Positions 1-64,000 of a stretch of DNA of 64,000 nt are shown piece by piece. The notes under the pieces are model-generated. The model worked only from the letters and a program-made list of their open reading frames with translations. It was not told the DNA's origin and did no database searches. The stretch comes from Pseudomonas lini (GTDB lineage: Bacteria; Pseudomonadota; Gammaproteobacteria; Pseudomonadales; Pseudomonadaceae), in contig NZ_OZ061318.1 of the NCBI RefSeq assembly GCF_964063345.1, positions 806,001 through 870,000 on the forward strand, read 5' to 3'. Made by a program: the position numbers and the translations under genes. How positions within the stretch are numbered: the first letter of the stretch is position 1; every line of letters starts with the position of its first letter.

Positions 1-727
1 AATATTGGCCGTCGTCCAGGGTCACCTTAGGGTGGTCCTTGTCCAAGACCACTTTTTTGAACGCCGGGTAGCTGCGGTAAGCAATCGTCAGGCCGAGACT
101 GGCCAAGGGTTTGTTGACCGATAGTGCGATGGGTTCAGGGGACGGCACACTATCGTCCGGCTCGATCTTGGACTGCACCTTGATATCGGCGAAGTTTTTC
201 TCGCTGCCATCTCGAAAACGCAAGCGCTCCGGACGGTACTGGTGGGCCACAGACTCATCCGGCGTGGCGGCGCGCTTCCAGAGAGGATCAAGGCTGCTGG
301 TGTCAAACCTCAATTCGGAACCATCGGCAAACAGCTTCTGAGCAAATCGCAGGTCCTGGATCGACGCCAGCGCAGTTTTCACCTGCGCACTGGTGAAAGG
401 GACAAACAGCTCCTCGTATTGCAGCTCCTGCTCGCTGGCAGGCTTGGCTCCGTCAACGGTCAGGCTAAATTCCGATTCAATGAGCAGCTCCAAAGAGCTG
501 AGGGTTTCACCCGTGTCATGGATCAAGTAATTCAGACGCTTTTCCACGTCAGGCAGTGCCAGCGTGCCGATGTCCTCTACGCCGCCTTCGTTCATGTCCT
601 CGGCGGTGAAGTTGTCACTTACCGACGCACTGCTCTGGCGAAACAGGTAGTAGGACGTACAGCCCACCACTAACAGGGTCACGGCCAGTATCGACAGCAA
701 TCTCAAACGAGGCTGGGTAAAGTTCAT
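1..727 (-). CDS. Unidentified lipoprotein-like protein, 3' part outside the window
   Basis: An open frame runs on the reverse strand from an ATG at 727 to the window edge without a stop, giving the first 242 residues. The N-terminus is basic, then hydrophobic, ending in a possible lipobox (VVGC, Cys23), so it may be a lipoprotein or a membrane-anchored periplasmic protein. The rest is acidic and soluble with no motif I recognise. The C-terminus is missing. REP palindromes lie behind its 5' end. Confidence 0.6.
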   Translation of the reverse strand, partial: MNFTQPRLRLLSILAVTLLVVGCTSYYLFRQSSASVSDNFTAEDMNEGGVEDIGTLALPDVEKRLNYLIHDTGETLSSLELLIESEFSLTVDGAKPASEQELQYEELFVPFTSAQVKTALASIQDLRFAQKLFADGSELRFDTSSLDPLWKRAATPDESVAHQYRPERLRFRDGSEKNFADIKVQSKIEPDDSVPSPEPIALSVNKPLASLGLTIAYRSYPAFKKVVLDKDHPKVTLDDGQY

Positions 728-1218
728 TATGGCTTCGGTAGTCAAAGGGCTGGGGAGTGCCGGCAGCTAACCACACGGCATTGCGGACTGCAAATCGCCT
801 GGACGGCTCTATGCCGGGGCGTGGAAGGGCTGAGGACGTTCGGCGTCTGTGAGTCAGTCTTCGCGGGCAAGCCTCGCTCCTACGGGTTGGGTATCGATCA
901 CATGCCTCGTATGCGACACCAATACCTGTGGGAGCAGGCTTGCCCGCGATGAGGCCGGTACAGTCACCACAAGGCTCGGTGTCAGACTGCTAAACAGGCA
1001 CTGTTTAAATGACACTTCCAGACACTCACCCGGGCTACACATCCTTGCGCCGTTGCCTACGACTACGCCAGAATCCGCCGGCTTGTGCGCCTTGAGGCCG
1101 GGCTCTATCGTTTCCGGGTCGCTGAAAAACAGCGATCGGGTTTCGCAGCCCGGCTCAATCAAGGCGTACAGCGCCACCGTTCCTTTTCAGATGACGTTTT
1201 CGTTCGCTGAATTGCATT
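728..1218. repeat. Gap with an inverted REP pair (about 860-956)
   Basis: About 490 bases without a convincing gene. Two REP palindromes in opposite orientation lie at about 860-890 (core cgcgggcaagc) and 927-956 (core gcttgcccgcg), with about 35 bases between them. This is the usual BIME layout in fluorescent pseudomonads. The open frames across the region are composed of REP sequence and are not credible proteins. I see nothing else identifiable between 960 and 1218. Confidence 0.7.
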
Positions 1219-1345
1219 ATGGCGGCTGTGCGCGGGAGATCTTCGGGTCTGCCGGGTTCCTTGATTCCCGGTCTGCGAACCTGCGTACAGCTGCCACCTA
1301 TCTTCGTTTCGCAGCGAACCGTGGCGGCTCCACTAATCAAGGAGC
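1219..1345 (+). ncRNA. Structured leader upstream of the DUF6124 gene, possibly bistable
   Basis: Bases 1220-1234 pair with 1282-1296 in a 15-bp helix that includes three G-U pairs. The helix encloses two hairpins: a 5-bp stem with a UUCG loop (1237-1250) and a CCGGG/CCCGG stem (1252-1271). Together these form a three-way junction. The octamer tggcggct occurs at 1220-1227 and again at 1322-1329, so the 3' strand (1289-1297) can pair instead with 1321-1329, about 10 bases upstream of the ribosome site. From memory, similar sequence precedes other DUF6124 genes in Pseudomonas; I have not checked this. The role (attenuator, thermosensor or riboswitch) is unknown. Confidence 0.55.
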
Positions 1346-1351
1346 ATTACT

Positions 1352-1711
1352 ATGTTCAAAGCCACACCCAACCCACCGGAAACCGATCCAACATCCCCGT
1401 ACGAATCCCTCGATTCCAAAAAGCTCAACGAAGCCGCCGACCGCGCCCTCGATCACTACCTCAAACCACCCATCCCCAAAGACACCAAGCGCAAACCCAG
1501 CACCATTTACCATGTCGGCACCCAGGTCGATAACGAAACCCTGCTGGTCAATGCCTGCGAATCCCTGGCGTCAGCGAGCATGATGCTCACTGAGTTCGCC
1601 GGGTTGATGGACATGCCACATCGCAACATGATGTTGGGGATTCAATCGGTGGTCATGCTCGGGGAATTGGCGGTGAATCGGGTGCTGGATAATCTTGATC
1701 CGCCGTCCTGA
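1352..1711 (+). CDS. DUF6124 family protein
   Basis: A 119-residue protein starting at ATG 1352 after an AGGAG at 1340-1344. The N-terminus (MFKATPNPPETDPTSPYESL, then DSKKLNEAADRALDHYL) is the signature I associate with the Pseudomonas-restricted DUF6124 family. The C-terminal half is predicted alpha-helical and Met-rich (ASMMLTEFAG, HRNMMLGIQSVVMLGELAVN). There is no signal peptide or catalytic motif. Function is unknown. It is a single gene, and its long folded leader suggests post-transcriptional control. Confidence 0.8.
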   Translation: MFKATPNPPETDPTSPYESLDSKKLNEAADRALDHYLKPPIPKDTKRKPSTIYHVGTQVDNETLLVNACESLASASMMLTEFAGLMDMPHRNMMLGIQSVVMLGELAVNRVLDNLDPPS

Positions 1712-2072
1712 CCATTGATCTGAGGCCACAGACCTTTTGTGGCGAGGGAGCTTGCTCCCGCTCGGCTGCGCAGCAGTCGCAAAGCCTGAGCATGCGGTAT
1801 GTCTGAAAAACCGTGATTGCCGGGATTGGGGCCGCTTCGCAACCCAACAGGAGCAAGCTCCCTCGCCACATGGGGTGAATCCGGGCAAAGGTTGGTCGAT
1901 CAAAAGATCGCAGGCCGGTGTTCCTTAAAGGGGCGCCCCGCACAACCATTGCTCCCATCTGTAACACCTGCCAATGCGGGCCCAAGCCTTCACGGCATCC
2001 AGTTGCGCCACTGCAACACCTCTACTTCAAGGGCTGCCGATTAATTCGCGCTTGCGCCTGGAAATAGGCACG
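1712..2072. repeat. Gap with a GTGGCGAGGGAGC-type REP pair (1738-1870)
   Basis: The outer arms tgtggcgagggagc (from 1738) and gctccctcgccaca (to 1870) are inverted copies enclosing a diverged centre of about 100 bases. This is the second REP family of the window, seen again near 8.5, 11.2 and 55.9 kb. The rest of the gap (1871-2072) holds no gene I can support. Confidence 0.75.
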
Positions 2073-2118
2073 TTGATTGCTATTGTTAATATCGTATACG
2101 AAATCCCCAATACGATAT
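2073..2118 (+). promoter_or_regulatory. Promoter and operator of the ABC/dehydratase operon
   Basis: A possible -35 TTGATT (2073-2078) and -10 TATACG (2095-2100) are 16 bases apart. The -10 overlaps the perfect palindrome TCGTATACGA (2092-2101). The arms ATATCGTAT (2089-2097) and ATACGATAT (2110-2118) form a wider inverted repeat. The 16-base string ATATCGTATACGAAAT recurs unchanged at 8660-8675 before the DapA-like gene. This fits one repressor, probably of the GntR type, serving both transcripts. No matching regulator gene is in the window. Confidence 0.6.
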
Positions 2119-2148
2119 CCGACAGCACTTCACATCAACGAGGCCTCT

Positions 2149-2967
2149 ATGAAAAACCCCGCATTTGCCGTAGCCCTCAGCGCTGTTCTCAGTACCTCCT
2201 TTATCGCCACCGCCCAGGCCGACAAGCTCGACGACATTATCGGTTCGGGCAAACTGCGCTGCGCCGTGACCCTGGACTTCCCGCCCATGGGTTTCCGTGA
2301 TGAAGGCAACAACCCGGCCGGTTTTGACGTGGACTACTGCCGCGATCTGGCAAAAATCCTCGGAGTGGAGGCCGAAGTCGTAGAGACGCCGTTCCCGGAC
2401 CGCATTCCGGCGCTGGTCTCCGGGCGTGCCGACGTGATCGTCGCCTCCACCTCCGATACCCTCGAACGGGCCAAGACTGTCGGCCTTACCGTGCCTTACT
2501 TTGCCTTCCAGATGGTGGTGCTGACCCGCGACAACACTGGCATCAACAGCTTCGCCGATATCAAAGGCAAAGCGCTGGGCAACACCAGCGGTACCTATGA
2601 AGCCATCGCTCTGGAAAAAGACGTGAAGAACTGGGGCACCGGCACCTTCCGCGCCTATCAGTCGCAAAACGACACGCTGTTGGCGGTCGCCCAGGGTCAC
2701 ATCGACGCCACTGTGGTCACCAACACTGTGGCCGCCGCCACGCTCAAATCGGGCAAATACAAGAACCTGAAAATCGCCGGTAACGCCCCGTACGTGATCG
2801 ACTACGTGTCCCTCGGAGCCAAACGCAACGAGTACGGTCTGCTCCGGTATCTGGACCTGTTCGTGAACCAGCAAGTGCGAACAGGCCGTTACAACGAGCT
2901 GTTCACAAAATGGGTCGGCACCGAGATTTCACCCACCGACCTGACCGTGCCAAAGGTCTACTACTGA
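2149..2967 (+). CDS. Periplasmic amino-acid-binding protein of an ABC transporter
   Basis: A 272-residue family-3 solute-binding protein. The start at 2149 is chosen because a GAGG lies just upstream and it yields a Sec signal peptide ending at AQA/DKLDD; frames starting earlier run through the operator. The mature part has the usual early segment (GKLRCAVTLDFPPMGFRDE) and binding motifs (AGFDVDYCRDLAK, RADVIVASTSDTLERA). It would deliver substrate to the permeases and ATPase encoded from 4749. Genes around it suggest an imino acid such as a hydroxyproline, but the sequence does not fix the ligand. Its stop is one base before the next start. Confidence 0.9.
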   Translation: MKNPAFAVALSAVLSTSFIATAQADKLDDIIGSGKLRCAVTLDFPPMGFRDEGNNPAGFDVDYCRDLAKILGVEAEVVETPFPDRIPALVSGRADVIVASTSDTLERAKTVGLTVPYFAFQMVVLTRDNTGINSFADIKGKALGNTSGTYEAIALEKDVKNWGTGTFRAYQSQNDTLLAVAQGHIDATVVTNTVAAATLKSGKYKNLKIAGNAPYVIDYVSLGAKRNEYGLLRYLDLFVNQQVRTGRYNELFTKWVGTEISPTDLTVPKVYY

Positions 2968-2968
2968 G

Positions 2969-4756
2969 ATGTCCGGCATGCCTGGGTCAATTTCTCTGAC
3001 CGGTCGCAGCCTGGTCGCGGGCGCCGCCCAAGGCGCCCTACTGTTCGCCGATGTGGGCTTGAGTTTCTGGGGCGGGGTCGATCCGTACAGCGGCGAGATC
3101 ATTGACCGTCACCACCCGCTCAGCGGCGAATACCTGGCCGGCCGCGTGCTGGCCATTCCCAGCGGTCGCGGCTCGTGCACCGGCAGTAGCGTGTTGATGG
3201 AACTGATCAGCAACGGTCACGCACCGGCCGCACTGGTGCTGGCCGAGCCCGATGAGATCCTGACCTTGGGCGTGCTTGTGGCACAGACCATTTTCGAGCG
3301 TTCCCTGCCGGTGCTGTGCATCGGCAGGGAGGCCTTCGTCGCTCTGCGCGGCAATGCTTTCGCTCGGGTCGAGGACACAACGCTGAGCCTGTTCGAGCAC
3401 CTGCCGGGCGATGCCTGGCAGGCACTCGACAGCCCTTTGCCGAGCACCGATATCGCCACCGCGATCGAACTCACCGAACACGACCGGGCGCTGCTCGACG
3501 GCCAGCATGGCAAGGCCGCGCAGATGGCCATGCAGATCGTCCTGCGCATGGCCGAACTGCAAGGTGCCCGACATTTGGTGGATGTCACCCAGGCGCACAT
3601 CGACGGCTGCATCTACACGGGACCTGCGAGCCTGCGTTTTGCCCAACAATTGGTGCAATGGGGAGCAACAGTGCGGGTGCCCACCACCCTCAATTCGATT
3701 TCCGTGGACCAGCGCCGCTGGCGCGAGCTGGGCATCGACCCTGCCCTCGGTGAACCGGCCAGTGCCTTGGGCGATGCCTATATGGCGATGGGTGCACAGC
3801 TGAGTTTCACCTGCGCGCCCTACCTGCTCGACAGCGCGCCGAAGGCTGGCGAGCAGATCGTCTGGGCCGAATCCAATGCGGTGGTCTACGCCAACAGCGT
3901 GCTCGGCGCACGCACCTTGAAGTACCCGGACTACCTGGACATCTGCATCGCGCTGACCGGCCGCGCCCCGTTGATCGGCTGCCATCTGGACGCACAACGC
4001 AAGGCCCGACTGCAGATCGAGTTGCCTGCCCTGGGTGAACTGGACGACGCCTTCTACCCGCTGCTCGGGTACCACATCGGTACGCTGGCGGGCAGCCGGA
4101 TTCCATTGGTGCGCGGGTTGAAAAACCGCAACCCGAGCCTGGACGATCTCAAAGCTTTCGGCGCGGCATTTGCCACCACATCCGCCGCGCCACTGTTCCA
4201 TATCGCCGGAGTAACTCCGGAGGCCATCGACCCGTCGCGGGTGCTGGAGGTGGATGTATCCCTCCCCGTGGAAAAAATCCGCCTGATCGATCTATTGGTC
4301 AGCTGGCGCGAACTCAACACTGCCCGTGACAGCCAAGTGGATGTGGTCTCGCTGGGCAATCCGCATTTCTCCCTCAGCGAGTTCGCCCACCTCGCACGGT
4401 TGTGTCTCGGTCGACACAAACACCTTGACGTGGTCCTCGTTATTACCTGCGGCCGCGCCGTGCTGGAGCAAGCTCGCGAAGCCGGGCATATCGCCGTGAT
4501 CGAAGCGTTCGGCGCCACCCTGGTCACCGATACCTGCTGGTGCATGCTCGGCGAACCGGTGATCCCGCCGGGCGCAAAAACCTTGATGACCAACTCCGGC
4601 AAATACGCCCATTACGCACCCGGCCTGGTGGGCCGCAAGGTGCATTTCGCCAGCATCAAAGAATGCATCGATGCCGCCTGCAATGCCACCGCCAGCGGGC
4701 GCCTGCCGGCGTGGTTACAACCTGCCGTCCTGATGGAGAGCCCTGCGCATGTTTGA
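2969..4756 (+). CDS. Fused aconitase X (DUF521), candidate cis-3-hydroxy-L-proline dehydratase
   Basis: A 595-residue protein with both aconitase-X parts in one chain. The swivel-like domain comes first (about 1-140, with LSFWGGVDPYSGEIIDRHHP and GRGSCTGSS). The DUF521 catalytic domain follows (from about 165, with LVDVTQAHIDGCIYTGP; Cys523 and Cys525 in DTCWCM near the end). Some members of this family dehydrate cis-3-hydroxy-L-proline to pyrroline-2-carboxylate. The pyrroline-2-carboxylate-type reductase at 13.0 kb and the transporter support that role by inference. It overlaps the next permease gene by 8 bases, so one operon is likely. Confidence 0.85.
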   Translation: MSGMPGSISLTGRSLVAGAAQGALLFADVGLSFWGGVDPYSGEIIDRHHPLSGEYLAGRVLAIPSGRGSCTGSSVLMELISNGHAPAALVLAEPDEILTLGVLVAQTIFERSLPVLCIGREAFVALRGNAFARVEDTTLSLFEHLPGDAWQALDSPLPSTDIATAIELTEHDRALLDGQHGKAAQMAMQIVLRMAELQGARHLVDVTQAHIDGCIYTGPASLRFAQQLVQWGATVRVPTTLNSISVDQRRWRELGIDPALGEPASALGDAYMAMGAQLSFTCAPYLLDSAPKAGEQIVWAESNAVVYANSVLGARTLKYPDYLDICIALTGRAPLIGCHLDAQRKARLQIELPALGELDDAFYPLLGYHIGTLAGSRIPLVRGLKNRNPSLDDLKAFGAAFATTSAAPLFHIAGVTPEAIDPSRVLEVDVSLPVEKIRLIDLLVSWRELNTARDSQVDVVSLGNPHFSLSEFAHLARLCLGRHKHLDVVLVITCGRAVLEQAREAGHIAVIEAFGATLVTDTCWCMLGEPVIPPGAKTLMTNSGKYAHYAPGLVGRKVHFASIKECIDAACNATASGRLPAWLQPAVLMESPAHV

Positions 4757-5414
4757 CTACAGTTTCCAATGGCGCTCAGCGCTACGCGCCCTGCCGGACA
4801 TGCTCGCCGGTGCCCTGGTCACCTTCGAGACCGCGGCGCTGTCGATGATCTTCGGCGTGCTGATCGCCCTGGCCCTGACCGTAATGCGCGAAAGCAAAAA
4901 CCCGCTGCTGCGCGGCATCGGCAATGGCTGGGTATCGATCGCGCGCAACACCCCGTCGCTGTTCCAGATCTATGTCCTCTACTTCGGTCTCGGCTCGCTG
5001 GGCATGCACGTCAGTTCATGGCTCGCCCTGCTGGCCGGGATCACCTTCAACAATGCCGGGTATCTGGCGGAGAACTTTCGCGGTGGCCTCAAGGCCGTCC
5101 CGGACACACAAGTGCGCGCCGCACGTTCGCTGGGCATGAGTGCCTTCCAGGCCTACCGCATGATCATCGTCCCGCAGCTGCTGCGAATCGTCTTCTACCC
5201 GCTGACTAATCAAATGGTCTGGGCGGTGCTGATGACATCGCTGGGGGTGATCGTCGGGCTGAACAATGACCTGACCGGCGTGACCCAGGACTACAACGTC
5301 AAAACGTTCCGCACCTTCGAGTTCTTCGCCATTGCAGCGGTGCTGTATTACCTGATTGCCAAGGCGATCGTCGCGGCAGCCCGGCTGATGGCCTGGCGGT
5401 TGTTCCGTTACTGA
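4749..5414 (+). CDS. ABC transporter permease, polar amino-acid type (HisM family)
   Basis: A 221-residue inner-membrane protein with about five membrane segments. The permease loop that contacts the ATPase is present (from about residue 115, AARSLGMSAFQAYRMIIVPQ). The early part carries the family sequence FETAALSMIFGVLIALALTV. The start overlaps the dehydratase stop. With the permease at 5425 it would form a heterodimeric channel for the substrate bound by the protein at 2149. Confidence 0.92.
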   Translation: MFDYSFQWRSALRALPDMLAGALVTFETAALSMIFGVLIALALTVMRESKNPLLRGIGNGWVSIARNTPSLFQIYVLYFGLGSLGMHVSSWLALLAGITFNNAGYLAENFRGGLKAVPDTQVRAARSLGMSAFQAYRMIIVPQLLRIVFYPLTNQMVWAVLMTSLGVIVGLNNDLTGVTQDYNVKTFRTFEFFAIAAVLYYLIAKAIVAAARLMAWRLFRY

Positions 5415-5424
5415 GGAGTCGTGC

Positions 5425-6075
5425 ATGTTTAATACCGGGTTTTCCTCCAATGACCTGTTGTTCCTGCTCAATGGCGCCTGGGTCACGCTGCAACTGACGT
5501 TCTGGTCGATCATGCTCGGCTCCCTCGCCGGCTTGCTCTTCGGCTTGCTGCGGGCCCTGTTGCCGCGGGCCAGTTTGCCCCTGGCCTGGGTACTGGACGT
5601 GTTTCGCAGCGTGCCGTTGCTGATCCAGTTCGTGCTGTTCAACTCGCTCAAAAGCATCGTCGGCTTGAACATCAGCGCCTTCAGCGTCGGCTGCATTGTG
5701 CTGGGGGTTTATGCCGCCGCGTACTTCACCGAGATCGTGCGCGCTGGCGTGTTGTCGGTGCCGTTCACCCTGCGTCGGGCCAGTCGCTCGCTGGGCCTGA
5801 GCTTCCTGCAGGACCTGCGCTGGATCGTCCTGCCGATGGCCACCCGGGTGGCTTTCCCCGGCTGGCTGAACCTGGTGCTCGGCGTGATGAAAGACACCGC
5901 CCTGGTGATGTGGATCGGCATCGTCGAACTGCTGCGCGCCTCGCAAACCATCGTCACCCGCATCCAGGAACCGTTGCTGGTGCTGTGCATCGCGGGCCTT
6001 ATTTACTACGTCATGAGCCTGGTGGTCGCACGCCTGGGCGCTCGTCTGGAAAGAAGGTGGCAAGAAAATGATTGA
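5425..6075 (+). CDS. ABC transporter permease, polar amino-acid type (second subunit)
   Basis: A 216-residue inner-membrane permease 10 bases after the previous gene, with GAGGAG before its ATG. The family motif LDVFRSVPLLIQFVLF and the coupling loop (ASRSLGLSFLQDLRWIVLP) are visible. It overlaps the ATPase start by 8 bases. It pairs with the 4749 permease in the same transporter. Confidence 0.92.
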   Translation: MFNTGFSSNDLLFLLNGAWVTLQLTFWSIMLGSLAGLLFGLLRALLPRASLPLAWVLDVFRSVPLLIQFVLFNSLKSIVGLNISAFSVGCIVLGVYAAAYFTEIVRAGVLSVPFTLRRASRSLGLSFLQDLRWIVLPMATRVAFPGWLNLVLGVMKDTALVMWIGIVELLRASQTIVTRIQEPLLVLCIAGLIYYVMSLVVARLGARLERRWQEND

Positions 6076-6790
6076 GATCGACAACGTACATAAATCCTTC
6101 GGCGACCTCGCCGTGGTCAAGGGTGTCAGCCTGACGGTGAACAAGGGCGAGGTGGTGTCGATCATCGGCGGCTCGGGCTCCGGCAAATCGACCCTGCTGA
6201 TGTGCATCAACGGCCTGGAACCGATCCAGAAAGGCAGCATCCGCGTCGACGGCGTCGAGGTGCATGACAGCGCCACCGACCTCAATCGCCTGCGGCAGAA
6301 AATCGGCATCGTGTTCCAGCAATGGAACGCCTTTCCGCACCTGACGGTGCTGGAAAACGTGATGCTGGCGCCGCGCAAAGTGCTGGGTAAAAGCAAGTGC
6401 GACGCCGAGGAGCTGGCGGTGCAGCAACTGACCCACGTGGGCCTTGCCGACAAGCTCAAGACCTTTCCCGGCAAGTTGTCCGGTGGCCAGCAGCAACGCA
6501 TGGCCATCGCCCGCGCCTTGGCGATGTCGCCGGACTACATGCTGTTCGACGAAGCCACGTCGGCCCTCGATCCGCAATTGGTCGGCGAGGTGCTGGATAC
6601 CATGCGCATGCTCGCCGAAGACGGCATGACCATGGTGCTGGTGACCCACGAAATCCGCTTTGCCCGCGATGTCTCCGACCGAGTGGCGTTCTTTCGCAAT
6701 GGCCTGGTGCACGAGATCGGCTCGCCGGATCAGGTGATCGGTAATCCGGTGCATGCGGAAACGGCGGCGTTTTTGAAATCGGTGAAGTAA
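6068..6790 (+). CDS. ABC transporter ATP-binding protein, polar amino-acid type
   Basis: A 240-residue nucleotide-binding subunit of the GlnQ/HisP kind. It has Walker A GGSGSGKST, the Q-loop region (GIVFQQWNAFPHLTVLENV), the signature LSGGQQQRMAIARAL, Walker B MLFDEATSALDP and the switch histidine in VLVTHEI. It energises the two preceding permeases. Its last 17 codons lie within the first unit of a 142-base tandem repeat that continues downstream (separate entry), so the 3' end of the gene has been copied three more times. Confidence 0.95.
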   Translation: MIEIDNVHKSFGDLAVVKGVSLTVNKGEVVSIIGGSGSGKSTLLMCINGLEPIQKGSIRVDGVEVHDSATDLNRLRQKIGIVFQQWNAFPHLTVLENVMLAPRKVLGKSKCDAEELAVQQLTHVGLADKLKTFPGKLSGGQQQRMAIARALAMSPDYMLFDEATSALDPQLVGEVLDTMRMLAEDGMTMVLVTHEIRFARDVSDRVAFFRNGLVHEIGSPDQVIGNPVHAETAAFLKSVK

Positions 6791-7252
6791 CTGATGGCCC
6801 CTTCGCGGGCAAGCCCGCTCCCACAGGATTGTTGGTGTATGCAAAATCGGTGGCCAACCCAAATCACTGTGAGAGGTAATTGGTAATCCGGTGCATATGG
6901 AAACGGCGGCTTTTCTGAAATCGGTGAAGTAACTGATGGCCCCTTCGCGGGCAAGCCCGCTCCCACAGGATTGTTGGTGTATGCAAAATCGGTGGCCAAC
7001 CCAAATCACTGTGAGAGGTAATTGGTAATCCGGTGCATATGGAAACGGCGGCTTTTCTGAAATCGGTGAAGTAACTGATGGCCCCTTCGCGGGCAAGCCC
7101 GCTCCCACAGGATTGTTGGTGTATGCAAAATCGTTGGCCAACCCAAATCACTGTGAGAGGTAATTGGTAATCCGGTGCATATGGAAACGGCGGCTTTTCT
7201 GAAATCGGTGAAGTAACTGATGGCCCCTTCGCGGGCAAGCCCGCTCCCACAG
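6740..7252 (+). repeat. 142-bp tandem array made of the ATPase gene end plus a REP
   Basis: Units begin at 6740, 6882, 7024 and 7166, each exactly 142 bases apart; the fourth breaks off after the REP at about 7252. Each unit holds the last 17 codons of the ATPase gene with its TAA, a REP (cgcgggcaagcccgctccc) and a spacer. Copies 2-4 share changes absent from copy 1 (gcatatggaa for gcatgcggaa), and copy 3 has a single further change (cgttggcc). An inverted REP at 7293-7323 closes the array. The array fills most of the gap before the proline-racemase-like gene. Confidence 0.95.
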
Positions 7253-7350
7253 GTATCTGTGTTGGCCACCAATTTTGTGTACACCATCAAACCCTGTGGG
7301 AGCGGGCTTGCCCGCGATGAGGCCTCAACAGGCAATAGAAGGAGCTAACC

Positions 7351-8379
7351 ATGCGCTCATCGAAAGTGATTCATGTAGTCAGCTGCCACGCCGAAGGTGA
7401 AGTCGGCGATGTGATCGTCGGCGGCGTAGCCCCACCACCAGGCGCCACCGTGTGGGAGCAATCGCGCTGGATCGCCAAGGATCAGACACTGCGCAACTTC
7501 GTACTCAACGAACCTCGCGGCGGTGTGTTCCGTCACGTCAATCTGCTGGTGCCGGCCAAGGATCCTCGGGCGCAAATGGCCTGGATCATCATGGAACCGG
7601 CGGACACGCCACCGATGTCCGGCTCCAATTCGCTGTGCGTCGCCACCGTGCTGCTGGACAGCGGCATTCTGCCAATGACCGAACCGCAAACCCGACTGGT
7701 GCTCGAAGCGCCCGGCGGCCTGATCGAGGCCGTGGCCGATTGCCGCGATGGCAAGGTCGAGCGGGTAGAAATCAAGAACGTGCCCTCCTTCGCTGACCGC
7801 CTCGACGCCTGGATCGAAGTCGAAGGCCTCGGCTCGTTGCAGGTTGACACCGCGTATGGCGGCGACAGTTTTGTCATCGCCGACGCCAAGGGGTTGGGCT
7901 TTTCCATTCGCCCTGATGAGGCTGCCGACCTGGTGGCGGTCGGTCTGAAAATCACTCGCGCTGCCAATGAACAATTGGGCTTCGTCCATCCGCTGAACTC
8001 CGAGTGGTCGCATATTTCCTTCTGCCAGATTGCCGCGCCCATCGTCGTTGAAAACGGCATCGCCGCAGGCAGAAACGCAGTAGTGATTCAACCCGGCAAG
8101 ATCGACCGCTCGCCCACCGGCACCGGCTGCTCGGCGCGCATGGCGGTACTGCAGGCCAAGGGCTTGATGCAGGTCGGTGAGCGCTTTATTGGGCGTTCGA
8201 TCATCGGTTCCGAATTCCACTGCCGCATCGACTCGCTGACCGAAGTGGCCGGGCGCCCGGCGATCTACCCATGTATTTCCGGCCGGGCCTGGATCACCGG
8301 CACTCATCAATTGCTGCTCGATCCGAGCGATCCGTGGCCACAGGGCTATCGCCTGTCAGACACTTGGCCGGGTGCCTGA
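7351..8379 (+). CDS. Proline racemase-family protein with Ser/Thr at the catalytic positions
   Basis: A 342-residue member of the proline racemase / 4-hydroxyproline epimerase / 3-hydroxyproline dehydratase fold, with AAGGAG before ATG 7351. In racemases two Cys act as acid and base, in MCGH and SPCGTG motifs. Here the first motif is MSGSN (Ser90) and the second DRSPTGTG (Thr256). In known members Thr at the second site goes with trans-3-hydroxyproline dehydratase activity, and Ser at the first occurs in some bacterial enzymes. A simple racemase is therefore unlikely. A hydroxyproline dehydratase is the best inference, and a different imino-acid reaction is possible. Confidence 0.8.
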
Positions 8380-8401
8380 CGCCGAAACGGAGCTTGTATG
8401 G

Positions 8402-8469
8402 CGAGGGAGCTTTTGTGGAGAGGAAGTTTTTGTGGCTAGGCAGTTTTTGTGGTGAAGCAGCTTTTGTGG
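8402..8469 (+). repeat. 17-bp imperfect tandem repeat, four units, leading into a REP
   Basis: Units at 8402-8418, 8419-8435, 8436-8452 and 8453-8469 all end in ttttgtgg and follow the pattern NNAGGNAGYTTTTGTGG. The first unit matches the REP arm that follows (cgagggagct at 8470), so the array seems to have grown from one REP arm. No open frame is involved. Confidence 0.85.
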
Positions 8470-8571
8470 CGAGGGAGCTTGCTCCCGTTCGGCTGCGCAG
8501 CAGTCGTGAAAACAGTGATTACAGCATTGGGGCTGCTGCGCAACCCAGCGGGAGCAAGCTCCCTCGCCACA
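8466..8571. repeat. GTGGCGAGGGAGC-type REP pair
   Basis: Inverted arms tgtggcgagggagc at the left and gctccctcgccaca at the right enclose a diverged core with a smaller palindromic part (ggctgcgcagcagtc). It is the same family as at 1738, 11112 and 55815. It may end or stabilise the transcript of the racemase-like gene. Confidence 0.8.
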
Positions 8572-8659
8572 AAAGCTTCCTCGCCACAGTGATTTCACTC
8601 AGTAGCAAAAAACCCTGATTGATTGAAAAAAAACACTAGCAGAATCCTTGGCACTTGAA

Positions 8660-8675
8660 ATATCGTATACGAAAT
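8660..8675 (+). promoter_or_regulatory. Operator-like site shared with the ABC operon
   Basis: The 16 bases ATATCGTATACGAAAT are identical to 2089-2104 and contain the 10-bp palindrome TCGTATACGA (8663-8672). The site lies 24 bases before the DapA-like start at 8700. The exact repeat across 6.5 kb argues for co-regulation of the transport/dehydratase operon and this gene set. Confidence 0.65.
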
Positions 8676-8699
8676 ACAATTAACGAACCGGAGGCAACA

Positions 8700-9617
8700 A
8701 TGAGCAAGCGTATTAACTGGAGTGGCGTCTTCCCCGCAGTGACCACTCAATTCAACGATGACTTCACCATCAACCTGGAAAAAACCCATCAGGTGATTTC
8801 CAACGTGATCCGTGACGGCGTATCGGGCCTGGTGGTGTGCGGTTCGGTGGGGGAAAACACCTCGTTGACCGCCGAAGAAAAAATCGCCGTGACCGAAGTC
8901 GCGGTCGACGCCTCCCGGGGCCGCGTGCCAGTGATCTGCGGTGTAGCCGAGTTCACCAGCGTGCAAGCGGCCAAGGTCGCCAATGCCGTGCGCCGGGTCG
9001 GCGTTGACGGCGTGATGCTGATGCCGGCGCTGGTCTACGGTTCCAAGCCGTTCGAGACCGCCGAGCACTACCGCTACGTGGCAAAAAACGCTGACGTACC
9101 GCTGATGGTCTACAACAATCCGCCGATCTACAAAAACGACGTCACCCCGGACATCCTGATTTCCCTGGCCGACTGCGACAACGTGGTGTGCTTCAAGGAT
9201 TCGTCCGGCGATACCCGTCGTTTCATCGACGTGCGCAATGAAGTCGGCGACCGTTTCGTGCTGTTCGCAGGTCTCGACGACGTGGTGCTGGAAAGCATCG
9301 CTGTGGGTGCCGAAGGCTGGGTCTCGGGCATGTCCAACGTGTTCCCGAAAGAAGGCGAAACCATCTTCCGCCTGGCCAAGGCCGGTCGCTTCGCCGAAGC
9401 CATGCCGATCTACGAATGGCTGATGCCGATCCTGCACCTCGATGCCCGTGCCGACCTGGTGCAGTGCATCAAGCTCTGTGAAGCCATCGCCGGTCGCGGC
9501 AGCGCGCTGACCCGTCCGCCACGCCTGGCGCTGCCGGAAGCCGATCGGGTGTTCGTCGAGCAGATCATGGCCAAGGCCCTGGCTAACCGTCCGGAATTGC
9601 CAGACGTCGGTCTCTGA
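8700..9617 (+). CDS. DapA-family lyase/deaminase of the imino-acid cluster
   Basis: A 305-residue TIM-barrel aldolase/lyase. The start at 8700 is set by GGAGG at 8690-8694; an earlier in-frame start would lie inside the operator. The dihydrodipicolinate synthase-family features are the substrate loop GSVGENTSL (48-56), Tyr138 in MVYNNPP and the Schiff-base Lys166 in VCFKDSSGD. Next to hydroxyproline-type enzymes, family members deaminate pyrroline-4-hydroxy-2-carboxylate to alpha-ketoglutarate semialdehyde, the substrate expected for the dehydrogenase at 11300. That assignment is inference; other keto-acid lyases share this fold. Confidence 0.8.
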
Positions 9618-9688
9618 GTGATTGCCGGGCGGGCCTTTGCGGACCCGGCCCGGCTGCCTGTTTTTGCGCCTCTACAGGAAACGCCAGC

Positions 9689-11086
9689 ATGTCCAATCCT
9701 CTACACACGCAAAGCGCAACTACCCCCTCGGGACTCAAACGCGTAGTGGCCGCCGCCATGGCCGGCACCGTTGCCGAGTGGTATGAATTCTTTCTCTACG
9801 GCACCGCCTCGGCACTGGTCTTCGGCCAGTTGTTCTTCCGCCAGACCGACAGCCCCATCGACGGCATCATCGCCGCCTTCGCCCTGTACGCGGTCGGCTT
9901 TCTCGCTCGCCCATTGGGCGGTTTGGTGTTCGGTCATTACGGTGACAAATTCGGCCGAAAACGCCTGCTGCAACTGAGCCTGGTGGTGGTCGGCATCACC
10001 ACTTTTCTGATGGGATGCCTGCCCGGCTTCGATAGCATCGGCTATGCCGCGCCGGTGTTATTGGTGCTGCTGCGCCTGATACAGGGCTTTGCCTTTGGCG
10101 GTGAATGGGGCGGAGCGATTCTGCTGGTGTCCGAACACTGCCCCGACAACCGTCGCGGCTTCTGGGCCAGTTGGCCGCAAGCCGGGGTGCCTGCCGGCAA
10201 TCTGGTGGCAACGGTCGCGCTGTTGCTGTTGTCGTCGAACCTGTCGGAGGAACAATTCCTCGCCTGGGGCTGGCGCGTGGCGTTCTGGTTCTCGGCGGTG
10301 GTGGTGCTGATCGGCTACTGGATTCGCACCAGCGTCGATGATGCGCCGATCTTCAAAGAAGCCCAGGCCCGTCAGGCGCAGACCAAGCAGCAACAGCTAG
10401 GCGTGGTCGAAGTGCTGCGTCATCACTGGCGCGCCGTGCTGGTGGGGATCGGCGCACGCTTTGCCGAGAACATCCTCTATTACACCGTGGTTACCTTTTC
10501 GATCACCTACCTGAAACTGGTGGTGCACAAAGACACCTCGGAAATTCTATTGCTGATGTTCGGCGCGCACTTGGTGCACTTCTTCCTGATTCCATTGATG
10601 GGCTATCTGTCGGATATCGTCGGACGCAAACCGATCTACCTGACCGGCGCGGTGCTCACCGCGTTCTGGGGCTTTATCGGTTTCCCGATGATGGACACCG
10701 GCAACAATTGGCTAATCATGGCGGCGATCATTCTGGGTCTGGGCATCGAGTCGATGACCTATGCGCCCTACTCGGCGCTGATGGCCGAAATGTTCCCGAC
10801 CCACGTGCGCTACACCGCACTTTCACTGTGCTACCAGGTGGCGCCGATCTTCGCCGGTTCCCTGGCACCGCTGATCGCCATCACCCTGCTCAACAAATAT
10901 CACAGCTCGACACCCATTGCCTGGTACCTGGTGGGTGCCGCGCTGATCTCCATCGTGGCCGTCGGCCTGACCCGGGAAACCCGTGGCAAGTCGTTGCACC
11001 AGGTAGATGCGGAATCTGCTGCGCGGATTGCTGCGCTGGATAGCGCTGCGCCGGCCATGGCGCGTCGGGGTGATTCGTTGGTTTGA
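9689..11086 (+). CDS. MFS transporter, metabolite:H+ symporter type
   Basis: A 465-residue carrier with 12 predicted membrane segments. The N-terminal MHS-family sequence ([20 protein letters not shown]) and the loop 2-3 signature ([11 protein letters not shown]) are clear. Relatives carry alpha-ketoglutarate, proline/betaine or other carboxylates. It sits between the lyase and the aldehyde dehydrogenase and has the same strand, so it probably gives a second uptake route for the substrate of the pathway or a related acid. Confidence 0.88.
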
Positions 11087-11111
11087 GCCTTGTACCTGTC
11101 ACACCCCACTC

Positions 11112-11225
11112 TGTGGCGAGGGAGCTTGCTCCCGCTTGAGTGCGCAGCACTCACAAAAATCGGCGATTGTTATCAGAACTTTGGGGCCGCTACGCAGCCC
11201 AGCGCGAGCAAGCTCGCTCGCCACA
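11112..11225. repeat. GTGGCGAGGGAGC-type REP pair
   Basis: Arms tgtggcgagggagcttgctc (left) and gagcaagctcgctcgccaca (right) are inverted copies with one difference each side. They fill the gap between the carrier and the aldehyde dehydrogenase gene. Confidence 0.75.
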
Positions 11226-11299
11226 AAACAGCGCACGACTCAGCACCTTGATTGACCTGCAACGGTCTTGCCTCACCTTTCCCGACAGGAGTTTTTTTG

Positions 11300-12880
11300 A
11301 TGCCCGAGATCATCGGCCACAACTACATCGGCGGTGCCCGCAGCGCCGCTGGCAGCATCACTCTGCGCAGCCACGACGCCAGCACCGGCGAAGCACTGCC
11401 CTTCTCTTTCATGCAAGCCACCGCAGAAGAAGTGGACGCCGCCGCTCAGGCCGCTGCTGCCGCTTACCCGATCTTCCGCAATCTGCCGGCGACTCGCCGT
11501 GCAGAATTTCTTGAGGCGATCGCCACGCGACTGGATGCGCTGGATGATGAATTCGTCGCTCTGGTCACCCGCGAAACCGCGCTGCCGACGGGGCGTATTC
11601 AAGGTGAACGCAACCGTACCAGCGGCCAAATGCGCCTGTTCGCTCAGGTGCTGCGCCGGGGCGATTTCTATGGTGCGCGCATCGACCGCGCCTTGCCCGA
11701 ACGTCTGCCACTGCCACGGGTCGACCTGCGCCAATACCGGATCGGCGTCGGTCCGGTGGCCGTGTTCGGCGCCAGTAATTTCCCGCTGGCCTTTTCCACC
11801 GCCGGCGGTGACACCGCCGCCGCCCTGGCCGCCGGTTGCCCGGTGGTGTTCAAGGCCCACAGTGGACACATGGCGACCGCCGAACGCGTGGCCGATGCAA
11901 TCATCCGCGCCGCCGAGCAAACCGACATGCCCAAAGGTGTGTTCAACATGATCTACGGCGCGGGCGTCGGTGAAGCGCTGGTCAAGCATCCGGCGATCCA
12001 GGCCGTCGGTTTCACCGGCTCGCTGAAAGGCGGTCGCGCCCTCTGTGACATGGCCGCCGCACGGCCACAACCGATCCCGGTGTTCGCCGAAATGAGCAGC
12101 ATCAACCCGGTGCTGGTATTGCCGGAAGCCCTGATCGCGCGTGGCGAGAAAATCGCCGGTGAACTGGTGGCGTCGGTGGTCCAGGGTTGCGGTCAGTTCT
12201 GTACCAATCCGGGGTTGGTGATCGGTATGCGCTCACCCCAGCTCAGCGCTTTCATCGCGCGGCTCAGTGCCTTGATGGCCGAACAACCGGCGCAAACCAT
12301 GCTCAATGCCGGCACCCTCGGCAGTTACGAAAAAGGCGTGCAGACCTTGCTCGACCATCCGGGAATAACCCGCCTGGCAGGTCACGATCAGCACGGCAAT
12401 CAGGCGCGGCCACAACTGTTCAAGGCCGATGTCAGTCTGCTGCTCAAGGGTGATCCGCTATTGCAGGAAGAAGTGTTCGGCCCGACCACCCTCGTCGTCG
12501 AAGTGGCCGATAAGGCCGAGTTGCGACAAGCGCTGAACAGTTTGCACGGTCAACTCACCGCTACGTTGATTGGCGAAACGCAGGACCTGAAGGAACACGC
12601 CGATCTGCTGGTACTGCTGGAACAAAAGGTCGGCCGGGTACTGTTCAACGGCTACCCCACTGGCGTCGAAGTGTGCGATGCCATGGTGCATGGCGGGCCC
12701 TATCCGGCGACCTCCGATGCCCGTGGCACTTCGGTCGGAAGCCTGGCCATCGAGCGTTTCCTGCGCCCGGTGTGCTACCAGAACTGCCCGGACGCGTTGC
12801 TGCCCGACGCCCTGAAAAACGCCAACCCGTTGGGCATTGCGCGACTGGTTGATGGCAACAGCCACCGCGAACCGGTTTAA
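11300..12880 (+). CDS. Aldehyde dehydrogenase, candidate alpha-ketoglutarate semialdehyde dehydrogenase
   Basis: A 526-residue NAD(P)-dependent aldehyde dehydrogenase. The start at 11300 follows GGAG at 11288-11291; the frame also opens at 11252 without a ribosome site. Catalytic Glu264 (FAEMSS) and Cys301 (GQFCTNPG) and the cofactor loop GFTGSLKGG are present. The length, and the C-terminal part where NGYPTGVEVCDAMVHGGPYP is followed by ATSD, match the KGSADH type found in hydroxyproline and sugar-acid pathways. It would oxidise the semialdehyde made by the DapA-like enzyme to alpha-ketoglutarate. Confidence 0.85.
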   Translation: MPEIIGHNYIGGARSAAGSITLRSHDASTGEALPFSFMQATAEEVDAAAQAAAAAYPIFRNLPATRRAEFLEAIATRLDALDDEFVALVTRETALPTGRIQGERNRTSGQMRLFAQVLRRGDFYGARIDRALPERLPLPRVDLRQYRIGVGPVAVFGASNFPLAFSTAGGDTAAALAAGCPVVFKAHSGHMATAERVADAIIRAAEQTDMPKGVFNMIYGAGVGEALVKHPAIQAVGFTGSLKGGRALCDMAAARPQPIPVFAEMSSINPVLVLPEALIARGEKIAGELVASVVQGCGQFCTNPGLVIGMRSPQLSAFIARLSALMAEQPAQTMLNAGTLGSYEKGVQTLLDHPGITRLAGHDQHGNQARPQLFKADVSLLLKGDPLLQEEVFGPTTLVVEVADKAELRQALNSLHGQLTATLIGETQDLKEHADLLVLLEQKVGRVLFNGYPTGVEVCDAMVHGGPYPATSDARGTSVGSLAIERFLRPVCYQNCPDALLPDALKNANPLGIARLVDGNSHREPV

Positions 12881-12895
12881 CAAACACTCGAAAAC

Positions 12896-12985
12896 TGTGG
12901 GAGCGGGCTTGCCCGCGATGACGTCGGCACCTTCAAATTAAACGTGACTGACACACCGCTATCGCGGGCAAGCCCGCTCCCACAG
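12896..12985. repeat. GTGGGAGCGGGCTTGC-type REP pair
   Basis: Inverted REPs tgtgggagcgggcttgcccg (left) and cgggcaagcccgctcccaca (right) are separated by about 40 bases. They lie between convergent genes. Confidence 0.85.
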
Positions 12986-13005
12986 GGTTGAGCACTCTGA
13001 TTCAA

Positions 13006-14013
13006 TCAGACGAGTAAGGCTTTCAGGTCGTTGTACAGCGCCTCGGGAATCTGCACCCCCTCCACCACACTGCGTGCCCGCGCCGCATAACGCCGTTGCG
13101 ACGGCAAGCGTGCGCCCTGCCCTTCAATGCCCTGAAACAACACTTCGGCCCGAGCCAAATGTTCCTCAGTGGCCGCCCCCAGAAAACGCCGCGGATCCAG
13201 CGCGATGATCAACTCGCCATGGTACGGCGATGACTTGCTGCCCGCGTCATAGGCCAGCGATTCGGCGCTGGTCAAATCACCGATCAAAGGCCCGGCGATC
13301 AACTCCACCATCGCCGCTAGCGCCGAGCCCTTGTGCCCACCGAACGTCAGCATCGCGCCGCCGTCGAGCACCACATTGGCATCGGTACTCGGCTGGCCTT
13401 CAGCGTCCACGCCCCACCCCTCGGGAATCGCCTTGCCGGCACGCCGATGCAACTCGATATCACCACGGGCAATCGCACTGGTGGCGAAGTCGAACACAAA
13501 CGGATCCTGCCCCGCCCGCGGCCAGCCAAAGGCAATGGGATTAGTGCCAAACACCGGCACACGTCCTCCAGCCGGTGCCACCCAGGCATGACTCGGATTA
13601 CACGCCAGCGCCACCAAACCAGCGGCGGTCAACTGTTCGATCTCCACCCACAGCGCCGAGAAATGCACACAGCGATTGATCGCCAACGCCGCAATCCCGT
13701 TGGCCCGGGTTTTCTCCGCCAGCAACCCAAGCCCCGCCTGAAACGCCAACTGCGAGAAACCACCAGCGGCATCCACCCGCACGATCGACGGCGCCTGGTC
13801 GATCACCTGCGGTTCGGCATCGGCCGACACCTTGCCGGCCCGCAGTGAGTTCACGCAGCCCAGAATCCGGTACAAACCGTGGGAGGCACAGCCATCGCGC
13901 TCGCCGGCGATAACCGTCGCCGCCACCGCTTGCGCGTGGGCAAGGTTGAAACCGTTGTGCAACAGGATCGATTCGGCCAGTTCACGGGCTTCGATCAGGG
14001 TCAGTCGGATCAT
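13006..14013 (-). CDS. Ldh-family reductase (pyrroline/piperideine-2-carboxylate reductase type)
   Basis: A 335-residue NAD(P)H-dependent enzyme of the malate/lactate dehydrogenase-2 family. ATG 14013 is preferred over the ATG at 14019 because AAGGAG stands six bases before it and directly abuts the other. Family motifs include ASHGLYRILGC, INRCVHFSAL and FGTNPIAFGWP. Members in Pseudomonas (DpkA/LhpI type) reduce cyclic imines made from D-lysine or 3-hydroxyproline. With aconitase X nearby, it would turn pyrroline-2-carboxylate into L-proline. It is on the opposite strand to the cluster and diverges from the AraC-type gene. Confidence 0.82.
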   Translation of the reverse strand: MIRLTLIEARELAESILLHNGFNLAHAQAVAATVIAGERDGCASHGLYRILGCVNSLRAGKVSADAEPQVIDQAPSIVRVDAAGGFSQLAFQAGLGLLAEKTRANGIAALAINRCVHFSALWVEIEQLTAAGLVALACNPSHAWVAPAGGRVPVFGTNPIAFGWPRAGQDPFVFDFATSAIARGDIELHRRAGKAIPEGWGVDAEGQPSTDANVVLDGGAMLTFGGHKGSALAAMVELIAGPLIGDLTSAESLAYDAGSKSSPYHGELIIALDPRRFLGAATEEHLARAEVLFQGIEGQGARLPSQRRYAARARSVVEGVQIPEALYNDLKALLV

Positions 14014-14019
14014 GCTCAT

Positions 14020-14058
14020 CTCCTTGGACAGACCGGTCAGGGTGGTCTATCCAAGGAG
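14020..14058. promoter_or_regulatory. Inverted repeat holding the ribosome sites of two divergent genes
   Basis: CTCCTTGGA (14020-14028) and TCCAAGGAG (14050-14058) are perfect inverted copies. An inner pair AGACC/GGTCT (14030-14034 and 14044-14048) extends the stem. The left arm contains the Shine-Dalgarno of the reductase, the right arm that of the truncated AraC-type gene. A transcript crossing either way could hide its ribosome site. Confidence 0.6.
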
Positions 14059-14065
14059 GTGTGGC

Positions 14066-14686
14066 TTGATCGGTTTGGGGACGGAGGGTGACGAAATTGG
14101 CACAGGGTTGGCGACGGGGCGCCGCGCCTTTCGCCACTGGCACCCTTACAGCGTCAACTTCACGCACCAGCCTCCCGACAACCTGCAACTGCATCGTCGT
14201 CTGTTCGGCTGCACACTGGAATTCGGCAGCGAGTTCAACGGCATTGTCTGCTCCGACGCCAGCCTCGACGTGACCAACCCCAACGCCGACCCGGTCATGC
14301 CGCGCTACGCCCAGAGTTACCTCGACTCGCTGCTGAGTCATGAAGGTCCCTCGATGCTGTTCGAGGTGCGCAAAGCCATCTACCTGCTGCTGCCGATGGG
14401 ACGCGCCACCATCGAGCAAATCGCCCAGACCCAGGGCATGAACGTACGCACCCTGCAACGTCGCCTGAAAGACGACGGCTGCGCCTTCAACGACCTGATC
14501 AACGACGTGCGCCGCGACCTGGTGTTGCGCTACCTGGACAACCCGAATTACTCATTGGGGCGCATTGCCGACATGCTCGGCTATTCGATGGCGAGTTCCT
14601 TCACACGCTGGTTCATCACCCAGTTCGGCATGCCGCCCGCCGCATGGCGCAGCGCGCAAAAGCAAACCACCTCCAAAGAGCCCTGA
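14066..14686 (+). pseudogene. AraC-family regulator, N-terminally truncated
   Basis: The C-terminal part is a good OruR/ArgR-like AraC regulator. It has the end of the sensor domain (VNFTHQPPDNLQLHRRLFGC, then LEFGSEFNG) and two helix-turn-helix units (IEQIAQTQGMNVRTLQRRLK; LGRIADMLGYSMASSFTRWF). Full-length relatives are near 340 residues; about 130-150 N-terminal residues are absent here. A TTG at 14066, six bases after AAGGAGG (14053-14059), could start a 206-residue protein that keeps the DNA-binding domain. Frames reaching further upstream lie inside the opposite gene and do not resemble the family. It may be dead or a short regulator. Confidence 0.65.
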
Positions 14687-14959
14687 GCTAGCCGACCGGC
14701 GAATTATCTACCGCTGGGGCGAGCAAAAAGTCCGCAGCGGATTAGCGGATGCGTCTCCCCGTAGCCCCCTTTTCCCTCCGCATTCATTGCCTGAAGGCTT
14801 TTCTGACAGCCGCAGGCTTCAAGCATCCCATCCCGATCCTACAAGCGATTAAGTCGCGACTGGCAGCATCACCTGTCACCCAGCGCGCATTGTTGTCCAC
14901 AGAAACCGATTACTGATCTGGCGCCCAGGGACAGGCTTCGCGCTAAAAGGAATGCATTC
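14687..14959. other. Intergenic region, no gene seen
   Basis: About 270 bases between the AraC-type remnant and the DUF2235 gene. There is no REP, tRNA or clear terminator. AAAGGA just before 14960 is the ribosome site of the next gene. Confidence 0.6.
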
Positions 14960-16573
14960 ATGGAAAAGGACTTTGGGGGTCACCACTGCGCCGTCTGCCG
15001 CGACCGCGCGCTGGCAGAACGGGCCAGAAAACCCGGGCTTCGACCAGACCCGGTGGAAGAACAACGCAAATACGACGAAATGATGGCCCGGCAACGGGCA
15101 CTGGAAGACCAAGGTAACGCTGCCTGGGAAGCCAAGGAAGCGCGCGAAGAAGCTACCCACGTGAAGATCACCCTGCGTATCGGGGTGTTTTTCGATGGCA
15201 CCGGCAATAACCCGTTCAATGTGGAGATGGGGCGTAAGTGCGGGGCTCATCATCCCGTGTCGGCGGAGGATATGGATGGGCGTTGCAAGCCGTATATGCA
15301 GGATCCTGACAGTAGTTATGGGGGGGAAGTGACGAATGTTAAGCGGTTGTATGAGTTGTATGCGGAATCTAATGACTCGAAAAAAATCATCCAGAAAAAA
15401 CTGGCATTCGATAGGGTCTATGTCGAAGGTATCGGCACGACTGCAGGCGGGCAAGACAACCTGCTGGGCATGGCTTTTGGTCGGGGCGAGACAGGGATCG
15501 AGGCCAGAGTGTTTCAGGCGTTCGGTCGAATCAAGCAACGGTTACACACTTTTCATGAACTCTACCCGGACATCCAAATCAGCTCTTTGGTCTTCGATGT
15601 TTTCGGCTTCAGCCGCGGTGCCGCCGCCGCCCGGCACTTCGCCTGCTTGTGTCTGGCCAGAATCAACAGCCCGCTGACAGATACCCTGTACCTGCCGAAC
15701 AGCTTGTTCGCCCGAGGTTTTAGCAAGGTATTTGGTGAAGGGGTCAACATCGGATTTGTCGGCTTGTTCGACACCGTTGCATCCGTGGGTGGGCTGACTA
15801 ATCTGGGGGATGTGCGCAGTCCTACAGCCCCTGGGGTCAAGTTGTACTTGATGCCGCAACATTTCCCCAATGTGCTGCAACTGATGGCACGGGACGAGTA
15901 CCGCGCCAACTTTGCCCTCAACAAGGTCGGCCCGGACCATCTGGATATCAGCCTGCCAGGCGCTCACTCGGATATTGGCGGTGGTTACCGCGATGATATC
16001 GAAGAGTGCCTGTTACTCAGCCCCATGCAAGCCCTGGAAGTTAGCGAATTCGCCGACGTAAAAATCACCTCGATCTACCGCGATGCCCAACGGGAACGGG
16101 CGAATTGGCACACCAAGGGCTGGCCACTGGAGATGCTGGAACTGGTCACCCCTGATCCGGTAATGCTGCTGCCGGAACCAAGAGAGCAGAACGCGCCAAA
16201 ACAAAAGCGGGTTTTTGTCGGGTTGCAACTACGGCGCAGAGTCAGTGCCGGGCTTTCGCGGGTGTATCTGAGGGTGATGTATGAAGCGGCCAAAAAGCAT
16301 GGGGTTGAGTTTGATGATATTCAGCAACGCGCTGCATTGGCACCACCCGCCGAACTTCGGCCCATGTGCGAACGGTTTGTCGCAGGTGATTACTGCATTA
16401 CCGCCGCCGAGGAGCAGTTGCTGAAGCTGCACTACATTCACCTGTCAGCGCACTGGACCCCGACTTTCCTTTCTGGACCTCGCATCACCCGATTCGAAAT
16501 GGCCTACGTCAATGTCCCGACGACGGATGCCGTACGGGTACACCACCCTCATGTACCGGAATGGACGCTGTAA
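14960..16573 (+). CDS. DUF2235 hydrolase, Tle1-like (type VI lipase effector family)
   Basis: A 537-residue alpha/beta-hydrolase-like protein. The DUF2235 opening motif FFDGTGNN is at 77-84. The nucleophile elbow GFSRG has Ser218, followed by a possible acid Asp271 (GLFDTVASVGG) and His336 (LPGAHSDIGGGY), the order expected for the Tle1 triad. Residues 1-65 carry Cys/His (HHCAVC) and a charged helix. There is no Sec signal, as expected for a type VI effector. The lipoprotein gene three bases downstream fits an immunity partner. No VgrG, PAAR or other type VI gene is in the window, so delivery is inferred. Confidence 0.8.
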   Translation: MEKDFGGHHCAVCRDRALAERARKPGLRPDPVEEQRKYDEMMARQRALEDQGNAAWEAKEAREEATHVKITLRIGVFFDGTGNNPFNVEMGRKCGAHHPVSAEDMDGRCKPYMQDPDSSYGGEVTNVKRLYELYAESNDSKKIIQKKLAFDRVYVEGIGTTAGGQDNLLGMAFGRGETGIEARVFQAFGRIKQRLHTFHELYPDIQISSLVFDVFGFSRGAAAARHFACLCLARINSPLTDTLYLPNSLFARGFSKVFGEGVNIGFVGLFDTVASVGGLTNLGDVRSPTAPGVKLYLMPQHFPNVLQLMARDEYRANFALNKVGPDHLDISLPGAHSDIGGGYRDDIEECLLLSPMQALEVSEFADVKITSIYRDAQRERANWHTKGWPLEMLELVTPDPVMLLPEPREQNAPKQKRVFVGLQLRRRVSAGLSRVYLRVMYEAAKKHGVEFDDIQQRAALAPPAELRPMCERFVAGDYCITAAEEQLLKLHYIHLSAHWTPTFLSGPRITRFEMAYVNVPTTDAVRVHHPHVPEWTL

Positions 16574-16575
16574 CC

Positions 16576-17229
16576 ATGAAAATCCTGTTAGCACTATTAG
16601 CCATGTTGTCGATGAGCGCCTGCCATGCCGTTGATCCTCTGTCGGCCAGAAATGACTACAAACTCCCTTGGTGGGGCATTGGCTTCACTGAGCCCGCGCA
16701 TATGACGGTATGGGTCGAAACCTCCGCTGTCGAGGATATAAAGGGACGGATAATTTACGATATCGCGGCAGGCGCAGCAGCTCGCAGCGACCACGAGAAT
16801 GGAACCGAAAATGCACGGGGCTGGGTGGGCATTGGCGGTTCCGGCATGCCGGTGGTAGGCGCCGACCTGCCAAAACGCCTCTTTGTGCGCTGGCAATCGA
16901 TTGTCGAGCGCAAGACCTACGCGGGCTGGATCGATATCTCCGAATCCACCCGCGATATCATGCGCAACTCGACAGCCCAACGTTGCCACGAAACCCCAGA
17001 GTTCACCGCCAACCCGAGCGCGGCCCTGAATCTGGGATTGGCGCCGGGCGGCATCATTCAGGTCTGGGTGTGGGACGACTGTTTCCGCGCCCACAAGGTC
17101 GACCGGGGGCAAGTCGGCATCGAGCCGTTAGGCCCCGATCAAGGCAAGTACAACGGTTTCTACGGCAAGACCAAAGACTCTTCAAAACGCTACATCGAAC
17201 GCTTTGGCATTCCCTATGGCAGTTGGTGA
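16576..17229 (+). CDS. DUF2931 lipoprotein, putative immunity partner of the DUF2235 enzyme
   Basis: A 217-residue protein starting at ATG 16576, three bases after the previous stop. The signal peptide ends at MSAC (Cys16), an imperfect lipobox. The body matches the DUF2931 pattern (YKLPWWGIGFTEPAHMTVWV; LFVRWQSIVERKTYAGWI). DUF2931 lipoproteins often follow DUF2235 effectors and would protect periplasmic membranes from the lipase. That role is inferred from position and family. Confidence 0.78.
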   Translation: MKILLALLAMLSMSACHAVDPLSARNDYKLPWWGIGFTEPAHMTVWVETSAVEDIKGRIIYDIAAGAAARSDHENGTENARGWVGIGGSGMPVVGADLPKRLFVRWQSIVERKTYAGWIDISESTRDIMRNSTAQRCHETPEFTANPSAALNLGLAPGGIIQVWVWDDCFRAHKVDRGQVGIEPLGPDQGKYNGFYGKTKDSSKRYIERFGIPYGSW

Positions 17230-17248
17230 TGATGCATCTTCGACCCCA

Positions 17249-17281
17249 TAAAAAAGCGGCGACCGCTGGTACAGTCGCCGC
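17249..17281 (-). terminator. Rho-independent terminator, reverse strand
   Basis: The stem GCGGCGAC/GTCGCCGC (17256-17281) is followed on the reverse strand by TTTTTTAT. It lies after the decayed reverse-strand genes and before the end of the forward DUF2931 gene. Confidence 0.8.
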
Positions 17282-17312
17282 AAAAGAACCGGTGTTTGTG
17301 GCACCGGCCGTG

Positions 17313-17462
17313 GGTTTTCATGCCCAGGGCGCTGATGGAAACCACCAGGCACCAACGCGACAATTCATTGACCGACCCCTGCACCACCGGGCCTATCCAA
17401 CCGGTGCTGTTGATACAGGCCAGAATCAGAAACCCGACGGCGAAGCATGGCAGCAGCGGCGG
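17313..17462 (-). pseudogene. Fragment of a YeiH/UPF0324-type membrane protein
   Basis: A reverse-strand frame gives CFAVGFLILACINSTGWIGP, then VNELSRWCLVVSISALGMKT. This resembles the C-terminal membrane helices of the YeiH putative sulfate exporter family. The rest of the gene is missing and the frame continues into unrelated residues. Its terminator at 17249 is still intact. Assignment rests on about 45 residues. Confidence 0.5.
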
Positions 17463-17466
17463 TCGA

Positions 17467-17593
17467 TCAGTAAGTCTTGTCGCCGATGATCCCGGCGCGT
17501 TCCATCTTGCGATGGCTCGGCGGGTAATCCATGACGGCGTAGTGCGCCCACCGGCTCCGCGCCAATGCTGCAGGTCAATTGTTCGACTTCCAT
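17467..17593 (-). pseudogene. Internally deleted TauD/TfdA-type dioxygenase remnant
   Basis: From ATG 17593 the frame reads MEVEQLTCSIGAE, like the start of TauD-family dioxygenases. In another frame the last residues before a stop are HYAVMDYPPSHRKMERAGII followed by GDKTY, like their end. About 250 residues between the two are gone. The gene is reduced to its two ends and cannot encode an enzyme. Confidence 0.6.
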
Positions 17594-17607
17594 GGCAGAC
17601 GACTCCC

Positions 17608-18166
17608 TTAAATGACAAAAATCGATGAGCCCGTGGTCTTGCGTGATTCCAGGTCACGATGGGCCTGGACGGCATCCTGCAAAGCATAGTGCTGGTTGAT
17701 CTCGATCTTGATCCGACCGCTGCCGACATGGTCGAACAACTCGCCCGCCAACACGGATTTTTCCGCAGGGTCGGCGATGTAATCGGCCAGGTCCGGACGG
17801 GTCATGAACAGCGAGCCTTTCATCGCCAGTAGTACCGGATCGAAGGGCGGGATCGGGCCGGATGCCGTGCCAACGCACACCATCAAACCACGACGCTTGA
17901 GCGAGTCCAGCGAGCCCATGAAGGTGTTCTTGCCGACACTGTCGAACACCACGTTGACCCCCACGCCGTCCGTCAGCTCGCGAACGCGTTGGGCGACGTC
18001 TTCATGGCTGTAATTGATGACATGCTCGCAGCCATGGGCCAGGGCAATTTCACCCTTGGCCTCGGTGGACACGGTGCCAATGACGTTCAGACCGAGCAGC
18101 TTGGCCCACTGCGAAACGATCAGGCCCACACCATCGGCGGCGTGCAGCAGAATGGGCGTGCTGCGT
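17608..18166 (-). pseudogene. Quinone oxidoreductase (Qor-type), N-terminal part missing
   Basis: The frame encodes the C-terminal half of a zeta-crystallin/Qor-like NADPH:quinone reductase: LLHAADGVGLIVSQWAK (nucleotide-binding loop, normally AAAGGVG), GCEHVINYSHEDVAQRV, GVGVNVVFDSVGKNTF, and the usual end. Family members are about 325 residues; the first 140 or so are absent, and similarity stops abruptly near 18166. The longest open frame would give 173 residues without the substrate domain. Confidence 0.75.
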
Positions 18167-18363
18167 CGAATTGCGCTGATTGGACTGTAGGACGCCGTCT
18201 GGCGAGTCGCTTCTCATCAGACGACAATGGCTTTTCATTTCATGACAGTGTGCGTTGCCTCAACGCCTGCGGTGGATGACTTATCCAGTGCCTCTCGATA
18301 CCCTGCGCACCTCGGTATGATGGTGTTCCAGGTCAAACCACCTCTCCTCCAGACGAGCATGTG
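18167..18363. other. Region between the remnants and the MocR gene
   Basis: No gene is seen here. It presumably contains the MocR promoter; I cannot place -35/-10 boxes with confidence. Confidence 0.5.
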
Positions 18364-19866
18364 ATGAAATCCCCTGCAGGTTTGCTGCTGTCAGCTATCG
18401 AGCTGGACCGTGCCAGTTCCATCCCCCTGTACCGCCAACTCTATTTGCAGATTCGCAAACAGATTCTCAGCGGAAAAATGCAAGGGGGCGTGCGCCTGCC
18501 GTCGACGCGGACCCTGAGCAAAGAATTGGCGCTGTCGCGGATCACCATCCTCAATGCATTCGATCAGCTGATTGCCGAAGGCTTTTTGGCGTCGCGCACC
18601 GGGGCCGGCACCTATGTCGGCGATGAGTGGGAGAGCCGAGGGATTGCCGACGAAGAGCAGCGCCAGCCACCGCGCCTGTCCGACCTGAGCCAGTCCATGT
18701 TGTCGTTGCGCAGCAGTCACTTTCGCGGCGTTTCCTATACCGATTGGGACCCCGCGACCCCCACCTCATTCCTGCCCAGCCACAGTACCTACGACGCGTT
18801 CCCGCTCGCGGTGTGGCGGCGCTTGATGAACCGCCACCTGCTCAAGCCGACCAAGGCGATGCTTGGCTACGGCGAGTTGCAAGGGTTACAGGCCTTGCGC
18901 GCAGCGATTGCCGAATACGTGTTTGATGCCCGTGGCATTGATTGCAGTGCCGAGCAGGTGGTGATCGTTTCCGGCGCCCAGCAAGCCTTCAACCTGTTGG
19001 GCATGCTGTTGCTCAATCCACAGGACAGCGTGTGGATGGAAGACCCAGGACACATCGCGGCGCGCATTGCGTTGCAGGCCCAGGGGGCCCAAGTGGTGCC
19101 GTTGCGGATCGATGAACAGGGGATCGATATTCAGCAAGGCCTGGCCGAGTGCCCCGACGCCCGCCTGGTATTCACCACGCCATCTCGCCAGCATCCCTTG
19201 GGCGTGACCATGAGTTATGCGCGGCGCCAGGCGCTCATCGATTGGGCTGCGCAGTATCAGAGCTGGATCATCGAGGACGATTGCGACAGTGAATTTCGCT
19301 ACAGCGGCCGCCTCCTTCCCGCGCTCTACGCCATGGATCGGATGGCTCGAGTGATCTACGTCGGCACCTTCAGCAAAGTCCTCTTCCCTTCGCTAAGACT
19401 GGGCTATGTGATATTGCCGCAAGCCCTGATCGAACCCTTCTGCACCCTGCGCGCGGTCATGGATCGCAGCCCGCCCACGCTTCTCCAGGCGACGACGGCG
19501 GACTTCATGCGCGAAGGCCACTTCCTCGGTCATATTCGCCGCATGCGGGCGCTGTATCAGGCTCGCCAGCAAGCACTGGTCGAGCAACTTCAGAAACAGC
19601 TGGGCGGCTTCTTCAACGTCACCCCGGTGGAAGCCGGCATGCACCTGATCGCCTGGTTGCCACCCACGCTTGATGACGACGCCATCGCCAGGGAACTGGC
19701 CCGGCACAACATCCACACCTATGCCCTGAGCGATTATTGCCTTGAGCATGTCCTGCCACCTGCCCTGCTCATCGGTTTCGCCGGGACGCCTGAGGGCCAG
19801 GCGCAGGAACGCGTCGAAGCGCTGGCCCGGGCCTTGAGCAAAATGGGGTACCTGCAAGCCACTTGA
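18364..19866 (+). CDS. MocR-family (GntR-aminotransferase) transcription regulator
   Basis: A 500-residue fusion from ATG 18364 (a GTG is just before). A GntR winged helix comes first (about 18-88: IPLYRQLYLQIRKQILSGKM, RLPSTRTLSKELALSRITI). An aminotransferase fold I domain follows with the PLP lysine near residue 338 (VGTFSKVLFPSLRLGYV) and IIEDDCDSEFRYSGR. Such proteins sense PLP or an amino compound rather than transaminate. It heads a same-strand set with the isomerase-like gene and MFS carrier and may control them. Confidence 0.92.
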   Translation: MKSPAGLLLSAIELDRASSIPLYRQLYLQIRKQILSGKMQGGVRLPSTRTLSKELALSRITILNAFDQLIAEGFLASRTGAGTYVGDEWESRGIADEEQRQPPRLSDLSQSMLSLRSSHFRGVSYTDWDPATPTSFLPSHSTYDAFPLAVWRRLMNRHLLKPTKAMLGYGELQGLQALRAAIAEYVFDARGIDCSAEQVVIVSGAQQAFNLLGMLLLNPQDSVWMEDPGHIAARIALQAQGAQVVPLRIDEQGIDIQQGLAECPDARLVFTTPSRQHPLGVTMSYARRQALIDWAAQYQSWIIEDDCDSEFRYSGRLLPALYAMDRMARVIYVGTFSKVLFPSLRLGYVILPQALIEPFCTLRAVMDRSPPTLLQATTADFMREGHFLGHIRRMRALYQARQQALVEQLQKQLGGFFNVTPVEAGMHLIAWLPPTLDDDAIARELARHNIHTYALSDYCLEHVLPPALLIGFAGTPEGQAQERVEALARALSKMGYLQAT

Positions 19867-19977
19867 AGCAAGGCAAGTGGTCTTATGATTTAACTGATAA
19901 TGGATCTATCGAGAGTTCCTGACTGGCGCGATAAAGGCTGCGCCGGTAGACCCGGCGTCTGACCAGGAACGACTCGA

Positions 19978-21036
19978 ATGAACAATAAGATCCAAGAGCG
20001 ATTCAATGCCTTGCTCAGCCACAAGGCTGCCGAGGCCGGAACACCTCCCCTACTGACTGAAGCACTGGCCCGCCAACTGCTCGACCGCATTGGGCAGATG
20101 CGCTTGTTTGCTCACGCCTATCCCTTGCTGACCAACCTCACCCATGGTCGTGTCACGCCGGCCGACCTGCTGGATTTCGCCTATCGCCACGAGCTGCAGG
20201 GTCTGAGCCTGCATTTGCTGGACGGCGAGGAAAACAGCCTGAGCCAAATGACGCCCGCACAGTTGCAAGCGTTTGCCGACAAGGCCAATGCGCTCGGACT
20301 GGATGTGCATCTGGAAATCAGCAGCACGCTGAAAAAAGATGTCGATCAGGTGATCGCCATTGCCAAGGCGCTTGGAGTTCGCAACATCCGCGTTTACTCA
20401 CGTTACGAGGGAACGCTGTCCCGGGTCATGGACGTGATCGAGTCAGACCTGCATTACCTCGCGCAGCAGGCAGATGAGCACGACCTGTTCTTCGATTTCG
20501 AGCAGCACGAAGAACTCAAAAGCACCGAAATCGCGCAACTGCTGAACCGGCTAAACCACCCACGACTGCATGCCTTGTTCGACTTCGGCAACATGATTAA
20601 TGCTTGCGAACAGCCCCTGCCGGCGCTGCGCACCCTGGCGCCGCATATACGCCAGACCCACCTCAAGGGTGTGCGCATCGTCCCCGAGCACAACGGCTTC
20701 GGCCATTACGGTGTGCTGCAGGGCAGCGACGATGACGACCTGCCAAGCGCTCGCATGCTGTTCGAACTGTTGATGCTCGGCGACTCAACCCCACAAGTGA
20801 TCGCGTTCATTCTTGAGCAGGAAAACCACTACGTCGCCCCGGCGTTCCGCCAGACCTCTGAGGCTGCCGATCCATTCATTGCGTACCGGGAAATGAGTGA
20901 CACGCCACTCCCGGACGGCTACTCGCTCGAACGAATGCTCGCCGACGAACACCGTTGGGCGAACAACCAGGTCTCCTATGTGCGAGGCCTGCTGGCCGAA
21001 TTCCGAACCCTGGCCGAGTTGACCCTGAACGCCTGA
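19978..21036 (+). CDS. Xylose isomerase-like TIM-barrel (sugar phosphate isomerase/epimerase family)
   Basis: A 352-residue protein. The central part has the metal-ligand pattern of the AP-endonuclease-2 barrel: a Glu after a beta strand (LDVHLEISS), a later FDFEQHEEL, FDFGN, and THLKGVRIV with the metal-binding His. An N-terminal extension of about 35 residues and a C-terminal tail are outside the usual barrel. The reaction is not determined. A transporter gene starts 48 bases downstream, so the two may handle one sugar-like compound. Confidence 0.7.
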   Translation: MNNKIQERFNALLSHKAAEAGTPPLLTEALARQLLDRIGQMRLFAHAYPLLTNLTHGRVTPADLLDFAYRHELQGLSLHLLDGEENSLSQMTPAQLQAFADKANALGLDVHLEISSTLKKDVDQVIAIAKALGVRNIRVYSRYEGTLSRVMDVIESDLHYLAQQADEHDLFFDFEQHEELKSTEIAQLLNRLNHPRLHALFDFGNMINACEQPLPALRTLAPHIRQTHLKGVRIVPEHNGFGHYGVLQGSDDDDLPSARMLFELLMLGDSTPQVIAFILEQENHYVAPAFRQTSEAADPFIAYREMSDTPLPDGYSLERMLADEHRWANNQVSYVRGLLAEFRTLAELTLNA

Positions 21037-21083
21037 ATCCGACGTAACAACCAGCACTGCTTATCCAAGCCTGGAGAACAATA

Positions 21084-22343
21084 ATGACAACTCGTGACAA
21101 GGCCAAATGGCTCAGATTCCTGATTCTCATCCTCGGTGGAGGCACCATCTACAAGCTGGCGAACCTCAAAGACGCCTTCTATATCCCCATGCAAGAATTC
21201 ATGGGCTTGAGCCACACTGAAATCGGCATGCTGCTGAGCGCCAACGCCATCATCGCCACCGCACTGTTTGTCGTCGGCGGCATGCTCGCCGACCGCTACG
21301 ACACGCGAAAACTGATCCCCATCGGCCTGATCGGTACCGGTGGCCTGGGGTTGTATCTGGCGACCTTTCCGCCTTTCAGCAATCTGCTGATCGTGTTCAG
21401 CCTGTTGGCCGTCTGCGCCGATTGCATCTTCTGGCCCTCGTTGCTCAAGGCCATCCGCAACCTGGGTGACGATCAGGAACAGGGTCGGTTGTTTGGACTG
21501 TTGGAAGGCGGGCGCGGCGTCATTGATACCTTGGTTGCCTTTTCGGCGCTGGGCGTTTTCGTCGCCATGGGCTCTGGTGAAACCGGTCTGAAATCGGCAA
21601 TCCTCTTCTACTCGGTCATCGACATTCTGGCCGGAACCCTGACCTGGTTCCTGCTCAAGGGCGGCAGCGCACAGTCGATTGCCAGGCCGAAGAACGGTTT
21701 GTCGAACCTGCTCGAAGCCATCAAGGTGCCGGGTATCTGGCTGGTCAGCCTCAACGTATTCATGGTCTACATCGTCTACTGTGGCCTGACCTATTTCATT
21801 CCCTACCTCAAGGAAATGTACGGGCTGCCCGTGGCATTGGTGGGCGCCTACGGCATCATCAATCAGTACTTCCTCAAGATCCTCGGTGGCCCCGCCGGTG
21901 GTTTCATTGCCGACAAGCAATTCAAGAGCACCAGCCGCTATTTGAAGTGGGCATTTCTGGCCTTGCTGCCGCTGATGGGCGTCATCCTGCTGATCCCGAA
22001 AAGCCCGAGTTTTATCTATGCGGGCATGGCAGCCACACTGTCCTTCGCGCTGATTGTGTTTTCCATGCGCGGCGTGTTCTGGGCACCCATGGGTGAAGTC
22101 GGCATCCCTTCGCACATCACCGGTTCAGCCTTCGGTATCGGCTGCCTGATCGGCTACGCCCCGGGCATGTTCGCGTACGTCATCTACGGCGCAATCCTCG
22201 ACCATTTCCCGGGCCAGCAAGGCTACAACTACGTCTTCAGTTTGATGAGCGTATTGGCCGTTCTTGGGTTCATGGTGTCTAGCCTGCTGTATAGGACTGT
22301 TCGGAATAAATCCACGGTAACCGGTGCGGTTAGCGCAGCGTAA
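21084..22343 (+). CDS. MFS transporter
   Basis: A 419-residue carrier with about 12 membrane segments and the loop 2-3 motif GGMLADRYDTRKLIP. The sequence from residue 12 (FLILILGGGTIYKLANLKDA) and the organisation resemble the YihN-like/OPA-related group. A GGAG precedes ATG 21084. The likely substrate is that of the isomerase-like protein just upstream, but nothing in the sequence names it. Confidence 0.85.
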   Translation: MTTRDKAKWLRFLILILGGGTIYKLANLKDAFYIPMQEFMGLSHTEIGMLLSANAIIATALFVVGGMLADRYDTRKLIPIGLIGTGGLGLYLATFPPFSNLLIVFSLLAVCADCIFWPSLLKAIRNLGDDQEQGRLFGLLEGGRGVIDTLVAFSALGVFVAMGSGETGLKSAILFYSVIDILAGTLTWFLLKGGSAQSIARPKNGLSNLLEAIKVPGIWLVSLNVFMVYIVYCGLTYFIPYLKEMYGLPVALVGAYGIINQYFLKILGGPAGGFIADKQFKSTSRYLKWAFLALLPLMGVILLIPKSPSFIYAGMAATLSFALIVFSMRGVFWAPMGEVGIPSHITGSAFGIGCLIGYAPGMFAYVIYGAILDHFPGQQGYNYVFSLMSVLAVLGFMVSSLLYRTVRNKSTVTGAVSAA

Positions 22344-22555
22344 AGCTGAATATTGCCTTGGCAACCGGGAGGGGCGTGCGTAATGCCTCTCCCCTTAAAT
22401 CGAATGGTGGTCTATGAACTTGAGTGCGACTCACGTTCTCGAAAACGGCAGCGTTTTCAAGCCATTTGGCGTTTGAATCAGCGAAGTCGGACCGGGCGAT
22501 TGGCTGATGGGTCCACGACAATCAATACCCGATTGTTTCGATCACCGATTGGCCT

Positions 22556-23794
22556 TTAAAGCCCCAATTCCAGGGCCAGCAAGTCCGACAAGGGTTGCGG
22601 GCGTCGAATCAATCTAGCGTGCCCTTGCTCGATCAACACTTCCGGCAACAGTGTGCGGCTGTTGTAGTTGGATGACATAGAGGCACCGTACGCGCCGGTA
22701 TCGTGCATGATCAGCAAGTCGCCAACCTGCGCTTCAGGTAGCAAACGGGGTGTGACACCCTGTTCATCCTGCGTAAAAATATCGCCGGATTCGCACAGGG
22801 GACCTCCCACTACACAGAGATGCTCCGCACGATCGACCGGGACACCCTGGGAGTCCAACAAGGTCATTTGGTGATAGGCGCCATAGAGGGCTGGCCGCAT
22901 CAGGTCATTGAAGCCAGCGTTCACCAGGATGAAGTTTCGGCTACCGACTTTTTTTACCGCGCGGACTTCGGTAACCAAATAGCCTGACTCGGCTACCAGG
23001 AATCGACCGGGCTCGATCTCCATCCGTACCGGGTGCGCGAGTAAAGCCTCAATGTCCTGTTTGGCCTGGCGCCATGCGTTCGCATAGCGCTGGATATCCA
23101 CCGGCTCATCCCCCACACGATAAGGAGTAGAAAGCCCCCCGCCGATGGAGAATGCTTCGATATCGTGGTCGAGAGCCCTCACGGCCGAGACCATTGCACA
23201 ACCCACTTGCTCAAGGTGCGCGTAATCCACACCTGAACCAATGTGCATGTGCAATCCCACCAGTTTCAGCCCGAATTGCCGAATCACGCCGAGCGCTTCC
23301 TGAACCTGGTCATGCCAGATTCCATGCTTGCTGTTTTCACCGCCGGTATTGGTCTTGCGGCTGTGACCGTGGCCAAACCCCGGGTTGATCCGCAGCCAGA
23401 CGCGATGGCCCGCAGACTCTTTGCCCAATTGACGGAGCATGTCTATCGAGCCGGTATTGACCTCGATGTTCAGCTCGACGACCCGTCGCAATGTCGCTTC
23501 ATCGAACAGATCACAGGTCAGAACAATGCCCGCCGGGTCGCCGGCAGGACTGTATCCAGCGAGCAACGCACGCTCGATTTCCCCCAATGATACGGCATCG
23601 ACCCGCACGCCTTGTTCGCGGATCAAACGGAGAATATGCAGATTGGAGCAGGCTTTTTGCGCGTATCGAATGACATCGAAGCCTTGCAGCTGGTCGACGC
23701 GTGCCCTGATGGTCTGGGCGTCATAGCACCACAGCGGGGTGCCGTGCTGTTTCGCCGTTTCGGCTAATTGCTTGAAAGCGGAATGGTTGGGCAT
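22556..23794 (-). CDS. lysA: Diaminopimelate decarboxylase (E. coli-type)
   Basis: A 412-residue fold-III PLP enzyme converting meso-diaminopimelate to L-lysine. PLP Lys47 (VIRYAQKACSN) is at the expected place. HMHIGSG and FSIGGGLSTPYRVGDE bind phosphate, and GGPLCESGD carries the active-site Cys of the dimer partner. It lies back to back with a LysR protein closely like E. coli LysR, reproducing the enterobacterial lysA-lysR arrangement. Pseudomonads normally have another lysA near dapF, so this may be a second copy; that one is outside this window. Confidence 0.92.
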   Translation of the reverse strand: MPNHSAFKQLAETAKQHGTPLWCYDAQTIRARVDQLQGFDVIRYAQKACSNLHILRLIREQGVRVDAVSLGEIERALLAGYSPAGDPAGIVLTCDLFDEATLRRVVELNIEVNTGSIDMLRQLGKESAGHRVWLRINPGFGHGHSRKTNTGGENSKHGIWHDQVQEALGVIRQFGLKLVGLHMHIGSGVDYAHLEQVGCAMVSAVRALDHDIEAFSIGGGLSTPYRVGDEPVDIQRYANAWRQAKQDIEALLAHPVRMEIEPGRFLVAESGYLVTEVRAVKKVGSRNFILVNAGFNDLMRPALYGAYHQMTLLDSQGVPVDRAEHLCVVGGPLCESGDIFTQDEQGVTPRLLPEAQVGDLLIMHDTGAYGASMSSNYNSRTLLPEVLIEQGHARLIRRPQPLSDLLALELGL

Positions 23795-23835
23795 GCGGTA
23801 CTCAATCTGAGGTAAAGAGAGAAACCATCATGCCG

Positions 23836-23878
23836 ATCAACCCGCATTCAATAAAATATCTATTCTTTGTGGGTTGAT
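23836..23878. promoter_or_regulatory. Dyad in the lysA-lysR divergent promoter
   Basis: ATCAACCCGCA (23836-23846) and TGTGGGTTGAT (23868-23878) are inverted copies with one mismatch, 21 AT-rich bases apart, midway between the divergent genes. The position and size fit a LysR-type regulator binding region controlling lysA and its own gene. Confidence 0.6.
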
Positions 23879-23920
23879 TCAGTTTTGATATGGGGATTGA
23901 TCAATTGACGGAGACCTCGG

Positions 23921-24850
23921 GTGGGAATTTCCATACGGCATATCGAAGTCTTCCGCGCCATCATGCAGGCGGGAAGCGTCACCGGAGCGGCCCGCTTGCT
24001 ATTTACTTCCCAGCCGACGGTCAGCCGGGAACTGGCGCGGCTTGAAAGTATCTCTGGCCTTCGGCTGTTTGATCGAGAGGGAGGGAGGATGGTACCGACG
24101 GCTCAGGCCATTATGCTGCTCGAAGAGGTTGAACACTCCTACATCGGGTTGGAACGAATCAACAGCGTTGCACAGTCGATCCGTCGCTTCGAACATGGCC
24201 AACTGAGCGTCGCCTGCCTTCCGTTGTTTTCCCAGACGCTGTTGCCCAAGGTCTGCAAGCACTTTCAACAACAGCATAGCGGCATAGGCTTGAGCATTGC
24301 GGCACAGGAATCACCCTTACTGGAAGAGTCTCTCAGCGCCCAGCGTTACGACCTCGGATTGACCGAGGGCGAGCATGTACCTCGAGGTACTCAAGGGGAA
24401 CTGCTCTTTTGTTCCGACATGGTCTGCATTCTGCCAGAGGGTCATCCTTTGCTATCCAGGTCGCTCCTGGTAATGGAAGACTTTCGCGGCGTCGATTTCA
24501 TCAACTTTTCGGGTCTGGACATCTATCGTCAGACGCTCGATGAACACTTTCGTCAGGCCGGAGTCAATCGGCATACCGTCATCGAAACAACCAACGCAGC
24601 ATCGGTTTGCGCCATGGTCAGGCAACAGTTGGGGGTGGCGATTATCAACCCGTTGAGCGCAGTGGAGGAGTCAGGCAGAGGATTGGTCATTCGGCCGATC
24701 AACGTGTCCATTCCCTATCGCGTTATGTTGATCCGGCCTGATTATCGCCCCTCCTCTACCTTCGTCGACGCCTTTTGCAAATCGTTGAGCGATGAGGCGA
24801 TGTGTCTCGCCAAAACGCTCGACAAGAGATTAGTACGAGTGAAAGAGTGA
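23921..24850 (+). CDS. lysR: LysR, activator of lysA
   Basis: A 309-residue LysR-type regulator with a GTG start after GGAG (23910-23913). The winged helix (ISIRHIEVFRAIMQAGSVTG, LFTSQPTVSRELARLE) and effector domain (LSVACLPLFSQTLLPKV, QESPLLEESLSAQRYDLGLT, ASVCAMVRQQLGVAIINPLS) match E. coli LysR closely as I remember it. It would activate the divergent lysA in response to diaminopimelate/lysine status. Confidence 0.88.
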   Translation: MGISIRHIEVFRAIMQAGSVTGAARLLFTSQPTVSRELARLESISGLRLFDREGGRMVPTAQAIMLLEEVEHSYIGLERINSVAQSIRRFEHGQLSVACLPLFSQTLLPKVCKHFQQQHSGIGLSIAAQESPLLEESLSAQRYDLGLTEGEHVPRGTQGELLFCSDMVCILPEGHPLLSRSLLVMEDFRGVDFINFSGLDIYRQTLDEHFRQAGVNRHTVIETTNAASVCAMVRQQLGVAIINPLSAVEESGRGLVIRPINVSIPYRVMLIRPDYRPSSTFVDAFCKSLSDEAMCLAKTLDKRLVRVKE

Positions 24851-24925
24851 CGTTACCAGCCGTTTACCTTGAAATCGTTGAAGGTTACGACTATCAGTGA
24901 GATTCAATCCTTCGAGGGCAATCAC

Positions 24926-25108
24926 ATGCCAACGACTGAAGAATCGATCATTGCAGCAGCCAGGCTGCGCGCCGCCTACCGGGGAGAAAACGAGGCGATG
25001 GCTGCGGCTTCAGCGCTCGAAGCCCTGGCCGTGCTGAAAAAAACGTTAAAGGGAGATAAGTACCGAGAGGCTCTCGAAAGACTGTATCTCGAGTACTCAA
25101 CCTCTTGA
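24926..25108 (+). CDS. Small hypothetical protein
   Basis: A 60-residue, mostly helical, Ala/Glu-rich protein (MPTTEESIIAAARLRAAYRG ...). The ATG at 24926 follows GAGGG by seven bases; the frame opens further upstream without a ribosome site. No motif is recognised. It ends just before a strong terminator, which supports it being a real transcript. Confidence 0.6.
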   Translation: MPTTEESIIAAARLRAAYRGENEAMAAASALEALAVLKKTLKGDKYREALERLYLEYSTS

Positions 25109-25112
25109 TCCG

Positions 25113-25143
25113 AATGTGCCGCCTTAGCGGGCGGCACATTGTT
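25113..25143. terminator. Rho-independent terminator between convergent genes
   Basis: AATGTGCCGCC (25113-25123) pairs perfectly with GGCGGCACATT (25130-25140) around a six-base loop. The T-tract is short, and it could act both ways. Confidence 0.7.
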
Positions 25144-25171
25144 CACCTATCAATGTCCGGCACAACCCGCT

Positions 25172-25747
25172 TCACTTGCTGCCGGTACGTGACCATTCTT
25201 CTCCCGTAGCGCCCGCTGCACTGGCGACTATCAGCGCCACTACACAAGCAAGCAACGAGAACACGGCAAAAACTCCCATCACATGCAAGTAAGGCAGTGC
25301 GTGATTCCACGCTCGAGCGACCCCCAGGAAGGCGGAAAATAACCAGCCGCTCATAGAGAGAGCGCCCAAGAGAGCGAGGCGAGTGCGGCCGGAGGTGCGT
25401 AACAAGACAAAGGGAGCCTTCTGCAGCAGCGGGAAACCGATCCGATGCAACAAAGCGCCATTGAGGCTAAGCAGCACGACAACACTCACCTTGGCCCAGA
25501 GCTTTTGATTGAGCAGATACGCGTTCCCCTCATCGAGGTAACCCTGGAGCACCAGCAGCAAGCCACTTCCCCAAAGCGCCAAAAGCGCGAGCGTGACAAT
25601 TTTTTGAGTCTCTTCGAGATATTCACGCTGCACCTGGCTCAACACATCCTTGCGCCAGCTCCATAGCTTTTGATCAGCCTGCAGCACCCTCCCCAGAGCA
25701 ATACAGGTGGCAATCAGATGACCGTACACGAGTAGCATTTTGAGCAT
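25172..25747 (-). CDS. Four-helix inner-membrane protein, unidentified
   Basis: About 191 residues with four hydrophobic helices and a His in the first (LLVYGHLIATCIALG) and last (YLHVMGVFAVFSLLACVV), suggestive of a small cytochrome or metal-linked membrane protein, though no family is firmly recognised. The start at 25747 is preferred: the longer frame (from 25822) begins inside the palindrome that is probably its operator. Confidence 0.65.
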   Translation of the reverse strand: MLKMLLVYGHLIATCIALGRVLQADQKLWSWRKDVLSQVQREYLEETQKIVTLALLALWGSGLLLVLQGYLDEGNAYLLNQKLWAKVSVVVLLSLNGALLHRIGFPLLQKAPFVLLRTSGRTRLALLGALSMSGWLFSAFLGVARAWNHALPYLHVMGVFAVFSLLACVVALIVASAAGATGEEWSRTGSK

Positions 25748-25808
25748 TACCTTGACCTTATTTTTATATGGGCAATGCACTCCCTCGCACCCTTGACATG
25801 AAACTAAA

Positions 25809-25832
25809 TGATACAGATTCATATTTGTATCA
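25809..25832. promoter_or_regulatory. TGATACA-N10-TGTATCA operator-like palindrome
   Basis: Perfect 7-bp arms TGATACA and TGTATCA are separated by ten bases, upstream of the reverse-strand membrane protein gene. Sites of this form are common for TetR-like repressors. No regulator gene is adjacent. Confidence 0.55.
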
Positions 25833-25983
25833 ACAAGTTACACGTTCAGCCATCCATCTGGAAGCAGCACCTCAACTCGAGTGGATGAAATTTTGAAGGC
25901 CAGCCGCCGCATCAAACGATGTGGACACCGTCTCTGCTAAAATCCAGCCTGCCCAAGGCTTTATGCCGCCCGCCAGAAACACC

Positions 25984-26010
25984 AAAGCCCAGCACTAGAC
26001 TGGGCTTTTA
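25984..26010. terminator. Terminator-like hairpin
   Basis: AAAGCCCAG (25984-25992) pairs with CTGGGCTTT (26000-26008) around a seven-base loop, then TTA. It has no obvious upstream forward gene, so it may belong to an unseen small transcript or serve reverse transcription. Confidence 0.5.
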
Positions 26011-26058
26011 GATGAGCGTGGATCGCTTATCAAAATCCCCACTCATAGGATGAACACG

Positions 26059-26601
26059 ATGAACCGCACTAGCCATATCTGTCTGATGGCGACCTATAAC
26101 GAGTGGATGAGCGCCAAGGTCTATGAAGCAGCCAGGGGCTTGTCCGATGAAGAGCTTTCGGCAGACAGGAACGCTTTTTTTGGTTCTATTCTCGGAACTC
26201 TGAACCACTTGGCGGCCGGAGATACGATCTGGCTGAAGCGATTCGCCCAACACCCAACGAACCACTTGGCACTGGAGCCGGTGAGGCAGCTTCCTGATCC
26301 GAAAAGCCTCGATCAATTGTTGTTCTCTAATATTCGAGAGCTCTCAGCGTATCGAGAATGGCTCGACCGAATAATCATCCAATGGGCTCAATCCATTACG
26401 GAGCCCGATCTAGACGGCCCCTTCAATTATGCAAACATGAAGGGTGTAGTGTTCGATAAGGATTTTTACAGCCTGATCATGCATTTTTTTAACCATCAGA
26501 CTCATCATCGCGGCCAAGTTACGACTCTGCTTTCGCAGGCGGGTGTCGATGTAGGCGATACGGATCTAGTTCTTTTGATTCCATCCAAGTCTGGTACATA
26601 G
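26059..26601 (+). CDS. DinB/YfiT-family metalloprotein
   Basis: A 180-residue four-helix-bundle protein. The DinB metal histidines are in ILGTLNHLAAGDTIWLKRF and FFNHQTHHRGQ. ATG 26059 is preferred to the ATG at 26050 because AGGA (26047-26050) stands eight bases before it. DinB-like enzymes bind a divalent metal and often use mycothiol, bacillithiol or glutathione; the substrate here is unknown. Confidence 0.85.
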   Translation: MNRTSHICLMATYNEWMSAKVYEAARGLSDEELSADRNAFFGSILGTLNHLAAGDTIWLKRFAQHPTNHLALEPVRQLPDPKSLDQLLFSNIRELSAYREWLDRIIIQWAQSITEPDLDGPFNYANMKGVVFDKDFYSLIMHFFNHQTHHRGQVTTLLSQAGVDVGDTDLVLLIPSKSGT

Positions 26602-26773
26602 CACTGCGGTTTTGGCCAAAAAAGCCCGGAAACAGGGCGTTTGGCAAGGCTATCTGACATGCGAAAAAGCGGAGAAAGGAAGAGAAATATCAGAAAGGAT
26701 TGGTGCCAAGGCCCGCGCGAAAAAGGGCCAAAAGCGGCGTGAGCTCACAAGGTCACGAAAATGTCACGCACAT

Positions 26774-26802
26774 GAAAAAGCCCAGTCTTTTCAGATTGGG
26801 CT
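26774..26802 (-). terminator. Terminator of tRNA-Pro
   Basis: On the reverse strand AGCCCAATC pairs with GACTGGGCT (one G-U), followed by TTTTT. It lies 16 bases past the tRNA CCA end. Confidence 0.85.
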
Positions 26803-26818
26803 AAGTCATTGAAAAATA

Positions 26819-26895
26819 TGGTCGGGACGGAGTGATTCGAACACTCGACCCCTAGCACCCCATGCTAGTGCGCTACCGGACTGCGCTACGCCCCG
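26819..26895 (-). tRNA. tRNA-Pro (GGG)
   Basis: A 77-base cloverleaf on the reverse strand with encoded CCA (26819-26821). The acceptor stem CGGGGCG pairs with CGTCCCG. The anticodon stem CTAGC/GCTAG encloses ATGGGGT, giving anticodon GGG. The T-loop is TTCGAAT. It follows merR in the conserved ihfA-merR-tRNA-Pro order. Confidence 0.95.
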
Positions 26896-26984
26896 ACTAG
26901 GCGTTAAATCTGTCCCTCATCTCGAGGAACGCTCAAGAATATATCGCAAGCTTTTGAAAACTGGAAGTATTTAAAAGCAGGAAT

Positions 26985-27341
26985 TTATTTCTTGAGAACC
27001 ACCAGAACATCTTCAAGCTCGGCGATCATCTGGCGGATCATTTGTTTGTATTGGGTGGTGTCGTCTTTGGCTTCATCGCCGGACAAACGCAAGCGTGCGC
27101 CGCCGATGGTAAACCCCTGATCGTAAAGAAGCGCGCGGATCTGCCGGATCATCAGCACGTCCTGGCGCTGATAATACCGGCGGTTTCCGCGGCGTTTGAC
27201 GGGGTTGAGTTGAGGAAACTCCTGCTCCCAGTAGCGCAGCACGTGCGGCTTTACGGCACATAGCTCGCTGACTTCACCAATGGTGAAGTAGCGTTTGCCC
27301 GGGATGACGGGTAGTTCGTCGTTATGACTTGGTTCCAGCAT
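26985..27341 (-). CDS. MerR-family regulator next to ihfA
   Basis: A 118-residue protein ([20 protein letters not shown]) with a MerR winged helix ([40 protein letters not shown]) and a short coiled-coil tail, but no metal-binding Cys. It begins 20 bases inside the ihfA 3' end, so translation is probably coupled. The gene is conserved downstream of ihfA in gamma-proteobacteria; its effector is unknown. Confidence 0.9.
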
Positions 27342-27624
27342 AAGCCTCAACTCGGGCCTTCAACTTCTGCCCTGGACGAAAGGTGACCACACGGCGAGCC
27401 GTGATCGGGATTTCTTCTCCCGTTTTCGGATTGCGGCCAGGCCGCTGGCGTTTGTCCCGAAGGTCGAAATTGCCGAAACCGGACAATTTGACTTGTTCGT
27501 TGTCTTCAAGAGCGTGCCTGATTTCTTCAAAAAACAGTTCGACCAATTCCTTGGCCTCCCGCTTGTTCAGGCCCAGCTCTTCATACAGACGTTCCGCCAT
27601 CTCAGCTTTCGTCAAAGCCCCCAT
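27322..27624 (-). CDS. ihfA: Integration host factor, alpha subunit
   Basis: A 100-residue HU/IHF-fold DNA-bending protein ([20 protein letters not shown]; the DNA-binding arm is [20 protein letters not shown]). It pairs with IhfB and acts in promoter architecture, recombination and replication. It starts three bases after the pheT stop, as in E. coli pheST-ihfA. Confidence 0.97.
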
Positions 27625-27627
27625 ACG

Positions 27628-30009
27628 TCACTTCCTTAACGTGGCGTTCAACCTTTGTTCGAGCGAGGTGAGGATGTTTTGCGTCGTGGTATTCACCTCA
27701 TCGTCATTAAGAGTGCGCGATGGATGCTGCCAGGTCAAGCCAACTGCAAGGCTTTTTCTATGCGGATCAATGCCTTTACCCTGATACACGTCAAATAGCC
27801 TGAGGTCTGTCAGCCATTCACCTGCATTTTCACGGATTACGTCCAGTACGGCAGTGGCCGCAACGTCTTTATCCGCCAGCAGTGCAAGGTCACGACGCAC
27901 TTCAGGAAAGCGCGATAACTCCTGGAATTTAGGCATTTTGCCCAACGCCACTTCGGCCAGAACCAGCTCGAATACGAAGACCGGACGGTCGAGACCGAGG
28001 GTTTTCGACAATTCAGGGTGAATCGCACCAACGAAACCTACCAGACGGCCTTCACGTTCGATGCGCGCGGTTTGACCCGGGTGCAATGCTGGGTGTTTGC
28101 CCGGCACGAACGTGAACGAATCCAGTGCGCCGGCGAAACCCAGTACCGCTTCCACATCGGCTTTGACGTCGAAGAAATCCACGACATCGCGACCTTGTGC
28201 CCACCCTTCCGGCAGACGGCTACCGCACACCACACCCGCCAGCATCGGCTCCTGCTTCAGGCCTTCCAGCTGACCGACGAAGCGCAGACCGCTTTCGAAC
28301 AGGCGGACGCGATCTTGTTGACGGTTCAGGTTGTGCTGAAGCGCCTTGACCAGACCAGGCCACAGGGACGAACGCATGGCAGCCATGTCGTTGGAAATCG
28401 GGTTGGCCAACAGCAGCGGCTCGACACCCGGATTAAACAACTCAAACTGTTTCGGATCGATGAAGCTGTAAGTGATCGCTTCCTGATAACCACGAGCCAC
28501 CAGCAGGCGACGCAGTTCAGGCAGATCGCTGCGCGCTTCGGCCTTGGCTTGCGGCGCCAGACGGGCTTGCGGGTAGCGAACCGGCAGACGGTTGTAACCG
28601 TACAGACGGGCCAGTTCTTCGATCAGATCGACTTCCAGGCTGATATCGAAACGGAAGCTTGGCACTTCTACGCGCCACTGCCCTGCCCCATCGGCAGAAA
28701 TGGCCAGGCCCAAGGCGCTGAGCAGACGCTCGACTTCGGCCGAATCCATTTCCATACCCAGCATCTGAGTAATGCGCTGGGCACGCAGGGTGATCGGCGC
28801 GATCGACGGCAGATGCTGCTCGCTGACGGTTTCGATGATCGGACCCGCTTCGCCACCGGTGATCTCAAGCAGCAGGCCAGTAGCCCGCTCCATGGCTTCA
28901 CGGGCCAGCTGCCAATCCACGCCACGCTCATAGCGGTGCGAGGCATCGGTGTGTAGGCCGTAGGAACGAGCCTTGCCAGCGACAGCAATCTGGTCGAAGA
29001 ACGCGCTTTCCAGGAAAATATCGCGAGTGGTCGCGGTGTTGACGCCGCTGTGCTCGCCACCCATGACGCCGGCGATAGCCAAGGCACGTGTGTGGTCTGC
29101 AATCACCAGCGTATCGCTACGCAGGCTGACTTCCTGACCGTCGAGCAGCACCAGCTTCTCGCCTTCTTCGGCCATGCGTACGCGGATGCCGCCATTGATT
29201 TCGGCGAGATCGAATGCGTGCAGCGGTTGACCCAGTTCCAGCATCACGTAGTTGGTGATGTCGACGGCAGCGTCGATGCTGCGCACGTCGGCACGACGCA
29301 GACGCTCGACCATCCACAGCGGCGTAGGCTTGGACAGGTCAACATTACGGATCACACGACCCAGGTAGCGTGGGCATGCGGCTGGCGCGAGGACTTCAAC
29401 TGAACGCACTTCGTCGTGTACAGCGGGAACGCTGGCAACGACCGGACGCGTGACTTGGGCGGCATAAAGCGCGCCGACTTCGCGGGCCAGACCGGCCAAG
29501 GACAGGCAGTCGCCACGATTCGGGGTCAGATCGACCTCGATGCTGGCGTCGTCGAGGCTCAGGTACTCACGAATGTCCTGACCGACTGGTGCATCGGCCG
29601 GCAATTCCATCAGCCCATCGTTGCCTTCGCCGATTTGCAGCTCGGCCTGGGAGCACAGCATGCCGTTGGATTCAACGCCACGCAGCTTGGCTTTCTTGAT
29701 TTTGAAGTCGCCCGGCAGTTCGGCGCCGATCATCGCGAACGGGATCTTCAGGCCGGGGCGCACGTTTGGCGCACCGCACACTACCTGGAAGGTCTCCGAG
29801 CCACTGCTGACCTGGCAAACACGCAACTTGTCGGCGTCCGGGTGTTGCTCGGTGCTCAGCACCTCGCCCACCACCACGCCACTGAATTCACCGGCGGCCG
29901 GCGTAACGCTATCGACCTCAAGACCGGCCATCGACAGACGAGCAACCAGCTCGTCGCGACTTACCTGCGGGCTTACCCAGCCACGCAGCCATTGTTCACT
30001 GAATTTCAT
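27628..30009 (-). CDS. pheT: Phenylalanyl-tRNA synthetase, beta subunit
   Basis: A 793-residue subunit of normal length. The N-terminal tRNA-binding (EMAP-like) domain is at about 40-150 (GVVVGEVLSTEQHPDADKLR). B3/B4 editing region, B5 and a C-terminal anticodon-binding domain (from about 700, RFPEVRRDLALLADKDV) follow. It forms the (alpha-beta)2 enzyme with PheS, encoded 26 bases upstream. Confidence 0.98.
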   Translation of the reverse strand: MKFSEQWLRGWVSPQVSRDELVARLSMAGLEVDSVTPAAGEFSGVVVGEVLSTEQHPDADKLRVCQVSSGSETFQVVCGAPNVRPGLKIPFAMIGAELPGDFKIKKAKLRGVESNGMLCSQAELQIGEGNDGLMELPADAPVGQDIREYLSLDDASIEVDLTPNRGDCLSLAGLAREVGALYAAQVTRPVVASVPAVHDEVRSVEVLAPAACPRYLGRVIRNVDLSKPTPLWMVERLRRADVRSIDAAVDITNYVMLELGQPLHAFDLAEINGGIRVRMAEEGEKLVLLDGQEVSLRSDTLVIADHTRALAIAGVMGGEHSGVNTATTRDIFLESAFFDQIAVAGKARSYGLHTDASHRYERGVDWQLAREAMERATGLLLEITGGEAGPIIETVSEQHLPSIAPITLRAQRITQMLGMEMDSAEVERLLSALGLAISADGAGQWRVEVPSFRFDISLEVDLIEELARLYGYNRLPVRYPQARLAPQAKAEARSDLPELRRLLVARGYQEAITYSFIDPKQFELFNPGVEPLLLANPISNDMAAMRSSLWPGLVKALQHNLNRQQDRVRLFESGLRFVGQLEGLKQEPMLAGVVCGSRLPEGWAQGRDVVDFFDVKADVEAVLGFAGALDSFTFVPGKHPALHPGQTARIEREGRLVGFVGAIHPELSKTLGLDRPVFVFELVLAEVALGKMPKFQELSRFPEVRRDLALLADKDVAATAVLDVIRENAGEWLTDLRLFDVYQGKGIDPHRKSLAVGLTWQHPSRTLNDDEVNTTTQNILTSLEQRLNATLRK

Positions 30010-30035
30010 CCTGCTCTCCTAAGAATTCGTTACGA

Positions 30036-31142
<1,107 letters not shown>

Positions 31143-31161
31143 GGGTGACTGTCGGGGGTAC

Positions 31162-31518
31162 TTAAGCCAAGGTGGCTTTAGCTTTCTCGACAATCGCAGC
31201 AAACGCCGCTTTTTCGTTCACTGCCAGATCAGCCAGAACCTTACGGTCGATCTCGATGGACGCTTTTTTCAGGCCGGCGATGAAACGGCTGTAGGACAGA
31301 CCGTTGATACGCGCACCAGCGTTGATACGAGCGATCCACAGAGCGCGGAACTGACGTTTTTTCTGACGACGGTCGCGGTAGGCGTATTGGCCTGCCTTGA
31401 TTACCGCTTGCTTGGCAACACGGAATACGCGCGAGCGAGCGCCGTAGTAGCCTTTAGCAAGTTTCAGAATTTTTTTGTGACGTTTACGGGCAATGACGCC
31501 ACGCTTTACACGAGCCAT
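31162..31518 (-). CDS. rplT: 50S ribosomal protein L20
   Basis: A 118-residue basic protein of normal length ([36 protein letters not shown]). L20 helps 23S rRNA assembly and in many bacteria represses its own operon. It is third in infC-rpmI-rplT, 28 bases after rpmI. Confidence 0.98.
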
Positions 31519-31546
31519 GAGTTACTTCCTCTATTCTTGACTAAAA

Positions 31547-31741
31547 TTAACGAAGGCGCAGCATGCGCTCGACTTTTGCCACGTCAGACGGATGCAGCAA
31601 GCTGCTACCGCGCAGTTGACGCTTACGCTTGGTCGACATTTTAGTCAGGATGTGGCTCTTGAAAGCGTGCTTGTGCTTGATACCGTTAGCAGTTTTCAAA
31701 AACCGCTTAGCAGCACCACTTTTAGTTTTCATTTTTGGCAT
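31547..31741 (-). CDS. rpmI: 50S ribosomal protein L35
   Basis: A 64-residue basic protein ([37 protein letters not shown]) of standard size between infC and rplT. Confidence 0.98.
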
Positions 31742-31801
31742 GTTCGGATACTCCGCATTCAGTTGATAAACATAATCAGAAGGCCTGCCGTGCCCTATTG
31801 A

Positions 31802-32353
31802 TTACTTCTTCTTTTTCGGGGCGATGACCATAATCAGCTGGCGTCCTTCCATCTTAGGATGCTGTTCGACCGAACCGTACTCGAGCAAGTCACCTTCAAC
31901 TCGCTTGAGGAGTTCCATCCCCAGCTCCTGGTGGGCCATCTCACGGCCGCGGAATCGCAAGGATACCTTGGCCCTGTCCCCATCACTCAGGAAACGTACC
32001 AGGTTGCGCAGTTTTACCTGGTAATCCCCTTCCTCCGTCCCTGGACGAAACTTGATTTCTTTAACCTGAATCTGCTTCTGGTTTTTCTTGGCCGCGGCAA
32101 TCTGCTTCTTCTTCTCGAAGATCGATTTGCCGTAGTCCATCAGTTTGCAAACAGGGGGTACTGCATCGGCGGAAATTTCCACCAAATCCAGTTTGGCCTC
32201 TTCAGCCTTAAGAAGCGCGTCTTCAATTGACACAATCCCAAGCTGTTCACCTTCAGCCCCAATTAACCGAACCTCGCGTGCCGAGATATTCTCGTTGATC
32301 GGGGCTTTCGGTGCAGCTCGTTTATCTTGTCTCATTTCACGCTTAATAGTAAT
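31802..32353 (-). CDS. infC: Translation initiation factor IF-3
   Basis: IF-3 of 183 residues if it starts at ATT 32353, whose A is the last base of the thrS stop. The translation MTIKREM leads into the well-conserved [21 protein letters not shown] second ATT at 32347 has the better spacing (eight bases) to GGAG. The first ATG, 32335, would cut off family residues. An AUU-type start is the known basis of IF-3 autoregulation, so this start matters. The N- and C-terminal domains are complete ([28 protein letters not shown]). Confidence 0.93.
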
Positions 32354-34275
32354 TACTCCGAATCTGGGCGACCACGCCGGGAAACCGCTTGCGCGAGAAA
32401 CTCAGCGAACTGGGCGACGGGCATCGAGCCCAGGTCAGCACCTTCACGAGTACGCACAGCGACAGTCTGCATCTCGACTTCCCGATCTCCGATAACCAAG
32501 AGATAGGGAACCTTGAGCAAAGTATGCTCGCGGATTTTAAAGCCGATCTTTTCATTTCTCAAGTCAGACTTGGCACGAAATCCGCTTTCATTGAGGGTTT
32601 TTTCAACCTCAGCGGCAAAATCAGCCTGTTTATCAGTGATATTCATGATCACTGCCTGTGTCGGAGCCAGCCACGCGGGGAATGCACCCTCGTAGTGCTC
32701 GATCAGGATTCCGACGAAACGTTCGAAGGAGCCCAAGATCGCCCGGTGCAACATAACCGGGTGCTTGCGACTGTTGTCTTCGGAGACGTATTCGGCTCCC
32801 AGACGGACAGGCAGGTTAAAATCGAGCTGAAGGGTACCACATTGCCAGACGCGGCCGAGGCAATCTTTCAGCGAAAACTCGATCTTCGGACCGTAGAACG
32901 CACCCTCGCCCGGCTGCAGATCGTACGGCAAGCCAGCACTATCAAGGGCTGCAGCCAATGCAGCTTCGGCGCGATCCCACAGTTCGTCGGAACCGACGCG
33001 TTTTTCCGGACGAGTGGACAGCTTCATCTCGACGTCTTTGAAGCCGAAGTCGGCATAAACGTCCATGGTCAGCTTGATGAACGCAGCGGACTCGGCCTGC
33101 ATCTGTTCTTCAGTACAGAAGATGTGAGCATCGTCCTGAGTGAAGGCGCGAACGCGCATGATGCCGTGCAGCGCACCCGACGGCTCGTTACGGTGGCAGG
33201 CACCGAATTCGGCCAGACGCATCGGCAGCTCGCGGTAGCTTTTCAGGCCCTGATTGAACACCTGCACGTGGCACGGGCAGTTCATCGGCTTGATGGCGTA
33301 GTCGCGGTTTTCCGACTGAGTGGTGAACATGTTGTCGGCGTAGTTGGCCCAGTGCCCGGATTTCTCCCACAGGCTGCGGTCAACGACTTGTGGAGTTTTG
33401 ATCTCCAGGTAGCCGTTGTCGCGCTGAACCTTGCGCATGTACTGCTCGAGCACCTGGTACAGAGTCCAGCCGTTCGGGTGCCAGAACACCATGCCCGGCG
33501 ACTCTTCCTGGGTGTGGAACAGGCCAAGACGCTTGCCGATCTTGCGGTGATCGCGCTTCTCGGCTTCTTCGATGCGCTGGATGTAAGCCGCCAGTTGCTT
33601 CTTGTCTGCCCATGCGGTGCCGTAAACGCGCTGCAATTGCTCGTTCTTGGCATCGCCACGCCAGTAGGCGCCAGACAGCTTGGTCAGCTTGAAGGATTTC
33701 AGGAAACGCGTGTTCGGCACGTGCGGACCGCGGCACATGTCGACGTATTCTTCGTGATAGTACAGGCCCATGGCCTGCTCGTTCGGCATGTCTTCGACCA
33801 GACGCAGCTTGTAGTCTTCGCCGCGGGCCTTGAACACTTCGATCACTTCGGCGCGCGGAGTGACTTTCTTGATCACGTCGTAATCTTTCTCGATCAGCTG
33901 TTGCATGCGCTGTTCGATGGCGGCCAGGTCGTCCGGCGTGAAAGGACGCTCGAAGGCGATGTCGTAATAGAAGCCTTCGTCGATGACCGGACCGATGACC
34001 ATCTTGGCCGTCGGGTACAGCTGCTTGACCGCATGGCCAACCAGGTGGGCGCAAGAGTGGCGAATGATCTCCAGCCCCTCTTCATCCTTTGGCGTAATGA
34101 TTTGCAGCGTGGAATCGCTGTCGATGATGTCGCTGGCGTCGACCAGCTTGCCATTGACCTTGCCGGCCACGGTGGCCTTGGCCAGACCGGCACCAATGGA
34201 TGCGGCGACCTCGGCTACGGAAACCGGGTGATCGAATGAACGTTGACTGCCGTCGGGAAGAGTAATAGTTGGCAT
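32353..34275 (-). CDS. thrS: Threonyl-tRNA synthetase
   Basis: A 640-residue class II synthetase from ATG 34275 (GGAGG just upstream). It has an N-terminal TGS domain ([20 protein letters not shown]), an editing domain with HSCAHL, and a catalytic core with zinc-type residues ([27 protein letters not shown]). The C-terminal anticodon-binding domain follows. It heads the thrS-infC-rpmI-rplT series. Confidence 0.98.
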
Positions 34276-34649
34276 GGCGCCTCCTCTCCTAGTGGTGACC
34301 CCTACCAAAGGTCACGTGGGTTGGGATGAGCCAGTACAAGATCCGATCCAGGCCATTCAATAACGAACGCCTGCCTTACAGCGGCAGGAGCCTTGCGGCC
34401 AACCGGAAAACCGAACCAGAGTGACTGGGATTCAAATCAGGGTTATTCGAGCCGCTGCCGCTACCGGGACTGAAGGTCATCCGGAGCCTGCAAACGCCCG
34501 AGCGAGGCATGCTAGCACAGATGAACGGTCGTCGCGGTGGCAAGGTTTTCTGCGGGGGCAAATCAGGCATTTTTATGCCAGAGTGCTGAACTTGAACCAT
34601 GCTTTACCCCTCAGATAACAAGACATTGACCCAAAAGGAGCATCTCAGC
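34276..34649. other. Intergenic region upstream of thrS, no gene seen
   Basis: About 370 bases that must hold the divergent promoters of thrS and the small secreted protein at 34650. A ggattcaaatc string near 34429 recalls a tRNA T-arm, but no cloverleaf can be built around it. I cannot identify further features. Confidence 0.5.
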
Positions 34650-34952
34650 ATGCGTCTGAATCGTTTATTCGCCATCGTCGCACCCGTCGTCCTGTTGCTG
34701 CCGCTGGCTGCCCATGCCGACTGGCCAAAGGGCGAGCGCGAGAAATACATGGCTCAGTGCACTCAGGCGGCCACTCCGCAGATCGGCGCTGCGGCAGCCA
34801 AGTCACACTGCGCCTGTGGTGCCGACGCGATCAAATCGTACCCGGCCAGCGACATTCAGGCCCTGATGGATAACAAGGCCACCCCGGAACTGCAACAGAA
34901 AGCGCTGGGTCAGATAGCTAAATGCAAGGCCAATGCACCGGCGAAAAAGTGA
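34650..34952 (+). CDS. Small secreted Cys-containing protein, unknown
   Basis: A 100-residue protein from ATG 34650 with AAAGGAG upstream. A clear Sec signal ends at AAHA/DWPKG. The mature part has four Cys (YMAQCTQAA, SHCACGADAIK, IAKCKA) that could form two disulfides, and a Lys/Ala-rich tail. I do not recognise a named family. Confidence 0.75.
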   Translation: MRLNRLFAIVAPVVLLLPLAAHADWPKGEREKYMAQCTQAATPQIGAAAAKSHCACGADAIKSYPASDIQALMDNKATPELQQKALGQIAKCKANAPAKK

Positions 34953-35006
34953 GAAAAAAGTCCTTTTAACTCGGCTCACTGCCGATAAAAAATGATGAAA
35001 TTTAGC

Positions 35007-35242
35007 TTTTTCGTACAAATTTTGCAGGTTTTTCAGCTTTTTTTATTGTCTATACTTTCGGCTGAAAGCCTTTTAAACCGGGGCTTTCAGCCACACGAAG
35101 CAACAAAGCAACCGCGACTGTAGGGCAAACAGCACACCCGGGGGGCTCCCAAAGCGAACATTTCGACTATGATACTCCGGTGTGCCCAGTTGGCCTGAGC
35201 AGCACAGTACTACTGAAAATATATGTTTCTTGGAGATACACC
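35007..35242 (+). promoter_or_regulatory. Promoter and long leader of the cold-shock gene
   Basis: An AT-rich tract (34970-35050) precedes a likely -10 TATACT (35051-35056). The transcript would begin with a perfect 11-bp hairpin GGCTGAAAGCC/GGCTTTCAGCC (35060-35070 with 35082-35092), then about 150 bases before the cold-shock ATG at 35243. Long structured leaders that change with temperature are known for cspA-type genes. No poly-T follows the hairpin, so termination is unlikely. Confidence 0.6.
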
Positions 35243-35455
35243 ATGTCTAATCGCCAAACCGGCACCGTTAAATGGTTCAACGATGAAAAAGGCTTCGGCT
35301 TCATCACTCCTCAAGGTGGCGGTGACGACCTGTTCGTACACTTCAAAGCTATCGAAAGCGACGGTTTCAAAAGCCTGAAAGAAGGCCAGACCGTTTCCTT
35401 CGTGGCTGAGAAAGGCCAAAAGGGTATGCAAGCTGCACAAGTCCGCGCAGAGTAA
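35243..35455 (+). CDS. Cold-shock domain protein (CspA family)
   Basis: A 70-residue OB-fold RNA chaperone. RNP1 (KGFGFITP) and RNP2 (DLFVHF) are intact. GGAG lies eight bases before the ATG. It is followed by a strong terminator. Pseudomonads have several paralogues, so the exact name (capA, cspA and others) cannot be decided from sequence alone. Confidence 0.95.
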
Positions 35456-35470
35456 TTTTCTGCCGCACTA

Positions 35471-35501
35471 AAAAAACCCCGTCCATGTGACGGGGTTTTT
35501 T
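35471..35501. terminator. Bidirectional rho-independent terminator
   Basis: AAAAAACCCCGTC pairs with GACGGGGTTTTTT across the loop CATGT. It has T-runs for both strands and serves the cold-shock gene and the convergent I78-type gene. Confidence 0.92.
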
Positions 35502-35527
35502 ATGGGCGAAACAAAAGCCTGAAGCAA

Positions 35528-35845
35528 TCAGCCGCAGTTGACGCGGGTGACCACCAGGTTGTTGTCGGTGTTCAGGTTCAGGCGATCGGAGCGGTACTCC
35601 AGGGTCACCATGTCGTTTGGCTTGAGGAACCGGGCGTTCTGCGCGCCTGCGCGGGTACGTGCCTGCTCGAGCAATTCGGGCGAAGCCTTTTTGCCAATGG
35701 TGAATTCGGCAGCCTTCGCTTCACAACGGCTGTGGCCTGTGTCGGTCGCCACAGGGTCCTTTGCCGAATCGGTGGACGTACTGCTGCAACCGGCCAGCAG
35801 AGTGGCGGCCAACAAAGTACCCAATGACGCGAGCTTCCAAGGCAT
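35528..35845 (-). CDS. Lipoprotein with an I78-type protease-inhibitor domain
   Basis: A 105-residue protein from ATG 35845 with GGAGG upstream. The lipobox LLAGC is near residue 19. The C-terminal part (ARFLKPNDMVTLEYRSDRLN, then a terminal VTRVNCG) matches the I78 inhibitor pattern, in which a conserved terminal loop blocks serine proteases. It is probably a periplasmic or outer-membrane lipoprotein guarding against proteases. Confidence 0.8.
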   Translation of the reverse strand: MPWKLASLGTLLAATLLAGCSSTSTDSAKDPVATDTGHSRCEAKAAEFTIGKKASPELLEQARTRAGAQNARFLKPNDMVTLEYRSDRLNLNTDNNLVVTRVNCG

Positions 35846-36010
35846 GAAGCCTCCTTCATTCAATAATTAAGCAGAGATCGTGCGACTGCCATTTTGGTGT
35901 TTGGTTTCAGGACGGGCGCTATCGCTCAGCCCTCGATACGGACAGCCGCGAGTGTGCCTGAGCATCGGCATGCCGTTCATCACTCAATCGTGACTGAATA
36001 TGAACAGCTC

Positions 36011-36316
36011 TCAATAAACGTCGATGTAGTCGAAAGGCGGCTTCGGCCAGTTCTCCTTGAGCGCATTGAAAATCTGCATGACCCAGACCTCGTCGCTGGC
36101 CGCTACCAATCCGACATAACCGGAACCTTTGGCCCAGGTCTCCAGGCGAAACAGCAACCCGTCGATGTCCGTGCCGCCCACAATGCCCGACGAAATGTAG
36201 GCGATGCCGCCCTTGGTAACCCGCAACTGAGTGTGTTCATCGTCGCTGGCAGAGGCCAGCAGCTGACGCACCGCGTCGAGGGTCAAGCCGTCAGGAGTGT
36301 TCAAATCGATCTGCAC
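36011..36316 (-). CDS. Hypothetical protein, 101 residues
   Basis: A soluble acidic protein (MQIDLNTPDGLTLDAVRQLL ... GLLFRLETWAKGSGYVGLVA) without signal peptide or membrane helix. The regular composition and codon use support a real gene. No family is recognised. It diverges from the small gene at 36449. Confidence 0.65.
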   Translation of the reverse strand: MQIDLNTPDGLTLDAVRQLLASASDDEHTQLRVTKGGIAYISSGIVGGTDIDGLLFRLETWAKGSGYVGLVAASDEVWVMQIFNALKENWPKPPFDYIDVY

Positions 36317-36448
36317 AGCACGGTCCTTGAAAAATCGTCAAAGACCAAGTGTCGCATAGCCCTCCCCTCATGCCTAAGTCGGAGTGCCAAACGTCCCGCA
36401 AAATGGTTAACTCGACACTCAGACTTTCCCGACTTCACGAGCGCCATC

Positions 36449-36655
36449 ATGACCACCGTAAGTATCGACGCCGACATCAAAGCCAAGTGGCCACAGGGGC
36501 ACAGCTCTTACAGCCCGGGTAGCCCGGAAGAGCTAGCGATCATTGGTATCGATTTGCTGGTCAAGGAACTGGGGACGCAAGCCGCACAGACCTTCATCAC
36601 TCAGATATTCGAGAGATACCCCGTTGACTACATGGGCGCAACAGTCACCGAGTAA
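36449..36655 (+). CDS. Small hypothetical protein ending at the intron junction
   Basis: 68 residues (MTTVSIDADIKAKWPQGHSS ... ITQIFERYPVDYMGATVTE) from ATG 36449; the ribosome site is weak. Its TAA coincides with the 3' boundary of the group II intron. In the empty site the stop would also be TAA, so the insertion does not alter the protein. Function unknown. Confidence 0.6.
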   Translation: MTTVSIDADIKAKWPQGHSSYSPGSPEELAIIGIDLLVKELGTQAAQTFITQIFERYPVDYMGATVTE

Positions 36656-36665
36656 TCGAGTAGGA

Positions 36666-36725
36666 GGCGGATTTACATCCGCCGTCCTCTCACACCACCG
36701 TACGTACGGATCCGTATACGGCGGT
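36666..36725 (-). ncRNA. Group II intron domains V and VI
   Basis: Domain V on the reverse strand is ACCGCCGTA paired with TACGGTGGT (36694-36725), with a two-base CG bulge and a short upper stem around GATC. The triad position reads CGC, as in class IIC. Domain VI is the hairpin GGCGGAT/ATCCGCC (36666-36683). Domain V touches the stop codon of the maturase gene. Confidence 0.8.
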
Positions 36726-38246
36726 TCAAGCTATGCGGCTAAGCCGGTTTATCGTATCCAGTACCGAGACCAACCCAAGTTGATCCCATAGCTTCTTCGG
36801 CAGCGCCTGATTCATATGAGATGCTCCCGAGCTCCACCATGGGCCTCGGCCATTGAAGGCTGATTTGCAGGCGCGAGCTTCGCTAAGCCCCAGGCGCATC
36901 AAGTTACGTGCCCTCGTTGAGGGCCGCTTCCATTGACGCCAGACGACGCAGCGAAGTTTGCGCCGCACCCAGCCGTCAATTTCCTCAAGTGGCCGTTTGC
37001 TCTGACTGAGCTTGAAGTAGCCTGCCCACCCGCGCAGTACAGGGTTTATCCGTTCGATGACATTCGCCATCTTGTGGCCCCGCGCCCCGCGCAGCAGGTC
37101 TCTTAACCGGTCGCGCAAGCGACCCAGACTCATCGTCGCCACTCTCAGCCTCGGTTGCTGATGCCAGCTCATCCCATAACCCAGATAGTCGCAGACCCAA
37201 GGCCGTGCTACGTGGCTCTTTTCCCGGTTCAGCGTCAGTTTCAGGCGCTGATTCAGGAAACGCTCAACACCGGCCATCACCCGTGTGCCAGCTCGCTGGC
37301 TGCGCACATAGATGTTCGCGTCGTCGGCATAACGCACGAAGCGATGGCCTCGCCGTTCAAGTTCGCGGTCGAGTTCGTTGAGCAGGATGTTCGACAGCAA
37401 CGGCGAGAGCGGGCCGCCTTGCGGCGTCCCTTCCTGCCGTCGGCTGACGAGTCCGCCCGACATCGTTCCCGCTTCGAGGTAACGACGGATCAGCGTGAGC
37501 ACACGCTTGTCTTCGATTTGACGCGCCACGTAGGCCATCAGGACATCGTGGTTGACCCGATCAAAGAACTTCTCGAGATCAAGTTCCACGCACCAGCGGT
37601 GACCCGCTGCCACGTGGCCGCGAGCGGTTTCGATGGCTTGGTGAGCGCTTCTACCCCGACGAAAGCCGTAGCTGTAGTCCGAGAACAGAGGATCGAAGAT
37701 TGGCGTGAGCTGTTGCAGCAGTGCCTGTTGGATCAAGCGATCCACGACGCTGGGAATACCCAGTTGCCGTGTTCCACCTTTGGGTTTGGGGATGTCAACG
37801 GCGCGTACACCCTGCGGGTGATACTCGCCGGCCAGCAACCTCACCTTGAGGGTCGGCCAATACTGTTTCACGTAGTCCGCCAAGTCGTCGACCGTCATGC
37901 CATCGGCACCCGGTGCGCCCTTGTTGCTGACCACACGTTGATACGCACGCCTAAGGTTGACCGGTGCAAGCACCCGCTCCATCAGCGTGTCCGGCTCCGC
38001 GTTCGTCCACGTCACAGACGCCGCCGATACCTGTGCGCTGTCAGCCGTCATCCTCGGATACTGTCCGGGACTCGGAGTAACAGTCTTCTCTTGGAGAACT
38101 TTCTGCATTTCGGTATTCAACGAGACTTTGACGCCTACTGGCGGCATAACTTGTTCAGCCCTTGGTGACGGGGTTATTCGCCACTTACTACGGCCTCGGC
38201 TGACTTCTGCACGTTCATCCCGTCGCCTCTCGACGCTCGGTAGCAC
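36726..38246 (-). CDS. ltrA: Group II intron reverse transcriptase/maturase
   Basis: Up to 506 residues; the start is uncertain (GTG 38246 or a later ATG such as 38108). Reverse transcriptase blocks are intact: GAPGADGMTVDDL, LGIPSVVDRLIQQALLQ, CVELDLEKFFDRVNHD, GTPQGGPLSPLLSNILL and the catalytic FVRYADDANIYV. The maturase domain follows (GWAGYFKLSQSKRPLEEIDG; GPWWSSGASHMNQALPK). No HNH endonuclease domain is present, as usual for class C. All key residues remain, so the intron may be active. Confidence 0.92.
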   Translation of the reverse strand: MLPSVERRRDERAEVSRGRSKWRITPSPRAEQVMPPVGVKVSLNTEMQKVLQEKTVTPSPGQYPRMTADSAQVSAASVTWTNAEPDTLMERVLAPVNLRRAYQRVVSNKGAPGADGMTVDDLADYVKQYWPTLKVRLLAGEYHPQGVRAVDIPKPKGGTRQLGIPSVVDRLIQQALLQQLTPIFDPLFSDYSYGFRRGRSAHQAIETARGHVAAGHRWCVELDLEKFFDRVNHDVLMAYVARQIEDKRVLTLIRRYLEAGTMSGGLVSRRQEGTPQGGPLSPLLSNILLNELDRELERRGHRFVRYADDANIYVRSQRAGTRVMAGVERFLNQRLKLTLNREKSHVARPWVCDYLGYGMSWHQQPRLRVATMSLGRLRDRLRDLLRGARGHKMANVIERINPVLRGWAGYFKLSQSKRPLEEIDGWVRRKLRCVVWRQWKRPSTRARNLMRLGLSEARACKSAFNGRGPWWSSGASHMNQALPKKLWDQLGLVSVLDTINRLSRIA

Positions 38247-38578
38247 TGTGGCAAACGTGCAGATCTCCCAGGGTAATTCGCGCGACCTTCCTGCTTATGC
38301 CTGTCGGATCTACGTCGCAGCGTCCCGTGCAAGTATTGGGCTTTAGGGAAACACGCCCCTTTACCCCGCTGCGCCGCCTCTATCCGCTTGCTGTTCGTCA
38401 GGCCAGCATTTTGCCTCGGGCTTCCTTCAGATTCGCGGTCACCCGCGACACCCTTGCCTCTGGCTAACACTTCCCCTTGCCGGGTGTGTAGAGGACTTTC
38501 ACCTCCAAGTCACCAGCGAGGCCACCACAGCCAAGCTGGTTGCGCTTGCGCGCAACGCGCCATGCCTGGCGCACATGT

Positions 38579-38605
38579 AAAAACCCGCAGGCTGGCACCT
38601 GCGGG
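38579..38605 (-). terminator. Terminator of the ribose/nucleoside operon, intron target
   Basis: The reverse strand reads CCCGCAGG, a TGCCAG loop, CCTGCGGG, then TTTTT. It lies eight bases after the nucleoside hydrolase stop and four bases before the intron. Confidence 0.92.
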
Positions 38606-38613
38606 CCTATGAC

Positions 38614-39642
38614 TTACTTCAAACGAGCCAGACGCTGGGTCAGCAGGTCGAAGAAGCCCTGAGCGTCGCCGCTTTCAACCCAGAAGGCATTTTTCGGTGC
38701 CTTCAGGCCGTCATACCAGTCGACAATGGTCTGGCCGAAGGTCGGCCCTTCGCGGCTATCAACCACTACGTTGACCGAACGCCCGGTGAACAGCTCAGGC
38801 TTGAGCAGATAAGCGATGACCGTGGCGTCATGCACCGGGCCACCCGGAATGCCGTAGTGCTCCATGTCGCCCTTGACGTACTCGTTGAGAATATCGCCCA
38901 CCAGCTTGCTGGCATTGTTGTTCAGGGCCGCGATCTGCTTCAGGCGCGCTTCACTGGTGAGAATTTTGTGAGTCACATCCAGCGGCAGGTAGGTCAGCTT
39001 GACGCCACTTTTCAGCACCACTTCCGCAGCCTGAGGGTCGGCGAACAGATTGAATTCGGCCACCGGCGTAATGTTGCCGCCGTTGAAATGCGCACCGCCC
39101 ATGATCACCACTTCCTTGATGCCCTGAACGATTTCAGGCTCCTGGATCAGCGCCAGGGCCAGGTTGGTCTGTGGACCGAGCATGGCGATGGTGATGCTGT
39201 GGGGTTTGGCGGTCTTCAGGGTATCGATCAGATAGTTGACTGCATTGCCTTCGGCCAGGCCTTTCTTCGGCTCGTGCACCGTGACACCCGACAAGCCTTC
39301 CTTGCCGTGAATATTCTCGGCATAGATCGGCGTGCGCATCATGGGTTTCGGTGCGCCCGCGTAGACAGGCACCTCCTCGCGCCCCGCCCACTCGCGGGCC
39401 AGACGCGCATTACGCGAGGTCTTGTCCAGACGCACGTTGCCAGCAACGGTGGTCAGCGCACGAATGTTCAGTTCATCCGGCGAGGCCAGGGCAAACAGCA
39501 AGGCGACCACGTCATCGGCACCTGGATCAGTGTCGATGATCAAGTCGATCTTTTCCGCCGCTTGGGCGCTTGTTGCGGTAATCAGGGACAAAAGCAGCAG
39601 ACTCCGGAGCAGGTGGTTCAGTTTCTGAGCATAGCGATGCAT
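38614..39642 (-). CDS. Secreted nucleoside hydrolase (IunH family)
   Basis: A 342-residue enzyme with a Sec signal ending near SAQA/AEKID. The calcium-binding motif DTDPGADDVVAL opens the mature protein. The later motif (VHDATVIAYLLKPELF) completes the site. Family members split nucleosides into base and ribose. As last gene of the ribose operon and exported, it would release ribose in the periplasm for RbsB. Cytosolic relatives lack the signal. Confidence 0.9.
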   Translation of the reverse strand: MHRYAQKLNHLLRSLLLLSLITATSAQAAEKIDLIIDTDPGADDVVALLFALASPDELNIRALTTVAGNVRLDKTSRNARLAREWAGREEVPVYAGAPKPMMRTPIYAENIHGKEGLSGVTVHEPKKGLAEGNAVNYLIDTLKTAKPHSITIAMLGPQTNLALALIQEPEIVQGIKEVVIMGGAHFNGGNITPVAEFNLFADPQAAEVVLKSGVKLTYLPLDVTHKILTSEARLKQIAALNNNASKLVGDILNEYVKGDMEHYGIPGGPVHDATVIAYLLKPELFTGRSVNVVVDSREGPTFGQTIVDWYDGLKAPKNAFWVESGDAQGFFDLLTQRLARLK

Positions 39643-39675
39643 AGCGCACTCCTTGTGCGTGGGAAGAACGGAAAG

Positions 39676-40080
39676 TTAGAACGTTACGCCAGCCACCAGA
39701 ACGATGTTGCAGTACGGCTGACATTCGCCTGTACGAATAATCGCCCGTGCTTGTCGGCTGAGTACTTTGAATTGGTCATGACTGAGCAATTCACGCCGAC
39801 CCAGTGCACCTTCGGCATTCAGTTCATCCAGCGTGCTCAATGCCGAAGGTTTCTTGTCCAGAATCTCATGGGCCAGCACATGGCTTTCGACCTGCATCTC
39901 GCTGAGCACTACCTTCAATGTACTGACGAAATCCGGAATCCCGTGGGTCAAGGCCAGGTCAATCAATTCGACGCCGGGCGGAACCGGCAGGCCAGCATCG
40001 CCGATCACGACTGTGTCGCCATGGCCCAGGGAGGCGATCAGCCGCGACAGCGCGACGTTGAGCAAAGGAGTCTTTTTCAT
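39676..40080 (-). CDS. rbsD: D-ribose pyranase
   Basis: A 134-residue protein ([40 protein letters not shown]) of normal RbsD length, converting beta-pyranose to furanose ribose for the kinase. Its start overlaps the rbsK stop by four bases. Confidence 0.95.
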
Positions 40081-40994
40081 GGTGCTTTAAAGGCCTGTAC
40101 GTCGGACAAGGTGGGAATCGAAGGTTGCGCGCCAGCCCGGGTGACCGACAGCGCTGCGGCGACCTGGCCGAAGCGGATCGCCTCGACCTCGCTTTTGCCG
40201 GCCGCCAAGGCTGCTGCGAAACCACCGACGAACGTGTCGCCGGCCGCGGTGGTGTCGACCGCCTTCACCTTCGGCGCCGGGTAATGCTCGAAGCGTTTAC
40301 CATCGGCGAACAGTGATCCTTGAGAACCCAGGGTGATAATCACTTTGCCGGCACCCATGGCGATCAAGCGGGCCGCGGCGGTTTCGGCGGTGCTCAGGGA
40401 GTCCACCGGCAAACCGCTCAGGGCCGAGGCCTCGCTTTCGTTGGGGATCAGGTAATCGATGGCCGCATACCAATCCGCCGGCAGCGGGCGACTGGCCGGC
40501 GCCGGATTGAAAATCACGGTTTTACCCAGCTCACGACCGCGCTTCAGAGCATGGCCGACCGTGGCGTCCGGCACTTCCAGCTGACAGATGATGACATCCG
40601 CCGTTTGCATTACAGCGTCAAAACGGTCGATCACTTCGGGCGTCAGCGCACCGTTGGCACCGGCAACAATCACGATCGCGTTCTGACTGTTGTCATCGAC
40701 CACAATCAACGCCACGCCACTGGAATCTTCAACCGTACTGACCGCCTGGCAATCGATCTGCTCGGCCAACAACGCTCCGCGCAGCGCTTCGCCATAGGCA
40801 TCGCTGCCGACACAACCGACCATCGACACCTGCGCCCCCAGCCGCGCCGCGGCCACGGCCTGGTTCGCGCCCTTGCCGCCGGAAACCGTGGCAAACGATT
40901 GGCCGATCAGCGTTTCACCACCACGGGGCAGCCGTGGCGCCCGGGTTACCAGGTCCATGTTCAGGCTGCCTATTACCACTACTTTTGCTGGCAT
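40077..40994 (-). CDS. rbsK: Ribokinase
   Basis: A 305-residue PfkB-family kinase. The ribose-binding N-terminus ([35 protein letters not shown]) and the ATP/anion-hole motif [17 protein letters not shown] are intact. It makes ribose-5-phosphate. Confidence 0.96.
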
Positions 40995-41053
40995 ACGTCA
41001 CTACTCGTCAATTCTGTTTCTGCGGTGCTTTCGGTTTCAGCAGTGCTTTTTGT

Positions 41054-42073
41054 TCAGCGGTACTCAGCGAACACACCAGCCAGCGGCGCAGTCGATTCGC
41101 GCAGGACAATACTGGGCGTCACGATGCGCTGATCGGTCGCCAGGTCCGGCGTGGCAATTCTGCGCAACAGCACTTCGGCCGCCATCTCGCCAAGCTGCAG
41201 GATCGACTGGCCCACGGTGGTCAGCGCCGGATAGACGTAACGGCTCATCTGGATATCGTCGAAGCCGATCACCGACAGCTCGGTGGGCACACGAATATTG
41301 CGCTCGGCAGCGGCGCGTAACACACCGATGCCAATCATGTCGTTACCGGCGAAGATCGCGCTGGGTGGGTTCTTTTCCAACAGGATCGCGGCGGCGTTGT
41401 AACCGCCGGTGCTGGTGAAGTCGCTTTCCAGCATGCGCTCGCGCGGCACTTCGACGCCCGCCTCTTTCAAGGCGCGGCAAAAACCGGCCAGACGCATCTG
41501 CGCCACGCTGGTACTCGCCGGCCCACCAATCGTGGCGATGTCGCGATGCCCCAGCTCCAACAGGTGCCGGGTCGCCAGATAGGCACCGTATTCGTGATCG
41601 ATACGCACCAGATCGGCATCGAGACCTTCGAGCCCACGGTCGACGATCACCATTGGCGTACGCACACCCGCCAGACCTTCAGCCAGGCCGCTGTCACCAC
41701 CGGCTGACGCAACGATCAGGCCGTCAATGCGTTTTTCCAGCAATACGCGAAGGTAGCTGCGTTGCTTGTCCGGGTTGTCGTCGGAGTTGCAGAGGATGAC
41801 GCAATAGCCATTGCGCTCGCAGTAATCCTCGATGCCACGGGCCAACTCGGCGAAGTACGGGTTGAGGCTGTTGGGCACCAGCAGGCCGATGGTCGCGGTG
41901 GTTTTCGCTTTCAACGACCGGGCCACGGCACTGGGCACGTAGTCGAGGCTTTTGATAGCCGCCTCGACCTTGCCCCGTACTTCCTCACTGACCGGCCGCG
42001 TCTTGTTCACCACATGGGAAACTGTGGTGTAGGAAATGCCCGCGAGTGCCGCTACATCCTTGATTGTTGCCAT
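41054..42073 (-). CDS. rbsR: Ribose operon repressor, LacI family
   Basis: A 339-residue regulator: LacI helix-turn-helix and hinge (MATIKDVAALAGISYTTVSH, YVPSAVARSLKAKTTATIG), then a ribose-binding-protein-like effector domain. It lies inside the operon between rbsC and rbsK and presumably binds the palindrome at 45704. Confidence 0.95.
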   Translation of the reverse strand: MATIKDVAALAGISYTTVSHVVNKTRPVSEEVRGKVEAAIKSLDYVPSAVARSLKAKTTATIGLLVPNSLNPYFAELARGIEDYCERNGYCVILCNSDDNPDKQRSYLRVLLEKRIDGLIVASAGGDSGLAEGLAGVRTPMVIVDRGLEGLDADLVRIDHEYGAYLATRHLLELGHRDIATIGGPASTSVAQMRLAGFCRALKEAGVEVPRERMLESDFTSTGGYNAAAILLEKNPPSAIFAGNDMIGIGVLRAAAERNIRVPTELSVIGFDDIQMSRYVYPALTTVGQSILQLGEMAAEVLLRRIATPDLATDQRIVTPSIVLRESTAPLAGVFAEYR

Positions 42074-42076
42074 GAC

Positions 42077-43054
42077 TCAGGTCCGCCGGCTTGCGCGCTG
42101 ACTGCGATAAGTATCAAGCACCACCGCCACCACGATCACCGCACCGGTGATGATGCGTTTGGTCGGTTCGGTCGCGCCGATCTGCGCCAGGCCGGCCGCC
42201 AGTACGGAGATGATCAGCACGCCGAAGAATGTGCTGATGACCGAGCCGCGCCCGCCCATCAGACTGGTGCCGCCGATCACGACCGCGGCGATCACCTGCA
42301 GCTCCAGACCGGAGCCGGCGTTCGGGTCCGCCGCTTCCAGGCGCGAAATCTGAAACAACGCAGCGATACCAGCCAGCAGCCCCATCAGGCTGAACACCAG
42401 GATCTTGTAGGGCTTCGGATTGATCCCCGCCAGACGCACCGCCTCTTCGTTGGTGCCAATGCCGATCAGGTATCGCCCGAACACCGTACGCGTCAGCACG
42501 GCCTGGGCGATGAAGATAATCAGCAAGGCGATGATGAATGACGGCGAGATGCCGAACGCGATCGGGTTGGACAGCCAGGCGAAGGCATCACCGATGTAGG
42601 CGGTGCGCGAACCGGTCATCTGATACGCCAGGCCTCGCGCCATTTCCAGCACACCGAGGGACACGATGAACGACGGAATCCGCCACGCCACGGTGATCGA
42701 ACCGGTGATAGTCCCGGCCAATGCCGCTACCGCCATGCCGAGCAAAGCCGCAGGCAAGACGCTCCAGCCCCAGCCGAGAATCGCCACGCTGACCGCCGAG
42801 GCCGCGAGCGCCAGCACCGACCCCACCGACAAGTCGATACCGCCGATGATCAATACGAAGGTCATGCCGACCGCCAGCACCATCAAATCGGGAATCTGGT
42901 TGGCCAGAGTGCTGAAGGTGTCGTAAGACAGGAAATGGCTGCTCAGGACCGAGAACAGCGCGACCATCGCCAGCAAGGCACCCGCCAGGCCCAGATATGT
43001 GCCGAGGCCGTAGAAGTTGCCACTACGTTTGCCGGCCAAAGATGCAGTATTCAT
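42077..43054 (-). CDS. rbsC: Ribose ABC transporter permease
   Basis: A 325-residue membrane protein of the BPD_transp_2 family. The EAA-like region (IGTNEEAVRLAGINPKPYKI) and GGIDLSVGSVLALAA are characteristic. The start overlaps the rbsA stop by four bases, and rbsR follows three bases after. Confidence 0.95.
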   Translation of the reverse strand: MNTASLAGKRSGNFYGLGTYLGLAGALLAMVALFSVLSSHFLSYDTFSTLANQIPDLMVLAVGMTFVLIIGGIDLSVGSVLALAASAVSVAILGWGWSVLPAALLGMAVAALAGTITGSITVAWRIPSFIVSLGVLEMARGLAYQMTGSRTAYIGDAFAWLSNPIAFGISPSFIIALLIIFIAQAVLTRTVFGRYLIGIGTNEEAVRLAGINPKPYKILVFSLMGLLAGIAALFQISRLEAADPNAGSGLELQVIAAVVIGGTSLMGGRGSVISTFFGVLIISVLAAGLAQIGATEPTKRIITGAVIVVAVVLDTYRSQRASRRT

Positions 43055-44604
43055 GGAAGATCCCTAGGCGCTGCTTCGTTGAGCAACGCATCACGTTTTT
43101 GGTAGCCGGCAAAAGCGGCGGCAAGCAAATCATCCTGGGTCCAGCTGTCACGCTCGAAAGTGTCGATCAGACGTCCTGCCGACAGCACACCGATGCGATC
43201 GCAGATCAGCATCAGTTCGCGCAGGTCACTGGACACCACTACCAGCGCTTTGCCCTGACGGGTCAACTCACCGAGCAATGCGTAGATATCGAACTTGGCG
43301 CCGACGTCGATGCCACGGGTCGGCTCGTCGAACAGCATCACCGTGCAGTCGCGCTCGAGCCAGCGGCCGATCACGACTTTCTGCTGATTGCCGCCGGACA
43401 GTTCCGAGACCAATTGCGTCGGGCTGGAACTGCGAATGCGCATGGCGTTGATCTGACGTTGTGCCAGAGACATCTCGTCACCGTTATTGACGAAGCCTCC
43501 GCTGGAAATCACCGGCATATTGCCCAAGGCAATGTTGGCGCTGATCGATTGCGTCAGCAGCAGGCCTTCGCCCTTGCGGTCTTCGGTGATCAGGGCGATG
43601 CCGTGACCGACCGCGTCGGCCGGCGAACGAATACTCACTACCTGAGCCGACGCCCCCAGCGCGACGGTGCCGCTGTCGGCTGTATCGGCGCCGAAGATCA
43701 GGCGCAGTAACTCGGTGCGCCCTGCCCCGATCAAACCGGAAATCCCGAAAATCTCACCGGCGCGCACTTCGAAGGACACATCGCGGACTTTGTCGGAACG
43801 GGTCAGTCCTTTGACCGTCAAGGCCGGCGCGCCAATCTTGCGCGGCCCCATATCGATGTGCTCGCCCAACTCACGGCCGACCATCAGGGTGACCAGTTGC
43901 TCGCTGTTGTAATTGGCCATCGGCTCGACGCAGACCAGATTGCCGTCGCGCAATACCGCAATGCGCTGGGCTACCCGTGCCAGTTCTTCGAGGCGGTGGG
44001 AAATGTAGATGATCGACACGCCCCGGGCTTGCAGGCGGGTGATCTGCTCGAACAGCATTTCAACTTCACGGGCCGTCAGCATGGCTGTCGGCTCGTCGAG
44101 GATCAGCACGTGGCAATCGCCGATCAGGTTGCGAGCGATCTCGACCATTTGCTGATGGCCGATACCCAATTCGCCGACCAACGTATCTGGATCGATGGCG
44201 TCGAGGCCGACCTGGGCCATGGCCTCGATCGCCGCCTTGCGCAGTTGCTTGCGGCTAATCCAGCCACCGTGGCTGGGCAGGTTGTCGAGAAACAGGTTTT
44301 CCGCCACCGACAACGTCGGCAACAGATTGAGTTCTTGCATGACCATGCGGATGCCCAGCTCTTCGGCCTGGCTCCGGCTGCCGGGACGGTAATCCTGCCC
44401 CTGGAATCGCATCTGGCCGGTGGTCGGCGTAACCAGTCCACCTATGATTTTCGACAGCGTACTTTTACCGGCGCCATTCTCGCCGGTCAGCGCCAACACT
44501 TCGCCGCGCATCAGCGTCAGGTCGATACCGGTGAGGACGGGTTGGGCATAGGTTTTGCCGATACCGCTGACCGAGAGGACAGCGTTCGGGGCGCAAACGG
44601 ACAT
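43051..44604 (-). CDS. rbsA: Ribose ABC transporter, duplicated ATP-binding protein
   Basis: A 517-residue protein with two nucleotide-binding halves. The first has canonical Walker A (TGENGAGKST) and Walker B (LILDEPTAML). The second has a degenerate Walker A region (GLIGAGRTEL) with signature LSGGNQQKVVIGRWL and FDEPTRGIDV, as usual for sugar transporters of this class. Confidence 0.95.
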   Translation of the reverse strand: MSVCAPNAVLSVSGIGKTYAQPVLTGIDLTLMRGEVLALTGENGAGKSTLSKIIGGLVTPTTGQMRFQGQDYRPGSRSQAEELGIRMVMQELNLLPTLSVAENLFLDNLPSHGGWISRKQLRKAAIEAMAQVGLDAIDPDTLVGELGIGHQQMVEIARNLIGDCHVLILDEPTAMLTAREVEMLFEQITRLQARGVSIIYISHRLEELARVAQRIAVLRDGNLVCVEPMANYNSEQLVTLMVGRELGEHIDMGPRKIGAPALTVKGLTRSDKVRDVSFEVRAGEIFGISGLIGAGRTELLRLIFGADTADSGTVALGASAQVVSIRSPADAVGHGIALITEDRKGEGLLLTQSISANIALGNMPVISSGGFVNNGDEMSLAQRQINAMRIRSSSPTQLVSELSGGNQQKVVIGRWLERDCTVMLFDEPTRGIDVGAKFDIYALLGELTRQGKALVVVSSDLRELMLICDRIGVLSAGRLIDTFERDSWTQDDLLAAAFAGYQKRDALLNEAAPRDLP

Positions 44605-44660
44605 AAAAACTCTCCATGTGCCCGCCCCAAGAGGCGAGCACCGTTGTGCTGCCAGAAGGA

Positions 44661-45617
44661 CTACTTGGTAACCAGCTCTACCGGAGTTTCGATGACGCCG
44701 TTGACGCCGCTATCGACTGTCTCGCCTTTGATGATTTTCAGCGCAGTCTCAATGCCAAACACCGCTTGCCGGGCAGCAAACTGGTCGGCGGTGGCCAGGA
44801 CGCGGCCATCCTTGAGCATTGGCTTGATAGCATTGATGTTGTCGTAACCGACCACTTGCACCTTGCCAGCCTTGCCCGCCGCGCGCACGGCAGATACTGC
44901 GCCGACCGCCATGCTGTCGTTGCCGGCCAACAAGGCCTTGATGTTCGGGTATTCACTGAGCATCGACGAGGCAACCTTGCCGCCCTTGTCGATTTCCCAA
45001 TCGCCGGACTGCAGGGACACGACTTTGATCTGCGCTGCCTCCATCGCATCCTTGAAGCCCGCCGTGCGCTGCTGGGCGTTGGTGGTGGTGGAAACGCCTT
45101 CGATGATGCCGACTTCGTCACCGGCCTTCAGCTGTTTGGCCAGGTACTCACCCACCAGACGCGCGCCTTTGCGGTTATCCGGGCCTACGAACGGAACGGT
45201 GATGTTTTTGCTTTTGACCACGGCCGGGTCCAGCTGGTTATCGATGTTGATCACGGTGATGCCGGCATCGACCGCTTTCTTGATGACCGGGACCATGGCC
45301 TTGGAGTCTGCCGGGGCGATGACCAATGCGTTGACTTTGGACAAAATCATTTGCTCGACGATACGCGTCTGGCCAGCCGTGTCCGTTTCGTCCTTGATGC
45401 CGTTGGAGATCAATTCGAAGTCGCCGGAGTGGTCTTTCTGGTAAGCCTTGGCGCCGTCTTCCATGGTCAGGAAGAATTCGTTGGCCAAGGATTTCATGAC
45501 CAGCGCGACTTTAGGTTTTTCAGGGGTTTCGGCGAAAGCCGAAGAGACAGGCAGCGCGGCGGATGCGGCAGCCAGCATTGCGACAGCGAGAAGACGTCCA
45601 GCGAATGGCAGCTTCAT
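44661..45617 (-). CDS. rbsB: Periplasmic ribose-binding protein
   Basis: A 318-residue type I binding protein with Sec signal (LPVSSAFA/ETPEK). The body matches RbsB (VALVMKSLANEFFLTMEDGA; VPFVGPDNRKGARLVGEYLA). First gene of the operon; GGAGT precedes the ATG, and the LacI-type operator is 87 bases upstream. Confidence 0.95.
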   Translation of the reverse strand: MKLPFAGRLLAVAMLAAASAALPVSSAFAETPEKPKVALVMKSLANEFFLTMEDGAKAYQKDHSGDFELISNGIKDETDTAGQTRIVEQMILSKVNALVIAPADSKAMVPVIKKAVDAGITVINIDNQLDPAVVKSKNITVPFVGPDNRKGARLVGEYLAKQLKAGDEVGIIEGVSTTTNAQQRTAGFKDAMEAAQIKVVSLQSGDWEIDKGGKVASSMLSEYPNIKALLAGNDSMAVGAVSAVRAAGKAGKVQVVGYDNINAIKPMLKDGRVLATADQFAARQAVFGIETALKIIKGETVDSGVNGVIETPVELVTK

Positions 45618-45703
45618 GGGTTCACTCCGATCTTATGATTATTCTGAGCAACGCTTGCGCTGGGACCTTGCCCCTCACGGGATCAAGCCATCAACGACCA
45701 CCG

Positions 45704-45717
45704 CGCAAACGTTTGCG
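45704..45717. promoter_or_regulatory. RbsR operator
   Basis: CGCAAACGTTTGCG is a perfect 14-bp palindrome of the LacI-family type (central CG), placed upstream of rbsB. The rbsR gene in the operon makes RbsR the likely ligand. Confidence 0.8.
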
Positions 45718-45798
45718 TAGACCGAACTATGCGAACCCTGTCGATATTTGTCAACGACCCGCTCTGTGTCTCGACTGGCAAAAGCCGAACCTTTTACA

Positions 45799-46251
45799 TT
45801 ACGCCGTCGTGCTGACCAGATTGCCGCTGCTGGAACCCTTGGCCAGCTCTTTGACCAGATTGCCTGTCACCTGCGCGAGCGCACCGCTGGTATCGGCGAT
45901 TTGCCCCTGGATCGACATGACTGCGGTGGCCTTGGCTTCCGGAGTCGGATAATTCGCTGCCTGAGCGGCCGCCAGTTGTTGCTGCTGTTCGCGCAATTGC
46001 TGCTGCAGTTCTTGCATGCGCTTGAGCAATACCTGCACCGCAATACTTTGATTGCTGCTTTTTTCGGATTTGGTTTCGTTCTGAGTCTGCGCGCCGCCAC
46101 CGGTTCTGACCTGGTTGTCGCTCCCCTCTTCTTCGCCAAGCGCTTGAGCCGAGGCGTCGGACGTCGCTTCACTCAAGGCGTTGATGGTCGCCGGGGACTT
46201 GCCCGCGATAGTGATTGCGCCTGCATTTGGAAAACCGACAGTAAACGACAT
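45799..46251 (-). CDS. FlxA-like coiled-coil protein
   Basis: A 150-residue protein (MSFTVGFPNAGAITIAGKSP) with a low-complexity acidic N-terminal part and a long Gln-rich coiled coil (VLLKRMQELQQQLREQQQQL, residues about 72-105). The composition is like the FlxA family, small proteins of unclear role. It is on the same strand as rbsB and its end is 180 bases upstream of that gene. Confidence 0.6.
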   Translation of the reverse strand: MSFTVGFPNAGAITIAGKSPATINALSEATSDASAQALGEEEGSDNQVRTGGGAQTQNETKSEKSSNQSIAVQVLLKRMQELQQQLREQQQQLAAAQAANYPTPEAKATAVMSIQGQIADTSGALAQVTGNLVKELAKGSSSGNLVSTTA

Positions 46252-47675
<1,424 letters not shown>

Positions 47676-47853
47676 TCCACCTCGCCCGACCTGTTCCGGG
47701 TCGGGCACCGCTGTCACCACTCGCCAGCCTTGGTGAGTGGTTCACGACCTTTCCGATAAAAAAATCCCCATCGTCCTACACCAAACGGAAAAAACTACTG
47801 TCAGAGGATTTTCTTGAATTTTAAGCAGTTGCGAAAATGCTTACAGTTAAATA

Positions 47854-47869
47854 CTGTATGCACGTACAG
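47854..47869. promoter_or_regulatory. LexA (SOS) box
   Basis: CTGTATGCACGTACAG fits CTG-N10-CAG with an almost perfect dyad. It ends 19 bases before the GTG start of the DUF1654 gene, so it would cover the promoter of DUF1654-endA. Confidence 0.82.
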
Positions 47870-47888
47870 CTTAATAAGGATAATTCCG

Positions 47889-48127
47889 TGGCCACTACCT
47901 CAGCCTCTCCTGACGCCTATGAACGCCTGGGTATGCGCGTTCAGAAAATCATCAATTCCCCCACCGCCCAAAAAGCCAAAGCTGCACTGATCTTCCGTCT
48001 TCCGGACGAACCCGTGGATGAGTGGGAACGCCTGCTCGAAGAAATCGACGAGAACGACAACGTCACCCTCGCCCATCGTGACGATGGCGGCGTGCAGATT
48101 TTCTGGGTTGTGCCGAAGGAAGATTGA
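47889..48127 (+). CDS. DUF1654 family protein, SOS-controlled
   Basis: A 78-residue protein from GTG 47889, set by AAGGA seven bases upstream; earlier in-frame starts lie in or before the LexA box. The pattern AYERLGMRVQKIINSP ... WERLLEEIDENDNVTLAHRD matches DUF1654, a Pseudomonas and phage family of unknown function. endA starts four bases after its stop. Confidence 0.8.
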
Positions 48128-48131
48128 GTCG

Positions 48132-48821
48132 ATGAGTGTTCGCTGGTTTGCTTTACTGCTTCTGTGCATAACCTTCGGCGCCCAGGCTGGCGCCCCACGC
48201 ACCTTCAACGAAGCCAAGAAAGTCGCGTGGAAGTTGTACGCTCCGCAATCCACCGAGTTTTATTGCGGCTGCAAATACACCGGCAACCGTGTAAACCTCG
48301 CCGCCTGCGGTTATGTACCGCGTAAAAATGCCAAACGCGCCTCGCGCATCGAGTGGGAACACATCGTCCCGGCCTGGCAGATCGGCCATCAGCGCGAATG
48401 CTGGCAACAAGGTGGTCGCAAGAACTGCACGCGGTACGACCCGATCTATCAGAAAGCCGAGGCCGATCTGCACAATCTGGTGCCAAGCATCGGCGAGGTG
48501 AATGGCGATCGCAGCAACTTCAGCTTCGGCTGGTTGCCGGTGCAAACCGGTCAATACGGTTCGTGTCTGACGCAGGTCGACTTCAAGGCGAAGAAGGTCA
48601 TGCCCCGCCCTTCCATTCGCGGCATGATCGCCCGGACTTACTTCTACATGAGCAAGCAGTACGGCTTGCGCCTGTCAAAACAGGATCGGCAACTGTATGA
48701 AGCCTGGAACAAGACCTATCCGGTACAGACCTGGGAACGTCAGCGCAACCAGAGCGTGGCGTGCGTGATGGGGCGCGGCAACGAGTTTGTCGGCCCGGTA
48801 GACATGAAAGCCTGCGGCTGA
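48132..48821 (+). CDS. endA: Endonuclease I (secreted DNA endonuclease)
   Basis: A 229-residue beta-beta-alpha-Me nuclease with Sec signal (FGAQAG/APRTF). The catalytic block RIEWEHIVPAWQ and the metal region DLHNLVPSIGEVNGDRSNFS are intact, and seven or more Cys suggest periplasmic disulfides. The position behind DUF1654 and a LexA box predicts DNA-damage induction, which is not usual for endA. Confidence 0.93.
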   Translation: MSVRWFALLLLCITFGAQAGAPRTFNEAKKVAWKLYAPQSTEFYCGCKYTGNRVNLAACGYVPRKNAKRASRIEWEHIVPAWQIGHQRECWQQGGRKNCTRYDPIYQKAEADLHNLVPSIGEVNGDRSNFSFGWLPVQTGQYGSCLTQVDFKAKKVMPRPSIRGMIARTYFYMSKQYGLRLSKQDRQLYEAWNKTYPVQTWERQRNQSVACVMGRGNEFVGPVDMKACG

Positions 48822-48838
48822 CCGACCGCTGAAAACAC

Positions 48839-48869
48839 AAAGGCCTGGGGCATTACACCCCAGGCCTTT
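48839..48869. terminator. Strong terminator between convergent endA and SPOR genes
   Basis: AAAGGCCTGGGG pairs perfectly with CCCCAGGCCTTT around CATTACA (12 bp). It has short A/T ends on both sides. Confidence 0.88.
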
Positions 48870-48894
48870 GTTCGTTTCTAACCGCTGTTTTTGT

Positions 48895-49260
48895 TTATTG
48901 AGCCGTCGGATGTTCGACCACCAGCGACTCGATATTCCTTTTCTTTGCCCGGGTAAGCGCTGCCGTCACCTCAGCTTGCTTGGCTTCTGCCTCGGTTTTC
49001 GAATTGAACGGCCCTATCAGGATACGAACCTTTCCGTTATCCCTGATGACGCTGGAAACGAAGCTATGCTCAATCAACCAGCCGCTCAGGTCGCTGACCG
49101 CCTGGGGCGTTTCGCCGCGTACCTCGACGTCCCATTGCGGACCGGTTGTCGCCGCGGGTGCGGAAGCGACTGTCGGTTGCGGCTTTTGCGCGTCAACCCC
49201 CTTACCCTCATCGCACCCGGCCAACGTCAATACTGCGATTACCAAGGCCATTTTGCGCAC
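48895..49260 (-). CDS. SPOR-domain lipoprotein
   Basis: A 121-residue protein starting at GTG 49260 (GAGGGA upstream) or ATG 49251. The lipobox LTLAGC is followed by an Ala/Pro linker and a C-terminal SPOR-like domain (QWDVEVRGETPQAVSDLSGW; VRILIGPFNSKTEAEAKQAE). SPOR domains bind denuded peptidoglycan at the septum. Confidence 0.82.
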   Translation of the reverse strand: MRKMALVIAVLTLAGCDEGKGVDAQKPQPTVASAPAATTGPQWDVEVRGETPQAVSDLSGWLIEHSFVSSVIRDNGKVRILIGPFNSKTEAEAKQAEVTAALTRAKKRNIESLVVEHPTAQ

Positions 49261-49508
49261 AACGCTTCCCTCTGGATGCTGAAAGCGGCGATTTTAACAC
49301 TCATGGATCCTGTTCGAGCGCCGCAAAATGGGCGCAAAACAACGAGAATGATGGTTGCGGCCTCTGTATAGTTACGCCTTGGGAATTAATGCAGCATCTG
49401 CGCGTCAGAAAGAGGCACCCAAACTGCGAGACTTCGCACTAATCTATACCTATACCGACCTCTGCACTGTCCCAATCAGGTGCCCCACAAGCAATCAAGG
49501 AGAAAACC

Positions 49509-49703
49509 ATGCTGATACTCACCCGCAAAGTCGGTGAAAGCATAAACATCGGTGACAACATTACGATCACCATTCTGGGCGTTAGCGGCCAGCAAGTCAG
49601 GATTGGCATCAACGCCCCGAAAGACGTTGCAGTGCATCGCGAAGAGATCTATCAACGCATTCAGGCCGGCCTGACCGCCCCAGACAAACCGCAAACACCC
49701 TGA
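49509..49703 (+). CDS. csrA: Carbon storage regulator CsrA/RsmA
   Basis: A 64-residue RNA-binding protein ([20 protein letters not shown]; the RNA-contact [21 protein letters not shown]). AAGGAG precedes its ATG. It represses translation of mRNAs with exposed GGA motifs and is titrated by Rsm small RNAs in pseudomonads, which often carry more than one paralogue. Confidence 0.97.
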
Positions 49704-49894
49704 ATCCTGCAGTGGTCAGTAGCCAGCCCATTCAGCCTCGAATAACGGCTGGCTAAAGATTCAAGCACCGCATCGCCCTCTGCCCAGCCTCTTTGCGATA
49801 CCGTCGCAACGTGGAGCCGATACTACCGCCCATCTCATGCCATGACTGTCAGACGTTTCGGATTTGCTGCGAGAAAGGATCTCCCCCTTCCGGG

Positions 49895-50356
49895 CTAACC
49901 AAACGTAACCCCACGCGCCATGCCTGCGGCAGCCACGACCATCAACATCAGCAGCAGCGCTTCGATATGACTGATACGGGCAAACAGCGTTGCGCGCCCG
50001 GTATCGATAGCCGCCCCACGCCCCAGCGCAATCCGCCATTTGATCAGCGTCACCATCGGCGCAATTTCAAGCAACAGGATAAGGACGAAGAGCGTCATTT
50101 TGAGATGAAACAGCGGTTGGTGAAGATAGTAATCAGTGCCTTTTTCATATCCGCCAAAGGCTCGCATCCCACCCGTGATCAAGAGAATGACTGCAGAGAT
50201 CCCCCACAGATTATCTGCAACCAAAACGCTGCGTGCCTCACCCTCCCCGGTAATCAAACGACGTAAAGCCGTGCCGCGGGTCAGTACCGACCAAAAACCC
50301 AGCGCAAAGGCCAAGAGGTGAATCGCCGCGAGAAACCAGTGAGCCAGCATCGACAT
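49895..50356 (-). CDS. DUF2214 family membrane protein
   Basis: A 153-residue protein with four hydrophobic helices (MSMLAHWFLAAIHLLAFALG; ADNLWGISAVILLITGGMR; LKMTLFVLILLLEIAPM; HIEALLLMLMVVAAAGMA) and conserved His residues, matching the DUF2214 pattern. Function unknown. Confidence 0.75.
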   Translation of the reverse strand: MSMLAHWFLAAIHLLAFALGFWSVLTRGTALRRLITGEGEARSVLVADNLWGISAVILLITGGMRAFGGYEKGTDYYLHQPLFHLKMTLFVLILLLEIAPMVTLIKWRIALGRGAAIDTGRATLFARISHIEALLLMLMVVAAAGMARGVTFG

Positions 50357-50469
50357 ACTCCTTACAGACTAAGTAGAAACAGCCCTACAGTAGTAGTTCA
50401 TAGGAGGAGATTTGCCCACGCACGCGGCTCCGCTGATTATCCGCAATAGGATTGGCAAATAGCAGGCAC

Positions 50470-50500
50470 AAAAAAACCGGGCTCCTGATGGATACCCGGC
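50470..50500 (-). terminator. Terminator of the glycine-rich protein gene
   Basis: The reverse strand reads CCGGG, a 13-base loop, CCCGG, then TTTTTTT, 17 bases after the stop. Confidence 0.85.
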
Positions 50501-50516
50501 TTTGAGAACCCTGGAC

Positions 50517-50993
50517 TTAATCCAGTCTTTTTGAAATCGAAGTGCGAGCGCTGCTTAGTCCTTTAGCATTGTGATCACCAGGCGTAGAGGTCGAAATGGC
50601 AGAGGCCTTCGTCACCCCTCGCGTATCCCGGGATTTCGCGATACCCGAAGTCACTGAACCATGGCCGCTAACACCATTACGATCGTTACCGTAGTGGTTG
50701 CCACTGAGACCATGGTCGCGGACGGCTTTGCCTGCGTGATCGCTGCTCAAGCCTGCGCCACGGCCATTGCTGCTGACGCCGCCAGAATGGCCGGAATTAC
50801 CGCTGCCACCATGACCACCGCCGTTACCACCACCGTTACCGCCACCATTGCCACCGCCGTTACCACCACCACCACCACCATCTTTCGCGTAGGCGGAACT
50901 CATGATGGACAGGTCAGCGGGCAATAATGGGGCGGCTGCAAGCATCATCACGCATGACATGACAGCTGCAAAACTCTTGTTTTTTAATAACAT
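50517..50993 (-). CDS. Glycine-rich secreted protein
   Basis: A 158-residue protein from ATG 50993. The N-terminal signal (LLKNKSFAAVMSCVMMLAAA ... SSAYA/KDGGG) leads to a GGGN-type repeat (GGGGGGNGGGNGGGNGGGNG) then a Ser/Gly/His-rich region. The DNA of the repeat is a CCACCGTTA-type microsatellite (about 50815-50882) likely to vary in copy number. No known family is assigned. Confidence 0.7.
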   Translation of the reverse strand: MLLKNKSFAAVMSCVMMLAAAPLLPADLSIMSSAYAKDGGGGGGNGGGNGGGNGGGNGGGHGGSGNSGHSGGVSSNGRGAGLSSDHAGKAVRDHGLSGNHYGNDRNGVSGHGSVTSGIAKSRDTRGVTKASAISTSTPGDHNAKGLSSARTSISKRLD

Positions 50994-51171
50994 GGGTGGG
51001 TTCCGTGAGGTTGATATTGCACGAAGTAATTGACCGTTTGGGCCCCACACAGTTCAAAGGTCAACGACCAACGGGCAGGCAATGTGCAGTTATCGAACAA
51101 TGCACATTGCTTCCTGTAGTTTTACTGGTCGTTATGCAGCGAGGGCGCAATTGGAATTTGTCGTTTTCACT

Positions 51172-51639
51172 TCAATCGAATGCGCCATTGAGAACCTCGT
51201 AGATGATCCCGGTAGCGATGGCCACCAATATCAAGTCAGTGCCAGCCTGCCGCCACTCGTAGCCATCGTAGTGTGGAAGCCTGCCAAGCAATCGGCCATC
51301 GAGTTTTTTGGCGATCCCCGGCGGTAGCGGTTTTCCGCGGGCGAGATTTTTTTGAATGCCGGGTGGCAAGGCGGGCCCGGGGCTCCAGTAGTCGCGATAT
51401 CCACCCACGATTCCAAGAACACTTCCGTGATTGATGCTCGGGCCGTGACTCCAATCGTCACCCCCTGAACCTTTGCCTTTGTTTCCATGGCTGGCGTTGC
51501 CATGGTCCTGGATGTTTTGTGGATTTCCCTTGCCGCTTCCCTGGCCTTTCCCGTTTCCCGGGTCGGCCAATGCAGTCATTGAACCGGACGCCAAGGCAAG
51601 ACACGTCATAACGGCAATCAACGAGCGAGATCTAAACAT
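51172..51639 (-). CDS. CigR-like (anti-virulence regulator family) protein
   Basis: A 155-residue protein with signal peptide (SGSMTALA/DPGNG), a Gly/Lys-rich linker and a C-terminal part resembling Salmonella CigR (LPPGIQKNLARGKPLPPGIA, RLPHYDGYEWRQAGTDLILV) ending in a hydrophobic helix. CigR restrains virulence expression in Salmonella; a role in Pseudomonas is not known to me. Confidence 0.75.
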   Translation of the reverse strand: MFRSRSLIAVMTCLALASGSMTALADPGNGKGQGSGKGNPQNIQDHGNASHGNKGKGSGGDDWSHGPSINHGSVLGIVGGYRDYWSPGPALPPGIQKNLARGKPLPPGIAKKLDGRLLGRLPHYDGYEWRQAGTDLILVAIATGIIYEVLNGAFD

Positions 51640-51805
51640 ATCCGTTCTCTCAGAAAGGGGATGCCCCCTGCAATGTAGACGGTTATGGCTGTGTTAGTTC
51701 AGAAACTGTGTGCACTGGCGGTGGCGACAGGGCCAGACAGGAAAAGTCGAACGAATGGAGAACAGAGCTGGCCCAGTCAGTTGATAGCCGGGCCAGGTAA
51801 AGCAA

Positions 51806-52009
51806 CTACAGCACTACGATTGAGAGCATGCCTAAAGCCCCCAGGCAAAAACCTGCAAAGGTCATCAGCACGACGGGAAGCATGAATACCTCCCATGAAC
51901 TACTACCTGTTTGGGCAAGCCTGGCGGTTACCACCTCACTGTAAATCGCGAAAAACTCACCCAGCACCATCAACCCTAGAGCAGAAACTCCGAGTAGTTC
52001 TTTGGACAT
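51806..52009 (-). CDS. Small two-helix membrane protein, holin-like
   Basis: 67 residues with two hydrophobic helices (LGVSALGLMVLGEFFAIY; VFMLPVVLMTFAGFCLGALG). AAGGGA lies upstream of ATG 52009. Placed after a phage-type cell-wall hydrolase fragment, it could be a holin or spanin-like lysis protein. No family signature is visible, so this is a positional guess. Confidence 0.45.
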   Translation of the reverse strand: MSKELLGVSALGLMVLGEFFAIYSEVVTARLAQTGSSSWEVFMLPVVLMTFAGFCLGALGMLSIVVL

Positions 52010-52117
52010 ATCAAAAATCCCTTCGTATTCAGAGCAAGATTTTTCAGCTCCCAGCCAGCAATGTCGCTGGCTGGCGATCCGTTGCGGAGATACGAAGCAG
52101 TCTTGAATAGCCCTGAA

Positions 52118-52339
52118 TTACCGAAGTGCTTTTCCATGCTCATTTCCCCAGCAACTGAACTGATACGGTTTCTGGCACACGCCGACATAGCCCTCTCCCC
52201 ACCAGCACTTGGCCTTGCCATTGTTCACCCGGTTGCGGATGGTCCAAGCCACGGCCACTTGACCAGCCAAGCTTTCTCCACGCGCCTCACCCCAAAGCGC
52301 GCGGGTGAGGCTGTCGTGATCCTTTTCGGTTACGGTCAT
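52118..52339 (-). pseudogene. SleB-like phage cell-wall hydrolase, C-terminally shortened
   Basis: From ATG 52339 (GGAG upstream) the frame encodes 73 residues with the SleB/hydrolase_2 core (LTRALWGEARGESLAGQVAV, AWTIRNRVNNGKAKCWWGEG). Phage and tailocin-linked relatives are about 140-150 residues; here a stop follows FSCWGNEHGKALR. It looks like a remnant of a lysis cassette. Confidence 0.65.
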
Positions 52340-52355
52340 TGCTTTTCTCCAGTCG

Positions 52356-52383
52356 TAAAAAAACCCGCTCAGGTGGCGGGTTT
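52356..52383 (-). terminator. Terminator of the acyltransferase gene
   Basis: The reverse strand reads AAACCCGC, CACCTGA loop, GCGGGTTT, then TTTTAC. It lies 18 bases after the acyltransferase stop. Confidence 0.88.
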
Positions 52384-52400
52384 CGATCACTCACGGGAAC

Positions 52401-53507
52401 TTAAACTTGGATCACAGGACGTCTGATTCCTACAGATATTTTTCTTTTTACAAACAACGATAGAGGCCTTTCCACATATACAAAAAGAGCAATGGACACT
52501 GCCAGTAAAATCGTAAAATAAAGCCAAAACCTATATTCAACCCCCCATGACAACGTCTTAGGAAACACCATGTCGAAATACATAAATATCGGCATCTGCA
52601 TTATGTACAACGAGTAGCTAGCCTCGCCTAGCAATACCAGAGCTGGAGCCGAGATTATTTTTGAAATAAATTTGTCAGATACAGCACAACTGTATATAAA
52701 AAATGAAAAAACAACAGAGTAAAAGCTAGAGCCATATGCAAAGCTTTCACCAAAGAAGTCGTTCAGCCGCCTACCATTCTTTGACAAAAGAACGACCAGA
52801 CACACCGAAAGGATAAATATTAATTTCTTCTCCCTATCAGTAATTCCATTCAACAAAACCCCATTCTTATAAGCAACACCTGCCGAAAACCCAAGTAAAA
52901 AGCTACAAAAATGCGAAACAGGAAAATAGTTAACAAGATCATTAGCAAACGAAAAATTATCCTTGTGAAATTGCGACTTGTTAACCCACGACAATACAGC
53001 TTGCGTAACCAACCAGACAATTATTGATATAGAAGCCCATCCTAACCAAGACCTCCCGCCCCACCTTCCAGCCAAAACAATCATTGCAGGAGCAACAATA
53101 TAGAAAAAAATCTCCACCGAAACAGACCAGCCAGGCATATTTAACGTTAGAGGATATGGACTAAACCAAGATTGCATCATAGTAAGTGATAGAAAAAAGT
53201 CCAAACCCTTACCCTCTAGATTTACCGCAAACAGGATTGCCAAAAGAGCCAAAATATAAACAGGGAATATCCTGGCAAACCTGTTCACATAAAACCCAAA
53301 CAAATCAAACTTTCGTCCATGCGCCGAAATCGAAATTACAAATCCTGAAAGCACAAAAAAGAATGTTACCGCGATAGATCCAGCTGCCAGTACTGCAGGA
53401 AGCGCTTTGTATATTGCGGTATCCCTACCATAATGAAAAATAACAACGGACGCTGCCGCCACAAATCTAAAAACAGTAAGAGAATCCAGTTTCGCACTTT
53501 CTTTCAT
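52401..53507 (-). CDS. Acyltransferase-3 (OafA-like) membrane protein
   Basis: A 368-residue, about ten-helix membrane acyltransferase. The family motif is at the start (LDSLTVFRFVAAASVVIFHY; active His in FHYG), then RFARIFPVYILALLA, and ends with the conserved YVERPLS. The start at 53507 forms an ATGA overlap with the stop of the upstream frame. DNA is clearly AT-richer than its neighbours, indicating transfer. It probably O-acetylates a surface sugar. Confidence 0.88.
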   Translation of the reverse strand: MKESAKLDSLTVFRFVAAASVVIFHYGRDTAIYKALPAVLAAGSIAVTFFFVLSGFVISISAHGRKFDLFGFYVNRFARIFPVYILALLAILFAVNLEGKGLDFFLSLTMMQSWFSPYPLTLNMPGWSVSVEIFFYIVAPAMIVLAGRWGGRSWLGWASISIIVWLVTQAVLSWVNKSQFHKDNFSFANDLVNYFPVSHFCSFLLGFSAGVAYKNGVLLNGITDREKKLIFILSVCLVVLLSKNGRRLNDFFGESFAYGSSFYSVVFSFFIYSCAVSDKFISKIISAPALVLLGEASYSLYIMQMPIFMYFDMVFPKTLSWGVEYRFWLYFTILLAVSIALFVYVERPLSLFVKRKISVGIRRPVIQV

Positions 53508-53841
53508 TTTTTCATGTTCCGCATGACAGTCATCTGGCGACGCGAATATACCAGAGCGGTTGCTGTTAAGCACACGAAAGCGACGAGAATGATGAAAAGG
53601 ATAGCAGCCACATCAGGATTGCCGACTAGAAATATCTTTAGCTTTTCGACAAGGCCGGTAGACTCATCGATTTTTGCGGATTTATAAACTCCGCATGACG
53701 CTCATCTTTATAATCAACCTGCCCCAGATTCTGAAGTACATCAGGATCTTGCCGTGAAGAAAACTCAGAAACAATCCTAGATTCCGCCTCATCAAAAAAC
53801 TGAAATAATATATCCCCCAGCTCATATAAAATATCAGCCAC
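53504..53841 (-). pseudogene. Small membrane protein gene, apparently frameshifted
   Basis: From ATG 53841 the frame reads MADILYELGDILFQFFDEAE ... DERHAEF and then stops after INPQKSMSLPALSKS (53638). In the next frame a well-formed continuation (KSAKIDESTGLVEKLKIFLV, then a membrane helix IILVAFVCLTATALVYSRR) runs to a stop at 53504 that overlaps the acyltransferase start. This downstream frame has no start codon. One frameshift near 53690 would restore a protein of about 112 residues. Confidence 0.5.
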
Positions 53842-53877
53842 GCCCGGTTTTAGAGTGCTTCCTACAACAGCCGAATC

Positions 53878-54132
53878 TATGACGCCGAAAGCGCTGATGG
53901 CTGTCGGTTGTCTTGTGATACGCCCGCTTGCGGGCTACCAATAAACGCCGTTCACGCAGCATCGAAAACAGGCGATCTCGACCCACTTGCAGCTCAAGCT
54001 GAGGTTGGCTGATCGACGACCGACAATTTAAAAGGTCAGCGTGTAGTCTCGCTGACTACGCCTTTTTGCTGATTCCATTACGCCCTCCTGAAAAACAGAT
54101 CAGAAGGTGTAAACCTTATTCAGGACGGGACA
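53878..54132 (-). mobile_element. IS3-family remnant
   Basis: The reverse strand starts at 54132 with an IS-like end TGTCCCGTCCTGAATAAGG. A start at 54078 reads MESAKRRSQRDYTLTF, the beginning of an IS3 orfA; one extra T then shifts the frame. After an internal deletion comes a piece of orfB (ELQVGRDRLFSMLRERRLLV, ARKRAYHKTTDSHQRFRRH) breaking off near 53878. About 255 bases of an element normally over 1.2 kb remain. Confidence 0.75.
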
Positions 54133-54140
54133 CAGACAAC

Positions 54141-54170
54141 AAAAAAGGGCCCACCTTTCGGTGAGCCCTT
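54141..54170 (-). terminator. Terminator of tRNA-Val(GAC)
   Basis: The reverse strand reads GGGCTCACC, GAAA loop, GGTGGGCCC (one G-U), then TTTTTT. Confidence 0.88.
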
Positions 54171-54199
54171 CTAGACCGCCCAGCAGAGCGGATTTTGTT

Positions 54200-54276
54200 T
54201 GGTAGGCGCGATTGGACTCGAACCAACGACCCCCACCATGTCAAGGTGGTGCTCTAACCAACTGAGCTACGTGCCT
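54200..54276 (-). tRNA. tRNA-Val (GAC)
   Basis: A 77-base cloverleaf with encoded CCA. The anticodon stem CCACC/GGTGG encloses TTGACAT, anticodon GAC. The T-loop is TTCGAGT. The acceptor arms AGGCACG and CGCGCCT leave an A-C mismatch at pair 5-68. An AT-rich accessory stretch lies on its 3' side. Confidence 0.93.
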
Positions 54277-54459
54277 GCTGTGAGGCGGCATTCTACGGAA
54301 TTCCGGAGGGGTGTCAACACCTTTTTTTCACCTAACCCTATGAATATGCAAAATATTTAATTTTGCTGTGGCAAAGAAGATTTTCCGCTGGCTGGCGGTC
54401 GTTTTTTAACTCGGGTAGGATCGATGCACTCGTAAAATATATTAAACAGAGGCTGCAGG

Positions 54460-55743
54460 ATGGCGAACACTCCCTACCCAGAGTCCTATTACGCCGCATC
54501 GGCCAATGCAGCGCCGCAGTGCCCGGCCTTGCAGGATGATGTTGAGACTGATGTCTGTGTCATCGGCGCCGGTTATACCGGCCTGTCCTCTGCCCTGTTT
54601 CTGCTGGAGAACGGTTTTCGGGTAACGATTCTGGAAGCGGCCAAAGTGGGTTTTGGCGCATCGGGGCGCAACGGTGGCCAGATCGTTAACAGCTACAGCC
54701 GTGATATCGATGTAATCGAGCGCAGTGTCGGTCCCAAGCAAGCTCAGCTGCTGGGGCAAATGGCGTTCGAGGGTGGACGGATCATTCGTGAGCGGGTAGC
54801 CAAATACAACATCCAGTGCGACCTGAAGGACGGCGGTGTGTTCGCCGCCATTACCGCCAAGCAGATGGGCCATCTGGAATCCCAGAAGCGCCTGTGGGAA
54901 CGTTTCGGTCATACGCAGCTTGAGCTATTGGATCAGCGGCGCATCCGTGAAGTGGTGGCTTGCGATCAATACGTCGGCGGCATGCTCGACATGAGCGGCG
55001 GGCATATTCATCCGCTCAATCTTGTCTTGGGCGAGGCAGCCGCCGTGGAGTCGCTGGGCGGCACTATTTACGAGCAGTCGCCAGCGGTGCGCATCGAGCG
55101 CGGCGCCAATCCGGTGGTGCATACGCCTCAAGGCAAGGTCAGGGCCAAATTCATAATCGTCGCCGGCAACGCTTATATCGGCAATCTGGTGCCGGAGCTG
55201 GCGGCCAAGTCGATGCCCTGCGGGACTCAAGTGATCGCCACCGAACCCTTGAGCGATGAATTGGCCAAGCGCCTGTTGCCTCAGGACTACTGCGTCGAAG
55301 ACTGTAACTACCTGCTCGACTACTACCGCCTGAGCGCTGACAAACGCCTGATTTTCGGCGGCGGCGTGGTCTATGGCGCGCGAGACCCGGCGAACATCGA
55401 GGCGATCATTCGACCGAAGATGCTCAAGGCCTTCCCGCAACTCAAGGACGTGAAAATCGATTACGCCTGGACCGGCAATTTCCTGCTGACCCTGTCGCGA
55501 CTTCCTCAGGTCGGACGGCTGGGCGACAACATCTACTACTCCCAGGGTTGCAGCGGCCATGGCGTGACGTATACGCACCTGGCGGGCAAAGTGCTGGCCG
55601 AAGCATTGCGCGGTCAGGCCGAGCGCTTCGACGCCTTTGCCGACCTGCCCCACTACCCGTTCCCCGGCGGACAATTGCTGCGTACGCCATTCGCGGCGCT
55701 GGGTGCCTGGTATTACGGATTGCGGGACAAGCTCGGATACTGA
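54460..55743 (+). CDS. FAD-dependent amine oxidoreductase, PuuB/PauB-like
   Basis: A 427-residue DAO-fold protein. The dinucleotide motif VIGAGYTGLSSALFLLE (GxGxxG at 36-41) and KVGFGASGRNGGQI are intact. The C-terminal YSQGCSGHGVTYTHLAGKVL closes the flavin site. Relatives oxidise gamma-glutamylputrescine or similar polyamine conjugates. No other polyamine genes are adjacent, so the substrate stays open. Confidence 0.85.
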   Translation: MANTPYPESYYAASANAAPQCPALQDDVETDVCVIGAGYTGLSSALFLLENGFRVTILEAAKVGFGASGRNGGQIVNSYSRDIDVIERSVGPKQAQLLGQMAFEGGRIIRERVAKYNIQCDLKDGGVFAAITAKQMGHLESQKRLWERFGHTQLELLDQRRIREVVACDQYVGGMLDMSGGHIHPLNLVLGEAAAVESLGGTIYEQSPAVRIERGANPVVHTPQGKVRAKFIIVAGNAYIGNLVPELAAKSMPCGTQVIATEPLSDELAKRLLPQDYCVEDCNYLLDYYRLSADKRLIFGGGVVYGARDPANIEAIIRPKMLKAFPQLKDVKIDYAWTGNFLLTLSRLPQVGRLGDNIYYSQGCSGHGVTYTHLAGKVLAEALRGQAERFDAFADLPHYPFPGGQLLRTPFAALGAWYYGLRDKLGY

Positions 55744-55744
55744 C

Positions 55745-55962
55745 CTATAGAGGTGAAAAGGGCTGCGATGCGGCTAATGCCAGTCAGTTAAGAGATAGAA
55801 CAAGCGATGAGTAACCTGTGGCGAGGGAGCTTGCTCCCGCTGGGCCGCGAAGCGGCCCCAAAATGGGACTGCTTCGCAGTCCAGCGGGAGCAAGCTCCCT
55901 CGCCACAGGTTCAGTATCACGCCTAACTGACTGGCATTATGCGATGCAACCCCTTTTTATAG
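55745..55962. repeat. Inverted repeat enclosing a REP pair, MITE-like
   Basis: The left arm (55745-55790) and right arm (55924-55962) are imperfect inverted copies. The innermost 16 bases, taatgccagtcagtta, are identical; farther out there are several differences and a length change. Between them (55815-55909) is a complete REP pair of the GTGGCGAGGGAGC type. The arms directly follow the oxidase stop and end before the receptor stop. Confidence 0.7.
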
Positions 55963-55979
55963 GTTGGGATTGGATCGAC

Positions 55980-58403
55980 TCAGAAGTCGACCGTCGCCGA
56001 AAGGAGGTAGGTGCGCGGGGTCGCGAGCGTCAAGCCAGGCTCGCTGTCATCCGAGGCCCCGGCCGAACTCCAGTAGCGTTTGTCCGCCACGTTCTCGACA
56101 TTGGCACGCAGGGTGATGTTCTTTTCGTCGACCTTGAATGCGTAGCGCGCCCCCACGTCGAAACGCTCCCAGGAGTCGATTTCCTTGTTGTTGGACTGGT
56201 CCAGATACTGCGAGCTGGAATAGAGGCCGCGACTGGTCAGGGTCAGGCCCTGCACGGTCGGCACATCCCACTCGGCGCCCAGGTTGACGTTGTATTTCGG
56301 CGTGGCCGGTGCCCGGTTGCCGTCAAAGGTGCCATTGGTGGTGTTGCTCAACTCACTGTCGATGTACATGACACCGCCGAGCAGGCGGAAACCATCGAGC
56401 GGTTCACCGAACACACTCAGCTCCACGCCCGTATTCTCGCGCTTGCCGTTCGGGCCGAAAACCCGCGTCGTGGCGTTGGTCTCATAGGCCGGCTGCTTGA
56501 TCCGGAACACCGCGGCGGTCACGGCGAACGCACCCGCGTCATACTTGGCGCCGACCTCGACCTGCCGACTGATGAATGGCGGAAATATCTCGTCCTCGTT
56601 CACAGAGGTCGACGGCGCGATCTTGCCTTGGCTCAGGCCCTCCATGTAGTTGGCATACAGCGACAGCTTATCGGTTGCCTTAAACAGGATGCCGCCCGAC
56701 GGCGAAACCTTTTCCTCATCGTAGGCCGTGGCGCCTTTGACATCATCCGTCCAGTCGTCAACCTTCACGCGCTGCCAGCGGGCGCCTAGGGTCAGCAGCA
56801 GCCGGTCATCGAAGAAACCCAGAGTGTCGGACAACGCCACGCCGCTGAAGCGGTTCTCGGTGTAGACCTTCGAATCGAGTCGAGTGGGCCTGCCGGGTGC
56901 TGGCGTTTCCACGGGGTCGTAGAGGTTGCTGCGGGCCGCGGCATAACGGGCGCCGCCATTTTCGAAGTCCATGTAGAAATAGCTGGCGGCCAGGTTGACT
57001 TCATGGCTCACCGGGCCGGTATGAAACCAGTTGCGCACCCCTGCCGTGGCCGTCCGGACATTTTCGTCTCGGGTGAAGTCACGCGGCTGAACGCTGAAAT
57101 CGCCGGCATCATTGGTGACCGCAACGGCATGCCGGAGGAAGTCATGATTGCTTTTACGCGCGCCCACGCCGCCGTACAGCATGACCGAATCGCTGACATC
57201 GAATTCGCCGTTCACCGCCCCGAAAGTGTCGTTGGTACTCGCCTTGCTCCAGGGCTGCGCATAGTTGTGACGCACATCGTTCGCATTCGGCACCTTGGCA
57301 TTGGCGCCGACCTGCACGCGCTCCTGCGGAGCGTCGGTATCACGCTCGGTGCGCCCGATGTCCGTCGAGAGCCGCAGGCGCTCACCGCGAAAATCCAGAC
57401 CCAGCACGGCCATCTCGCGGTCGACACTCTGGTGATCCCATTCGGTGTCGCCGGACTGCTTCACGCCGTTGAAACGAATGCCGAACTTGTTGTCTTCACC
57501 AAAGCGCCGGCCGACATCCACCGCACCGCCAACCTGATTGTCGGAAGCGTAGCTACCGGTAAACGAAGTGATGGGCTTGTCGGTCGCGCGCTTGGGCACC
57601 ACGTTGATCCCGCCACCCACACTGCCCCGCGGCGAGATGCCGTTGATGAGCTGGCTCGGGCCTTTGATGATGTCGACGCGGTCGGCCATCTCCATGTCGA
57701 TCGTATAGGTCGGCAGGACCCCGTAGAGACCGTTGTAGGCGACATCACTGTTGAACAGGCTGAGCCCGCGAATGGTGAACTGCTCATAACGCCCACCCGC
57801 CGGGTTGGTGGCGCGAACCGAGGGATCACTGGCGATCAGGTCGCCCAAGGTACGAGCCTGCAGGTTTTTGACCGCCTCGCCAGTGTAGGTGGTCATGCTG
57901 AACGGCGTTTCCATGAAGTCTTTTGAGCCTAGCAAGCCTTGCGAACCGCGGCGCGCGACCTGGCCGCCGGCATACACCTCGCCGCCCGCTCCGCCCGTGG
58001 CACCGAGAATCGAAGTGGGGGCCAGTTGCAGGCTGCTGCCTTCTGGCGCCGGGGTCAGGATGTAGGCCTGTTCGCCCACCGGCTGCAGTTGCAGACCGGA
58101 ATCCTGCAACAGCTGGGCAAAGCCCTCCTCGACCGCGTATTCGCCGGAAAGACCGGGGCTGGTGCGACCGCCTACCAGTGCCGGATCGACCGAGAGATTG
58201 ACGCCAGACAGACCGGCAAACCGGGTCAACGCATCGCTCAGGCTGCCGGCAGGCACCTGGTAATTGCGCCGGGCACTGTCTTCGGCCCAACTGGCAGTGA
58301 TGAATAACGGACTGGCACTCAGGCCCAGCATCAGGCTCAGGTGCAACAAGGGACGCAGGCGGGAAGAAGCCGGGCGCGGACAGCAAGGTATTACTGCGGG
58401 CAT
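55980..58403 (-). CDS. TonB-dependent siderophore receptor with STN signalling domain
   Basis: An 807-residue outer-membrane receptor from ATG 58403. Signal sequence, then a secretin/TonB short N-terminal domain (YQVPAGSLSDALTRFAGLSG ... QDSGLQLQPVGEQAYIL). The plug follows (TTYTGEAVKNLQARTLGDLI; IDMEMADRVDIIKGPSQLIN), then a 22-strand barrel ending in ...TPRTYLLSATVDF with a terminal Phe. The STN domain signals to the FecR-like protein encoded upstream. The ferric ligand is not predictable. Confidence 0.93.
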   Translation of the reverse strand: MPAVIPCCPRPASSRLRPLLHLSLMLGLSASPLFITASWAEDSARRNYQVPAGSLSDALTRFAGLSGVNLSVDPALVGGRTSPGLSGEYAVEEGFAQLLQDSGLQLQPVGEQAYILTPAPEGSSLQLAPTSILGATGGAGGEVYAGGQVARRGSQGLLGSKDFMETPFSMTTYTGEAVKNLQARTLGDLIASDPSVRATNPAGGRYEQFTIRGLSLFNSDVAYNGLYGVLPTYTIDMEMADRVDIIKGPSQLINGISPRGSVGGGINVVPKRATDKPITSFTGSYASDNQVGGAVDVGRRFGEDNKFGIRFNGVKQSGDTEWDHQSVDREMAVLGLDFRGERLRLSTDIGRTERDTDAPQERVQVGANAKVPNANDVRHNYAQPWSKASTNDTFGAVNGEFDVSDSVMLYGGVGARKSNHDFLRHAVAVTNDAGDFSVQPRDFTRDENVRTATAGVRNWFHTGPVSHEVNLAASYFYMDFENGGARYAAARSNLYDPVETPAPGRPTRLDSKVYTENRFSGVALSDTLGFFDDRLLLTLGARWQRVKVDDWTDDVKGATAYDEEKVSPSGGILFKATDKLSLYANYMEGLSQGKIAPSTSVNEDEIFPPFISRQVEVGAKYDAGAFAVTAAVFRIKQPAYETNATTRVFGPNGKRENTGVELSVFGEPLDGFRLLGGVMYIDSELSNTTNGTFDGNRAPATPKYNVNLGAEWDVPTVQGLTLTSRGLYSSSQYLDQSNNKEIDSWERFDVGARYAFKVDEKNITLRANVENVADKRYWSSAGASDDSEPGLTLATPRTYLLSATVDF

Positions 58404-58470
58404 TGATAGAGTTCTCTTGATTCGTTCACATGCCTTGAATGACAAGCGAGTCGAAAAAAGGGGACAGGCT

Positions 58471-59415
58471 TCAGACACTATTTTTGCGCGGCAGCAACGT
58501 CACCCAATAACGGGTACGTGAATGCACCTCCAGCGGCAGGCTGGCCGCGAGCAGCGCGAGGACGCGATCGGTATCGTCCAGGCGGAAACTGCCAGTGACA
58601 CGCAACGCTTCAAGCTCCGGCTCCCAACGCAGCACACCCGGTCGATAAGTGCCGAGTTCGCGCAGGAAATCTCCCAGCGGCTGGTTTTTCGCCATCAGCA
58701 CGCCCTCTCGCCAACCCGGCGCAAGCACATCGAATGGGCTGATCGGCCCGACACCGGTTGCTTGAAGACTGACTTGTTGACCACTGCGCAAAGCCAACAC
58801 CGGCCCCTGCAAGGGCTGCAGTTGCACGGCGCCGTTGTACACCGACACGCGGCAACCGCTCGCTTGCTGACGCACACAGATTTCGCTTTGGCTGACGATG
58901 ATCTGTCCAAACTCCGTTTGGATCGTCAACGGCGACGCGCCCGGCACCCTCAGCGACAACTCCCCCTCAATCAGCTTCAAGCGCCGACTCTGCAAATCCA
59001 CATCGACGGCACTGGTCGTGTTGAGCTGCAAGGAACTGCCATCAGCGAGCTGCAGCTGTTTGCGCTCCCCGGTGGCCGTATGCAGATCGGCTCGCCAGAC
59101 ATCCAGGGGCAATTGTCGGCTAATCAGCCATGCCGCTGGCACCAACGCCACCGCACCCAATGCACGCTTGAGTACCACACGCCGACCCGGCTCGGGACGA
59201 TCCAGACTTTTGAGCGCCAAAGCTGAAGGCAGCTCAGCAAACCGCTGACGCAAGGCTTGAGCCTTCTGCCAGGCCTGCTCGTGACTGACGCAACTGTCGC
59301 GCCAGCGCTGCAGATTCGCATGATCCCGCTCACTGGCACTTCCAGATTCCAGCAAGGCGAGCCACTGCGCGGCAGCTCGCACCGCCTGACGGGCATCGGG
59401 CACTGGGCTGTTCAC
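58471..59415 (-). CDS. FecR-like anti-sigma/signal transducer
   Basis: A 314-residue protein if started at GTG 59415, which overlaps the sigma stop as GTGA; a TTG at 59433 is an alternative. The cytoplasmic N-terminal domain (AAAQWLALLESGSASERDHA, WQKAQALRQRFAELP) binds sigma. A membrane helix (ALGAVALVPAAWLI) and periplasmic FecR domain (ATGERKQLQLADGSSLQLNT) follow. It passes the occupied-receptor signal to the sigma factor. Confidence 0.93.
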   Translation of the reverse strand: MNSPVPDARQAVRAAAQWLALLESGSASERDHANLQRWRDSCVSHEQAWQKAQALRQRFAELPSALALKSLDRPEPGRRVVLKRALGAVALVPAAWLISRQLPLDVWRADLHTATGERKQLQLADGSSLQLNTTSAVDVDLQSRRLKLIEGELSLRVPGASPLTIQTEFGQIIVSQSEICVRQQASGCRVSVYNGAVQLQPLQGPVLALRSGQQVSLQATGVGPISPFDVLAPGWREGVLMAKNQPLGDFLRELGTYRPGVLRWEPELEALRVTGSFRLDDTDRVLALLAASLPLEVHSRTRYWVTLLPRKNSV

Positions 59416-59921
59416 AGCTCCACCGACAGGCAATGCTCATAGGCTTGCGCCATGTAGCGTTTGATCGTGCGCTCCGATACCCGCAGGCGCTCGGCAATTT
59501 GCTGATAGTTCAAGCCTTCCAGCTGACTCCAGAGAAACGCCCTGCGCACTGCCGCCGGCAATCCATCGAGCAGTTCATCCAGGGCTTGCAGCGTTTCGAG
59601 CAACAACCAGCGCTGCTCGGGCGACGGCACACAGTCTTCCGGCAACGCCGCCAGTGCCGCCAGATAAGCCTGCTCGAGGCTTCGACGCTTATAGAAATTA
59701 CTCAGCAGGCGTTTGCCCACGGTCAGGAGATAGGCACGGGGCTCTTGCAGATCGGCAATTCGTTGAGAGCTGGCGAGTAAACGCAGGAACGTATCCTGAC
59801 TGAGGTCCGCCGCATCACAGCCATTGCCCATGCGTCTTCTCAACCAGCCTTCCAGCCAGCCACGGTGATCGCGGTACAGGTCGTGGAAAGTTTGCTCCTT
59901 CGGCATCGCCACATCACTCAT
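59412..59921 (-). CDS. ECF sigma factor, FecI/PvdS-like iron-starvation type
   Basis: A 169-residue sigma-70-like factor. Region 2 (FHDLYRDHRGWLEGWLRRRM, AADLSQDTFLRLLA) and region 4 (LPAAVRRAFLWSQLEGLNYQ, QIAERLRVSERTIKRYMAQA) are intact. First of the sigma/anti-sigma/receptor set; a Fur-like box lies upstream. Confidence 0.93.
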   Translation of the reverse strand: MSDVAMPKEQTFHDLYRDHRGWLEGWLRRRMGNGCDAADLSQDTFLRLLASSQRIADLQEPRAYLLTVGKRLLSNFYKRRSLEQAYLAALAALPEDCVPSPEQRWLLLETLQALDELLDGLPAAVRRAFLWSQLEGLNYQQIAERLRVSERTIKRYMAQAYEHCLSVEL

Positions 59922-59956
59922 CTCAAGAAGCCCTGTGCCAAGGAGTTATCGTAAAT

Positions 59957-59975
59957 GAGAGTGATTCTAATTAAT
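59957..59975. promoter_or_regulatory. Fur-box-like site before the ECF sigma gene
   Basis: GAGAGTGATTCTAATTAAT matches the 19-base Fur consensus at 12 positions and lies 36 bases before the sigma start. Iron repression of such sigma genes is the family rule. Confidence 0.6.
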
Positions 59976-60067
59976 GTCGGAGCTGTGAACCAAGTCCTTT
60001 ATGCAATCGGGGCGCAGAAAGGTTGGACGGGAAGGACATGAGAGAGGAAAAGCCAAATCGCAGACAC

Positions 60068-60093
60068 AAAAAACCCCGGTCTTTCGACCAGGG
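60068..60093 (-). terminator. Terminator of the tRNA-Val/Asp/Asp transcript
   Basis: The reverse strand reads CCCTGGTC, GAAA loop, GACCGGGG (one G-U), then TTTTTT. It lies about 90 bases after the last tRNA. Confidence 0.85.
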
Positions 60094-60180
60094 TCTTTGC
60101 TATCGACTCGAAACAGACACTGGCTTTACCAGCGGCTTGCTTCGTAGCTCCAAGGCGTTCAGTGGGCCTTGAGGCAGATA

Positions 60181-60257
60181 TGGCGCAGCGGACGGGACTC
60201 GAACCCGCGACCCCCGGCGTGACAGGCCGGTATTCTAACCGACTGAACTACCGCTGC
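60181..60257 (-). tRNA. tRNA-Asp (GTC), copy 2
   Basis: A 77-base cloverleaf with encoded CCA. Acceptor GCAGCGG/CCGCTGC, anticodon loop CTGTCAC (GTC), T-loop TTCGAGT. It is identical to the copy at 60350. Confidence 0.96.
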
Positions 60258-60349
60258 GTATCGCTTTGGACTTTCGCCCAAGTAACTCGTCTGATTGAAA
60301 ACTCAGAAGCTTTTCAATCTCGAATCAGATAAATCTGACTCGGAAAATA

Positions 60350-60426
60350 TGGCGCAGCGGACGGGACTCGAACCCGCGACCCCCGGCGTGACAGGCCGGT
60401 ATTCTAACCGACTGAACTACCGCTGC
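60350..60426 (-). tRNA. tRNA-Asp (GTC), copy 1
   Basis: Identical in sequence to the copy at 60181, 92 bases apart, in the same orientation. The spacers differ, so the duplication covers essentially only the tRNA. Confidence 0.96.
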
Positions 60427-60481
60427 GCGTCGGTGGAGGCTTTTAAAAGCTTCCATCTTGCTTTCGCAAGACTCTCGGAAG

Positions 60482-60557
60482 TGGTGGGTGATGACGGGAT
60501 CGAACCGCCGACATTCTGCTTGTAAGGCAGACGCTCTCCCAGCTGAGCTAATCACCC
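60482..60557 (-). tRNA. tRNA-Val (TAC)
   Basis: A 76-base cloverleaf with encoded CCA. Acceptor GGGTGAT/ATCACCC, anticodon loop CTTACAA (TAC), T-loop TTCGATC. It is first in the reverse-strand tRNA set. Confidence 0.96.
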
Positions 60558-60659
60558 GTTTGCATCTCCGAGGCCGCGAAATTTACGCAGGTACCGAAGC
60601 TAAGTCAATACCCCGCTTGAAGTTTTTCTGAAAAAGACAAAATTGTGTCTTACACAGTC

Positions 60660-60768
60660 AGCCCGCTTTCGCGAGCAAGCCCGCTCCCACACTGAATTTA
60701 TGTCGATCACAAACCAGTGGTCTGCCGCAGATCCAGTGTGGGAGCGGGCTTGCTCGCGAAGACGGGGG
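60660..60768. repeat. GTGGGAGCGGGCTTGC-type REP pair
   Basis: Inverted REPs cgcgagcaagcccgctccca and tgggagcgggcttgctcgcg flank about 55 bases with the short complementary pair cactg/cagtg at their inner ends. Confidence 0.85.
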
Positions 60769-60806
60769 CACATTCAAGATCAATGCTGGAGACAGCGCCC
60801 GCCCTA

Positions 60807-61583
60807 TTACTCGCTGTAAATCATCTTCTTGGTCATGCCACCATCGACCACGAACTCCTGGCCCGTGACGAACCCGGCGTTCTTGGACAGCAACCACGCC
60901 ACCATCGCCGCCACGTCCTCCACCGTCCCTACCCTGCCCGCCGGATGCTGCGCATGATCGGCGTCCGTCAGCGGTTCGGCACGCCGTGCCGCCGGGTCTC
61001 GCGCGTCGATCCAGCCTGGACTGACCGCGTTGACGCGAATTTCCGGCCCTAAACTGATGGCCAAGGCGTGAGTCAGGGCCAACAGACCGCCCTTGCTCGC
61101 CGCATAAGCCTCTGTGTCGGGTTCTGACTGTGCGGCACGGGTCGAGGCCAGATTGACGATGGCGCCGCTGTGAGCGCGCAGGTACGGCGCACAATGCTTG
61201 GCCAACAGCATCGGCCCGCCGAGGTTCACCGCCAGCACCCGGTTCCAGTAGGTCAGATCGAGGCTTTCCAGGGTGATGTTGTGCGGGTCGGCCACCGCCG
61301 CATTGCACACCAGCGCATCCAGACGCCCGAACTGTCCCAGCACCTCGGCCACGCCCAGTGCCACCTGCGCTTCGTTCGCGACGTCCATGGCGATGAACCA
61401 GGCGTTTTCGCCAAGCACCTTCGCCACTTTCGAACCGCGCTCCCGATCCAGATCGGTCAGCACCACCTGCCAGCCTTCGCTGACCAGCCAGGCCGCAATC
61501 CCCAGACCGATGCCGCGCGCAGCACCGGTGACCAGCGCGACGCGACCATGGGTATTCGTGGTCGGCGTCGACAACTCGATCAC
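60807..61583 (-). CDS. Short-chain dehydrogenase/reductase
   Basis: A 258-residue Rossmann oxidoreductase. Cofactor motif [22 protein letters not shown], and catalytic Ser/Tyr/Lys ([17 protein letters not shown]). The GTG start overlaps the metZ stop (GTGA), so it is translated with metZ. The substrate is unknown. Confidence 0.9.
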
Positions 61584-62791
61584 AAGGCAGCCAACCCGCG
61601 CGCCAGATCGGCCTGCAGGTCTGCCACGTCTTCCAGACCGACCGCAACGCGGATCAGGCTGTCACGGATCCCTGCCGCTTCACGCTCTTGCGGCGCGAGA
61701 CGGCCGTGAGAGGTGGTGCTCGGGTGCGTGATGGTGGTTTTGCTGTCGCCCAGGTTGGCGGTAATGGAGATCAGGCGAGTCGCATCGATAAAGCGCCAGG
61801 CGCCCTCTTTGCCGCCCTTGACCTCGAAACTCACGACCGCACCGAAACCCTTCTGCTGACGCTGGGCCAGTTCGTGCTGCGGATGGCTCTGGAGACCGGC
61901 GTAATGGACTTTCTCGATACCGTCCTGCTGCTCCAGCCATTCGGCGAGTTGCTGGGCATTGGCGCAGTGCGCCTTCATGCGCAGGCTCAGCGTTTCCAGC
62001 CCCTTGAGGAAGATCCAGGCGTTGAACGGGCTCAGGGTCGGCCCGGCAGTACGCAGGAAACCGACGACTTCTTTCATCTGCTCGCTACGACCGGCCACCA
62101 CGCCGCCCATGCAACGGCCTTGGCCGTCGATGAACTTGGTCGCCGAGTGCACGACGATGTCCGCGCCCAGCTTCAACGGCTGCTGCAACGCAGGCGTGCA
62201 GAAGCAGTTGTCGACCACCAGCATCGTGCCCTTGGCATGAGCAATTTCCGACAGCGCCTTGATATCTACCAGCTCGGCCAGCGGGTTGGACGGCGACTCG
62301 ACGAACAGCAATTTAGTGTTGGCCTTGATCGCCGCATCCCAGCCGGACAAGTCCGCCAGGGGCACGTAATCGACTTCGATGCCGAAGCGCTTGAAGTACT
62401 TTTCGAACAGGCTGATGGTCGAGCCGAATACGCTACGCGAGACCAGAACATGGTCCCCGGCGCTGCACAGGCTCATCACCACGGCCATGATCGCAGCCAT
62501 GCCAGTGGCAGTGGCCACGGCTTGTTCGGCGCTTTCCAGCGCGGCAATGCGCTCTTCGAACGCGCGCACGGTCGGGTTGGTGTAGCGCGAGTAAACGTTG
62601 CCCGGCACTTCACCGGAAAAGCGTGCCGCCGCATCGGCAGCGGTACGGAATACGTAGCTGGAAGTGAAGAACATCGGATCACCGTGTTCGCCTTCCGGCG
62701 TGCGGTGCTGACCGGCGCGTACGGCCAGGGTATCGAACGCTACGCCTTCTAGGTCGCTGTCCAGCCGACCGGCATCCCAATCCTGACTCAT
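61580..62791 (-). CDS. metZ: O-succinylhomoserine sulfhydrylase
   Basis: A 403-residue Cys/Met-metabolism PLP enzyme. PLP Lys219 in [27 protein letters not shown] and [11 protein letters not shown] are typical of MetZ. It makes homocysteine directly from O-succinylhomoserine and sulfide. It lies downstream of purF, as in other pseudomonads. Confidence 0.95.
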
Positions 62792-62840
62792 GCTGTCACT
62801 CCTTGCCCTGCTCTTGATTTAGAGAGTCTTTAGTAGATAC

Positions 62841-62862
62841 AAAACCGGCCCCTCAGGGCCGG
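62841..62862 (-). terminator. Hairpin between purF and metZ
   Basis: The reverse strand reads CCGGCCC, TGAG loop, GGGCCGG, then TTTTG. It lies eight bases after the purF stop; metZ may rely on read-through or its own promoter. Confidence 0.8.
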
Positions 62863-62869
62863 TAGTTAC

Positions 62870-64000
62870 TCAGTTGTTGTACAGATCAATGATCGCACTG
62901 ACTGCCTGGGTCTTGACCTTGGAGGCATCGTTGCGTGCCTGCTCGATCTTGTTCAGGTAAGCCTCGTCGACGTCGCCGGTGACGTACTGGCCGTCGAACA
63001 CCGCGCAATCGAATTTCTCGATCTTGATCTTGCCGCCACCGACCGCTTCGATCAAGTCAGGCAGGTCCTGATAGATCAACCAGTCGGCGCCAATCAGGTC
63101 GGCAACGTCCTGGGTCGAACGGTTGTGGGCGATCAGCTCGTGAGCGCTCGGCATGTCGATGCCGTAGACGTTCGGGTAACGCACGGCCGGTGCCGCGGAG
63201 CAGAAATAGACGTTTTTGGCGCCGGCTTCGCGAGCCATCTGAATGATCTGCTTGCAGGTGGTACCGCGAACGATGGAGTCGTCCACCAACATCACGTTCT
63301 TGCCGCGGAATTCCAGCTCGATGGCGTTGAGCTTCTGGCGTACGGATTTTTTCCGTGCAGCCTGACCCGGCATGATGAAGGTCCGGCCGATGTAGCGGTT
63401 CTTCACGAAGCCTTCGCGGAACTTGACGCCCAAGTGGTTCGCCAGCTCCAGGGCCGCGGTGCGGCTGGTGTCCGGAATCGGGATGACCACGTCAATGTCG
63501 TGATCCGGACGCTCGCGCAGGATCTTCTCGGCAAGCTTCTCGCCCATGCGCAGGCGGGCCTTGTAGACCGAGACGCCGTCGATGATCGAGTCCGGACGCG
63601 CCAGGTAGACGTGTTCGAAAATGCACGGAGTCAGCGACGGGTTGGTCGCGCACTGACGGGTGTGCAGCTTGCCGTCTTCAGTGATGTAGACCGCTTCGCC
63701 CGGTGCCAGGTCGCGAATCAGGGTGAAACCGAGCACGTCCAGCGAAACGCTTTCGGAGGCGATCATGTACTCGACGCCTTCGTCGGTATGACGCTGGCCG
63801 AAGACGATCGGGCGGATGCCGTGCGGATCGCGGAAACCGACGATGCCGTAACCGGTCACCATCGCCACGACCGCGTAACCACCGACGCAACGGTTGTGCA
63901 CGTCGGTGACGGCAGCAAACACGTCTTCTTCGGTCGGCTGCAACTTGCCGCGCTGGGCCAGCTCGTGCGCGAACACGTTGAGCAGCACTTCCGAATCGGA
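62870..64000 (-). CDS. purF: Amidophosphoribosyltransferase, 5' part outside the window
   Basis: The C-terminal 377 residues of about 500. The frame runs open to the window edge (...[20 protein letters not shown]). The rest of the glutaminase domain and the phosphoribosyltransferase domain are present, with the PRPP motif [13 protein letters not shown]. The catalytic N-terminal Cys is beyond the edge. It is the first committed step of purine synthesis. Confidence 0.95.

Follow-up and report, generated by a model that had tools for sequence, protein, structure and literature searches.

A C4 antisense RNA unit ahead of a DUF6124 gene in Pseudomonas lini and its counterparts across the genus

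Architecture of the DUF6124 leader

The window analysed here is a 64,000-nucleotide stretch of Pseudomonas lini (contig NZ_OZ061318.1), close to the 5' end of which lies a gene for a DUF6124 protein, a member, as a first-pass annotation made from the sequence letters had said, of a family of unknown function. A segment of this gene's leader matches the C4 antisense RNA over the whole model (RF01695; gathering score 45, E 3.6e-15, model positions 1–87 of 87) and is preceded by the c4-a1b1 motif (RF03163), which stands just above its gathering score of 46.7 bits (Table 1). In phage P1, going by the accessible portions of two sources, C4 is processed by RNase P and uses two short segments, namely b', which covers the ribosome site, and a', which provides specificity (PMC5320573, PMC12197685).

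The Rfam model closes the RNA with a stem, P1, of 17 bp. The first-pass annotation had drawn a 15-bp helix (1220–1234 with 1282–1296) closing a three-way junction that includes a UUCG hairpin; this helix is real, its coordinates are right and it forms the outer 15 bp of stem P1, and the UUCG hairpin (P2) together with another, P3, completes the junction. In the minimum-energy fold computed from the window unit alone, the UUCG hairpin is open, contrary to the drawn structure. What was missed in that annotation are the pairings a'–a2 and b'–b2. The seven bases of a', on the 3' side of P3, are the exact complement of both a2 and a1, while b' is complementary over 10 nt, with one G.U pair, to the segment b2 that holds the Shine–Dalgarno sequence of DUF6124. 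The sequence context at the ends of C4 (AU before GG; GCCACC at the 3' end) is as in phage P1 and, as both the 5' and 3' contexts agree, the mature RNA is predicted to be about 78 nt long (approximately 1221–1298).

The phage P1 record has the order promoter P1c4, a1, b1, C4 RNA of 77 nt, a2, b2, icd and ant, and the −10 element of P1c4 (TATAGT) lies in the matching place, ahead of a matching 5' hairpin. Each of the seven pairs of the window's 5' hairpin is kept in 42 to 45 of the 45 own-genome units. A sigma-70 consensus scan of positions 1000–1800 gave no promoter match, and a scan of the same interval for terminators gave none on the same strand, both terminator-like sites being on the other strand.

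Table 1. Features of the C4–DUF6124 unit, in window coordinates
Feature	Positions	Strand	Basis
Putative promoter (TTGTGC 1083–1088, 17 nt, TATCGT 1106–1111)	1083–1111	+	placed by position relative to phage P1 P1c4
c4-a1b1 motif, RF03163	1105–1156	+	47.7 bits
5' hairpin, presumed transcript start	1118–1136	+	first hairpin of RF03163
a1, UUCGCAG, within RF03163 model hairpin	1142–1148	+	exact 7-nt complement of 1273–1279 (a')
b1, AAUCAAGG	1157–1164	+	exact complement of 1259–1266 (in b')
C4 antisense RNA, RF01695	1215–1301	+	84.5 bits
Stem P1, 5' strand (partner 1280–1296); holds helix one of the first-pass annotation	1220–1236	+	Rfam model
P2 hairpin, UUCG loop	1237–1250	+	Rfam model; covariation with stem P1
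P3 hairpin bearing b'	1251–1272	+	Rfam model
b', UUCCUUGAUU	1257–1266	+	10-nt complement (one G.U) of b2
a', CUGCGAA	1273–1279	+	complement of a2 and a1
Stem P1, 3' strand	1280–1296	+	Rfam model
c', distal 3' strand of stem P1 plus tail	1289–1298	+	complementarity to c2
a2, UUCGCAG, inside a short predicted hairpin	1308–1314	+	complement of a'
c2, complement of c'; helix two of the first-pass annotation	1321–1329	+	complementarity
Predicted SD hairpin, GCUCC 1327–1331 with GGAGC 1341–1345, loop holding part of b2	1327–1345	+	minimum-energy fold
b2 and Shine–Dalgarno, AAUCAAGGAG	1335–1344	+	complement of b'
DUF6124 gene, 119 aa	1352–1711	+	PF19619, 68.2 bits (cut-off 27)

At the orthologous site in L077, also Pseudomonas lini, there are tandem C4–DUF6124 units (925–1063 and 1864–2003) that differ in a' (CGGUCAA and CUGCGAA), each with a matching a2, and units with CGGUCAA or CUACCAA lie beside the same flank in other species. 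One site can thus change its specificity, plausibly by duplication and loss. Seven other genomes with the flanking gene have no unit in the flank examined (1.5 kb in six, about 1.2 kb in the seventh) and are too distant to give insertion boundaries. Inverted REP-like repeats lie on either side of the window's unit (858–949 and 1738–1870), the latter stretch also drawing a microRNA-family match far under its cut-off. Further along the window, the minus strand has three group II intron matches (36655–38448) and four tRNA matches (54203–60557), three of which cluster at 60184–60557.

Copy number, targets and antisense–target matching

The genome contains 46 C4 matches, 45 of them over the cut-off, and 39 DUF6124 domains, 33 of which have a C4 on the same strand no more than 700 nt upstream; the remaining six DUF6124 genes have no C4 unit detectable with our own unit model at E ≤ 1. 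A Pfam scan of 44 proteins encoded downstream returned 32 DUF6124, two Bro-N, a domain of some phage antirepressors, one DUF3077 and nine without a family, eight of which can be aligned with one another and make up an unnamed family with members of about 90–110 amino acids (five closely, three at 26–30% identity), the ninth (L066) being a truncated DUF6124 frame. One match, L011, has REP-like sequence downstream with a 60-aa frame alone, was judged to have no target and was left out of all target counts; L076 was left out of the Pfam scan because its first ORF has just 21 aa, and for L073 and L076 the start codon was assigned manually. L011 and L066 are orphan or broken copies, and truncated copies of C4 without the target half occur at L127:1189–1332 and L128:1357–1491, where the RNA runs into apparent DUF6124 coding sequence. 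In L019, L024, L026 and L027, the complement of b' reaches or adjoins the start codon rather than covering the Shine–Dalgarno sequence.

For DUF6124, structure prediction was of low confidence over the N-terminal half and gave, with confidence, a helical hairpin (mean pLDDT 75.6, pTM 0.49); for the unnamed family it likewise gave a helical hairpin (pLDDT 78.8, pTM 0.67). A Foldseek search of both against the PDB returned nothing at E ≤ 0.001. Profile comparison showed no relationship between the two families (probability 0.5%). DUF6124 is not mentioned in the literature searched, where DUF3077 is mentioned once. A short N-terminus, (T)PxPP or TPNPS, is common to DUF6124, the unnamed family and a Bro-N protein (L072, L022, L074 and L075 alongside the DUF6124 units), as if the target region and first codons had been swapped between genes.

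The genus sample comprises 38 genomes, that of the window among them. C4 matches occur in 34 of these (over the cut-off in 33), the median per genome being 14 and the maximum 46; 16 of the 38 have at least 20, and the counts of C4 and DUF6124 are correlated (Spearman 0.86). Elsewhere in the class, 17 of 273 other sampled genomes have C4, at one to six matches each when the best 15 candidates per genome are scored, and none has DUF6124; in a sample of the phylum, scored over the best 10 candidates per genome, a C4 match occurs in 62 of 398. High copy number is not confined to Pseudomonas, as other genera are also C4-rich (G613, G563, G763, G788 and G853, with at least 8–10 matches), G613, of the same family as the window's genome, having at least 13 among the best 14 candidates scored. 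Searching from the protein side yielded 239 loci, and in 76 of the best 80 of these the unit ends exactly at the start codon. Phages of Pseudomonas also have the unit: 27 records match part of it, with C4 over the cut-off in all five examined, and in phage EU982300 the ORF directly 3' of C4 belongs to DUF6124 and has prtR, a repressor gene, nearby, an arrangement that suggests a phage origin. In 31 of 94 C4 units from other genomes (L165:387–542, L187:598–753 and 29 more, alignment A8), a conserved ORF of about 52–57 aa comes next, where phage P1 has icd; L165, the single member scanned, gave no Pfam match.

Covariation was scored over the 45 own-genome units and over alignment A3, whose 94 rows are the best match per genome among the matches listed, with the best 20 candidates scored per genome; 183 other genomes had a match, and selection of this kind biases the rows towards high-scoring, partly prophage-type units. 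Stems P1 and P2, counted jointly and so including the UUCG hairpin, have 97.8% of cells paired in the own-genome units, against 87.0% when shuffled, and 100% against 89.8% in the 94 units of other genomes (90 distinct rows), where the alignment was fitted to the structure; the P1/P2 junction has covariation support on this joint count. The a'–a2 pairing is absent from the structure model used for alignment. Its cells are paired in 89.5% of cases in the own units (67.8% shuffled) and in 99.7% (79.8% shuffled) in the 90 distinct rows from other genomes, with covariation scores of 0.625 and 0.662 against 0.213 and 0.248, none of 500 shuffles reaching any of these values. A perfect 7-nt a'–a2 complement is present in 91 of the 94 rows of A3 and in 69 of the 78 gap-free rows of a further alignment, A4 (81 rows, three gapped rows left out). 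Doubly changed pairs and further pair types are in no excess over shuffles (78 and 146 of 500 for the own units; 182 and 386 of 500 for other genomes).

For b'–b2, 83.3% of cells are paired against 69.0% shuffled, with a covariation score of 0.295 against 0.115 (0 of 500 shuffles), the inner five pairs holding in 91.3% and the outer three, which lie across a variable gap, in 63.8%. The shuffle controls leave relatedness in; slid controls, which also keep kinship, score lower, reaching at most 50.2% for a'–a2 and 62.2% for b'–b2. In these alignments, covariation other than that of the stems is strongest for a'–a2 and b'–b2, the pairings of antisense with target. Complementarity of a' and b' to a2 and b2 is found across units, and to a1 and b1 in the window unit, the unit examined for it.

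The same two contacts distinguish one unit from another. Over the 45 units, a'–a2 complementarity averages 7.11 for own pairs against 4.54 for cross pairs (largest of 10000 permuted means 5.26), and b'–b2 complementarity 8.28 against 5.07 (largest of 10000, 5.82). A joint threshold of a ≥ 6 and b ≥ 7 is passed by 37 of the 45 own pairs and by 11 of 1980 cross pairs, the other eight own units falling below it; three units (L015, L023 and L029) have little b'–b2 pairing, with runs of 4–5 nt. By summed score, 39 of the 45 C4s have no better target than their own (35 without ties) and 35 of the 45 targets have no better C4. RNA cofolding of all 45 × 45 combinations, a method that cannot represent loop–loop contacts, placed the own target best for one of the 45 C4s. 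Judged by complementarity, the roughly 45 units of this genome are nearly insulated from each other, with most matched to their own gene, and are apparently self-silencing.

The c'–c2 complementarity

The first-pass annotation had also pointed to an octamer of the stem P1 5' strand (TGGCGGCT, 1220–1227) that recurs at 1322–1329, such that 1289–1297 could pair over 9 bp with 1321–1329, and had read from this two mutually exclusive helices in the layout of a switch. The repeat and the 9-bp pairing, which includes one G.U, were both recovered; when the 54 nt downstream were shuffled by mononucleotide, 2 of 2000 shuffles gave this fixed 9-mer a run of at least nine. Both helices use 1289–1296 and are therefore mutually exclusive, but they are far from balanced: forcing c'–c2 in cis costs 11.2 kcal/mol (−49.2 against −60.4), and the equilibrium probability, taken from one representative pair each, is 0.9997 for stem P1 (1223–1293) against 0.00025 for its rival (1293–1325), so that the alternative fold is not populated at equilibrium in the full leader. 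Of the switch layout, the structured leader and its strands with alternative partners stand, but they belong to a C4 antisense RNA and its targets rather than to a novel cis switch.

The energies are closer when c2 is weighed against the stem P1 5' strand as a partner for c'. Pairing of c' with the 5' strand and with c2 comes to −14.0 and −16.6, respectively, in the window unit, to −13.8 and −14.2 as means over the 94 units from other genomes and, averaged across the own-genome set of 45, to −13.8 and −11.5; c'–c2 is at least as stable as pairing with the distal 5' strand in 12 of the 45 own units and 56 of the 94 others. On these calculations, the exchange would be roughly neutral in energy. 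The c'–c2 and b'–b2 pairings can form together without crossing; c'–c2 crosses a'–a2 topologically, which makes the coexistence of those two unlikely.

Within the genus, the complementarity is conserved and covaries weakly, with 81.0% of cells paired in the own genome against 78.6% shuffled (1 of 500 shuffles) and 89.9% against 87.7% in the other genomes (0 of 500); a longest-run test in the own genome gave 5.98 for own and 5.45 for cross pairs, with a largest permuted mean of 6.04. Of 100 cells at G.U pairs of stem P1, 75 have c2 in a Watson–Crick pair with c' and 21 have it copy the 5' base (26 and 15 of 46, respectively, in the own genome); this restoration is concentrated in one column and indicates that c2 is not merely a copy of the 5' strand.

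Across genera, covariation is significant. For 26 loci outside the genus, the mean own c'–c2 run is 8.08; cross pairs average 6.96 (0 of 5000 permutations), and the mean falls to 5.20 when the downstream sequence is shuffled. When each genus is represented by a single locus (41 from 61; L283 was left out, as were 19 further loci of the 61, whose genus the first listed locus already covered), own pairs reach 8.90 of 11 against 8.19 for cross pairs (0 of 20000 permutations). These permutation tests ignore kinship, taking one locus per genus being the sole guard in the one-per-genus tests, and the genus and family labels are tool-assigned and may divide what is usually called Pseudomonas into smaller groups. 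Over the six variable positions alone, the difference is marginal (4.51 against 4.24, 222 of 20000 permutations). In leave-one-column-out placement of the 41 loci, five columns are at 0 of 5000, one of them the invariant C of c', which is a register effect. At the edge of stem P1, the tail base has a partner in c2 at 31 of the 41 loci (A–U 22, G–C 4, C–G 3, U–A 2). With the register set by the target motif instead of c', which covers 36 of the 41 loci and leaves out five that lack the anchor motif, there are 306 own pairs against 282.6 permuted (sd 5.0, maximum 302, 5000 permutations), the best columns standing at 5, 6 and 46 of 5000, three more at 122 to 781 and the rest being null or invariant. 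Covariation, which had been proposed in the first pass as the check on both helices, does not refute the first-pass reading: it is very strong for stem P1 and, for c'–c2, significant with one locus per genus, weak within the genus and marginal over the six positions.

The predicted SD hairpin overlaps c2, so part of the conservation of c2 may stem from this hairpin, which is itself conserved with weak covariation (91.5% of cells pair across genomes). In phage P1, the stretch separating a2 from b2 includes GGUAGCAGG, which agrees with the c' of that phage at eight of nine positions; the record annotates no site there. The C4 literature searched, mostly represented without full texts and with subscription papers largely outside it, contains no mention of a pairing of this type, and c'–c2 may be an undescribed third contact between C4 and its target.

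A proposed mechanism, its alternatives and known systems

From comparative evidence, we consider it very probable that approximately 1083–1711 is one self-contained, self-silencing C4 cassette that includes the DUF6124 gene. Family membership, anatomy, the covariation of P1/P2, a'–a2 and b'–b2, and near-insulation come from comparison itself; transcription, processing and repression at the DUF6124 locus we infer by analogy. Transcription would start just 5' of the hairpin and continue through a1/b1, C4, a2/c2/b2 and DUF6124, and C4 would be excised from this same transcript, with a 5' end near G1221 made by RNase P and a 3' end near C1298. The excised RNA would act in trans, b' in the P3 loop pairing with b2 to cover the Shine–Dalgarno sequence and a' pairing with a2 for specificity, leaving DUF6124 silent by default, while the a1/b1 piece is probably a decoy or an attenuator that senses free C4. 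The least certain step is c'–c2, which would most likely form a third contact by exchanging the distal half of stem P1 after the first contacts are made, and which would seal the repressed complex or block its processing; the near-neutral exchange and the crossing of a'–a2 favour a late locking step, or tail-based interference with processing.

We extend this tentatively, and regard the extension as a whole as somewhat doubtful, to the proposal that C4 has an undescribed third pairing, c'–c2, whose conservation extends from phage P1 into many genera of proteobacteria, c2 displacing the stem 5' strand and engaging the tail, and that Pseudomonas has multiplied these cassettes into dozens of insulated, self-silencing units. 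If so, each specificity would be its own immunity or incompatibility group, DUF6124 being made upon meeting a cell without the matching C4 or upon loss of C4, and c'–c2, if functional, would revise the two-contact picture of C4. The collection would constitute a natural set of nearly orthogonal antisense–target pairs and would place families of uncharacterised proteins within a single, testable logic. Many Pseudomonas genomes carry dozens of copies of a regulatory RNA of the phage P1 type and, in the window's genome, most copies are wired to their own gene.

Two alternatives bear on the reading of c2. It could have no pairing role toward C4 and instead either supply the SD hairpin with its 5' arm or duplicate the stem P1 5' strand, which we judge rather unlikely. 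The GCUCC/GGAGC helix of the predicted fold, paired in most cells across genomes, would account for such conservation, and neither the longest-run test, where own pairs do no better than cross pairs, nor the marginal result at the six variable nucleotides requires more; against this, the Watson–Crick restoration described above (75 cells against 21 copies, mostly in one column) argues against a copy, several columns covary with one locus per genus even where the register is set without c', and the tail base at the stem edge pairs through four pair types. A very unlikely reading, given the 11.2 kcal/mol by which stem P1 is ahead at equilibrium, is that of a leader which flips in cis between stem P1 and c'–c2 in response to a ligand, temperature or a factor, without any antisense RNA in trans. 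No hint of a ligand or of temperature dependence emerged from these comparisons. The shared strand and the conserved c'–c2 complementarity are what such a switch would have, but it does not need a'–a2 and b'–b2, the strongest covariation outside the stems, and the whole matches a family that is described as trans-acting in the available parts of PMC5320573 and PMC12197685.

The remaining alternatives concern the cassette as a whole. Activation of the IsrK type could dominate, with a short a1/b1 RNA opening the downstream mRNA in trans and C4 acting mainly as its counterpart. Short IsrK of Salmonella activates translation of a read-through mRNA, going by the accessible text of PMC4825925, and Burkholderia cenocepacia isrK and C4 matches are listed as adjacent candidate small RNAs in the accessible part of PMC4603805; the a1/b1 region of the window matches isrK (RF01394) at 32.8 bits, under the cut-off of 50, which two of the five phage loci pass (51.3 and 50.8 bits). 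This we hold to be unlikely, since a terminator-like hairpin between b1 and C4 is present in four of the 45 own units against 1.5 expected (mononucleotide shuffles; loops of 3–10, longer ones being missed) and the 1000–1800 scan found no terminator on the strand of the window unit. Covariation of a'–a2, b'–b2 and the stems over dozens of paralogues and 94 genomes, along with DUF6124 reading frames that are mostly open, makes it highly improbable that the units are decayed prophage remnants without a present function, even though phages carry the same units and the orphan, broken and truncated copies noted above exist.

The self-silencing cassette that we favour resembles several known systems in part. 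Like IsrK–orf45–anrP of prophage Gifsy-1, as set out in the available text (PMC4825925), it has an upstream hairpin RNA related to a1/b1 and alternative structures before a small ORF, but it differs from Gifsy-1 IsrK in its sub-threshold isrK score and in the scarcity, at four of 45 units, of terminator-like hairpins. Phage P4 CI RNA, lying with seqA and seqC as a processed antisense RNA between two complementary sites, is likened to it by description from the same portion of PMC4825925. Acinetobacter baumannii likewise has a large set of C4-like RNAs in one genome, there apparently processed from larger transcripts, but in the accessible portion of that account the targets are left open, whereas here, in a comparison made by description, the own target lies over the Shine–Dalgarno sequence of the next gene (PMC5320573). 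With the c4–icd–ant operon of the C4 antisense RNA of phages P1 and P7, compared here through phage P1, the unit shares the three-way junction, a' and b', upstream a1 and b1, downstream a2 and b2 over the ribosome site, a similar promoter position and the 5' hairpin. The gene that follows the leader is DUF6124 rather than icd and an antirepressor gene, and two of the 44 own-genome targets are Bro-N proteins; unlike phage P1, where icd–ant is controlled, the control here would fall on DUF6124, and approximately 45 copies, with differing specificities, share one chromosome.
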